Shown here piece by piece: positions 1 to 36,792 of a DNA stretch of 36,792 bases (position 1 is the stretch's first letter; every line of letters begins with the position of its first letter). The position numbers and the translations under genes are program-made. The stretch is from a virus. Where the stretch lies: positions 1 to 36,792 of the IMG/VR virus record IMGVR_UViG_3300042881_001286; one strand, written 5' to 3'. Under the pieces are notes generated by a model that saw nothing but the letters and a program-made list of their open reading frames with translations, was not told the origin of the DNA and searched no databases.

Positions 1-975
1 AATATTGTACAAAACACGGACATTCCAGAACTCGTTGAACTTGGTTACTTGTCAAGATGTCGCGCCTTTCAGATGCAGGATGATTTAAGCGACCTTGAAA
101 CGAAGGCAGGGGAATACACCGATGATAGTTTATTTGGTCACTTCAATTCTCAGAAACTATTTGACGGAGTTATAGACCAATATAGATCGAAGGCCAACGA
201 TAAGAAAACAATCGTATTCAACGTGAACATCAAACACGCTGAAAACATGACCAAGGCTTTCAATGACGCGGGCATAAGGGCTGAATGTGTGACAAGCAAT
301 ACACCAAAAGACGAACGATCAAGGATACTTAACGCCTTTTCTAATGGGCATTTTCCAGTATTGAACAATTGCGGAATACTTACTACGGGATATGATGAAC
401 CAACAATCGAATGCGTAATAATGAACCGAGCGACAAAGAGCCTACCATTATGGCTTCAATGTTGCGGACGTGGTTCAAGAACCATTCAGGATGTCAAGGA
501 TGAGTTTATCGTTCTTGATTTTGGAATGAATCACGACCAGCACGGTATGTGGGCAGAAGCGCGTAAATGGAAAATAGAGCCACCACGCAAGAAAAAAAAG
601 GCTGACACCGCTCCAGTCAAGGAGTGTCCGAAGTGTCAATCACTTGTATTCGCATCTGCACGAACTTGCCGTTACTGCAATCATTCGTTTCCATTTGAAG
701 CAAAGGAACTTTCAGAAGGGAAGATGGTTGAGATGTCATTACGCATACCAACAAACCTTGAAGGTCGAAAAATCAGTAGCCTTAATTTATTGGAGTTGAT
801 AGAACTTGAGCGATCAAAGGCTTACAAACCAACTTTCATTTGGAGGGTAATTAGGTCAAGGGGCGAACAGTCAATAAAAGACTATGCGTTAGTTAAGAAG
901 TATTCAAGCGGATGGGTTTATAGACAGAAACAAGAAATGCACAATTCACAATTTAAAGACTACGTACTAAGATGA
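1..975 (+). CDS. SF2 DEAD/DEAH-type helicase, C-terminal part (5' truncated)
   Basis: The reading frame is open from base 1, so the gene begins before the window; a TTG at 49 lies inside the frame and is not the true start. What remains is the second RecA-like helicase lobe. It has a strand reading KTIVFNVNIKHAE (motif IV region), GILTTGYDEP (motif V region) and QCCGRGSR (motif VI with arginine fingers). A zinc-ribbon-like C-terminal tail follows, with the pairs CPKC and CRYC. Such proteins in phages unwind or remodel DNA during replication or recombination. The stop overlaps the start of the VRR-NUC gene by ATGA, giving a helicase-nuclease pair. The family assignment is secure; the exact role is inferred. 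Walker A and B must lie upstream, outside the window. Confidence 0.9.
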   Translation, partial: NIVQNTDIPELVELGYLSRCRAFQMQDDLSDLETKAGEYTDDSLFGHFNSQKLFDGVIDQYRSKANDKKTIVFNVNIKHAENMTKAFNDAGIRAECVTSNTPKDERSRILNAFSNGHFPVLNNCGILTTGYDEPTIECVIMNRATKSLPLWLQCCGRGSRTIQDVKDEFIVLDFGMNHDQHGMWAEARKWKIEPPRKKKKADTAPVKECPKCQSLVFASARTCRYCNHSFPFEAKELSEGKMVEMSLRIPTNLEGRKISSLNLLELIELERSKAYKPTFIWRVIRSRGEQSIKDYALVKKYSSGWVYRQKQEMHNSQFKDYVLR

Positions 976-1298
976 GCGACATAACAGAAGCTAGACTTCA
1001 ATCCGATTGCTTCATGTGGCATTGGAACACCCGACCGTTAGAGCGTGGCCGATTGTTCATGGTCCACAACAGCCCAAAGAACGCGATTGACGGGGCCAGG
1101 CTTAAAGCGATGGGAATGGTGGCGGGTGTTTCGGACATGATCTACCTGCGCGATGGGTTGCCGCCTTTGTGTATCGAGTTAAAGCTACCCGATGGCATCC
1201 AGTCAAAGGCTCAGAAGGAATGGCAGAAGGTGGCCGAATCGGTCGGATGTGAGTACGTGATCATTCGCAGCTTGGCCGACTTCCAAAGCCTTATTTAG
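972..1298 (+). CDS. VRR-NUC domain nuclease
   Basis: A 108-residue protein that fits the small VRR-NUC (PD-(D/E)xK superfamily) nucleases common in phages. GVSDMIYL supplies the catalytic Asp and CIELKLPDG the E-x-K pair, with SKAQKEWQ after it, the usual family order. Such stand-alone proteins are often Holliday-junction or structure-specific nucleases and frequently sit beside an SF2 helicase, as here (ATGA overlap at 972). The stop codon TAG at 1296-1298 lies inside the operator-like sequence that precedes the next operon, so this gene probably ends a transcription unit. Confidence 0.88.
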   Translation: MSDITEARLQSDCFMWHWNTRPLERGRLFMVHNSPKNAIDGARLKAMGMVAGVSDMIYLRDGLPPLCIELKLPDGIQSKAQKEWQKVAESVGCEYVIIRSLADFQSLI

Positions 1299-1378
1299 AA
1301 CGATTACAAATTAGCCGACACGCATACAACAGAACAAAAGAATAATTATTTTTACCGAAACAATTAAACAGAGAACAA
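1292..1378 (+). promoter_or_regulatory. Intergenic control region with a degenerate copy of the palindromic operator
   Basis: Bases 1294-1310 read TTTAGAACGATTACAAA, which matches the 17-bp palindromes at 31844 and 35023 in 13 of the 16 non-central positions and is followed by the same ATTA flank. About 45 bases from the operator centre is TATTTTTA (1347-1354), a possible weak -7 box (consensus TAnnTTTG). No -33 TTTG is evident. The gene at 1379 follows. Inference: operator and promoter for the recombination operon. Confidence 0.55.
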
Positions 1379-1891
1379 ATGCCAAATTACAGAAACGTGT
1401 ACAAGTCCGACCACTTGGGGGTCGTTGACCTAGAAGAATTAGTAGAACAGGGGAAGTCTCTTGTGTTTACCGTGACGAAGGTGAAACAAGAAGAAGGCGC
1501 GATGGTCGCAGGGAACAAGGGCAACTTCAACATCGCCTACTTCAAAGAGGGCATTAAGCCGTTGGTTCTCAACGCTACCAACGCCAATACCATAAGAAGG
1601 CTTGGCGGTTTCGGAACAGACGTTGACACTTGGCTGAATTTGGCCGTTGAACTGTACATTGATTCATCCGTCAAAATGAAAGGTCAGGTGGTCGGAGGTG
1701 TTCGGATAAGGACAACAAGCCCAACTCCACGGGTTGAGGTGTCAGATACTTTAGCCATCGCTGCATTATGCGCGGCAACTGACCTCGGACAGCTTAACGC
1801 AATATGGAAGGGGCTGGGTGCAGATGAGAAGAAACTAGCTACCGTGATCAAAGTGGCACAGGATATTAAAGTTAAACTAGCTGAGAAATGA
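1379..1891 (+). CDS. Probable ssDNA-binding or recombination accessory protein
   Basis: A 170-residue protein starting at the ATG just after the control region. The first about 115 residues are strand-rich with basic patches (VFTVTKVKQEEGAMVAGNKG; GQVVGGVRIRT), consistent with an OB-like fold. The last about 50 residues are helical (LAIAALCAATDLGQLNAIWK). It overlaps the YqaJ exonuclease gene by ATGA. I recognise it as a type of protein that accompanies YqaJ exonucleases in Bacteroidetes phages, but I cannot name a family. A role in binding ssDNA for the exonuclease is inference from position and fold impression. Confidence 0.75.
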   Translation: MPNYRNVYKSDHLGVVDLEELVEQGKSLVFTVTKVKQEEGAMVAGNKGNFNIAYFKEGIKPLVLNATNANTIRRLGGFGTDVDTWLNLAVELYIDSSVKMKGQVVGGVRIRTTSPTPRVEVSDTLAIAALCAATDLGQLNAIWKGLGADEKKLATVIKVAQDIKVKLAEK

Positions 1892-2541
1892 AACCACACT
1901 TCAACATAGAACAAGGTTCGGACGAATGGCATTTGATCCGACAGGCAAAGGTAGGCGGCTCAACGTCAGGCCAACTTCACGTAAAGTCAGACACGCTACT
2001 GGAGCAGCTGCTTTCAGAAATGGCCGAACCGTTCCAAGTACCTGACGAGGGGTTCATCACAGCACCAATGCAACGGGGCAAAGACCTAGAGCCGTTGGCT
2101 GTTGCCGAGGTTGCTAAATACACGGGGCTGTCTTTCATGTCGGTCGGGTGGCTTCAATCAGATGAGTGCGAATTGATAGGCGCAAGTCCAGACGCGATAA
2201 CCGAAGATCTGACAGAGATCATTGAAACAAAATGCCCGAACGCCAAGACGCATATCAGCTACCTTCGTGCCGACATTCTGCCAATAGATTACGTTGATCA
2301 AGTGACGCATTACTTCGCTATTCATCCTGAATTGCAGAAGGTTCACTTCGCATCGTATCGCCCCGAATGCATCAAGCCGTTGTTCGTTAAGACCATAACA
2401 AGGGACTCGGTTGTGAATGTCGGGACGAAGGCGAGGCCAGTAATGCTATCAGTTGGCGATTACGCTAAAGAGAAGGTAACACTTGCCCAATCATTGACGG
2501 TCAGATTAAAAGAAGAAATCAATAAACTAAACGAAATATGA
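1888..2541 (+). CDS. YqaJ-like (lambda exonuclease family) recombination exonuclease
   Basis: 217 residues, the normal size for the YqaJ/lambda-exo family of PD-(D/E)xK nucleases, which resect dsDNA 5' ends to feed single-strand annealing. The N-terminal QGSDEWHLIRQAKVGGS is the family signature. RGKDLEP (residues 63-69) gives the conserved Glu, GASPDA gives Asp102, and ETKCP gives Glu113 and Lys115. A Gln-rich helix, VDQVTHYFAIH, follows, as in the family. The ATGA overlaps at both ends place it in a translationally coupled recombination operon with the OB-like proteins. No RecT/Erf-type annealase is visible in the window; it may lie upstream, or the neighbouring protein may act with it. Confidence 0.92.
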   Translation: MKPHFNIEQGSDEWHLIRQAKVGGSTSGQLHVKSDTLLEQLLSEMAEPFQVPDEGFITAPMQRGKDLEPLAVAEVAKYTGLSFMSVGWLQSDECELIGASPDAITEDLTEIIETKCPNAKTHISYLRADILPIDYVDQVTHYFAIHPELQKVHFASYRPECIKPLFVKTITRDSVVNVGTKARPVMLSVGDYAKEKVTLAQSLTVRLKEEINKLNEI

Positions 2542-2816
2542 AGCAGTTAAAAGGTACGATTCACAGCATTACCCCGATTGAAACGGTCGGGTCTAACGGA
2601 ACTCAAAAGCGGTCAGTAGTCTTAAACACGGGTGACCAATACAATCCGCACGTTGCTATCACATTCATGGGCAAGTCAATTGACAAGGCGGCTAACCTCC
2701 GAGTGGGGCAGGACGTTACGATTGACGTGAACATCGGCAGCCGAGAATACAACGGCAAATGGTTCACCGAAGTAAGCGGATGGAAGGTGGCAATTGATAA
2801 CGATGAGTTGCCATGA
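2538..2816 (+). CDS. DUF3127 family OB-fold protein
   Basis: 92 residues. The layout matches DUF3127, a small OB-fold family typical of Bacteroidetes. It has KGTIHSITPIETVGSNGTQKRSVVLNT, then the hydrophobic strand HVAITFMGK, LRVGQDVTIDVNIGSREYNGKW, and a final W-containing strand. The SREYNGKWFTEVSGWKV end is the most diagnostic part. These proteins are thought to bind single-stranded DNA, so here it probably serves as the phage SSB-like protein next to the YqaJ exonuclease. It is coupled by ATGA at both ends. Confidence 0.85.
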   Translation: MKQLKGTIHSITPIETVGSNGTQKRSVVLNTGDQYNPHVAITFMGKSIDKAANLRVGQDVTIDVNIGSREYNGKWFTEVSGWKVAIDNDELP

Positions 2817-3241
2817 CAAAGAACAACGACCAATTCCGCGAACTAATGTATAGGCACAACGACAACATTGACCTAGCCGTTGCTGAGTTACATCAAGAGT
2901 TGATGGTGACCATGTTTGAAGGTCGAATGAAGGAGGGCAAATTCAGGCCGCCTGTCAAGGATGTGTTTCTTGAAGTGTGCCGAGAGTTCACCGTTACACC
3001 TGAGATAGCCTTGGCAAAGACGCGGATATCTTACGCAACCACACCGCGCCACGTTATTCGATGGTACTTGACCAGACGGCTTGAATTGACTGGACACCTA
3101 ACGGCAAAGGTCACTAACAGCGTCAACCACGCTACGGTAATTCATTCGACCAAACAAGTTGATAATTGGATGCGAACAGATTTAGCGTTCAAGGCGAAGG
3201 TTGATAGGATAGTCAACAGGCTAGAAAGAAATGCAGCATAA
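2813..3241 (+). CDS. Protein with a DnaA domain IV-like DNA-binding domain
   Basis: 142 residues. From about residue 55 it follows the C-terminal DNA-binding domain of DnaA. The order is VCREFTVTPEIALAKTR (helices before the HTH), PRHVIRWYL (the PRxIAMYL equivalent), a spacer with TAKVTNS, and NHATVIHS, a clear relative of the DnaA signature DHTTVLHA. There is no AAA+ ATPase domain. The first about 50 residues are helical and acidic, of unknown function. Inference: it binds DnaA-box-like sites and either marks the phage origin or competes with or recruits host DnaA. I saw no cluster of TTATNCACA boxes in the window, so its target is unknown. Confidence 0.82.
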   Translation: MTKNNDQFRELMYRHNDNIDLAVAELHQELMVTMFEGRMKEGKFRPPVKDVFLEVCREFTVTPEIALAKTRISYATTPRHVIRWYLTRRLELTGHLTAKVTNSVNHATVIHSTKQVDNWMRTDLAFKAKVDRIVNRLERNAA

Positions 3242-3392
3242 GACCACACCTTCATTCACGTATCAAGGCCGAGCGTTTCGGTGCGTTGGAACTTTCAGAA
3301 CGGCCAACGGATGGGAGCATGATGTTCAGGATGTGGAAACAAGAGAGGTAAAACGAAAACCCGAATCATGGGTGGTAAAAGCGATGAAATGA
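3231..3392 (+). CDS. Small hypothetical protein (53 aa)
   Basis: ATG at 3231 overlaps the end of the DnaA-like gene by 11 bases, and the stop TGA (3390-3392) overlaps the next start as ATGA. This tight packing supports it as real. The protein begins MQHKTTPSFTYQGRAFRCVG and is basic with two Trp. I do not recognise a family. It could be a small regulatory or DNA-binding factor, but nothing in the sequence shows which. Confidence 0.6.
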   Translation: MQHKTTPSFTYQGRAFRCVGTFRTANGWEHDVQDVETREVKRKPESWVVKAMK

Positions 3393-3670
3393 AAGCCGAA
3401 ACACTCCTACTATTGGCATTGACCGCGGTGGTTGTTATCGTTGTCCACTTATACTCAGCACTCACGTACCATGAACCACCAATACCCCCGTGCGGTGACT
3501 TCCACAACTGCCGAATCATTCAGATAGACACGGATGGAGATTCAGCCATCTATGATGCTGTCCTACTGGACACTTGCCGACACGGTAGCTTAGTTCACTT
3601 CAAGGCCGAAGCTGATAGGTTCAATGCAGGTGACACGGCTCAGGGGAATTTCTTTGGGCAATCAAAATAA
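3389..3670 (+). CDS. Small membrane-anchored hypothetical protein
   Basis: The ATG at 3389 is preferred over an in-frame ATG at 3368 because it forms an ATGA junction with the upstream 53-aa gene and puts the hydrophobic segment at the very N-terminus (MKAETLLLLALTAVVVIVV). That leaves 93 residues: one transmembrane helix or signal anchor, then a soluble part with three Cys (PPCGDFHNC and DTC) and many acidic residues. The topology suggests an inner-membrane anchor with a periplasmic domain. The function is unknown. Confidence 0.65.
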   Translation: MKAETLLLLALTAVVVIVVHLYSALTYHEPPIPPCGDFHNCRIIQIDTDGDSAIYDAVLLDTCRHGSLVHFKAEADRFNAGDTAQGNFFGQSK

Positions 3671-3683
3671 AACATTACATTTG
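3653..3683 (+). promoter_or_regulatory. Bacteroidetes-type promoter (TTTG-N19-TACATTTG)
   Basis: -33 element TTTG at 3653-3656, 19-base spacer, -7 element TACATTTG at 3676-3683. This is a full consensus match. The ATG at 3689 begins only six bases after the last G of the box, so the transcript is probably leaderless or nearly so. Confidence 0.7.
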
Positions 3684-3688
3684 CAAAC

Positions 3689-3925
3689 ATGGGAACACGA
3701 AAGGGCGTTGAGCCGCAAAGATTCAGATACACCGCCATACTTGAGGACGGCACGAAGATCAGTAAGGTATGCTCGCTTCAAAGGTTTGTGGACGGGTTGC
3801 CTCAAGAGTTGGGGATTAAGTACGCGACACTTGCGAAGAACAAATGCTCGTTCACCCATAAGGGCGTTAAGTTTGAGCGTAGGAGGATAGTTGAAACCGT
3901 AACCAAAAAAGAGATAGTAGGATGA
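3689..3925 (+). CDS. Hypothetical protein (78 aa)
   Basis: A basic 78-residue protein beginning MGTRKGVEPQRFRY. The segment LQRFVDGLPQELGIKYATLAKNK resembles a helix-turn-helix followed by a basic strand (HKGVKFERRRIVE), so a DNA-binding role is possible but not shown. It has its own consensus promoter immediately upstream, and the mRNA probably starts at or next to its ATG. It is coupled to the next gene by ATGA. A competing frame at 3624-3890 is a shadow. Confidence 0.65.
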   Translation: MGTRKGVEPQRFRYTAILEDGTKISKVCSLQRFVDGLPQELGIKYATLAKNKCSFTHKGVKFERRRIVETVTKKEIVG

Positions 3926-4143
3926 CACGACACTTCTTTTTTGCATGTTCATTTACCACGCTGAAAGGTGGCGGAAACCTGAATTTATTCCTGACGTGTA
4001 AAGGATTTCCATCATCAGCGACCGTTATCAAAGATGCTATTGGCGCAATAAGGCGAGAGACAAATATCAAAGACGATGTAAGTGTCGTGATTACCAACTT
4101 CATCGAAATGAACGAAGACGACTTTAACTCATTCAATCAATAG
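3922..4143 (+). CDS. Hypothetical protein (73 aa)
   Basis: Joined to the previous gene by ATGA. It starts MTRHFFFACSFTTLKGGGN and ends in an acidic tail (EMNEDDFNSFNQ). The alternation of strands, helix (TVIKDAIGAIRRE) and strand (DVSVVITNFIEM) suggests a small alpha/beta domain. I do not recognise the family. Confidence 0.6.
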   Translation: MTRHFFFACSFTTLKGGGNLNLFLTCKGFPSSATVIKDAIGAIRRETNIKDDVSVVITNFIEMNEDDFNSFNQ

Positions 4144-4146
4144 ACC

Positions 4147-4374
4147 ATGAAATCAGTACACAACAAGAGCAAACAGCCGAAATATGTAGATTGGAAATTC
4201 CCTTGTTTGGGTTTAGATGAAGTAAACGGAGATGTGGTTGTTTTCACAATGTATGGCAAAGGGATGGTAGTATCGCCAGTATTTTACAGATTCGGGCATC
4301 ACGTTTGCACTTGGGAAATGTCAGATTTCAAACCCCTTCCATCCACCGAATCAATCACACTAAGCAACGACTGA
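4147..4374 (+). CDS. Hypothetical protein, weakly DUF551-like
   Basis: 75 residues. The pattern of a Trp-Pro-containing start, a strand reading DVVVFTMYGKGMVV and a C-terminal WEMSDFKPLP recalls DUF551-type phage proteins, which typically end in a Trp followed by MPLP. The similarity is by eye and weak. The start is three bases after the previous stop, and the gene is part of the small-protein run upstream of the terminase. Confidence 0.55.
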   Translation: MKSVHNKSKQPKYVDWKFPCLGLDEVNGDVVVFTMYGKGMVVSPVFYRFGHHVCTWEMSDFKPLPSTESITLSND

Positions 4375-4375
4375 G

Positions 4376-4648
4376 ATGACACCACTTCTGATCATAATCA
4401 TCATAGCATTACTCGGCTTCATTGGGTTTATGAAACTTCGGATTGATTCGCTCAAGGCCGACTACGATGCCATACTTGAACAGGCATCGAAAGATCAAGC
4501 GAGCAACCGAACGGAGTTAGCCATCTGCAAAACAGCCAAAGCACTACTAAAGGAAGCAAACGAACGCATGAAGGCCGACCGCGCTAATCTGTACTTCAGG
4601 AATGATAAGGGGCAGATGCAGGCGATAACTCCGAAGGTCAGGAATTGA
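4376..4648 (+). CDS. Small membrane-anchored coiled-coil protein
   Basis: 90 residues. Residues 3-20 are a hydrophobic helix (PLLIIIIIALLGFIGFM) serving as a signal anchor. The rest is charged and strongly helical (SLKADYDAILEQASKDQ onward), probably a coiled coil facing the periplasm or cytoplasm. i-spanin-like topology is possible, but better spanin candidates lie at 33778-34495. It starts two bases after the previous stop. Confidence 0.6.
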   Translation: MTPLLIIIIIALLGFIGFMKLRIDSLKADYDAILEQASKDQASNRTELAICKTAKALLKEANERMKADRANLYFRNDKGQMQAITPKVRN

Positions 4649-4649
4649 C

Positions 4650-4657
4650 TACCTTTG
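4650..4657 (+). promoter_or_regulatory. Possible -7 promoter element upstream of terminase
   Basis: TACCTTTG fits TAnnTTTG and lies in the 43-base gap ahead of the small terminase gene, leaving a 34-base leader. No TTTG or TTG is seen at the expected -33 position, so this is only moderately supported. Confidence 0.4.
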
Positions 4658-4691
4658 TAAATTAAGTGATTGAATAACCAATTTATATCGA

Positions 4692-4946
4692 ATGGGTAAA
4701 AGGGGCGGGGCAAGGGAAGGTTCAGGTAGGCCATCAAAGGCCGATGAGCAGAAACTTATCGAGACACTTAGCCCACTTCAACCTAAGGCCATGTTAGCTT
4801 TCAATAAGGGGCTGCAAGACGGTGAACGATGGGCGGTTGAACTGTTCTTCAAATACTACTACGGATTGCCAAAGCAACAGATCGACCACACCACTCAAGG
4901 CGATAAGATAAACGTTCCAGTCATTAACGTCCATAGTGAGCATTGA
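4692..4946 (+). CDS. terS: Terminase small subunit
   Basis: 84 residues with the start MGKRGGAREGSGRPSKADEQ, the AT-hook-like GxREGxGRP opening typical of short small terminase subunits in Bacteroidetes phages. A helical stretch (LSPLQPKAMLAFNKGLQDGE) and WAVELFFKYYYGLPKQ follow. It should recognise the packaging site and stimulate the large subunit. Its 3' end overlaps the large subunit gene by 11 bases. The assignment rests on the motif and the position directly before terL. Confidence 0.85.
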   Translation: MGKRGGAREGSGRPSKADEQKLIETLSPLQPKAMLAFNKGLQDGERWAVELFFKYYYGLPKQQIDHTTQGDKINVPVINVHSEH

Positions 4947-6279
4947 CCTATCGAAGAAACAATCTCAGGCGTGGCACTACCTTGAAAGTCACCCGAAGGT
5001 ATCGGAGGTGTTTTTTGGTGGCGGGGCAGGTGGCGGCAAGTCGTGGTTCGGTTGCGTTTGGCACATCAACAGGCGGATGCGTTACGCTGGTAGCCGTGGC
5101 GTAATAGGTAGGTCGAAAATATCCGCGTTAGAACAATCTACCTTAGTCACCCTATTTGAGGTCGCTCACATCATGGGCTATCAGGTAGGGGTTGACTTCA
5201 ACTACAATTCACAGAAGCATACCGTCAACTGGTCTAACGGTTCGGTAACGGTTCTAAAAGACCTTTTCCTCTATCCATCTGACCCCGACTTTATTTCGCT
5301 TGGATCAACTGAGTACACCGATGCGTTCATAGATGAGGTGACTGAGATAACCGAAAAGGCTTACGATATTGTGAGTAGCCGTATCCGATACAAATTGGAT
5401 GAGTTCGGATTGACCCCGAAACTGTTAAGCACAGGAAACCCGCGTAAGAATTGGGTCAAGTCTAAATTCGTTGATCCCGAAGCGTTGCCCGAACATATTA
5501 ACTTTGTCCAGTCGCTACTGTCTGACAACCCTAACGACAAATTCAAAGAGTTGTATGAGCAACAGCTTGGTCGAATGCGTTCCGACTACGACAAGCAACG
5601 GCTATTGTATGGTAATTGGGATGCGGATGAGGAGGTCAACAATCCTTTCGCTTTCAACTGGTCAGACACCGACCACATCAAGCCGTGTTACCACAACGAG
5701 AGCAGGCAGCTTATCATTTCTATGGACTTTAACATTGAGCCTTTCGCGTTCATATATTCGCACGTTTGGCAGGATAAGGATGGATTTCATTGTCACATCT
5801 TTATGGAAGAAACAATTGAAAAGGGTTCGGTTCATCAAGCGGTTACGAACATTCGGCAAAAGTTCCACCACTTCCTATGGAATTGCGTAATAACAGGCGA
5901 TTACAACGGGAATAAGAAAGAACTAAATCAATCCGACAACGCTTCAAACTTTGAACAGATAAGGCGTGAGTTAGGGCTATCGGCAAGACAGATTCAAACA
6001 AGCCCGAACCCTAAGCACTCCAATAGCCGTAACGACCTTAACTTTGTGCTATTCCATTCACGCGGATTACCGCATGACATTGATTTCAGGATAGACCCGC
6101 GATGCCCGAATACCATACGCGATATGAAGTTCGTTGAGGCCGATGGTGAGGGTGGTATCGTTAAGACCAACCGTAAACACGCACATGAAAAGGCCGACCA
6201 CTTGGACGCGGTGAGGTACTTGGTGAACCATGATGCGGTTCAGCGGTACATCCGTTACCGACAGAAGTTGAATGTTTGA
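4936..6279 (+). CDS. terL: Terminase large subunit
   Basis: 447 residues, standard length. ATPase domain: Walker A FGGGAGGGKS (27-36), Walker B with Asp133-Glu134 in AFIDEVTE, and STGNP (166-169) as the coupling motif. RNase H-like nuclease domain: Asp264 (SMDFN), Asp322 (TGDYNG) and Asp421/Asp424 (ADHLDAVRY) can form the metal site. It translocates DNA into the prohead and cuts the concatemer. The start is a GTG at 4936 inside the terS 3' end; no better start precedes the Walker A region at the right distance. Confidence 0.95.
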   Translation: MSIDLSKKQSQAWHYLESHPKVSEVFFGGGAGGGKSWFGCVWHINRRMRYAGSRGVIGRSKISALEQSTLVTLFEVAHIMGYQVGVDFNYNSQKHTVNWSNGSVTVLKDLFLYPSDPDFISLGSTEYTDAFIDEVTEITEKAYDIVSSRIRYKLDEFGLTPKLLSTGNPRKNWVKSKFVDPEALPEHINFVQSLLSDNPNDKFKELYEQQLGRMRSDYDKQRLLYGNWDADEEVNNPFAFNWSDTDHIKPCYHNESRQLIISMDFNIEPFAFIYSHVWQDKDGFHCHIFMEETIEKGSVHQAVTNIRQKFHHFLWNCVITGDYNGNKKELNQSDNASNFEQIRRELGLSARQIQTSPNPKHSNSRNDLNFVLFHSRGLPHDIDFRIDPRCPNTIRDMKFVEADGEGGIVKTNRKHAHEKADHLDAVRYLVNHDAVQRYIRYRQKLNV

Positions 6280-6301
6280 TTAGTGATTAATCGTATATTT
6301 G
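6275..6301 (+). promoter_or_regulatory. Possible promoter with TATATTTG -7 box
   Basis: TATATTTG at 6294-6301 matches TAnnTTTG. The nearest TTTG is at 6275-6278, giving a short 15-base spacer. The GTG start of the next small gene begins five bases after the box, again implying a leaderless message. Confidence 0.4.
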
Positions 6302-6305
6302 CCTC

Positions 6306-6470
6306 GTGACACCAAAAGAACATCTGGACAACCTTAGGCATAACGCCAACGCTTTGACCAAGGCGAAGAACGAGATCAACGCTAATTTCAATAGCTTTGT
6401 CAAGATGTGTCAGAAGGTCGGGTATTCCGTTAATCCGAAAACAGGAGAATTGAAACTATTGAAACCATGA
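6306..6470 (+). CDS. Small hypothetical protein (54 aa, GTG start)
   Basis: The frame runs from GTG 6306 to TGA 6468-6470 and ends in an ATGA junction with the next gene, which supports translation. The product begins MTPKEHLDNLRHNANALTKA. It looks like a basic amphipathic helix followed by a short strand pair (VGYSVNPKTGELKLL). I do not recognise a family. It fills what would otherwise be a gap after terL. Confidence 0.55.
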   Translation: MTPKEHLDNLRHNANALTKAKNEINANFNSFVKMCQKVGYSVNPKTGELKLLKP

Positions 6471-6829
6471 GCGTTTGCGATCCATGTATTAAGGTGTTGC
6501 CCGTCCTATATTGTTCGGACGATGTTTGGGTAGGTGACTGGCCTGCGGGCGCGAATGTCGCATTGCAAGTTTGGTGGATGAACACGGCCAACGGATTGAT
6601 AGGACATCAGGCCGTTACAAGCGGGGCAAGTGGCAAGGTATCAATCGAGTTCTCCAATAAGATGGAGGGCAATACCTACGAACTTTGGATGAACGCAAGT
6701 GTAGCGCAAATGATGCTAAAGTCACAGTTCAAACTACCTTCGACCGCTACACTTGTTGATTGTATCCTTGTCTCGTTTGAAAGGGTGACAGACCTAACGG
6801 TAGCTGAAAGCAAAGTAAGCGCGGCATGA
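6467..6829 (+). CDS. Hypothetical, possibly virion-associated protein
   Basis: 120 residues, strand-rich with many Trp (VWVGDWPAGANVALQVWWMN) and Cys pairs near the start (CDPCIKVLP, YC). The composition resembles small phage structural or decoration proteins with a beta-sandwich fold. It lies between the terminase and the tail chaperone genes, coupled by ATGA on both sides. No family recognised; a structural role is inferred from position and composition only. Confidence 0.6.
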   Translation: MSVCDPCIKVLPVLYCSDDVWVGDWPAGANVALQVWWMNTANGLIGHQAVTSGASGKVSIEFSNKMEGNTYELWMNASVAQMMLKSQFKLPSTATLVDCILVSFERVTDLTVAESKVSAA

Positions 6830-7125
6830 TAGAACTCTATACCGCGTTGTTCATTATCGGAATGAATCGAAGCGTTGACATGATACTTCATTCATTCACA
6901 GGTAACGGATTGGAGGAGTATTGGGACATGATGGAGGGGTCAACGTGGCGAAACGCTACTAAACCCGTTATCTTTTGCGTTTACTGTATGCCGTCAGTTT
7001 GGGCTACTTCAAGCTACCTATACCACTTCGGAACTTACGGGGTAATTCAATGGGCAATGTTCGTTTTCGTTGTTGCCGCATTGATTCACATAATCAATAG
7101 AGCGATTGAAAAACTGGACAAATGA
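6826..7125 (+). CDS. Small membrane protein, two predicted TM helices
   Basis: 99 residues. Two hydrophobic stretches are evident: about 47-66 (VIFCVYCMPSVWATSSYLY) and about 70-91 (GVIQWAMFVFVVAALIHII). A short basic tail follows. The CVYC-MPSVWAT motif recurs, as far as I recall, in small membrane proteins of Bacteroidetes phages upstream of the tail chaperone. A holin role is conceivable, but a better candidate exists at 30332. Coupled by ATGA on both sides. Confidence 0.65.
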   Translation: MIELYTALFIIGMNRSVDMILHSFTGNGLEEYWDMMEGSTWRNATKPVIFCVYCMPSVWATSSYLYHFGTYGVIQWAMFVFVVAALIHIINRAIEKLDK

Positions 7126-7331
7126 GTTTTAAACTGGGCGAATCAGTATTTTTAAAGACCGATCCCGAACAGCACGAGAACATCATAGTTGCAAGAACAG
7201 AATTTGTTGGTGGAACGGTAATTTACAGGATAGCGTGTAACGGCTCAACGGTTGACGTTTACGGCTGTGAGTTGACCGATGAACCCGACCAATTGAAGCT
7301 ACTGAATATTAGGGCTGAGAATGTAGAATAA
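7122..7331 (+). CDS. Small hypothetical protein (69 aa)
   Basis: Begins MSFKLGESVFLKTDPEQHEN and continues with two strand segments (VIYRIACNGSTVDVYGCEL). This fits a small SH3-like beta barrel of a kind I have seen next to tail chaperone genes in Bacteroidetes phages and mobile elements. The function is unknown. Joined to the upstream membrane protein gene by ATGA. Confidence 0.65.
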   Translation: MSFKLGESVFLKTDPEQHENIIVARTEFVGGTVIYRIACNGSTVDVYGCELTDEPDQLKLLNIRAENVE

Positions 7332-7342
7332 ACAATAATCAA

Positions 7343-8023
7343 TTGAAGGGATTAACAAGTAAGATACTCCAGAGACTTGACGAAGATTCGGTTGCCGATT
7401 TCGTTAGGAACAAAGGACTTGATGCCTTTTGGAGTGAGCAGGAACAGTTAGCCTTTATTTCTAAACGATGGGTAAAGCCCGTTGACAAGAAAGACCTTCG
7501 GTTCATGTTCGCTGACCACACTGGCAAAGCGTGGTATGAGTTCCCCGAAGGAATGGGAAACCCGATGAAACGCATTGCGGCAAATATGCAAGCCTATGAA
7601 TACCTGACCGCACGTATAAGCCCCGAACTATTCGACCAGACGGTTGAGGACGTTAACACCGCTTTGGCCAAAGGTAAACTGATTGAAGCGGGGGCTATCC
7701 TTACGCGGCTAAAGACCATCAAGGATGAAGTGATACCATTAGACGTGCTTATCAATCTGATAGCTACCGACCTCGTTAGGGAAGACGAAGACCCTCACAC
7801 CGTCAACGATGACATCCACAAAGAGAAGTGTGACCACATCAAGCACCTGATTGAAACGGGGAACGTCTTTTTTTTTCGCCTGACCGTTGTGAAAGACCTA
7901 TCCGAACGGTTCAAGATTTCCAACGACTCATGGAAGATGCTCTTAACAGGGTGGCAAGAGGCACTAAAGGAGGCAAGAAACGAAAGGAATATTCTTCTGT
8001 CGATGAACTCCGACAAGGCGTAG
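7343..8023 (+). CDS. Tail assembly chaperone (zero-frame product)
   Basis: 226 residues, located three genes before the tape measure gene and overlapped by a second frame at its 3' end, the classic setting of lambda G/GT-type chaperones. The N-terminus has KGLDAFWSEQEQLAF and a compact aromatic segment (FADHTGKAWYEFPEGMG); the rest is helical. A run of nine T (7868-7876) encodes Phe176-178 and can act as a -1 slippery site. The zero frame continues as RLTVVKDLSERFKISNDSW and stops at 8023. The start is the TTG-rich region at 7343; the exact start codon is less certain. The role is assigned from genomic position and the overlap. Confidence 0.7.
   Translation: MKGLTSKILQRLDEDSVADFVRNKGLDAFWSEQEQLAFISKRWVKPVDKKDLRFMFADHTGKAWYEFPEGMGNPMKRIAANMQAYEYLTARISPELFDQTVEDVNTALAKGKLIEAGAILTRLKTIKDEVIPLDVLINLIATDLVREDEDPHTVNDDIHKEKCDHIKHLIETGNVFFFRLTVVKDLSERFKISNDSWKMLLTGWQEALKEARNERNILLSMNSDKA
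7870..7876 (+). other. Candidate -1 ribosomal slippery site (T TTT TTT)
   Basis: In the frame of the gene at 7343, codons fall as TTT 7871-7873 and TTT 7874-7876, preceded by T, so the heptamer T_TTT_TTT is in exact register for a -1 slip. The -1 frame is open from 7855 to 8199, so slippage would give a fusion of 178 plus 107 residues (285 aa). A caveat: the -1 frame between 7876 and about 7930 reads less like protein than the zero frame does. Confidence 0.5.
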
Positions 8024-8199
8024 CTACAAATTCGTATAAGTTTATTGAGTTCGTTAGGAATGTTCTAAGCGATACGCCTGAACGATTCGACTATCTTATG
8101 GCGTTGGACGGTAAACGTTTCATCTTTGAATTGCGTATATTTGCCCAACGGCTTGAAAAGGCACGTAACGAGCGCGATAAGAAGGCGGCTTCCAGATAA
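7930..8199 (+). CDS. Tail assembly chaperone second frame (GT-like extension or separate 89-aa protein)
   Basis: The frame is -1 relative to the gene at 7343 and overlaps it by 94 bases. If read independently from ATG 7930 it gives 89 residues, basic at the start (GTKGGKKRKEYSSVDEL), then helical (FIEFVRNVLSDTPERFDYL, ELRIFAQRLEKARNERDKK). If reached by frameshift at 7870-7876 it becomes the C-terminal part of a 285-residue fusion. Position immediately before the tape measure gene supports a tail chaperone role. I cannot tell from sequence alone which of the two expression modes is used. Confidence 0.65.
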   Translation: MEDALNRVARGTKGGKKRKEYSSVDELRQGVATNSYKFIEFVRNVLSDTPERFDYLMALDGKRFIFELRIFAQRLEKARNERDKKAASR

Positions 8200-8227
8200 C
8201 CTTCTATGATCATTCAGATTCCTTCGC

Positions 8228-10531
8228 GTGGCAACTGATAAGATAGTAGCTGAATATACGGTTAAGGTTGACCAAGCGTTGAAGCAATTGGACGCTTTGG
8301 CTGGCAAGGTCAATAAGGTCGATCAGGCAACCAAAAAGACAGAACAGGATTTCAAGGATATGTCATCGAGCATGGTAAGCAGCCTATCCAAAGTAGGCGC
8401 GGCCATTGGTGTAGCTTTCGGTGCGCGTGAGATTATCGCTTTCGGTGCGGAAACGGTCAAGTTGGCTGCACAGGCCGAAGGTATTGAAAGAGCGTTCAAA
8501 CGTATCGGAGGCGGTCAATATCTTCAAGGGTTGAGGGATGCGACACGGGGAACGGTGTCCGACCTTGTCCTTATGCAGAACGCGGTCAAGGCATCGAACT
8601 TTAAGATACCACTTGAGAACCTTGCATCGTTATTCAAATTCGCACAGGCACGGGCGAGGGAAACGGGCGAAAGCGTTGACTACTTGGTTGATTCTATTAT
8701 CCTTGGTATCGGTCGTAAGTCGCCTTTGATCCTTGACAACCTTGGTATCAGCGCGATTGCATTGCGTGACAAGCTGAAAGGCGTAGGAACTGAAACCGCT
8801 TCGGTGGGGGACATTGCTAAAGCCGTTGGTGACATAGCCACGGAGGAGATGGCTAAAATGGGCGATCAGGCCGATACTACGGCTGATAAGATCGCGCAAC
8901 TTGAAGCGGCATGGGCTAATTTACAATCGCAGATAGGAAAGACACTTATTGACCTATCTAAGCAACTTGGGCTTATTTCCGATGCGCGTCCGTATGAAAC
9001 TCAGATACGCGGCACGATGGATTATCAGACAGCCGTCAATGATGCGTCTAAAGCTATCCTAGATGCTTATGAAAGGGAAAAAAGAGTAATTGATGAACTT
9101 GGCGAAAGTGCCGAACAAAGGGCAAAGGCTGAGGCATTTGCGGCTAAAGAAAAAGAATTAAGGATTACATCACTTGCTGATAAGGAAGCTGAACTCGCTA
9201 AACTTACCACAGAAGAAACAAGAAAGTCCGAAGCGTTAAAGATAAACTTTGCCCAAAAACGTATCGATGCGGCAGTTGGGTTCAACATTGTTGATAGAAG
9301 CGCGGCAAAAGAGGCTTTGGCTAATGTTTACGCTGATATTAAAGCTAGAATTACTAGGCAAGGCGTACTACAAGATCAAATTGATACGCTAAAGACCATA
9401 CTAGGGATTCAAAAGGAACTGACAAGCGAAATAAGCACAGATAATGAAGTAAGGTCGATTGAACTCTTAAACGCTCAATTAGCCGAACTCAGAAAGCAAT
9501 TTGAGTCTGCCGAAATAGGAGGCGTTGATTTTTATAGAATAGCCGATTTAATTGAGGCTAAGATCAAAGAGATAGACAAGGCAATGCGTCTGTTGGTAGA
9601 AAGGAAATATAAGAACCTACCAACGGATGAAATAGCAAGTATCAACATAACCGAAATTGACGCGCAGAAGGCGACCACAGATGCCATACTGGATGACTAC
9701 GCATATCGGAATGGTGAAATATTAAAAGGTATCAAGGCTCGTGACGAGGCACTAAGAGTACAAGCTGAGAAGGACGCGATAAGGCAGAAAGAGATTGCCC
9801 TTGATATGACTACTGAAATGCTGAATACAATTTCAAGCGTTGCGGGGTCTATTGCAACAATTGTTCAAAATCAGGTAACGTCAGACCTTCAACAGCTTGA
9901 ACGTCAATATGAGGCTGGCGAGATTACGCGCGAGGAGTTTGAACAAAAGCAAAAGCAATTACAAACGAGGTCGGCACAGTCTGCAAAGGATGCCGCATTA
10001 TTTCAGGCGATAGTAGGAACAGCACAGGCGGTAATAAACGCACTCGCCACGCCCGGAGTTCCATTTCCTGTTGCGGCTGGATTCGCTGCATTGGCGGGTG
10101 CGATTGGCGCGGTACAAATAGCCGCAATTGCTACCCAACCATTGCCACAGTTTGCGGAGGGTGGATGGGTTGATAGTAAAGGTCAAATTCACGGTCGCTC
10201 ACACAAACAGGGTGGCGTTAAGATTGAGGCAGAGGGTAATGAGTTCATTACTAAAGGCAAGTATGCCAAGCCTAACGCTGACATATTGGAGGCAATAAAT
10301 ACGGGTAATTGGGAAAAGTACAAGTTTGACAATATCATTGCACCCGCTATTGACAAGGTTCTTGATGGTGGATTAGAAGGAATGGGAGCGTCTTATATGC
10401 TTCAAAATCAGTTCAACGACCGAAACCTTTTAAAAGCAATAGATAGGCACAGAACAAGCGATAAGGACGGCTTTGTGTATCTCGCAAATGAGATAAGCAA
10501 GAACATGAAAAGACAGAGTAGATGGAGTTGA
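8228..10531 (+). CDS. Tail tape measure protein
   Basis: 767 residues, the longest gene in the window. The N-terminus MATDKIVAEYTVKVDQALKQ starts a long coiled coil. It is followed by a hydrophobic region (VGAAIGVAFGAREIIAFGAE) and ILGIGRKSPLILDNLGI, which is typical of tape measure proteins. More coiled coil follows (about 290-480), then alanine/glycine-rich hydrophobic helices around residues 590-640 (TAQAVINALATPGVPFPVAAG). The C-terminal part with AEGGWVDSKGQIHGRSH is a common tape-measure tail. It sets tail length and helps DNA entry. The start is GTG, giving the best N-terminus. At about 100 residues per 15 nm this predicts a tail near 115 nm. Confidence 0.92.
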   Translation: MATDKIVAEYTVKVDQALKQLDALAGKVNKVDQATKKTEQDFKDMSSSMVSSLSKVGAAIGVAFGAREIIAFGAETVKLAAQAEGIERAFKRIGGGQYLQGLRDATRGTVSDLVLMQNAVKASNFKIPLENLASLFKFAQARARETGESVDYLVDSIILGIGRKSPLILDNLGISAIALRDKLKGVGTETASVGDIAKAVGDIATEEMAKMGDQADTTADKIAQLEAAWANLQSQIGKTLIDLSKQLGLISDARPYETQIRGTMDYQTAVNDASKAILDAYEREKRVIDELGESAEQRAKAEAFAAKEKELRITSLADKEAELAKLTTEETRKSEALKINFAQKRIDAAVGFNIVDRSAAKEALANVYADIKARITRQGVLQDQIDTLKTILGIQKELTSEISTDNEVRSIELLNAQLAELRKQFESAEIGGVDFYRIADLIEAKIKEIDKAMRLLVERKYKNLPTDEIASINITEIDAQKATTDAILDDYAYRNGEILKGIKARDEALRVQAEKDAIRQKEIALDMTTEMLNTISSVAGSIATIVQNQVTSDLQQLERQYEAGEITREEFEQKQKQLQTRSAQSAKDAALFQAIVGTAQAVINALATPGVPFPVAAGFAALAGAIGAVQIAAIATQPLPQFAEGGWVDSKGQIHGRSHKQGGVKIEAEGNEFITKGKYAKPNADILEAINTGNWEKYKFDNIIAPAIDKVLDGGLEGMGASYMLQNQFNDRNLLKAIDRHRTSDKDGFVYLANEISKNMKRQSRWS

Positions 10532-12471
10532 TATTTAGTTTCGATTCTATCGTTGTAAACAACCCTAATACATGGGTTGAATCGAACTACGGCCTAGAGT
10601 TTGACCCGATCAATCAAATAATCACAATCAATCATGACGTAACTCATACGTGGGTGGATGACGGGTTCAATTACCTATACAGTAGGGCTTTAAATGGTGG
10701 ATTCTGCGACCTTGTAAATGTTTCGATAAGCTACTTATCCAACGGCCTATCAACCGAACTCTATACTGGTGTAATATCAATTCCACAATGTACGTTCAAT
10801 GAACGTCAGAGAACGGTTGATGTAACGATTAAAGACGATTCGTTCGGGGCGCAAATCGAGAACAACAAAGGCGTTAAGGTTGGACTGGATTCAACCGAAA
10901 CGAAGAACGCGCAGCCCATAGCCGCGATTGAATCTTTTGTATTTCCTTTCGATCCTTCGACGGGTACTTATCTAGCCGACACCGCGAGAGGCTATTCTGT
11001 TTATGATGCTTTCAAGTTTCTTATATCTTGGATGACAGATAATAGAGTGGGGTTTGAAAGCGATACGTTTGACCCTACACTAACCAATGACGGTTCGTTT
11101 GATTGGTTAGTTTCGGGCATTGACCTTAGATCAGTTGGCGAAGTTGTATCAGCACCGAAGATTTCGTTTCAAGACCTATTTGATACTATGCGAAAAGCCC
11201 GTAATATCCAAATGGGATTTGAGCGAGATTCAAATAACAATCCAGTTGTCAGGATTGAGAACAGAAGCTACTTCATTACAAATACAAGCACGGTTACGCT
11301 TCCTGACGTAAATGAAACCAAGCTATCATTTGAAACAAACATTCTGTATACTTCAATAAAGATAGGTAGCGAGATACTTAGGCTGGAAGATTGCAATGAT
11401 GGTAACACAAATTGCAACGCGTTCAATAACATATCATATTACGGGTTTGAAACAGAATACTATTCATTAAGTGGCGAGTGTGTCAACGGGATAGAATTAG
11501 ACCTTACGATTGAAGACCCGATCATAGTTGATACCAATAAGGTTCAAGATGTAGCTGAGTTTTTAAGCGACACATACGATGACAAGACGTTTTTGATTAA
11601 ACGCGACCCAACTCAATCTAATCAGGCTCAAAAGTCCGACCCTTTGGGATTGGGTCAAAATTGGTATAACGAGGATTACACGAATAAGGAAATACTAGCT
11701 AGGTATCAGGACTATCTTTCGGGTACTCTAAGTCTGTTCAATCTTTACAATGGATATAATCTATTCCTAGCAACTGGTAACGCTGCTTCGGGTAGCCTAT
11801 TGCCATTACAAACGCCAACTTACACAAACTATGTACCACCTTTAAACGTGGAGGTTTACGACCCATACAATAGATTCGATTTAGGTACTGATAAATTCAC
11901 TCCAGTTGACGAGGGTGCATATCAGTTCTGTATGGGTATCGCAATTGATGACTTTATTACGAGTGCTTCGGGTGTGATTGTTTCAATATTCTTGAACGTA
12001 GAGCATTACGATTCGGGCGGGGCTTTGCTACAAAAGTTTTCATCTGACATTCGAACACACACAACACGGCTTGCATCCCCAATATTTGAGGAATGGACTA
12101 GTCCGTGGGTTTCTATGGATAGCGGTGACTATACCATATTTACGGTTGACTATGCTCAAAACTTAAATACGGGGGTTGCTCAATCTGAAATATCATTAGG
12201 CGGGTCAACACCCGAAAAGCAATACTTCCAATGCTGCGCTTCTAGGGTAGCTATACAGGATGCTCAAGTAAACACAGGTAACAATAGAATGCTATTGATA
12301 ACATCATTTGAATACCCACTAGACCAAACGACAGCGCGAAACATAATCAATGACACGACCCAAAGAATAAGGGTTACTAGTTTAGGCGTTGATAGGACGG
12401 GTTATTTGAATAGCTTTGATTATAACTTTGTAACGGGTAAATCAAGTATATCCATAATATCGAACGGATGA
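10522..12471 (+). CDS. Distal tail / baseplate hub-like protein
   Basis: 649 residues, starting inside the tape measure 3' end (10-base overlap), where the distal tail or hub protein normally sits. The N-terminus MELIFSFDSIVVNNPNTWVE is followed by strand-rich segments, including GVISIPQCTFNERQRTVDVTIKDDSF and a hub-like region FLISWMTDNRVGF/KISFQDLFDTMRKARNIQ. I read this as a tail-tip protein analogous to Dit/Tal proteins, with a long C-terminal beta-rich part ending in a strand pair (SFDYNFVTGKSSISIIS). The exact subtype cannot be fixed by eye. Coupled to the small lipoprotein gene by ATGA. Confidence 0.75.
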   Translation: MELIFSFDSIVVNNPNTWVESNYGLEFDPINQIITINHDVTHTWVDDGFNYLYSRALNGGFCDLVNVSISYLSNGLSTELYTGVISIPQCTFNERQRTVDVTIKDDSFGAQIENNKGVKVGLDSTETKNAQPIAAIESFVFPFDPSTGTYLADTARGYSVYDAFKFLISWMTDNRVGFESDTFDPTLTNDGSFDWLVSGIDLRSVGEVVSAPKISFQDLFDTMRKARNIQMGFERDSNNNPVVRIENRSYFITNTSTVTLPDVNETKLSFETNILYTSIKIGSEILRLEDCNDGNTNCNAFNNISYYGFETEYYSLSGECVNGIELDLTIEDPIIVDTNKVQDVAEFLSDTYDDKTFLIKRDPTQSNQAQKSDPLGLGQNWYNEDYTNKEILARYQDYLSGTLSLFNLYNGYNLFLATGNAASGSLLPLQTPTYTNYVPPLNVEVYDPYNRFDLGTDKFTPVDEGAYQFCMGIAIDDFITSASGVIVSIFLNVEHYDSGGALLQKFSSDIRTHTTRLASPIFEEWTSPWVSMDSGDYTIFTVDYAQNLNTGVAQSEISLGGSTPEKQYFQCCASRVAIQDAQVNTGNNRMLLITSFEYPLDQTTARNIINDTTQRIRVTSLGVDRTGYLNSFDYNFVTGKSSISIISNG

Positions 12472-12677
12472 AAAAGCTACTATTAATATCACTCGTATTT
12501 GTAGGATGCCAAAAACAAAAGACGTGTATAAGATGCGTCAACGAGCAACACTCAGACCCGACAGAACGGGTATTTGAAGGATGCAAGGGCGACCAATTGC
12601 ACGAGGCTACCGATATGGCCTCCCTTGTGCGCCAGTTTACAGGCAACGGTTATGAATGTGAAACTTACATAGATTAA
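12468..12677 (+). CDS. Small Cys-rich lipoprotein
   Basis: 69 residues. Residues 1-14 are a lipoprotein signal peptide, MKKLLLISLVFVGC, with a lipobox V-F-V-G-C, so the mature protein starts at Cys14. The mature part has four further Cys: CIRC, GC and YEC. The spacing is CxxC-x15-C-x24-CE, close to that of the second lipoprotein at 14755, so the two are probably paralogues. Host Bacteroidetes encode many similar small lipoproteins. Its place within the tail genes (ATGA with the hub gene, directly abutting the adhesin) suggests a surface role such as blocking the phage receptor, as the T5 lipoprotein Llp does; this is inference. Confidence 0.8.
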   Translation: MKKLLLISLVFVGCQKQKTCIRCVNEQHSDPTERVFEGCKGDQLHEATDMASLVRQFTGNGYECETYID

Positions 12678-14228
12678 ATGGCTAATCTCATTCCCAACCA
12701 ACCGATAGTATTCGACCAAGAGGCTGACTGTTGGCTAGAAGATAGCGGATTGAAAGTCCTTGCTGAGTATGGTGACATTACTCAATTCCAGATGCAGCTT
12801 GAGCCGTGCGGTACTGACGTGAATGTTATCCGAAACGGAAACTTTGACGGCTCGACCAATTGGACGGTCGGGGTTAATTGGGATGTGTTTGATGGTAACG
12901 CTTGCCACACGTCAGGAATATACGGGGTGTTGTCTCAGATAGCACCCGTTGCTGATGACGTTCTCATCCGCCTTACATTCGACCTTTCGGTTTCTGAATC
13001 GGGCTGCGTGGTTCAATACGGCACTTACTTAGAATCATTCACAGTAAGCGGTAGTTACACCCGTTGGATAGTTGCTGACTCAGCCGCTGTCTTTTCGGTC
13101 GGCTCATCATTTGCCGTGTGCATATCGAACATCCAAGTGATGACGATAAACACAAACTTTTCAGTTGCGATAGTTGACGAGAATCTAACACCCGTTGAGG
13201 TACTATTAACGGCAGACGGTTACTTCAATTTCGAGAACGGCTATTTTACGGCTACGATCGATTGGGAAACGTTGTCAATACCTGACGGATGTTATCATAT
13301 AGCGGTTGTTGATCCTTGCCCGTGTGCCAATCGCGGTATCATTCCTTTAGACTTTGAAACGGGTCTATTCAATTGGTCACTTGCTGGAAGTTGGACAATA
13401 GCCAACGGAATAGCTACTTACAACGGATCAACGGCTGGACAAGCGATATTGAACCATGTTGTATGCGATGAGGTGTCCTACAATTTAACCTACACGCTTT
13501 CGGGCATGGGAGGCAACGACCTATTCAATGTTCGATTAGGCACAACTAATGGGGTTGTCAGAAGTACGAACGGCACGTTTACGGAAACCATCGTATCGAA
13601 CGGAACGTCATTCATAATGATAGGCAACTCATCGTCAGGCACTCAGACATTCGAGGTAACGGATATGTCGATTGACCGAACAACTCAGGAATACTACCTT
13701 AGTAATGTGATACACGTTAGATCAGCGTTCGATTGTAAAACATTGGCGTTGGCGTTGTGCAATGATTCGGACGCTTTGGGCTTCGGATTCGCTAACACGG
13801 GATTCAGGCCGTTGATGAGAATACCCGCAAGCCTTAACCGTTCAAACTATCCAATGGAGCGAATGGCCTATGATAATTCACTTGGCACGAAGGCGACCTA
13901 TTACGCACGGTCACGCAAGGCGCGGGAACTTGGCTTTGATGGCAAAGAGTTCATGCATGACTTCGCTATGCTTTTCGGACAGGCCGACCACTTCTATATT
14001 GATGACGTGGAATACTTTGTAGAGGATGACGAATATCCTTCAATCAGTTGGGATGGTAACGAAGACAGTGGAGGCGTTACGATAAACGTAAGCATCAAGA
14101 CCCAACTGATTGAGAATAGGAGGCTATCAAGTGCGTCAGTAGGATGTGCGGTGGGAGGTTCACCTATATTTGACCAGAAATTAGAAACGATTAACGATCA
14201 AGCAGATTCAGCAATAACAACACCTTAA
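12678..14228 (+). CDS. Tail adhesin with two carbohydrate-binding-like jelly-roll domains
   Basis: 516 residues. After a short N-terminal domain (MANLIPNQPIVFDQEADCW) there are two copies of a CBM4/9-like jelly roll. The first starts NVIRNGNFDGSTNWTV (about 50) and the second DFETGLFNWSLAGSWTIANG (about 225). Both have the typical order of an NxxF-WT start, a Gly/Trp strand and a late strand with TFxVTDxSI. The C-terminal about 160 residues (FDCKTLALALCNDSDALGFGF onward) look like the attachment or maturation part. Such modules bind glycans, so this is a candidate receptor-binding protein. The domain call is by pattern, not a search. Confidence 0.75.
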   Translation: MANLIPNQPIVFDQEADCWLEDSGLKVLAEYGDITQFQMQLEPCGTDVNVIRNGNFDGSTNWTVGVNWDVFDGNACHTSGIYGVLSQIAPVADDVLIRLTFDLSVSESGCVVQYGTYLESFTVSGSYTRWIVADSAAVFSVGSSFAVCISNIQVMTINTNFSVAIVDENLTPVEVLLTADGYFNFENGYFTATIDWETLSIPDGCYHIAVVDPCPCANRGIIPLDFETGLFNWSLAGSWTIANGIATYNGSTAGQAILNHVVCDEVSYNLTYTLSGMGGNDLFNVRLGTTNGVVRSTNGTFTETIVSNGTSFIMIGNSSSGTQTFEVTDMSIDRTTQEYYLSNVIHVRSAFDCKTLALALCNDSDALGFGFANTGFRPLMRIPASLNRSNYPMERMAYDNSLGTKATYYARSRKARELGFDGKEFMHDFAMLFGQADHFYIDDVEYFVEDDEYPSISWDGNEDSGGVTINVSIKTQLIENRRLSSASVGCAVGGSPIFDQKLETINDQADSAITTP

Positions 14229-14230
14229 AA

Positions 14231-14755
14231 ATGGCACGATTCTCACAATACCCAGCAGCATCTTCAACCGATTACACGGATGATGTAACATTCCTTATCC
14301 TTGCACCTGATGGCACGGTCAAACAGGCCACTTTGGAAGGGCTGAATGATAACTACCTATGCGGTATCCGTTGTGCTACCGTCACCATTCCAACGGCAGA
14401 GGTACTGACATTGAATAGCGTTCCCGTTGCGTTCGGGTTGACCGTTCCAACGGGTTACCACGTTGAGATACTTGGGGCTTCGGCCACCATTCAATACGGA
14501 AGCGTGGCCTATGCGACCAACACTCAGCTGCAATTGACCAACGGAGGCGCGGCAGCACTTGGCACGTTCGGGAACAACTTTCTTGCCTCAACCGTGAGCA
14601 AGACCACCACATCATTCTCACCTGAAAATCCGACCGCAGGACAAACACAAGTGCTTTCGGCCACGGATGTTTTCGTAATCGCTAGAACAGGCGACCCAAC
14701 GGTAGGCGATTCAGACATAGCGGTTAGTATCACATTCAGATTCGTGTTGGACTAA
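14231..14755 (+). CDS. Small tail fibre-like protein
   Basis: 174 residues. The start MARFSQYPAASSTDYTDDVT and the following LILAPDGTVKQATLEGL match the attachment segment found at the N-terminus of phage tail fibres (PAAS-x-D-x-L followed by a K-x-A-T-x-x-x-L strand). The rest is a single beta-rich head domain (VTIPTAEVLTLNSVPVAFG to ITFRFVLD), Ala/Thr-rich and without Trp. It probably forms a trimeric tip or accessory fibre. Two bases separate it from the adhesin gene, and it shares an ATGA-type junction (TAATG) with the next lipoprotein. Confidence 0.65.
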   Translation: MARFSQYPAASSTDYTDDVTFLILAPDGTVKQATLEGLNDNYLCGIRCATVTIPTAEVLTLNSVPVAFGLTVPTGYHVEILGASATIQYGSVAYATNTQLQLTNGGAAALGTFGNNFLASTVSKTTTSFSPENPTAGQTQVLSATDVFVIARTGDPTVGDSDIAVSITFRFVLD

Positions 14756-14982
14756 TGAAAAAGCTACTGATAATTTCCACCATTGCGTTGTTCGGCTGCG
14801 AAAAGACCGAAGTTCCACCGATTGAATATGACAGATGTTCGTATTGCTATTACACGGGTACTGATAGCCTTTACACTTATATGTGTGAGGACTATTTGCT
14901 CGAAAACACCGACATCACTCTTGAAGAATGGACTGACATTTGGGATGTGTTCACGGGGTTAGAATGTGAAATTAAAGACTGA
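14755..14982 (+). CDS. Second small Cys-rich lipoprotein
   Basis: 75 residues with signal peptide MKKLLIISTIALFGC, lipobox A-L-F-G-C, mature N-terminus Cys15. The mature part holds CSYC, YMC and LECE with spacing CxxC-x12-C-x26-CE, paralleling the lipoprotein at 12468. Both are encoded right after a tail protein gene and before an adhesin-region or glyco-cluster gene. The start overlaps the preceding stop (TAATG). Function unknown; receptor masking or superinfection exclusion is an inference from lipidation and context. Confidence 0.8.
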   Translation: MKKLLIISTIALFGCEKTEVPPIEYDRCSYCYYTGTDSLYTYMCEDYLLENTDITLEEWTDIWDVFTGLECEIKD

Positions 14983-14985
14983 TCA

Positions 14986-15837
14986 TTGCTAGTTATACTC
15001 AAGCAACTATTCGACCACAACGGCAACGTCTATAAGGTAGGCGATGTTGTTTCTGAAAGCAAGTTTAAGCCGAATTACGTGGATCGTATAATTGAGAGCG
15101 AACACGCGGCAAGGCATATATCGGCCACGCTTATTCCAGTATCAAAGGTCAATCCAGTTATTGTCACGGGAATGTGGAAGCGACCTGACATATTCGACAT
15201 ATTCGCCAAACATACGGCCACGCTTGGAATAGATGTGATCGTTGCGGGTAGTGAGGGCAAAGTAAGTCAACGACAGGCCGAAAAATACGGTTTCAAGTAC
15301 ATCGAAATTGAAAACCAACCACTCGCAACAAAGATGAACGCCACGACCATTAAAGCGGTTGAGGATGGTTATTCGCACGTTATCTGTTTAGGATCGGACG
15401 ACCTTATTTCGAAGGAACTATTGAACGAGTTTATCCGACTGATGAAAAAGGGCTATGATTTTATCGGGGTGTTGGATTGGTACTTCTATGACACCACAAC
15501 GGGAAAAGCAAGCTATTGGGGCGGCTACATTGACAGACAACGTAAAGGCCATACGTGCGGGGCGGGGCGTGTGATAAGCGCATCACTACTCAAAGAATGG
15601 AATAACGCACCGTGGGAGGTTCAACATTCGGACTTCTTGGACAATTCCATGCAGGGCAAATTGCTAAAGGCCAACAGGCACGTTAAGACATTCAGGTTAA
15701 AGGATAGCGGTCTGTTTGCGGTTGACGTTAAGAGTTCAACGAACATGACACCGTTTGAAATATGGCCGAATACTTCTTACATTGACCCAACGGTAATAAC
15801 ATCAAGATTCAATGTGCGGGATAGCGGCCGTAATTAA
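14986..15837 (+). CDS. GT-A fold glycosyltransferase (GT2-like) with N-terminal extra domain
   Basis: 283 residues, TTG start three bases after the previous stop. The first about 50 residues (QLFDHNGNVYKVGDVVSES) resemble a small phage structural domain rather than a transferase. From residue about 56, NPVIVTGMWKRPDIFDIFAK opens a GT-A fold, with the metal-binding motif SDD at 137-139 (VICLGSDDLIS). The acceptor-side region is GYIDRQRKGHTCGAGRVISA. It should transfer a sugar from a nucleotide donor. Its 3' end overlaps the asparagine-synthetase-like gene by 26 bases, so the two are co-expressed. Acceptor unknown. Confidence 0.75.
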   Translation: MLVILKQLFDHNGNVYKVGDVVSESKFKPNYVDRIIESEHAARHISATLIPVSKVNPVIVTGMWKRPDIFDIFAKHTATLGIDVIVAGSEGKVSQRQAEKYGFKYIEIENQPLATKMNATTIKAVEDGYSHVICLGSDDLISKELLNEFIRLMKKGYDFIGVLDWYFYDTTTGKASYWGGYIDRQRKGHTCGAGRVISASLLKEWNNAPWEVQHSDFLDNSMQGKLLKANRHVKTFRLKDSGLFAVDVKSSTNMTPFEIWPNTSYIDPTVITSRFNVRDSGRN

Positions 15838-17119
15838 CGGTGATCGGTATATTGCATCTACAATGGGCGCGGCTATTCGCAGACGCGGGTTAACTTCGAC
15901 ACTTACAAAGATTGAGAACCTAGACGTTTACTTCACTCATTTACCGATTACAAATGATGTGTATTCACAGCCATGCAGATATAAGGATGTAACGCTTTGG
16001 CTTAATGGTTACATAAGTAACTGGAAGGAACTAGCAAGCGAAAATAGTTTAGTTGCTGAGAGCGACACAGAATTGCTTACATGGTGGGTATCACATGATA
16101 TGCCACTCGATAGGCTCAACGGTTTCTTTGCCGTGTTGTATCATGATGCCAACGGTATTCATTACTTCACGGATAGATACGGAATTAAACAGCTTTACAG
16201 ATATGGCAACTTCATTTGTTCCGAGGTCAAAGGATTGAAAGCGGTTGTTGACCTAAAGATAGACCTTGACGCTATGGCCGATTGGGATCATTCACTCGGA
16301 GTAATGACACCTGACACCATATACATAGGCGTTCAGCGTGTCGGTCAGTTGCCGTTTGTAAGACCTGAAAAGATTACTATCAGTTACGAAGATGCCAAAC
16401 ATCGACTGACTGAAATATGGGAGCGTGTGGTATGGCGTAACCGATACGATGGTGCGGGCTGCTACCTTAGTGGTGGCATTGATTCGGGAATGATAGCCAA
16501 ATGGTTCAAACCTGACTATTGCTTTTCAATGGACTACCTGACCGCGTCAAGTGAGATTGACGGTATTAAGACCAATACAACGGGCAACCATTACACCATG
16601 ATATGTAATGACGCGATGGCCGAAAGGTATTCCAAAGAGGTAATGAAAGCATTGGACGACCCGAAGGTGGGTAGTTGCTACACCAATTTCGCGTTGGCTG
16701 AACTTGCATCAAAGTTCTGTAAGGTAGTCTATTCGGGCGCGGGTGGTGACGAGGTTTTCAAAGGTTACACACATCGCTATGATAAGGACATTCAGGCCGT
16801 AATAAACAGAACGGGCGTGTATGGCAAGCGTTACGACATTACCCACGATGCGTATGATTGGGCGTACCTTCGTGGTATATTGGTCGTTGAGGATAGGATG
16901 GGCGGTTGGCATACGATGGAAACCCGCTACCCATTCCTTGACAATGAACTGGTTGACTTCGCTTTGTCATTGCCCGATAAATACCTTTTCGGTAAGCGGA
17001 TATTGAAGGACATAAGCGGCCTACCTGATGAAATACTCGTAGCCAAGAAAAGAGGTTTTAGTAACCCACACTTCACTAATAAAGAATGGACACATCATGT
17101 CAAAACAGGACTTGTATAA
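15812..17119 (+). CDS. Asparagine synthetase (glutamine-hydrolysing)-like amidotransferase
   Basis: 435 residues. Cys2 after the initiator Met (MCGIAAV) is the N-terminal nucleophile of the glutaminase domain, which fixes the start. Other glutaminase residues: Asn65-Gly66 (LNGY), and SDTE at 84-87. The position of the usual Glu after NG (NGE) is Tyr67. The synthetase domain has the PP-loop SGGIDS (220-225), SGAGGDE (308-314) and ETRYPFLD. Shorter than the bacterial AsnB (about 550). Phage or surface-polysaccharide homologues (WbpS/WbmI type) convert sugar carboxylates to amides. Given neighbouring glycosyltransferases and acyltransferase, that role is more likely than making asparagine. Inference. 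Confidence 0.88.
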   Translation: MCGIAAVINGDRYIASTMGAAIRRRGLTSTLTKIENLDVYFTHLPITNDVYSQPCRYKDVTLWLNGYISNWKELASENSLVAESDTELLTWWVSHDMPLDRLNGFFAVLYHDANGIHYFTDRYGIKQLYRYGNFICSEVKGLKAVVDLKIDLDAMADWDHSLGVMTPDTIYIGVQRVGQLPFVRPEKITISYEDAKHRLTEIWERVVWRNRYDGAGCYLSGGIDSGMIAKWFKPDYCFSMDYLTASSEIDGIKTNTTGNHYTMICNDAMAERYSKEVMKALDDPKVGSCYTNFALAELASKFCKVVYSGAGGDEVFKGYTHRYDKDIQAVINRTGVYGKRYDITHDAYDWAYLRGILVVEDRMGGWHTMETRYPFLDNELVDFALSLPDKYLFGKRILKDISGLPDEILVAKKRGFSNPHFTNKEWTHHVKTGLV

Positions 17120-17615
17120 CAGCGATTGGATCAACATAGACGGTAACTACATCCACCGTACCGCGATAGTTCACCCTAACGTGAAACTTGGTACTGGAAA
17201 TTGGATAGGGGCTTTCTGCGTTATCGGGTCGAACGGTGAGATGCGTGGCGTGTCACAGGATGATTTCAAAGGCCACGTCAACATAGGCGATGACAACGTT
17301 ATCAGCGAACTTGTCACTATTCAAAGACCGTTCAAAGAGGGTGACTGCACTTCAATCGGGTCGAACAATATCATAATGGCTCACTCACATATCGGGCATG
17401 ATGTTTTCATAGGCAACAACTGCGAAGTGTGTACGGGAACTATCATAGGCGGCTATGCCATGATAAAGGACGGTGTTAAAATAAAGTTAGGCGTGACCGT
17501 TCGTAATAGAATGGTTATCGGGAACGGGGCTTTGGTCGGTCTTGGTTCGGTAGTGGTCAAAGATGTTCCTGCTGATTGTGTTGTTTACGGCAACCCAGCG
17601 AAGTCAAAGGAATGA
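17097..17615 (+). CDS. LpxA-like left-handed beta-helix acyltransferase
   Basis: 172 residues built of hexapeptide repeats (I-G-x-x-x-x pattern: VKLGTGNWIGAFCVIG; VNIGDDNVISELVTI; TSIGSNNIIMAHSHIGHDV; VFIGNNCEVCTGTIIGG). Residues 95-102 (AHSHIGHD) align with the catalytic stretch of LpxA (AHIAHD), with His101 in the place of its catalytic His125. The C-terminus VVVKDVPADCVVYGNPAKSKE is the classic end of such transferases. The gene overlaps the amidotransferase by 23 bases. It probably acylates an amino or hydroxy sugar; shorter than true LpxA (about 262), lacking its C-terminal helical domain. Confidence 0.85.
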   Translation: MSKQDLYNSDWINIDGNYIHRTAIVHPNVKLGTGNWIGAFCVIGSNGEMRGVSQDDFKGHVNIGDDNVISELVTIQRPFKEGDCTSIGSNNIIMAHSHIGHDVFIGNNCEVCTGTIIGGYAMIKDGVKIKLGVTVRNRMVIGNGALVGLGSVVVKDVPADCVVYGNPAKSKE

Positions 17616-18247
17616 AGATTGAAATCGGTATCACATGGTTTCCGCGCAAGGTTGAGACATTCCAGACCATGCAGCACAATGTATTTCACCCCGATTGTAC
17701 GGTCTATCCTGACGGTCACACATTCCCACATCGAACCGACTTTCAGGTAAAGGAATTAGGCGACCATGCGGGGTGCTTCAAACACTATTACCGCGTGTTG
17801 GAAGACCTCGTTAAAACGGATGCTGACATAGTTGGGATATTCCCCGATGACGTTAAACTGAGGCAAGGATGGCAGAACATCGTAGAGCGTCAATTCGCTA
17901 TCAATCCCTACGTGGGTTACTTGGCACTTTACACGCCTAAAGGAATGGCGAACAAGTTCCCGAATACGAAAGGATGGCACGAACTTAAAGGCGGATGGGC
18001 TTCAAGTTGGGGCGGTGGTTATCTGTTCAGGCGAGAGGTTGCTGAGAAGATATTGAAACACCCCTACATTCTCAACCACAGGGATAACTACGCGAAGAAC
18101 CAACAGATTGACCACGCGATACCAGAGGCCGTTCATCAAATGGGATATTTGCAGTTTTTCCATACGCCAAGCCTTATTCAGCATATTGGACGGTTCAGCA
18201 CCATAGGACACGAACATAGGCGAATTGACGATGCTATCGGTTGGTAA
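17612..18247 (+). CDS. Glycosyltransferase-like protein
   Basis: 211 residues from the ATG at 17612, chosen over ATG 17576 because it makes an ATGA junction with the acyltransferase. The fold suggests a GT-A transferase: MKIEIGITWFPRKVETF, then a donor-site Asp pair at 79-80 (GIFPDDVKLRQGW). Acceptor-region strands follow (WASSWGGGYLFRREVAEKI), then a His-containing end (HTPSLIQHIGRFSTIGHEHRR). GLYCO-25-like or GT2-like families fit about equally. Last gene of the cluster before the tail-protein promoter. Confidence 0.65.
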   Translation: MKIEIGITWFPRKVETFQTMQHNVFHPDCTVYPDGHTFPHRTDFQVKELGDHAGCFKHYYRVLEDLVKTDADIVGIFPDDVKLRQGWQNIVERQFAINPYVGYLALYTPKGMANKFPNTKGWHELKGGWASSWGGGYLFRREVAEKILKHPYILNHRDNYAKNQQIDHAIPEAVHQMGYLQFFHTPSLIQHIGRFSTIGHEHRRIDDAIGW

Positions 18248-18267
18248 CTGATTATTCCTTACATTTG
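18241..18267 (+). promoter_or_regulatory. Promoter for the probable major tail protein
   Basis: TACATTTG at 18260-18267 matches the -7 consensus. TTG at 18241-18243 gives a spacer of 16. A 76-base leader separates it from the ATG at 18344, with a weak TCCGA/TCGGA hairpin. The monocistronic unit ends in a strong terminator. Confidence 0.6.
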
Positions 18268-18343
18268 CACGGATCGCAAGTCACTACGTAGCTATTGTCC
18301 GAGGCTAATCATATTCGGATATTATATTCAAATTCTATTCACA

Positions 18344-18889
18344 ATGGCTTGCACTACATATAATTGCGACCCGCTATCTCCACAAGTCCTAAACGATTGT
18401 GGCGACATTCTCAACGGATCGGCAGACCAAGTGGTTGTATTCAGTTGCGGTAACCTACCTACTGACATTACGGACGGAACGGAAGTTCTTGCCTTGATTA
18501 CGGCAGGTGATGCAGTACTTTTCAAGAATGTCCTTGTTGAACTTCCCGAAGGTTCACCCGCAGAAGCTGCGAGTTACATAGCGGGCGGTCAGACACGGGT
18601 ATCAACCGTTGAAAGGACTGTAACATGGGTTGACGCTAACGTCAATGAATCTTCACACGCGGCCTACGATTCAATGGATTACGCTAACGGTCAGACGGTC
18701 GGTGCGCTTCTGTTGAGACTGTATGAGGAGGACGTAACGCTTTACATCACACCGAACAACGCGGGTATTGCGTTCAAAGGCTCTTTGACAGGTTCAGATA
18801 CCGAAGCACTCAGGTACGTTTACACGGGCGGTTGGAAGAACAAACTCAACGCGAGGGTGGTTGCCACTCCTGCGGGCGTGTTCACCTAA
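18344..18889 (+). CDS. Probable major tail protein
   Basis: 181 residues. Strand-rich tail-tube-like layout: LITAGDAVLFKNVLVELPEGSP, then STVERTVTWVDANVNES, and a Gly-rich C-terminus. It is flanked by its own strong promoter and a perfect terminator, as expected for an abundant structural protein made in large amounts. It lies between sugar-modification genes, which makes it a candidate glycosylation substrate. It could alternatively be a decoration protein. Not proven by motif. Confidence 0.55.
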   Translation: MACTTYNCDPLSPQVLNDCGDILNGSADQVVVFSCGNLPTDITDGTEVLALITAGDAVLFKNVLVELPEGSPAEAASYIAGGQTRVSTVERTVTWVDANVNESSHAAYDSMDYANGQTVGALLLRLYEEDVTLYITPNNAGIAFKGSLTGSDTEALRYVYTGGWKNKLNARVVATPAGVFT

Positions 18890-18912
18890 CGGTCTATTCT
18901 CGTTCATCATTT

Positions 18913-18944
18913 GAAAGCCCGTCATTCGATGGGCTTTCTTGTTT
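18913..18944 (+). terminator. Rho-independent terminator
   Basis: Stem GAAAGCCC (18913-18920) and GGGCTTTC (18931-18938), perfect 8 bp, ten-base loop, then TTGTTT. It closes the transcript of the gene at 18344 and overlaps the next promoter's -33 region. Confidence 0.85.
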
Positions 18945-18967
18945 ATACTAAATTAATTGTATATTTG
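18939..18967 (+). promoter_or_regulatory. Promoter of the GT8-like gene
   Basis: TTG (18939-18941), 18-base spacer, TATATTTG (18960-18967). The ATG at 18973 begins six bases after the box, so the message is likely leaderless. Confidence 0.6.
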
Positions 18968-18972
18968 ACGCG

Positions 18973-19842
18973 ATGAACATTGCTTTGACAGTCTTCGGTA
19001 AACGTGGTTACTTCTATGCCGCGTATAATTTGGCCGCGTCAATTAAGAAATTCACACCCGACACCAAGATACTTTTGATCCATGATTCGGGGTTGAGATA
19101 CTTGGCGGCTGATGAACTGAAAGTCTTCGACATCTTCCATCCGATTGACGAAAGCATTACACACCCTAACGGAATGCTTGATGCGGGTTATGCTAAGTTA
19201 TGCGTTTACCCTATTGCCACGAAATACTTTAAGGAGTATCTTTTCATGGACATTGACGCGCTATCGCTGAAAGACCTTACAAAGTGGTACGAGGATGCTA
19301 AAGGTGATGGGCGTAATTTCCTTACTGATGTTCACGGCCAAGGTGGCAAAGCGGACGTAATAAATTACTCCGTGTGGGCAACGAATGATGACATTTGGAG
19401 TGAGTTCAAATTGAAGGATTCGGACACGTTCCAAGCGATTCAATCCAGTTGGCACTTTGCGCGAAAGTCCAAAGATGCGACATCGTTGATCCGTGACGCT
19501 ATCAACCTTAACGGCTCGGCCTTTGCCGATAGAACCAAGCTGCTTATCAAGTGGGGAAAGAACCTGCCCGATGAGTTAGTAATGGGCGGTGCAGTTGCAC
19601 GGGCTAAGATGGACGTGAAGTTCGCCTATGAACCTATCTATTTTCCGAATAAGCACCTTTCAATATCCGAACTACGGTCGGGTTACTATGTGCTTTCAAT
19701 GTTTGGAAACGGACGGGGGGCTAACACAATGGTCAAGGCCGACTTCAAAGAGTTCTATGATCGGTTTCTTCGCAATGAAGTATTCGGACACCAAGTAAAG
19801 TATAAGAACAGCGTAGTGATGCGCGATAAAATGATAGGATAG
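18973..19842 (+). CDS. GT8-like glycosyltransferase
   Basis: 289 residues. MNIALTVFGKRGYFYAAYNL opens a nucleotide-sugar-binding fold, and the metal-binding DxD is at 93-95 (LFMDIDAL), as in family 8 transferases (galactosyl- or glucosyltransferases). A conserved-looking HxP-like segment occurs as YFPNKHLSIS. It stands alone under its own promoter between the tail protein gene and the scaffold region. Likely part of the same virion or surface sugar modification as the genes at 14986-18247; acceptor unknown. Confidence 0.75.
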   Translation: MNIALTVFGKRGYFYAAYNLAASIKKFTPDTKILLIHDSGLRYLAADELKVFDIFHPIDESITHPNGMLDAGYAKLCVYPIATKYFKEYLFMDIDALSLKDLTKWYEDAKGDGRNFLTDVHGQGGKADVINYSVWATNDDIWSEFKLKDSDTFQAIQSSWHFARKSKDATSLIRDAINLNGSAFADRTKLLIKWGKNLPDELVMGGAVARAKMDVKFAYEPIYFPNKHLSISELRSGYYVLSMFGNGRGANTMVKADFKEFYDRFLRNEVFGHQVKYKNSVVMRDKMIG

Positions 19843-19843
19843 G

Positions 19844-20362
19844 ATGGCACTAATTGACAAGACAACGATTGTATTTCAGGCAACGGGGCGTAAGAAGCAA
19901 GTGTTGATCTCTTGGCTTATGAGCCAGTCAGCACAATGGGCTTATGATGCCAACCCGTTCATCATTCAGGACGTGAACCTTCCTAAAAAAGTGGAGGGCG
20001 AAACATTCAATAGCACACCCGCGAAGGATCATCTTATCGCACGTTACAACTACCTTAAAACGCTATTCAATGCGACCGACATCTTTGAACACTTGGATTC
20101 CAAAACCGAAGACGAACCCGAAGCATCAGGCGTTGACAATTCGGGGCAAGTAGGTTTACATGAGCATAAACAAGAGGCGATTGAGGTCGTTACAGAAACA
20201 ATTAAGTCAATTGAGGCTGCGATAGATGCGCCCACTATTCCCGAACTATCCGAGGAGGACAAACTTCGGAACATCTTGGATTCACACGGTAAGAAACACG
20301 GAACGGTCAAGAAGATTGAAAAGCTGAGATCAATGGTAAACGAAATCGAAAACGGTAAATAA
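19844..20362 (+). CDS. Hypothetical head-module protein
   Basis: 172 residues. The N-terminal 80 residues are compact (MALIDKTTIVFQATGRKKQV, SQSAQWAYDANPFIIQD). The C-terminal half is acidic and helical with a disordered linker (EDEPEASGVDNSG). It lies one base after the GT8-like stop and one base before the scaffold gene. Possibly an assembly or scaffold accessory; family not recognised. Confidence 0.6.
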   Translation: MALIDKTTIVFQATGRKKQVLISWLMSQSAQWAYDANPFIIQDVNLPKKVEGETFNSTPAKDHLIARYNYLKTLFNATDIFEHLDSKTEDEPEASGVDNSGQVGLHEHKQEAIEVVTETIKSIEAAIDAPTIPELSEEDKLRNILDSHGKKHGTVKKIEKLRSMVNEIENGK

Positions 20363-20363
20363 C

Positions 20364-21182
20364 ATGGCAGTAGAAAAAGACAATATCCTTGCCTACATAG
20401 GCATAACGCTTGATGAGAAAGCGACAGAGGACACCTTTAAAGAATCATTCGACAAGACCTTCATCCGTAGGGATCGGGCGGTTGAGGACGAAACGATCAA
20501 GGCAACGATAAGCGGTGAAAGCACCCGATACTTCGCCAAGGAATTGAAACGGGCTGCAAAGGAAAGCGGGATTGAACTTTCAGAGGATGAAACCAAGTTG
20601 CCAGTTGGCGACCTTGCCCGATTGCTTACGGCAAAGAAAGATGAAAGCTACACGGCCAAAATAGCTGAACTGGAAAAGAAAGCGGGTAAACCTTCGGAGG
20701 CGGTTAAGGAATGGGAGGACAAGTACAACCAACTAAACGTCAAGTTTTCAGACGTTGACAAGTTACGTTTGGAAGTTGCTGAACAGCTAAAGGCTAAAGA
20801 AGCGGAGTTCACTCAGTTCACTCAGAACTTCAAGAAGGATCAGGCCGTGACTGAAATATGGTCAAAGGCAAATGAGTTCCTTTCAGATACGGCAACGCAA
20901 CTGGAGCGCAAGGGATTCATTACGGCCATCAATGAGACATACAAGATTGAACTTGATGGAGACAAGCCCGTAATATTGAAGGACGGCCACAGGATACCCG
21001 ACCCAAAGAAAGCGGGTGAGTTCCTTGATCCGTTGACCGCTATTCGTATGGAGGCCGAAAAGAACAAGATATTGAAACTTGCCGACCCGAAACGTACTGA
21101 GCAAAAGCAATACACGCCACCTGCACCCGCTTCAAATTCGGACGGTGTTCGTTCAAGTAGGCTTGTAAGACATAAGTCGTAA
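20364..21182 (+). CDS. Probable scaffolding protein
   Basis: 272 residues. Highly charged, Glu/Lys-rich and helical, with a long predicted coiled coil (IAELEKKAGKPSEAVKEW, VDKLRLEVAEQLKAKEAEF). The C-terminus ends in a Pro/Thr/Ala-rich linker and a short basic tail RSSRLVRHKS, as in phage scaffold proteins whose tail binds capsid protein. It is directly upstream of the capsid gene. Scaffold role inferred from composition and position; good agreement. Confidence 0.75.
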   Translation: MAVEKDNILAYIGITLDEKATEDTFKESFDKTFIRRDRAVEDETIKATISGESTRYFAKELKRAAKESGIELSEDETKLPVGDLARLLTAKKDESYTAKIAELEKKAGKPSEAVKEWEDKYNQLNVKFSDVDKLRLEVAEQLKAKEAEFTQFTQNFKKDQAVTEIWSKANEFLSDTATQLERKGFITAINETYKIELDGDKPVILKDGHRIPDPKKAGEFLDPLTAIRMEAEKNKILKLADPKRTEQKQYTPPAPASNSDGVRSSRLVRHKS

Positions 21183-21206
21183 CCCGACCCCAACCCGATC
21201 AAATCA

Positions 21207-21233
21207 GCCTTGCAGAAATGTGGGGCTTTTTTG
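21207..21233 (+). terminator. Possible terminator after scaffold
   Basis: AGCCT and GGGCT flank an 11-16 base loop with a short stem, followed directly by a TTTTTT run. CCCCA (21188-21192) with TGGGG (21221-21225) is an alternative longer-range pairing. Weak stem, so moderate support only. Confidence 0.45.
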
Positions 21234-21257
21234 TATCCGAATAATTCAGTAAGTTTG
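21230..21257 (+). promoter_or_regulatory. Capsid gene promoter
   Basis: TAAGTTTG at 21250-21257 with TTTG at 21230-21233, spacer 16. A long leader of about 100 bases follows. It fits the pattern of a strong late promoter for the major capsid gene. Confidence 0.55.
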
Positions 21258-21293
21258 TAACGCGATCACACAGGTCACCTCGCCTGACATAGG

Positions 21294-21350
21294 AGGTTTA
21301 CGTGGTTCAATTGCCCGACCATACATAGGGGCAAAACAAACAGTAAACCT
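21294..21350 (+). promoter_or_regulatory. Inverted repeat in the capsid 5' leader
   Basis: AGGTTTAC (21294-21301) and GTAAACCT (21343-21350) are exact inverted copies separated by 41 bases, ending seven bases before the capsid ATG. It would form a long-loop hairpin in the leader and may influence mRNA stability or translation. Function inferred. Confidence 0.4.
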
Positions 21351-21357
21351 TTACACA

Positions 21358-22410
21358 ATGTCATATACACCTTCAACTCTTGTAGCGTGTCCGAACCTAC
21401 AAGACCGCTTGGATAATGTTTTCGAGAATGAAAACGCCAAGTTTTTCACGGACAAGATTCCTTTTTCGGAGTTCCTTATGTCGCCACTCAATCGTAATGA
21501 TTTGGGAATGCGTGTAAGTCCGGGCGGATCAAAGATCAGAACGGTTGAACTTACCTATCAACCGCGAATCCTTACAAGCACGGTTCAGACCAACGTCACG
21601 AACTATTGTGCTGCAACAACCGAACGCGGCAACACGTCAACGGAGTATTCAATCGATACCACTCAGAACCTGTTCTTCGATCAGCAGTTCGATGTGGAAG
21701 ATTTGAAAGCATCTTGCGACAGTAACGAGTTTTGGTTTCAGGATCAGATCGGTAAACTGGTAGCTGCGATGGACGTAGCGGTGAACAACAAGAACGCATC
21801 ACAGGCCAACGCTCTTTTGGGCGGATGGTCAACCGATGTTTCAGGGATTCCATTCCTGACCGTGAACGGTGATGTTATCGAGGTTAAGACCCTTCGCACG
21901 GGATCGGCTGATGAGCCTTTTGCGGCAACGATGCAAGCTGTTCAGTCGGCACTTGAGGCTTCAAGTTTCGGCCAAGCTACTTTGGTCGGTGGGTTCACCC
22001 TTCACAACTACCTGAGATTGATGCAGCTTGGATGTTGCACCGATTACGGTCTTGACATTGCGGCTATTCAACGCGAGTATGGAATGGCTTCGATCCGTGA
22101 CCGTTTCGTAGCGGCTGCGCAAGGAAACCAAACGACCACATGGGCGGTTGCAAACGGTGCGCTTCAAGTTCTGTACTACAATCGTTGGACTGGACTGTTT
22201 GGCGCGCAAGATGCAAACCAATCATACGGTCAGATCATGGGCGCGTTGGGAATCCCTTACGACATTGTGATAAAACACGATTGCGGAGTGATTGACGTGA
22301 CCATTACGGCCACTACGAAACTCGTAGCATTGCCTGACGATATGTACCAAACGGGTGACCATTTGGACGGTGTCAAAGGCTTCGCGGAGATCAACGTGGT
22401 CAACTCGTAA
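21358..22410 (+). CDS. Major capsid protein
   Basis: 350 residues, HK97-like size. The start is set by a full leader and promoter. Segments FDVEDLKASCDSNEFWFQDQIGKLVAAMDV, GGFTLHNYLRLMQLGC and the late region DIVIKHDCGVIDVTITATTK fit the A-domain and P-domain layout of capsid proteins. It sits between the scaffold and the connector/portal genes and is followed by a strong terminator. Identification rests on context, size and expression signals; family HMM was not run. Confidence 0.8.
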   Translation: MSYTPSTLVACPNLQDRLDNVFENENAKFFTDKIPFSEFLMSPLNRNDLGMRVSPGGSKIRTVELTYQPRILTSTVQTNVTNYCAATTERGNTSTEYSIDTTQNLFFDQQFDVEDLKASCDSNEFWFQDQIGKLVAAMDVAVNNKNASQANALLGGWSTDVSGIPFLTVNGDVIEVKTLRTGSADEPFAATMQAVQSALEASSFGQATLVGGFTLHNYLRLMQLGCCTDYGLDIAAIQREYGMASIRDRFVAAAQGNQTTTWAVANGALQVLYYNRWTGLFGAQDANQSYGQIMGALGIPYDIVIKHDCGVIDVTITATTKLVALPDDMYQTGDHLDGVKGFAEINVVNS

Positions 22411-22423
22411 ACCAATTGAATTA

Positions 22424-22458
22424 AGGGGGTTGGGTGTATTCCCGACCCCCTATTCTTT
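22424..22458 (+). terminator. Rho-independent terminator after the capsid gene
   Basis: AGGGGGTTGGG (22424-22434), loop TGTATT, CCCGACCCCCT (22441-22451). Eleven pairs including one G-T, then ATTCTTT. It isolates the capsid transcript and likely reduces expression of the downstream head genes. Confidence 0.85.
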
Positions 22459-22469
22459 AAACTGATAAA

Positions 22470-23465
22470 ATGGCCTGTTTCGATAACATCATTAGCTACA
22501 AAGGTGGGTGTACTTCGGTAAGCGGGTTACTGTTGGATCAGTTGATTCCTATTCGTGAAGCTGAGAAGTACGTAAGTGCCGACTATGCGGATGCGCCTGA
22601 ACTGATTGAAGATAAAATTGATTTCGCGGTTCGTAACGTTGTCCGAGAGGTCAACGATATGTACACCGCATCATTCATTCCCCGTACCATTCTTGAGAAC
22701 AAACGCGCAGGATTCATTGCGGAAACGCAGACATTGAATGCCGCAGCCGCTTACTTCCGAGGGATTGAACTAAAGATCTGCAATACCCAAAGCTACCTAT
22801 CGCTTTACGTTTCAAGCATTGACACCTACCTGAATTACACGGGTGCAATGAATATACTTGTCATTGATACCATGACAGGTCAAACACTTGACACCATTGC
22901 AGTCACATCGGTAGCGGGTCAGGTCGTAACCACTTACGTTGACAAGACCTACAACGCTGAAAAGAGACAGAGGCGAATTGCTTTCGTTTACGATTGCACA
23001 ACCATACCCAATTACCTTACCTCATTGATAGGCGAGGGATGCACCACTTGCAACGGTGGAATGTACAACCTGAACGGTTTTATCACAGGCCGAAGCATCA
23101 AATACGCCACAGGTTCAACACCTATCCTTGCAAACATTGACGGCCACACCGACACGGCAGGGTTAAGCCTTAACTTCTCACTTGTTTGTGATAACGAAAG
23201 TTGGCTATGCGCACACCGTAACGTGTTGGCGTTGCCTATCATGTACCGAACGGCAGAAGCCATCATGGAATATGCCTATTACAATTCGGAACGGTTCAAC
23301 AATAAGACGGCCATAAACCGCAAGGAATTGAACGAACGCATGATGAAATACCACGAAGATTACACCACTCAATTGAAGTCGGTTGTTCAGAATATGGTCA
23401 CCCCTAACGATGGAATCTGCTACTCATGCAAACCAAGGACAAAGAGCATAGTCACACTTCCATAA
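22470..23465 (+). CDS. Virion structural protein, probable head-tail connector
   Basis: 331 residues, begins ten bases after the terminator tail. Contains Cys pairs (GCTTCNGGMYNLNG; CYSC) and strand-rich middle segments (TIAVTSVAGQVVTTYVDK). The C-terminus is helical with Lys/Arg (MKYHEDYTTQLKSVVQ). Its position between the capsid gene and a gp10-like protein gene suggests a head completion or adaptor protein. No family recognised. Confidence 0.6.
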   Translation: MACFDNIISYKGGCTSVSGLLLDQLIPIREAEKYVSADYADAPELIEDKIDFAVRNVVREVNDMYTASFIPRTILENKRAGFIAETQTLNAAAAYFRGIELKICNTQSYLSLYVSSIDTYLNYTGAMNILVIDTMTGQTLDTIAVTSVAGQVVTTYVDKTYNAEKRQRRIAFVYDCTTIPNYLTSLIGEGCTTCNGGMYNLNGFITGRSIKYATGSTPILANIDGHTDTAGLSLNFSLVCDNESWLCAHRNVLALPIMYRTAEAIMEYAYYNSERFNNKTAINRKELNERMMKYHEDYTTQLKSVVQNMVTPNDGICYSCKPRTKSIVTLP

Positions 23466-23476
23466 GGGTCAGGTCA

Positions 23477-23539
23477 ATGGAACTTATGACATCATTCTCA
23501 ATGGATGGTATCAAGCAATTCATGATATGGCTCAACTGA
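23477..23539 (+). CDS. Possible 20-aa leader peptide overlapping the next start
   Basis: ATG 23477 to TGA 23537 encodes 20 residues starting MELMTSFSMDG, and its end overlaps the start region of the gp10-like gene. It may be a short coupling or upstream ORF, or a decayed fragment. Nothing else supports it. Confidence 0.25.
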   Translation: MELMTSFSMDGIKQFMIWLN

Positions 23540-24093
23540 CCGCACCACAATTTGCAGAGAAGATTCGGGCGAAGGCGCAAGCGTTGGCAAAGGATAACTA
23601 TCCTCTAAAGATGGCGGCTCAGACAATTCACGCATTGCGTATTAGGCGGATATTCCATGTAGGTCTTAATGCTTCGGCAGGGCGTATCGGAACGTACAAC
23701 AGCGCAAATGAACTTTGGGCTTCGGATAAGCAATTAAGAAGCGCGGGAACGCATCGAGGCAAGACGGGTAAACCGATCAAGACCAGTTATTACAAAAGCT
23801 ACAAGGCTTTGAAGCAGCAACAGAATTTCAGGGCTGATCGGGTCAACCTTCGTATGTTTAACAACCTTCAAAGCGAGTTCGCTAACGTCAATATTCCAAG
23901 CGGGTCAGATGCTGTGCCGAATGCAGCACCTGAACGTGTAAACGCTAATCTTTACGTTGAACGTGTGGACAACGTTGATAAGCTGCGAGGCATTGAGGCG
24001 AAGTATGGAAACGTCTTCGGATTCACGAAAGGCGAACGAAAGAAATTCAACGAGGTGTATAACTTTGAAGCTACTAAAATTCTACAATCATGA
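23527..24093 (+). CDS. HK97 gp10-like tail completion / head-tail joining protein
   Basis: 188 residues. Basic N-terminal half with the extended basic loop QLRSAGTHRGKTGKPIKTSYY. The segment AQTIHALRIRRIFHVGLNAS and the C-terminal ending KYGNVFGFTKGERKKFNEVY are reminiscent of HK97 gp10-family proteins, which close the tail or join it to the head. It lies between the connector and the portal genes. Coupled to the 19-aa ORF by ATGA. Confidence 0.6.
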   Translation: MAQLTAPQFAEKIRAKAQALAKDNYPLKMAAQTIHALRIRRIFHVGLNASAGRIGTYNSANELWASDKQLRSAGTHRGKTGKPIKTSYYKSYKALKQQQNFRADRVNLRMFNNLQSEFANVNIPSGSDAVPNAAPERVNANLYVERVDNVDKLRGIEAKYGNVFGFTKGERKKFNEVYNFEATKILQS

Positions 24094-24149
24094 AAAATAG
24101 AAAAGCGTGTTCCTCTTGTTCCAAGAAACGAGGCGGTAAAAACAGATGA
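24090..24149 (+). CDS. Micro-ORF: 19-aa CxxC basic peptide
   Basis: ATG 24090 to TGA 24147-24149 is exactly 19 codons plus stop. It begins with an ATGA overlap with the upstream gene (24090-24093) and ends with one onto the portal start (24146-24149). The peptide MKNRKACSSCSKKRGGKNR is Lys/Arg-rich with one CxxC. The double ATGA join strongly suggests it is translated, or at least that it carries ribosomes through to the portal start. Function unknown; a coupling device or a nucleic-acid binding peptide are options. Confidence 0.5.
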   Translation: MKNRKACSSCSKKRGGKNR

Positions 24150-25981
24150 AAGATCAAAGGGAAATATCGGCCATCGTTCAGGGCGTAATAGCCGCGTCCA
24201 AAGACCTCTATGTTATTAAGGATAGCAAGGGCGTATGGAAAGGCGTACCCGACTACTACGAAGGGTATAAGGATGCCGTGCGTCAACGTGACCGCATATT
24301 GACCCATTCCGAGGTTGACAAGTATCCTGAACACCTGTTCAAGAAACGCGCACCGAATCAGACCGACGAGGAGGCCGTATACATCAAGGAGAATTACAAG
24401 AACACCACGCACCCCGTATTCATGGATCTGCTTGGGGTTACGGGTCGCGGATTGTCCGACAACAACTGGCAGATAACCTATCCCGAAGATTCAGCCGAGG
24501 GTGAAGATTACAAGGAATATGTGGAATACGGTATTGACGTATTCGGAAGCGTTGAGAACTATGTTAAGCGCATCGTTCACCCGCTGAAAGAAAAGGATGC
24601 TAACGGTGTAATGACATTCACTATCAATCCGCCAAAGACCAAAGAGGTTGACGGTGAACTGGTCGTGGTCGATAACGAACGCTTTGAGCCACAGCCTAAA
24701 TATTACTCATGCGATAGGGTGGTTGCTTGGAAGTGGAACGAATACGCGCTATTCGAAAGTCACGAACGATCAACCGTGAACTACGGAAACCGACCTTTGA
24801 AAGTTGGTCGGGTGTTCTATTTTTACGATGATGCGAATATTTGGAAGGTTGAACAATCGGGCGATTTCCGAGACAATACGTTCACTTACACGGTGATATT
24901 CAATCACCAATTGGATATGTTCCCATGCCATAAGATGAAGGGCGTACCGTCCATGCTTGAAAGTGGGGAGGTATATTACACGTCACGGTTCTATTATGCC
25001 GTTGACCTGTTGGATTGGTCACTTCTCTACTCCAATTACCTGAACGCAAGTATGGCGAATGTTTGCTTTCCTTTCAGATGGATGGTTGGTGATGAGTGTG
25101 ATTTCACAGATTCACACGGTACATCATGCCATGAGGGGAAAATAGCGCATGATGGTATCTTCTCAAATTGTCCAAGGTGTGATGGTTCGGGAATGAAGGT
25201 CAGGACAAGCCCGATGAAGACCTATCTGTTAAAGTCAGAGAAGGGTCAGGATAAGGGCGATACATCATTCCCTACTCCGATGGGATTCGTTTCACCGCAA
25301 ACGGATACATTGGAGTTCACGCGCAAGATGGCCGACCAGTACGTGCAGGATTCAAAGTCAATGCTTCATATTCATACGTCCAACGCGGATGTGAAAGGCA
25401 AAGAGGACATGACCGCAACGGTTGCCGCTATTGACGTTAAGGCCATGTACGCTTTTGTTCAGCCCGATAGTGACGAAACATTTGATGTGTTCCAATTCCT
25501 TTTGGACGTTATCGGTAAAGTTCGTGAGGGTTCTGAATTTGAGGGCGCGGAACTTCAATATCCGACCACGTTTGACTACCGAACGGATGCGGATATACTT
25601 GATGACATTCGTATCGCAAGGGAAAGCAACGCGCCTTCGCATATCATTTCAGCGTTGATCTATCAGTACATTTCCAACCGCTTCTACTCGGATAAAGCCA
25701 CGGCCAAAGTATCGGAAATAGTAATGAACGCGGATAGGCTATTGACATTGACCAACGCGGAGGTGACCGAACGAAAGGCGCAAGGCTTAGTAAATGGTTG
25801 GGAGGTTGTATTGCATGATAGCGCGTTCCAATTGATAAATGAACTCATTGGACGTAGCCCCGACTTCTTGGATACCGAACTTGACGCACAGGTTGCCGCG
25901 TTGACCGCATTGGCAAAGGAAAAAGCACCCAAGATTGACGCGATAAGCGCAAGGGATAGACTTCTTAATATCGGGGCGTAA
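24146..25981 (+). CDS. Portal protein with a Cys-rich insertion
   Basis: 611 residues, larger than average for a portal. The N-terminus has a helical region (MKDQREISAIVQGVIAASKD). The middle contains VGDECDFTDSHGTSCHEG and NCPRCDGSGM (about 314-350), a zinc-ribbon-like insertion with CxxCxGxG. The helical C-terminal part has YISNRFYSDKATAKVSEI and TNAEVTERKAQGLVNGWEVV. It follows the gp10-like gene and precedes the minor head protein gene, a normal portal setting. The insertion is unusual and may bind zinc, or contact DNA. The assignment comes mainly from size and position. Confidence 0.7.
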   Translation: MKDQREISAIVQGVIAASKDLYVIKDSKGVWKGVPDYYEGYKDAVRQRDRILTHSEVDKYPEHLFKKRAPNQTDEEAVYIKENYKNTTHPVFMDLLGVTGRGLSDNNWQITYPEDSAEGEDYKEYVEYGIDVFGSVENYVKRIVHPLKEKDANGVMTFTINPPKTKEVDGELVVVDNERFEPQPKYYSCDRVVAWKWNEYALFESHERSTVNYGNRPLKVGRVFYFYDDANIWKVEQSGDFRDNTFTYTVIFNHQLDMFPCHKMKGVPSMLESGEVYYTSRFYYAVDLLDWSLLYSNYLNASMANVCFPFRWMVGDECDFTDSHGTSCHEGKIAHDGIFSNCPRCDGSGMKVRTSPMKTYLLKSEKGQDKGDTSFPTPMGFVSPQTDTLEFTRKMADQYVQDSKSMLHIHTSNADVKGKEDMTATVAAIDVKAMYAFVQPDSDETFDVFQFLLDVIGKVREGSEFEGAELQYPTTFDYRTDADILDDIRIARESNAPSHIISALIYQYISNRFYSDKATAKVSEIVMNADRLLTLTNAEVTERKAQGLVNGWEVVLHDSAFQLINELIGRSPDFLDTELDAQVAALTALAKEKAPKIDAISARDRLLNIGA

Positions 25982-27339
25982 TGGCATTCTCAGAGGCCAT
26001 ACAACGATTGGTTAACGAAAAGGTCGGTCGGCTTGAATCCATACCCGATGCCTTTGCTTCGCGTATGACACAGATTCAGCAGCGAAAGTTCGCTACGGTA
26101 TTGGAGTTGCTGAACGGGTTGGACTATTCAAGCGGTTCGGTCGTTGTAAGCCGTTCCAATCTTCTGAAAATAGAACCGATAATCGAACAGATCAAGGAAC
26201 TATTGACTGAGGGCGAATTTGAAACCGTTGTCGGTGAACTATTGGGCGAAATGGATGCACAGGCTTCAATCACCTACCGATACTTTGAACAGTCATTTGA
26301 TGCCTTTGAAATACCTGCAATAGCTACCGATATTCTCGCACAGAAGAAACGTGAAATGGTCGTTGATCTACTCAATAGCACCGACCAATACCTGACCAAT
26401 CCGATGCGACAGGCGTTGAGTAATGCGGTTGTTTCGGGTGCGTCAAGGAATGATGTGATTGACGTTTTCAAATTGCTTATCGAGGGCGACCCTGAAACCG
26501 TTGGAAGATTGGAACGGGCTACACGTCAAGTGGTATCGGATACCTTCGCACTAAGCGATAGAGCAATAACCAACGAGGTAAGTAAGCAACTACGTGCTGA
26601 TTGGTTTCTTTACACGGGTGGACTTATGAAAACAACCCGACCATTCTGCAAAGCGCGTAACGGTAAATTCTTTAGCCGTAAAGAGGTCGAAAGTTGGGGC
26701 GCGTCACCTGATTGGGATGGTGCAATGGCGGGTACTGATCCAACTACTATCTTCGTAACGGCAGGAGGTTACAATTGCCAACACTCAATATTGCCAGTCT
26801 CCGAGGCCGTAGTACCTAAAGCACAATTGAAATCACAGTCTAAGACCACATTCAATGCCGTAACCGCAAATAATAAAAGCGGTTTCGATATTAATATGAA
26901 TGGATTGACTTCACACACACAACAATACGCATCTAAATTAGGGGTTTCGGGTGATATAGACATACAAATATCAAAGTCTAAAACACAGGAGGGAGGTGTT
27001 GGATGGATTAACTCAGGGGCAAATGAGCGGAGAATAAAACCAACTATCGAAATAAACACAGACGGCAAATTAACTCCAAAACAATTAGAGGACATCATTA
27101 GTCATGAACTGACACACATCAAGCAGGGGCAAGCCGATGGTTTTTTCATGAAGAAGGATCAGGGTAGCTGGTACTTAATGTGGAAGGGTGAGCCATATAT
27201 GAAAATGTCAGAATACCAGAAATTGATAAACACATTTAGTGGTAAGTCGAGTGCATCAAGAAGATTAAAAGCGTACCAAAAATATAGGGAGTTACCTTGG
27301 GAAGCGGAAGCCCATAAAGCAGGAGATCCATTCAGATAA
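25981..27339 (+). CDS. Minor head protein (SPP1 gp7 / Mu F-like) fused to a HExxH metallopeptidase-like domain
   Basis: 452 residues. The first about 275 residues are the gp7-like head-morphogenesis part: helices (AFASRMTQIQQRKFATVLEL), then GLMKTTRPFCKARNGKFFS and GGYNCQHSILPV, the usual Cys/His zinc-binding pattern. The C-terminal about 160 residues are different. They carry His375-Glu376-x-x-His379 (HELTHIKQ) and 61 residues later LPWEAEAH (438-445), giving a possible third zinc-ligand Glu, as in gluzincin proteases. The DNA of this part is visibly AT-richer (lower-case tract 26820-27340). The likely interpretation is a head protein that delivers a peptidase effector into the host with the DNA. 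Confidence 0.8.
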   Translation: MAFSEAIQRLVNEKVGRLESIPDAFASRMTQIQQRKFATVLELLNGLDYSSGSVVVSRSNLLKIEPIIEQIKELLTEGEFETVVGELLGEMDAQASITYRYFEQSFDAFEIPAIATDILAQKKREMVVDLLNSTDQYLTNPMRQALSNAVVSGASRNDVIDVFKLLIEGDPETVGRLERATRQVVSDTFALSDRAITNEVSKQLRADWFLYTGGLMKTTRPFCKARNGKFFSRKEVESWGASPDWDGAMAGTDPTTIFVTAGGYNCQHSILPVSEAVVPKAQLKSQSKTTFNAVTANNKSGFDINMNGLTSHTQQYASKLGVSGDIDIQISKSKTQEGGVGWINSGANERRIKPTIEINTDGKLTPKQLEDIISHELTHIKQGQADGFFMKKDQGSWYLMWKGEPYMKMSEYQKLINTFSGKSSASRRLKAYQKYRELPWEAEAHKAGDPFR

Positions 27340-27344
27340 GTCAA

Positions 27345-27482
27345 ATGAAACCAGCAGACACCATACAAGTTCCCATCGACATCGTGATTGATATGTTGCT
27401 AAGTGGCGAAATAACTTTAGATGAGTTAACGGAAGAACAAATATCTCAAATACCTGATTCAGTTAAAAAAGCATCTAAATAA
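27345..27482 (+). CDS. Small acidic protein (45 aa), possible partner of the peptidase domain
   Basis: ATG 27345 to TAA 27480-27482, beginning five bases after the minor head gene stop. It starts MKPADTIQVPIDIVIDMLL and continues SGEITLDELTEEQISQIPDS, net acidic. It may be an immunity or inhibitor protein for the metallopeptidase domain made by the gene before it, since small acidic proteins commonly neutralise such effectors and it is encoded directly downstream. This is inference; no family is recognised. The gap before the next gene is only seven bases. Confidence 0.6.
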   Translation: MKPADTIQVPIDIVIDMLLSGEITLDELTEEQISQIPDSVKKASK

Positions 27483-27489
27483 TTGAAAA

Positions 27490-29757
27490 ATGCTTGAAGC
27501 AATAATCACATACCTGAATCTCAAGTTAGGGCTACTCAATTACTTTGAGCAGCAACATTGTCTTTGTGAACTGAAATCGGACAATGAAGGTAAAGTTTCA
27601 CCTGTTGAGTACGTTGGTAATGCCAATTACACCGTGATAAGTCATGATGCCTTTGACGGTGTAAGCTATTGGAGGCTTCGGGATAAGCCTACTCAGGATG
27701 TACTTGAAACCAAATACCAAGCGGGTAAGCGGGTTGAGGTTAAGATTCCTTTGCGGTTGGTCTTTTCCGTGAGGCGTGACAAATTGACCACAGATGATGC
27801 CTACGCTTTTGACAGGATAAGACAAACGGTAGTCGCGCAGTTCAACTTTGACGATGGGATTCTAAAAACAACGCTTGGATGCGAAAAAGTAACCGTAAGC
27901 GTTCCAACATCGAACGGTGATGCCAAAGAGGTATGGGATGAGGAAACATCGGAAACGGGAACATTTGAGCCTACCTATGCAATAGTTTACGGGTCTATTG
28001 ACATTGAGGTTTCTGTCATCTACGCGGGTTCATGCCTACCTACGGAGTGCGATGATATTGACCCGAACATATTACACGCCTTTGACTTCTGTAAACCTTC
28101 GGTATTTGCGCAGTTGACACCCGAACAATTGACGTGCTTGGAGGGTGAAATATGTGTTCCACTATGCGAACAGTTAGCAGACGTTCTTCCTGAAGATGTG
28201 GTGGCCGATGTGTTTGACTGTCTAACATTAGCCGCGCAGACTGAACTACTTGATAGCGAGTGTGTGATACCACCATGCTCACCCGTAACCCAACAGGTCA
28301 ACGGCACAACTATCGGCACAACGGCAAGCGGAGGCACGAACAACCAACTTATCCGCAACACGGCAGGCACGGCAGTAGGTACTTCGGCCAACCCTTCGAT
28401 AGTAGCCAACTCAACCTATACGCTAAAGAAATCAGGCGGCACAACTATTAGCACGGGTGTAATAGCAGCCGAGGCAAGCGCGAACATCACAGCACCTGAT
28501 GCGACCGCTGTAGTTAAGGACACGGCAAACAACACCATCTCAACTACACCGATACAATCGGACTCAAGCGCGAATATAACCGCACCTAATGGCACGTATT
28601 CGCTTAGAGACACAGCTTCAAACGTTCTCGGAACGGGTTCAATCCGTTCGGGTCAATTGGCGGTTGTCATCACCGCACCTGATGCAACGGTTCGAAACTC
28701 GGTTACGCCTACTTGGACTGCAACAGAGGAATCAGGGGGGACTTTAACGTTAGCGCAGGGTAAGGCGTTGGATTCAGACGGGTCGACTACTCTATTAGCC
28801 AACTACATACCGACAACGGACGGGTTCATGTTCACGTGTACACCCGCAGCCGCAGTTCCTGTACTTGCCGTAACGCTATCCGATGACACACCCAACTTCG
28901 GAGATGTTGTATTGATAACGGCCACACCGACAGGCATCACTCCAACGAGTTACACGTTCTCAGTACCATTGGCAGACGGTTCTGGGCATCAGATCATAAC
29001 TCAGACAGGGTTAGGAATGAATGTTTTGGTTTGGACTGCCGTTTACTATGGCGCGCTGACCATAACCGTGACCGCTACGGATGGAGTTTCTGAACCTTCG
29101 GACACGGTGGCCGTAACAGTCTCATACACATTTGGCAACGCTGCGACATTGAACGGGTCGCAATGGTTCACGACCATCACGGCAAACGTAATCAACGACA
29201 TTCTGAACGGTAGGACGTTTCAGGTGGGTGTATGGTTCAACGCTGTATCATTAGCTAACTTTCCAGTTCTGATAAGTCAAGTTTCTGCGGGAAATAACTT
29301 TCTGATTCAGGTTGACGCTACACACGTTTACGTCTATTGTGGCGGATCGTTAACCACTTACAATCAGGTGGTGAACACGGGGCAGCGAAACCACATTCTG
29401 TTTCAAAAGACTGGCAACGGAAGCAATAGGCTGATGTATTTCAACGGAGTGGCAGTTGCACCCGCATCGGGTTCATCCATTGATCTTTCATACGTTAATT
29501 CAGGTCTGTATATCGGTAGGTGGTCAAGTGGCGGGGTTGAGTTTAACGGCAAGGAGAAGGACGTGGTGGTACATCAGTCATTCAATTCTTCGGCAGCGCA
29601 GGCTTTGGCATATTACAATGCTGGCAACGGCTCACACCCTTCTGTTCTTGGAAAATTTCCTGATTGGTGGCTTTGGCTTAATTCGGATGGCGATGATAAG
29701 GGCAGATTGAATCAGGACGTGACAGGAACAAATACACCAACATTCACAGCGTTCTAA
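27490..29757 (+). CDS. Large modular tail/fibre protein with TAPDAT repeats, Ig-like and LamG domains
   Basis: 755 residues. N-terminal domain (about 1-180, MLEAIITYLNLKLGLLNYFE to VIYAG) is probably structural. A Cys-rich spacer (180-270, LPTECDDIDP) comes next. Then tandem about 33-residue repeats with SANITAPDAT or SANITAPNGT cores (about 300-405). An Ig/PKD-like domain follows (about 455-547, VTLSDDTPNFGDVVLITATP). Last is a LamG/concanavalin-like domain (about 550-755, SGLYIGRWSSGGVEFNGKEKDVVVHQ). The repeated unit is well known in flavobacterial phages. It likely binds a surface glycan. The C-terminus is the part most likely to vary among relatives. Confidence 0.8.
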   Translation: MLEAIITYLNLKLGLLNYFEQQHCLCELKSDNEGKVSPVEYVGNANYTVISHDAFDGVSYWRLRDKPTQDVLETKYQAGKRVEVKIPLRLVFSVRRDKLTTDDAYAFDRIRQTVVAQFNFDDGILKTTLGCEKVTVSVPTSNGDAKEVWDEETSETGTFEPTYAIVYGSIDIEVSVIYAGSCLPTECDDIDPNILHAFDFCKPSVFAQLTPEQLTCLEGEICVPLCEQLADVLPEDVVADVFDCLTLAAQTELLDSECVIPPCSPVTQQVNGTTIGTTASGGTNNQLIRNTAGTAVGTSANPSIVANSTYTLKKSGGTTISTGVIAAEASANITAPDATAVVKDTANNTISTTPIQSDSSANITAPNGTYSLRDTASNVLGTGSIRSGQLAVVITAPDATVRNSVTPTWTATEESGGTLTLAQGKALDSDGSTTLLANYIPTTDGFMFTCTPAAAVPVLAVTLSDDTPNFGDVVLITATPTGITPTSYTFSVPLADGSGHQIITQTGLGMNVLVWTAVYYGALTITVTATDGVSEPSDTVAVTVSYTFGNAATLNGSQWFTTITANVINDILNGRTFQVGVWFNAVSLANFPVLISQVSAGNNFLIQVDATHVYVYCGGSLTTYNQVVNTGQRNHILFQKTGNGSNRLMYFNGVAVAPASGSSIDLSYVNSGLYIGRWSSGGVEFNGKEKDVVVHQSFNSSAAQALAYYNAGNGSHPSVLGKFPDWWLWLNSDGDDKGRLNQDVTGTNTPTFTAF
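28380..28700 (+). repeat. Tandem repeat region encoding TAPDAT-type units
   Basis: Imperfect repeats of about 100 bases encode SANITAPDAT / SANITAPNGT / VVITAPDAT cores with an intervening D-T-A-x-N-x-I-x-T segment. DNA similarity between the copies is only partial (for example CAAGCGCGAACATCACAG versus CAAGCGCGAATATAACCG), indicating old duplication. Confidence 0.7.
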
Positions 29758-29948
29758 TGAAAGTCTCTATCTACAATCAAGACCCAAATATTGAAGGCAT
29801 TACACCTGTTGAACTGTCTTTGATTGGCGGATCAACCACGTTCATGTTGAGCGAACGTGAGGACGGTGATGTGGTATTTGATTCGTGGGAGGCATACGCC
29901 AATTGGCTTAACGACAACATCGAACGACCGAAATTTAACAATGATTGA
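29757..29948 (+). CDS. Small hypothetical protein (63 aa)
   Basis: Begins MKVSIYNQDPNIEGITPVEL and is acidic. Ends in a helical segment (SWEAYANWLNDNIERPKFN). Joined to the fibre gene by a TAATG overlap, so co-translated with it. It may be a small fibre chaperone or attachment protein; not recognised. Confidence 0.6.
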   Translation: MKVSIYNQDPNIEGITPVELSLIGGSTTFMLSEREDGDVVFDSWEAYANWLNDNIERPKFNND

Positions 29949-29984
29949 CATTAACTACGTATTTGCGTAACCAATAATAATGAA

Positions 29985-30335
29985 ATGCACCAACCTCAAA
30001 TGGACATAAGTGAGTACATGAACGAGTTGTTAGTTGCAGGCGGTGGCGTGGTCACCTCGTTAGTGGCGTGGCAACAAGGCGCGAAGCAAGTAAAGACGAG
30101 TCACCTCGACAACGTTGACAAGGCTATCAAGATATGGGAGGACACATCGAATAAACTGAACGCCGCACTAACGCACGTTGAGGGCGAGTTGAGCGTGTTG
30201 AAGCAGAACCACGAGAACTGTGAAGAATCTAAACGCGAACTTCAGCAAAAGGTCAAGGCGTTAAGTTCTGACGTTGTGATGATGAAGGACGCGTTGCACA
30301 ATGCAATCGGAACGCCACAGGATAAGCGGAAATGA
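29985..30335 (+). CDS. Membrane-anchored coiled-coil protein, lysis or holin-associated
   Basis: 116 residues. A hydrophobic stretch near residues 14-31 (ELLVAGGGVVTSLVAW) is followed by a long charged coiled coil (HLDNVDKAIKIWEDTSNKL, EESKRELQQKVKALSSDV). The layout resembles XhlA-like or anti-holin-associated proteins that sit beside holins in Bacteroidetes phages. ATGA couples it with the putative holin gene. The leader has an imperfect CGTATTTG box at 29958-29965, too weak to call. Confidence 0.6.
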   Translation: MHQPQMDISEYMNELLVAGGGVVTSLVAWQQGAKQVKTSHLDNVDKAIKIWEDTSNKLNAALTHVEGELSVLKQNHENCEESKRELQQKVKALSSDVVMMKDALHNAIGTPQDKRK

Positions 30336-30589
30336 ACCAACTCGAAAAGATACACGATGACGGCAAAGGCAATCTGTCATGGATGCGGGTAGCGTGTTCG
30401 TTGGCTTTGCTAACGGGCGTTCTTGCCATCTTCATTCAGTTGTTGACCGCGTGTGCCGTGGTATTCTTTACGGCAAAGGGAATGGAAGAACTGACGCATA
30501 TTGAATGGATGCAGCCTATCGCTTTGATAGGTCTATCATTCACAGGCAAGGCGGCACAAAAGCAAATTGAAAAGGATGGCAAAGGTTAA
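30332..30589 (+). CDS. Putative holin
   Basis: 85 residues. One long hydrophobic segment (about 19-46, VACSLALLTGVLAIFIQLL plus TACAVVFF), then QPIALIGLSFTGKAAQKQIEK, which may form a second helix. The GxAAQK end resembles small phage holin-type proteins of Bacteroidetes. It should form the inner-membrane lesion that releases the endolysin. Its 3' end overlaps the next small gene by 14 bases. Confidence 0.6.
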   Translation: MNQLEKIHDDGKGNLSWMRVACSLALLTGVLAIFIQLLTACAVVFFTAKGMEELTHIEWMQPIALIGLSFTGKAAQKQIEKDGKG

Positions 30590-30701
30590 GCAAGCAAGCG
30601 CGGTCACATTCAGGCCAAAGACGCGGCTCAAGTTAGGGCGGCACGTTAAGTCTGCCAACAAGCACAGGTCAAAGAAAGCATATAAGGGGCAAGGTAGGTA
30701 A
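30576..30701 (+). CDS. Small basic protein (41 aa)
   Basis: ATG 30576 to TAA 30699-30701, overlapping the holin-like gene by 14 bases and sharing one base with the metallophosphoesterase start. About a third of the residues are Lys/Arg (FRPKTRLKLGRHVKSANKH, RSKKAYKGQGR). No family recognised; the composition suggests nucleic-acid binding or ribosome association. Its tight overlap on both sides argues for translation. Confidence 0.5.
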   Translation: MAKVKQASAVTFRPKTRLKLGRHVKSANKHRSKKAYKGQGR

Positions 30702-31717
30702 TGAGAAAGGCGGAAGTATCGGGAAATGTGGTACTTGCCGCGCTAAAAGAGTGGCCGAACTTAGCAACATTGACGCTTGCTAAAAAGTTATACACCGAGA
30801 ACCCTACACTATTCGCGACCATTGAATCAACACGGTCAATGATCCGCTATTATCGCGGCACAATCGGAACATACAACAGAAAAACTAGAAACATGGAAAA
30901 GCCTGAAAATGCCCTACACGCTAACGCGATGGGAATACCTAACCCGTTCTATTTACCCGAATCGGATGAGGTCGAATGGGATCCTTACATTATACCTCCA
31001 TCGGTTACACGGTTGCTTATCCTGTCCGACATTCACATCCCATACCATAACGTCAACGCTTTGACTTTGGCTATCCAATACGGCAAGGACAAGAACGCCA
31101 ACGGTATCATGCTGAATGGTGACATACTTGACTTTTACGGCCTGTCAACGTTTGAAAAAGACCCGCGCAAAAGACGCTTCTCGGAGGAGTTGGAAATGGG
31201 TCGGCAGTTCCTTTCTGTGATTAGAAAAGAGTTCGATGGCGTTCCGATTTACTACAAATTAGGAAATCATGAGGAAAGGTATGAGCGTTATTTGCGTATC
31301 AAAGCACCCGAACTATTGGACGTTTCGGAGTTCAGAATGGATGTGCTATTGAAGTTCGGGGAATTGGGCATTGAGTTGATTGACGACAAGCGGATAACCA
31401 AGTTCGGCAATCTCAATATAATGCACGGTCACGAATTTGGTAAATCAGTTTTCTCGCCAGTTAACCCTGCAAGGGGTCTGTACATGAGGGGCAAGGAAAA
31501 CTGCATTGCAGGCCACAATCACCAAACAAGTAGCCACGTTGAACCTTCAATGAACGGCCATGTGGTCAACACATGGTCAACGGGTTGCCTTTGCGAGTTG
31601 CATCCATCATACATGCCAATCAACAAGTGGAATCTTGGTTTTGCCTACGCTGAACGAGAAGCCGACAATGGTTTCACGGTTCACAACCATACTATAATCA
31701 AGGGAAAGATTCGCTAA
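30701..31717 (+). CDS. Calcineurin-like metallophosphoesterase
   Basis: 338 residues. Motifs in order: Asp110-x-His112 (LSDIHIPYHN), GD-x-x-D at 141-144 (NGDILDFY), GNHE at 188-191, His242/His244 (MHGHE), and GHNH at 271-274. The catalytic set is complete, so it should be an active phosphodiesterase or phosphatase with two metals. The first about 60 residues (VVLAALKEWPNLATLTLAKK to RYYRG) form a helical, HTH-like extra domain. The closest phage relatives are often found near lysis genes or replication genes. Substrate unknown. Its TAA overlaps a GCTAAC sequence discussed under findings. Confidence 0.88.
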   Translation: MRKAEVSGNVVLAALKEWPNLATLTLAKKLYTENPTLFATIESTRSMIRYYRGTIGTYNRKTRNMEKPENALHANAMGIPNPFYLPESDEVEWDPYIIPPSVTRLLILSDIHIPYHNVNALTLAIQYGKDKNANGIMLNGDILDFYGLSTFEKDPRKRRFSEELEMGRQFLSVIRKEFDGVPIYYKLGNHEERYERYLRIKAPELLDVSEFRMDVLLKFGELGIELIDDKRITKFGNLNIMHGHEFGKSVFSPVNPARGLYMRGKENCIAGHNHQTSSHVEPSMNGHVVNTWSTGCLCELHPSYMPINKWNLGFAYAEREADNGFTVHNHTIIKGKIR

Positions 31718-31755
31718 CCTATCAAAAAAGTATCGTTAGCCGTTGATTGGCCGCG

Positions 31756-31783
31756 TTGTGAATCAAATTAGATACTACATTTG
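31756..31783 (+). promoter_or_regulatory. Promoter of a short leader RNA
   Basis: TTG (31756-31758), 17-base spacer, TACATTTG (31776-31783). No gene begins shortly downstream; instead a terminator follows at 31809-31840. Confidence 0.55.
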
Positions 31784-31786
31784 CAG

Positions 31787-31846
31787 CCTCTGTTTTCTTG
31801 TTCTGTTTGAAGCCCGTGTCATTGGTTTGGTACGGGTTTCTTATTT
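31787..31846 (+). ncRNA. Possible short RNA between a promoter and a terminator
   Basis: A transcript starting near 31787 would end at the hairpin GAAGCCCGT (31809-31817) / ACGGGTTTC (31832-31840) with a 14-base loop and T-rich tail, about 55-60 bases. It may be a short regulatory RNA or an attenuated leader. No homologue recognised. Inference from the two signals only. Confidence 0.35.
31809..31846 (+). terminator. Rho-independent terminator
   Basis: Nine-pair stem GAAGCCCGT / ACGGGTTTC including one G-T pair, 14-base loop, then TTATTT. The stem and loop start (GCCC..GTCATT) resemble the terminator at 18913. Confidence 0.7.
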
Positions 31847-31860
31847 AGAATCATTCTAAA
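31844..31860. promoter_or_regulatory. Palindromic operator, copy A
   Basis: TTTAGAATCATTCTAAA is a perfect 8+1+8 palindrome. Its centre lies 54 bases before the -7 box at 31906, as in copy B. It is probably bound by a dimeric regulator that controls the early promoter; the regulator itself is not in view. Confidence 0.7.
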
Positions 31861-31882
31861 TTACGGTTAAATCAAAAATTAA

Positions 31883-31913
31883 TTTGGTACTTCGGAATTG
31901 TTGTGTACATTTG
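31883..31913 (+). promoter_or_regulatory. Consensus promoter of early unit A
   Basis: TTTG (31883-31886), 19-base spacer, TACATTTG (31906-31913). Identical spacing and extended similarity (AATTTGGTA before the spacer) to the promoter at 35062-35092. Confidence 0.8.
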
Positions 31914-31951
31914 TAGGGTCGAAACGGTTCGGCAATAAAAACTACCACGAA

Positions 31952-32137
31952 ATGCAAGTAGCAACAGTAACAGTGAAATTTGAAACAAGACAACAGGCCG
32001 AGACATTTGCAACGCTTTGGGCAAGACGAACCAAAAGAGGTCATATAGTTGGTTCGGGTACTGAAAACGTAGAGGTGATTCTGCACGATGTAACGCCTGA
32101 CGAATTGGAATGGGTAAAGCAGCTGATAAACGAATAA
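31952..32137 (+). CDS. Small hypothetical early protein (61 aa)
   Basis: The ATG at 31952 is chosen because an earlier in-frame ATG at 31898 lies upstream of the promoter's -7 box. The same leader sequence ACTACCACGAAATGCAA precedes this start and the start at 35135. The protein MQVATVTVKFETRQQAETFA has an alpha/beta pattern and ends EWVKQLINE. Family not recognised. First gene of the operator-controlled unit A. Confidence 0.65.
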   Translation: MQVATVTVKFETRQQAETFATLWARRTKRGHIVGSGTENVEVILHDVTPDELEWVKQLINE

Positions 32138-32160
32138 GTAACCGTGGTAGGTCGGGGGAT

Positions 32161-32172
32161 TGGCACTTGCCA
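32161..32172. repeat. Short inverted repeat in the 32138-32201 gap
   Basis: TGGCACTTGCCA is a 5+2+5 palindrome within the gap between two small genes, with GTAAC and GTTAC further out. Could be a protein-binding site or a weak hairpin; nothing more can be said. Confidence 0.25.
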
Positions 32173-32201
32173 TGAACCCGTTACCGCACTAAACGAGAAA
32201 G

Positions 32202-32429
32202 ATGAAAGGATTAGACAGATACCTGACAACCGAACCCGATTGCTCATTTGACTATTGGATTGAGTACGTTATGGAAGCAATGACTGAAACATTCTTTGAT
32301 GCTAATGAAGATTGGATTATGACTACCTACGGCCAATGCGACAAGTGGTTATGGAAGCTGAGACACAAATCACCGAATCAAGCCGCAGCGATTATTGAAC
32401 GAGCGTTTAACATTTACCTGAGCAACTAA
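32202..32429 (+). CDS. Small hypothetical protein (75 aa)
   Basis: Acidic, aromatic-rich and helical: MKGLDRYLTTEPDCSFDYWI, EAMTETFFDANEDWIMT, KLRHKSPNQAAAIIERAFN. No family recognised. Encoded in the early-type region after unit A promoter with a 64-base gap upstream. Confidence 0.6.
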   Translation: MKGLDRYLTTEPDCSFDYWIEYVMEAMTETFFDANEDWIMTTYGQCDKWLWKLRHKSPNQAAAIIERAFNIYLSN

Positions 32430-32435
32430 AGAACG

Positions 32436-32573
32436 ATGAAAAAGACCTACGACTTCACAAAGACACCCGATGCTAACTTCGCGGATTTCTTTAAGCCGAA
32501 AAAGAAAGTATCAACCAAGGCCGAACTAAAGCGGCTTATCGCTGAAATGAACCGATTGATTAACGAGATATGA
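32436..32573 (+). CDS. Small hypothetical protein (45 aa)
   Basis: ATG 32436 to TGA 32571-32573. Begins MKKTYDFTKTPDANFADFFK and ends in a basic helix (KAELKRLIAEMNRLINEI). The last four codons are inside a tandem 14-bp repeat, so its C-terminus may vary between relatives. No family recognised. Confidence 0.55.
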   Translation: MKKTYDFTKTPDANFADFFKPKKKVSTKAELKRLIAEMNRLINEI

Positions 32574-32594
32574 TTAACGAGATATGATTAACGA
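32558..32594 (+). repeat. Tandem 14-bp repeat (2.6 copies) across a gene junction
   Basis: GATTAACGAGATAT repeats at 32558, 32572 and, partially, 32586. It covers the stop of the 45-aa gene and the start of the next gene. Because 14 is not a multiple of three, the copies are read in different frames and create an extra 5-codon ORF (ATG 32570 to TGA 32585-32587). Confidence 0.85.
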
Positions 32595-32778
32595 CTTAGA
32601 TCAATTTGAGAAGAAGATATTACGAGCCATAAATGTGATTCACAATACCAACTACAACTACAAGCATCTATCTGAGTGGAGTAGTAGAGATGCTAACATC
32701 AAGAAGAACCTGAGAGATGGCGAACTTGAATACAATGTTCTTGGTGTATTTGTAGCAATAAATCCAAACAACAAATGA
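32584..32778 (+). CDS. Small hypothetical protein (64 aa)
   Basis: MINDLDQFEKKILRAINVIH, helical and basic, AT-rich. ATG 32584 overlaps the end of the 5-codon ORF made by the tandem repeat. It is followed by the endolysin gene by ATGA overlap (32775). No family recognised. Confidence 0.55.
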   Translation: MINDLDQFEKKILRAINVIHNTNYNYKHLSEWSSRDANIKKNLRDGELEYNVLGVFVAINPNNK

Positions 32779-33191
32779 AACCATTCAAACTATCCAAGAC
32801 AAGCCGCGAACGGCTAACAGGCATCAAGCCGATACTAATCGAAATAATCGAGGAGGCTATCAAGACAAGCCCTATCGACTTCGGGATACCACAGGACGGT
32901 GGACTTCGGACGGCACATAGGCAGAATGCCATGTACGCGCAAGGCCGAACCGACAAGAGCAAGCCGATCATAACCAACGCTGACGGGTTTAAGAAATTCA
33001 GCCGTCACCAATCGGGCGAAGCGTTCGACATTTACGCCTACGTTGACGGCAAAGCATCGTGGGATATTCAGCATCTGACAACGATAGCCCGACACTTGCA
33101 AGCGGTGGCGAAGTCTAAGGGTGTTGAGTTGGAGTGGGGCGGTGATTTCAAGTCTATCAAAGATTTACCACATTTGGAGATGAAACGATGA
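32775..33191 (+). CDS. Endolysin, peptidase M15 family (L-Ala-D-Glu or D-Ala-D-Ala type)
   Basis: 138 residues. The metal-binding layout is S-R-H-Q-S-G-E-A-F-D (about 76-85), giving His and Asp ligands, and later WGGDF ... LPHLEM, giving the third His. GGLRTAHRQN precedes the first ligand. This matches M15-type peptidoglycan peptidases of phages. No signal peptide, so release needs the holin. Joined with flanking genes by ATGA overlaps; the downstream neighbour is a homing endonuclease that interrupts the lysis cassette. Confidence 0.85.
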   Translation: MKPFKLSKTSRERLTGIKPILIEIIEEAIKTSPIDFGIPQDGGLRTAHRQNAMYAQGRTDKSKPIITNADGFKKFSRHQSGEAFDIYAYVDGKASWDIQHLTTIARHLQAVAKSKGVELEWGGDFKSIKDLPHLEMKR

Positions 33192-33781
33192 AAACAGAAG
33201 AGATTTGGTTGCCAGTAATGGGTTTTGAGGGATATTACGAAGTTAGCAACCTCGGAAACATTAAAAGACTAAAAAGGATTGTTAATAATGCTCGGTCAAC
33301 TCGAACTCTCGAAGAAAAGATGCTATTACCTAAAAAGACAAATAATAAGTATGGATATACTACTGTAAGCCTGTCTAAGGAGGGCAAAAGTTACGGCGCT
33401 CACATGATAGGTAGATGTGTGTATGAGGCTTTTAATAACGTAAAGATTAACGCTACGCTTACTGTTGCTCATAAGGACGGAAACAAAACAAACAATAAGT
33501 TAGATAACTTGAAAATACTAACCCGCAGAAATATTAAGCAGGTTCATAAAAGTAATACTGGAATTGTAGGAGTTAGGAAAGTAAAGGGATCGTTTCACGC
33601 ATATATTAAGTTTGGCAGAAAAAGCATACTTCTACACATGTCTAAGGACAAGAACGAGTGCCGCAAAATATACCAATTAGCAAAGGCAATGATTGACGAG
33701 TATGACAAGTTGAAGACTGGAATACTAAGCAATTCAAGGGTAAACAATAAGCTGATAGTTAAAAGCCTCCCAATAAAATGA
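33188..33781 (+). CDS. HNH homing endonuclease (NUMOD4 + HNH)
   Basis: 197 residues. NUMOD4-like start: EEIWLPVMGFEGYYEVSNLG, then NIKRLKR. HNH core: VAHKDGNKTNNKLDNLKILT, with the His and two Asn of the nuclease. The C-terminal part (TGIVGVRKVKGSFHAYIKFG) looks like an AP2/NUMOD-type DNA-binding module. The coding DNA is AT-richer than the flanking genes. Both ends are ATGA junctions with the lysis genes, so insertion kept the coupled operon intact. A free-standing homing gene that can mobilise itself between phages. Confidence 0.88.
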   Translation: MKTEEIWLPVMGFEGYYEVSNLGNIKRLKRIVNNARSTRTLEEKMLLPKKTNNKYGYTTVSLSKEGKSYGAHMIGRCVYEAFNNVKINATLTVAHKDGNKTNNKLDNLKILTRRNIKQVHKSNTGIVGVRKVKGSFHAYIKFGRKSILLHMSKDKNECRKIYQLAKAMIDEYDKLKTGILSNSRVNNKLIVKSLPIK

Positions 33782-34155
33782 CAGCCCTCGACCCAAAGCC
33801 ATACCGCTACATTCTCATTGCAGCCGTCACGTTAGCCGCTATTCTTATCGCTCTCATCATATTCCTATCCGTTCAACTATGGATAAGCAACCAACGGGAA
33901 AAGGCCGTTAACAAAGCACAGATAAACCAACTACTCCAAACGCGGCGCGATGCTGAATATAAGGTGCAACAGGCCGTTGATTCTGTCAGTATAATTCACA
34001 TTGAACTGCAATCGAATCAAGCCAAACTATCCGAATCAATCAACCGTTACAACAAACTCAAAAAACATGAACCGAATCTTATCTTATTGCGTGGCGATAC
34101 TTCTGCTATCCTGGGCGAACTCCAACGTATCCGCTCAGAAGTTGGTCAGGATTGA
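33778..34155 (+). CDS. i-spanin-like protein
   Basis: 125 residues. One N-terminal membrane anchor (about 11-36, YILIAAVTLAAILIALIIFL) and then a long charged coiled coil (AQINQLLQTRRDAEYKVQQA, QSNQAKLSESINRYNKL). This is the topology of an inner-membrane spanin subunit (Rz-like). The neighbouring gene starts within its 3' part in another frame, the Rz/Rz1 style. The sequence itself carries no specific motif, so the call rests on topology and the lysis context. Confidence 0.6.
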   Translation: MTALDPKPYRYILIAAVTLAAILIALIIFLSVQLWISNQREKAVNKAQINQLLQTRRDAEYKVQQAVDSVSIIHIELQSNQAKLSESINRYNKLKKHEPNLILLRGDTSAILGELQRIRSEVGQD

Positions 34156-34495
34156 CGGGCAACCGTACTACTGCAACTCCGAACCCGTTACCATCGCTTT
34201 AATAGGCGCGTGGAAATCTAAGGACAAGGTTATTGAACTTGAAACTCAGGTCACGCATTGGCAGACCCGATCCGAACTGCTTGAATTGAACATCGAGCAA
34301 CTGGAGTTAATTGTCGCGGCAAAGGACACTATTATCGAGGTCGCGGATGACGTGACCGAACTAACTGAAAAAGAGGTTAAACGATTGAAGCGACAGGCCG
34401 TAGCCAAGTGGTTCAAATCAACGCTTGGAATGGTCGCAACGGGTGTGACTGGATTGGGAGTTGGCGTTGGAATCGGGGTGATGGTTGGCCGCTAA
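34067..34495 (+). CDS. Exported coiled-coil protein overlapping the i-spanin, possible spanin partner
   Basis: 142 residues from ATG 34067 (upstream in-frame ATG at 34001 would add a non-signal extension). Residues 1-23 form a signal peptide, MNRILSYCVAILLLSWANSN then VSAQ, with an AxA-like cleavage site. The mature part has a coiled coil (LELNIEQLELIVAAKDTIIE) and a glycine-rich hydrophobic C-terminus (STLGMVATGVTGLGVGVGIG), perhaps a second membrane helix. It overlaps the i-spanin frame by 89 bases. No lipobox, so it is not a classical o-spanin. The last codons, V-G-R-stop, lie in the direct repeat of the downstream cassette. Confidence 0.6.
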   Translation: MNRILSYCVAILLLSWANSNVSAQKLVRIDGQPYYCNSEPVTIALIGAWKSKDKVIELETQVTHWQTRSELLELNIEQLELIVAAKDTIIEVADDVTELTEKEVKRLKRQAVAKWFKSTLGMVATGVTGLGVGVGIGVMVGR

Positions 34496-34623
34496 CGTTT
34501 ACAGCTATACGATGTGGCGGATTTTCAGCACGAAAGCCCAATACGAAGCACCAAAGTTGAATTTAAAATAAATGTTTAATCGAAGCACGTCAGCCGCCAT
34601 ATTGTATAGCACTTGTTAGCGGC
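34488..34623 (-). repeat. attC-like stem-loop
   Basis: Left arm 34488-34520 and right arm 34594-34623 pair as GCCGCTAAC, then an unpaired asymmetric loop (GTTTACA versus ACTT), GCTATAC, a mismatched GATG/TATT step, and TGGCGG. The 73-base terminal part completes a 136-base structure. Internal unpaired spacer plus extrahelical bases are the features of folded integron attC sites. Confidence 0.6.
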
Positions 34624-34650
34624 TGCCCTTCTTCACAAATCAAAATAAAA

Positions 34651-34947
34651 ATGGAATACATAAACGATTTAAGTTTTTCAAACCTTGTCAATTTGATACA
34701 AGGCGAAGAAATAAAGGCTGCTGATATTTTGCATACAATAGCCTTAGAAATGGAAGAAAATAACAAGGTAATTGAAGAGTTGGAAAGTCAATTATCAAGA
34801 GCCAAAGGAAGAAAAGATACTTTGATTTCTGGCACACAAAGAGTAATGCAGCATATCAAAAAAGAATATCCTTTAGCTGTCAAAAGACAAGATTATATAG
34901 TTGTCGTAACCAAAGAGAATATTTCAATTGAACGGAATGTTCTTTAG
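34651..34947 (+). CDS. Cassette-borne hypothetical coiled-coil protein
   Basis: 98 residues, MEYINDLSFSNLVNLIQGEE then a coiled coil (MEENNKVIEELESQLSRAKG). Markedly AT-richer than neighbours. It sits between the attC-like stem-loop and the second 14-bp direct repeat, with its TAG stop touching the repeat. Cassette genes are typically promoter-less and of unknown function, which fits. No family recognised. Confidence 0.6.
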   Translation: MEYINDLSFSNLVNLIQGEEIKAADILHTIALEMEENNKVIEELESQLSRAKGRKDTLISGTQRVMQHIKKEYPLAVKRQDYIVVVTKENISIERNVL

Positions 34948-35022
34948 GGTTGGCCGCTAACTCGCGGCTTTGCGCACAACAACCGAACGCGTGAACGTCA
35001 TACTATCAACCACTATAGCTTA

Positions 35023-35039
35023 TTTAGAATGATTCTAAA
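35023..35039. promoter_or_regulatory. Palindromic operator, copy B
   Basis: TTTAGAATGATTCTAAA, a perfect palindrome, identical to copy A apart from the central base. Its centre is 54 bases before the -7 box at 35085. Confidence 0.7.
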
Positions 35040-35061
35040 TTAGCGCAAAATCAAAGATTAA

Positions 35062-35092
35062 TTTGGTAGTGTGGAAATCATCCGTACATTTG
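35062..35092 (+). promoter_or_regulatory. Consensus promoter of early unit B
   Basis: TTTG (35062-35065), 19-base spacer, TACATTTG (35085-35092). Same architecture and flanks as unit A. The 42-base leader ends with ACTACCACGAAATGCAA, shared with unit A. Confidence 0.8.
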
Positions 35093-35134
35093 TCAGGTCG
35101 TAAGCAATGAAGCACGACTAAACACTACCACGAA

Positions 35135-35410
35135 ATGCAAACCAACCACATCACAGTAACCACGTTAGACGGGTGTTATCAGTTCCACGCTGCGGTTCAA
35201 TTCGAGCAGGGCAGTACGCGATACACCCGCGATTCAATAGCCGAGGATATACCCGATAGAGTAGTGTCAATCTACACATACATTGAGGATGACGTTCAGG
35301 ACTTCATGCTACGCCACTTCGATGAGTGCGACCTATGCAACGACACGACCTTCACGGTAAATGATTTTCCAAGCGAGTTAAAAACAGAACCATATACAAT
35401 AGCGGAATGA
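35135..35410 (+). CDS. Hypothetical early protein (91 aa)
   Basis: MQTNHITVTTLDGCYQFHAA. Acidic, with four Cys including a CDLC pair near the C-terminus (ECDLCNDTTFTVNDF). Begins the operon under copy B of the operator and promoter; coupled by ATGA to the next gene. Family not recognised. Cys spacing could support metal binding. Confidence 0.65.
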   Translation: MQTNHITVTTLDGCYQFHAAVQFEQGSTRYTRDSIAEDIPDRVVSIYTYIEDDVQDFMLRHFDECDLCNDTTFTVNDFPSELKTEPYTIAE

Positions 35411-35691
35411 TAACATCAACAGAATTAGAGTTAAGGCTCTCCAACACGAAGATACCGACCTTTGTACGCAACGAGGGCATCAAGGCGGTTGTTAGGCTAA
35501 AGATGGACGTGCTTGAGCCGATAATCACAGACCGTAAGACGTTACATCTACTGGCCGAAGCAATAGGCGTTAAGCCGATAAAGTCAGGGCGTTACACATT
35601 CATTCGCGTATTCGATGAACTTCAGAACGCGGTGGATATCCAATACGACAACGGTTATCCGTTCGTGTTTGGCGAAGACAAGAACCCATGA
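35407..35691 (+). CDS. Hypothetical early protein (94 aa)
   Basis: MITSTELELRLSNTKIPTFV, followed by helical AVVRLKMDVLEPIITDRKTL and a strand-rich C-terminus. No motif recognised. ATGA couplings on both sides within unit B. Confidence 0.6.
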   Translation: MITSTELELRLSNTKIPTFVRNEGIKAVVRLKMDVLEPIITDRKTLHLLAEAIGVKPIKSGRYTFIRVFDELQNAVDIQYDNGYPFVFGEDKNP

Positions 35692-35927
35692 CCATGAAGA
35701 CCTACCTCGCCATCGGAACGCTTTCAAGCGGTAAATCATTCAGGTACTCGGATTCAGCCATAAGCATTACAGCTTTCGCCCAATTCGTTGAAACCATATA
35801 CCCGACATTTGAAATTGACGCTATCATATTTGTTGATGAGGTGGTTGATTGGGGTGTTGTCGAAGGTGATGCAATTGCAGGAAACACACGGATTGAGATT
35901 GAAATCAAACACGTGAAAACACCATAG
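35688..35927 (+). CDS. Hypothetical early protein (79 aa)
   Basis: MTMKTYLAIGTLSSGKSFRY, with an alternating alpha/beta pattern (FAQFVETIYPTFEIDAIIFV). Start could also be the Met at 35694. ATGA coupling with the upstream gene. Not recognised; last gene of unit B, before operator copy C. Confidence 0.55.
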   Translation: MTMKTYLAIGTLSSGKSFRYSDSAISITAFAQFVETIYPTFEIDAIIFVDEVVDWGVVEGDAIAGNTRIEIEIKHVKTP

Positions 35928-35931
35928 CCTA

Positions 35932-35948
35932 TTTAGAACCATTCCAAA
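35932..35948. promoter_or_regulatory. Degenerate palindromic operator, copy C
   Basis: TTTAGAACCATTCCAAA keeps 14 of the 16 non-central positions of copies A and B, plus the ATTACGG flank of copy A. TAGTTTTA (35983-35990) downstream is a weak -7-like box; no consensus -33 is visible. Confidence 0.55.
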
Positions 35949-36006
35949 TTACGGATTGCAGCAAACGGACGAAATAAATGATTAGTTTTACATAAACAAG
36001 AAAGCA

Positions 36007-36099
36007 ATGATACGCACCACATCACTAAAGCATTACAGGAAACTGAAAGCTAAAGGCTTGTCGGTTGAGTTGGTAACTAAGGCCGATTTGAACCCATGA
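36007..36099 (+). CDS. Micro-ORF (30 aa) before the methyltransferase
   Basis: ATG 36007 to TGA 36097, ending in ATGA onto the methyltransferase start at 36096. It begins MIRTTSLKHYRKLKAKGLSV and is basic. It may be a small protein or a translational coupling leader. First ORF under operator copy C. Confidence 0.5.
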   Translation: MIRTTSLKHYRKLKAKGLSVELVTKADLNP

Positions 36100-36722
36100 T
36101 TAACGATGTTCACCTTATGGATTGCATGGAGGGTATGAAGCAATTCCACGATAAGCATTTTGATTTGGCCGTTGTTGATCCGCCTTATGGCATAGGTCGG
36201 GATGGCTCAGAAAAAACGACATCAAAACACGGGGGTAGAAAAGCGCACGCTTTCAAAGGATGGGACAATGAACCCCCATCACAGGAGTACTTCAATGAAT
36301 TGTTCAGGGTGTCCAAAAATCAGGTTATTTGGGGCGCAAACTATTTCACGCAGTACCTACCATCTTCTATGGGTTGGATATTTTGGGATAAGGGACAGCG
36401 CATTTGCAATTCAGATGGCGAACTTGCATTTACTTCATTCCAAAAAGCATTGCGTGTATTTGAGTGCAATCGTGTCCAGTTACAAGTTGAGGGCGAGACA
36501 TTTCACCCTACACAAAAACCAATTAGGCTTTACGACTGGATATTTCACAACTACGCAAAGGAAGGCGACACCATCCTCGACACCCATGTCGGCAGCGGTT
36601 CATCACGCATTGCAGCCCACCGCGCAGGTCTTGACTTCACGGGCTATGAACTTGACCCTGATTACTACGCAGCACAGGAAAAACGATACAATCAATTCAA
36701 ATCACAACTAACCCTATTCTAA
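36096..36722 (+). CDS. DNA methyltransferase, N6-adenine or N4-cytosine type (orphan)
   Basis: 208 residues. Catalytic DPPY at 28-31 (VVDPPYGIG) comes first, and the AdoMet-binding motif DTHVGSGSS (162-170) near the C-terminus, the beta-class order. HPTQKP (137-142) precedes the AdoMet motif as in that class. Phe/Thr-His replaces the usual F-x-G-x-G start but Gly165 and Gly167 remain. No restriction gene is adjacent, so it is probably an orphan enzyme protecting phage DNA from host restriction or regulating transcription. Recognition site unknown. Confidence 0.9.
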   Translation: MINDVHLMDCMEGMKQFHDKHFDLAVVDPPYGIGRDGSEKTTSKHGGRKAHAFKGWDNEPPSQEYFNELFRVSKNQVIWGANYFTQYLPSSMGWIFWDKGQRICNSDGELAFTSFQKALRVFECNRVQLQVEGETFHPTQKPIRLYDWIFHNYAKEGDTILDTHVGSGSSRIAAHRAGLDFTGYELDPDYYAAQEKRYNQFKSQLTLF

Positions 36723-36724
36723 CC

Positions 36725-36792
36725 ATGCAACACACATCAACCCAACTCGAAAGGCTTAAAGACCACTTCAACAACGGAGGCAAGGTGACGCG
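36725..36792 (+). CDS. Partial ORF at the right edge
   Basis: ATG 36725, three bases after the methyltransferase stop, open to the window end. Begins MQHTSTQLERLKDHFNNGGK and then V-T. The spacing of Leu/Lys and NGGKVT recalls the first helix of short phage winged-helix proteins, but too little is visible to say. Confidence 0.5.
   Translation, partial: MQHTSTQLERLKDHFNNGGKVT

Follow-up and report, generated by a model that had tools for sequence, protein, structure and literature searches.

How does a single AT-rich gene, flanked by perfect direct repeats and preceded by an attC-like stem, come to lie in the lysis region of a phage that has no integrase? The question is raised by a virus record of 36,792 nucleotides (IMGVR_UViG_3300042881_001286; "the window" hereafter means this whole 36.8-kb stretch), in which a preliminary description had proposed the capture of an integron-like gene cassette. 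We searched the window for a tyrosine recombinase and found none; the answer proposed here comes from related phages and from the chromosomes of Bacteroidota. We consider it likely, from the comparisons given below, that the insert belongs, as a mobile gene cassette, to an integron-like system shared by Bacteroidota and their phages, on which a XerA-like recombinase lacking the I2 region of the integron integrase IntI would act.

The insert and its empty sites

The features of the insert are collected in Table 1. Two identical copies of the 14-mer GGTTGGCCGCTAAC, spaced 465 bp, form its first and terminal cores. An imperfect inverted repeat (34488-34623) had been described there, with unpaired bases; indeed, GCCGCTAAC pairs with GTTAGCGGC and GCTATACGATGTGGCGG (34504-34520) with CCGCCATATTGTATAGC (34594-34610), the two helices being separated by an unpaired spacer on each side. 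Read in order, the hairpin consists of the G after AAC, an unpaired spacer, the arm 34504-34520 (paired with 34594-34610), a terminal loop and the T before GTT. Folded as DNA, the + strand of the site reaches -25.0 kcal/mol (z -3.05; 0 of 200 shuffles equal that), against -20.5 kcal/mol for the - strand (z -1.39; matched by 21 of 200 shuffles). This asymmetry favours the + strand, which is the strand of the cassette ORF; the bottom strand, whose folding had been suggested, is unremarkable, and it is the + strand that stands out. An Rfam search gave no match.

Table 1. Features of the insert and of the adjoining gene in the window
Feature	Position	Strand	Remark
Spanin-like gene	34001-34495	+	Adjoins the insert upstream; stop codon (34493-34495) inside the first core
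First core (R'') GGTTGGCCGCTAAC	34483-34496	+	Boundary 34496|34497 after AAC, from the comparison with sister phage L003
Cassette-site hairpin	34497-34614	+	Whole hairpin site: 34497-34623
R' core GTTAGCGGCTGCCC	34615-34628	+	Complementary to its own R'' (34948-34961), including the G.T pair of the family at position 11
Cassette ORF (ORF98), 98 aa, phrog_37199	34651-34947	+	32% G+C
Terminal R'' core, TAAC at its end	34948-34961	+	Cassette end
Remnant TCGCGGCTTTGCGCACAACA...	34962-35018	+	Absent from empty relatives

The cassette ORF is AT-rich as announced, with a G+C content of 32% for 45% in the window. Flavobacterium phage FCL-2 has an ORF 69% identical to it in a cassette array, Cellulophaga phage proteins are about 43% identical, and a Pfam search returned nothing above the cut-off. 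In FCL-2, after the relative of ORF98 come a second hairpin and one more ORF of 98 aa, and then a final core similar to the right end found in the window.

In order to see whether the unit is fixed, the preliminary description had called for a comparison with related phages. It is not, as the insert is absent from seven other relatives of the spanin gene (84-94% identical), in which this gene ends in GLIIAK, versus GIGVMVGR in the window. Homology of these empty relatives to the window resumes at about 35019, and the flanking TAAC core and the right remnant of about 57 bp are missing from them as well; the insert is, therefore, about 34448-35018. Capture at the stop codon of the spanin-like gene, as had been proposed, thus holds in that the TAA lies in the repeat, but the insertion is not clean. 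The remnant resembles both the sequence after the last FCL-2 cassette and the left arms of other cassette hairpins, and it is probably a further cassette that has been truncated. The first core has the same sequence as the R'' at the end of the ORF98 cassette and is probably the tail of an earlier copy of that cassette.

A sister phage with the same flanks, L003, has in addition a unit of 645 bp, which includes a hairpin of its own and an ORF for an MT-A70-like methyltransferase. This cassette sits between the spanin stop and the window-type hairpin, and the join reads exactly AAC|GTTTACAG; comparison between sister phages shows both where cassettes begin and that they are gained or lost. One has to keep in mind that a 19-bp stretch (TAACGTTTACAGCTATACG) is common to both L003 sites, and that homologous recombination would be possible there, in that case alone.

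Two neighbours of the insert may be mentioned: a NUMOD4/HNH homing-endonuclease-like gene directly upstream of the lysis genes (33188-33781), and a palindrome with a promoter-like TTATTTAGAATNATTCTAAATTAGCGC...TAATTTGGTAGTG (35018-35075), which recurs in sister phages ahead of several small ORFs that differ from one another.

Cassettes, arrays and cargo

The same type of site, followed by unrelated ORFs, was found in dozens of phage contigs, as would be expected of cassettes. The layout is a hairpin site, an R' core (GTTA...), an ORF and an R'' core (...TAAC), and arrays in Bacteroidota phages contain up to about nine of these cassettes; the tandem array of one-gene, one-site cassettes by which integrons are recognised is thus found in this family. 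As the R' and R'' cores of a cassette are complementary, excision of the cassette as a circle would bring a complete hairpin site back together.

The clearest boundaries come from cassettes shared by unrelated phages (L012/L017, L019/L029), where similarity starts at TAAC and stops at AAC. Another hairpin type (first 19 bases TAACGNTTACAGCTATACG) is present in 28 phage stretches with differing genes on either side, and conservation runs from TAAC to GTGTTA in most of them. A near-identical 53-nt stem is common to many phages; the exact pattern of its start, searched in 84,980 genomes, gave a single true match (L040), the other eight being chance matches, inside genes or elsewhere, so this stem is nearly confined to phages. 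In L040 (4,991 bp), seven cassettes follow one another in a closed chain; every one of them opens with a hairpin and a GTTA core and finishes with a TAAC core. Own cores pair at 9-10 of 10 positions, and none do so in shuffles. This contig (1-4991) comes from a 0.7-Mb bin and, with its 141-bp end overlap, exactly seven cassettes and lack of a recombinase, could be either a circular molecule or a loop made by the assembly through repeated sites. A tRNA-like text (GGTTCGATTCC, GGGTTCGACTCCCACC) lies within the loop of one cassette hairpin (L057:2599-2715), for which ARAGORN made no tRNA call.

We then counted cassettes with a strict site test (invariant bases plus spacers of the family type). 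It recovered 69 cassettes in 38 phage loci and 24 in 18 chromosomal loci of the short recombinase presented below, and 0 in 18 IntI loci, 0 in 23 unrelated loci and 0 in shuffled sequence. The window site has all the invariant bases and is not counted, because its spacers (about 7 and 4 nt) are longer than the family mode (5 and 1-2). The core had been noted to depart from the integron consensus GTTRRRY; indeed, GTTAGCG does not fit, and the consensus fits 4 of 42 phage cores and 3 of 27 chromosomal ones.

Perfect 14-bp direct repeats around a unit would also be left by an insertion sequence or a MITE with target-site duplication. The repeat, however, is the cassette's own core and varies from cassette to cassette, L003 has a different cassette with a different core at the same place, and the strict test finds none in unrelated loci; we regard this explanation, already refuted by the arrays, as having practically no chance of being right. 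Attachment of the insert to an integron-cassette type of element, on account of its attC-like stem and its boundaries, is on the contrary supported, as is the suggestion of an uncharacterised cassette family in Bacteroidota (Bacteroidetes).

As for the cargo, ten phage cassette proteins were tested, picked from 49 as recognisable-looking, so that their shares are no census: six were DNA-modification enzymes (two Mom, an N6_N4 methylase, a D12 methylase, an MT-A70 and a C5 methylase) and two were RNA ligases. To judge from these family names, phage cargo may be counter-defence, shielding phage DNA from bacterial defences. Chromosomal cassettes encode a ParE toxin, two SUKH proteins, a lincosamide-nucleotidyltransferase-like protein and domains of unknown function; the lincosamide-related one (L088:98-1150) has a LinB-like nucleotidyltransferase C-terminal domain.

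A short tyrosine recombinase beside the arrays

A tyrosine recombinase is encoded in 5 of the 31 records searched, and in two near-identical contigs its gene starts where the array ends. Relatives of this phage recombinase of about 280 aa were found in seven phage contigs (L053-L059), with the arrays all upstream and on the same strand; six of the seven have a constant junction, TAAC|TATYATATATAAACAAGTATA or close to it, behind last cassettes that are different. Three recombinase contigs encode a T4-like capsid protein, and one of these a terminase too, which makes them phages. Among Bacteroidota, 112 of 395 genomes have a relative at about 175 bits or more. Eleven of the best 30 chromosomal relatives adjoin an array and several others lie at contig ends; for the best two matches by score (L121, L122), no array was detected within 8 kb. 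In chromosomes, most junctions read TATAAACAA|GTT or nearly so; they lie on the side of the gene opposite to that in phages. An attI-like constant insertion point beside the recombinase is, thus, present in phage contigs and in chromosomes, and was not encountered in the window. Recombinases L060-L062 (23-26% identical) are not tied to arrays by the evidence here, and neither is that of L052, about 6 kb from a site, which was left out.

The window and most array-bearing phage records, many of which are fragments, encode no such recombinase. The phrase "without an integrase" in the preliminary description is accordingly right for the window, but not for the family, whose integrase, distinct from IntI, adjoins the arrays of related phages. 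We infer that this XerA-like enzyme of about 280 aa, devoid of the I2 region, is the actor: it would join cassettes at AAC|G and also at the attI-like site beside its gene, and in phages without it, that of the window included, cassettes would come and go through its action in trans. The ORF98 cassette has probably moved in this way, no recombinase being encoded in the window.

The catalytic R, K, HxxR, H and Y residues are conserved in the short recombinases. The best structural match of a model predicted with middling confidence (pLDDT 73.5) is XerA, and the next is IntI4. Two phage enzymes score 156-187 bits with the IntI model TIGR02249, below its cut-off of 265. For the chromosomal relatives, the match to this model is split in two (about 2-180 and 240-315) and leaves out about 180-240, the positions of the I2 region. 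Between the arginine motif of box I and the histidine motif of box II, the short recombinases have 86-94 residues, versus 133 in IntI and 94-99 in Xer; the I2 region, of about 40 residues, is lacking from them. In the tree, IntI forms one clade (100/100) and XerC/D with Bacteroidota Xer another (100/100), and the short recombinases fall outside both, the join of L053 being unsure. On these sequence comparisons, we conclude that the short recombinase would work like an integron system while being no member of the IntI family.

The sites could still be ordinary attC clusters lacking an integrase (CALIN), on which a true host IntI would act in trans. True IntI is at hand, being over the TIGR02249 cut-off in 84 of 296 sampled genomes of the phylum Bacteroidota (in the GTDB sense), and IntI1 was able to recombine one attC site of the Bacteroidota phage P12002L (PMC9892861), whose methyltransferase region contains sites of the present architecture, although the tested site need not be one of them. 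These are found in Polaribacter phage P12002L (L168, KR136259) at 32277, 38086, 38932 and 39241 on the - strand, near methyltransferase/modification genes and on the gene strand. This explanation nevertheless has to face the complete absence of strict-type cassettes from the 18 IntI loci, the lack of IntI over the cut-off in 10 of 11 genomes with short-recombinase arrays, the failure of most cores to fit GTTRRRY and the presence of a different recombinase at the constant array end in seven phages and eleven chromosomes; we give it a low probability. The share of 84 of 296 is, in itself, far above what published surveys of complete genomes suggest.

Folding strand and known systems

Between own cores, a G.T pair occupies position 11 in 48 of 51 phage pairs and in 30 of 30 chromosomal ones, and among wobbles G.T outnumbers A.C by 76:2 in phages and 39:5 in chromosomes. 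Such a bias implies selection acting on one strand, and the hairpin strand is also the more stable in 43 of 47 phage and 27 of 28 chromosomal sites; comparison of the sites thus strongly indicates that one strand folds. The same platform and recombinase might instead exchange double strands in the ordinary way at a dif-like palindrome, and the hairpin would merely reflect inverted arms. A XerA-like enzyme without I2, which is held necessary for single-strand recombination (PMC7790495), would suit this scheme, and the attI-like TATAAACAA|GT looks like a short core site. However, the near-invariant G.T pair and the wobble bias are expected only if one strand folds, the greater stability of the hairpin strand points the same way, and variable terminal loops and a one-arm unpaired spacer have no role in a double-strand site; we hold double-strand exchange to be unlikely.

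The ORF lies on the folding strand in 56 of 58 phage cassettes and opposite to it in chromosomes (16 of 17 in wide loci and 11 of 11 in narrow loci, duplicates removed), the latter being the classical integron arrangement. The ORF of the window had been said to run antisense to the classical cassette orientation; it does, as do phage cassettes as a rule, and this is no peculiarity of the window copy. The opposite ORF strands imply that phage arrays keep the recombination geometry, with their genes turned round.

Hairpins on the coding strand, as in phages, together with the near-identical 53-nt stem found in many of them, could also be taken for RNA leaders or terminators, with genes shuffled by homologous recombination between the repeated stems. 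Yet nearly all chromosomal cassettes, which have the same G.T pair, fold on the strand opposite to the ORF, so chromosomal mRNA does not carry the hairpin, which argues against an mRNA element; in addition, the pairing cores stand at the two ends of a cassette and not inside one local stem, and Rfam has no match. We find RNA stems very improbable. If single-strand recombination is retained, one strand of the site, the coding strand in phages, would fold and serve as a single-stranded DNA substrate.

We are inclined, with some reservation, to see here a separate integron-like family of Bacteroidota, whose I2-less recombinase would recombine folded single-stranded sites by other means and whose phage branch, of reversed polarity, would be an exchangeable counter-defence store. 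Like IntI integrons (TIGR02249; IntI1, VchIntIA/IntI4), it has a tyrosine recombinase beside an insertion point that is constant, one-gene cassettes standing in arrays, imperfect hairpins with AAC/GTT cores as sites, complementarity of own R' and R'', and strand asymmetry; it differs from them in a recombinase without I2 and outside the IntI clade, in cores that are rarely GTTRRRY, in its spacer and wobble pattern and, in phages, in an ORF on the folding strand. The closest fold and sequence matches of the short recombinase are XerA and XerH with the IMEX elements, which also lack I2. Xer enzymes serve to resolve dimers or to insert whole elements at dif, and are not known to be accompanied by cassette arrays.

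Integrase-less attC clusters were reported by Qi et al. in virulent phages, P12002L among them; some of the cassettes encode methyltransferases, and the attC sites diverge in direction (PMC9892861). That work relied on attC/IntI-based tools and tied the sites to IntI1; neither a short recombinase of phages, an attI-like junction, relatives in chromosomes nor a rule of reversed ORFs was described in it (PMC9892861). In the reverse integron of Treponema denticola (PMC4909258), the integrase gene is directed as the cassettes, as in chromosomal short-recombinase arrays, but it was described as an intI integron, and the phage arrays studied here are on the other side of the recombinase gene. In the open-access literature searched, we found no description of a short-recombinase platform.

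Single-strand recombination is held to be exclusive to integron integrases, and I2 is stated by Escudero et al. to be necessary for cassette capture and to occur in no other known protein (PMC7790495). Strand-specific hairpin arrays beside an I2-less recombinase thus offer a direct test of this view, and could represent either an independent origin of the single-strand trick or a relative of its ancestor. The IntegronFinder 2 survey located complete integrons in Bacteroidetes proper only in Salinibacter (PMC9024848), and a platform without IntI may be what such a survey would miss. For lytic phages, the system would amount to a cut-and-paste store of anti-restriction genes moving between unrelated phages.

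Elsewhere in the window (15812-17615), an ORF beginning with MCGIAAV, glutamine amidotransferase/asparagine synthase-like, precedes a hexapeptide-repeat acyltransferase-like ORF; as far as can be read from their sequence alone, these two would form an unusual gene pair for a phage.
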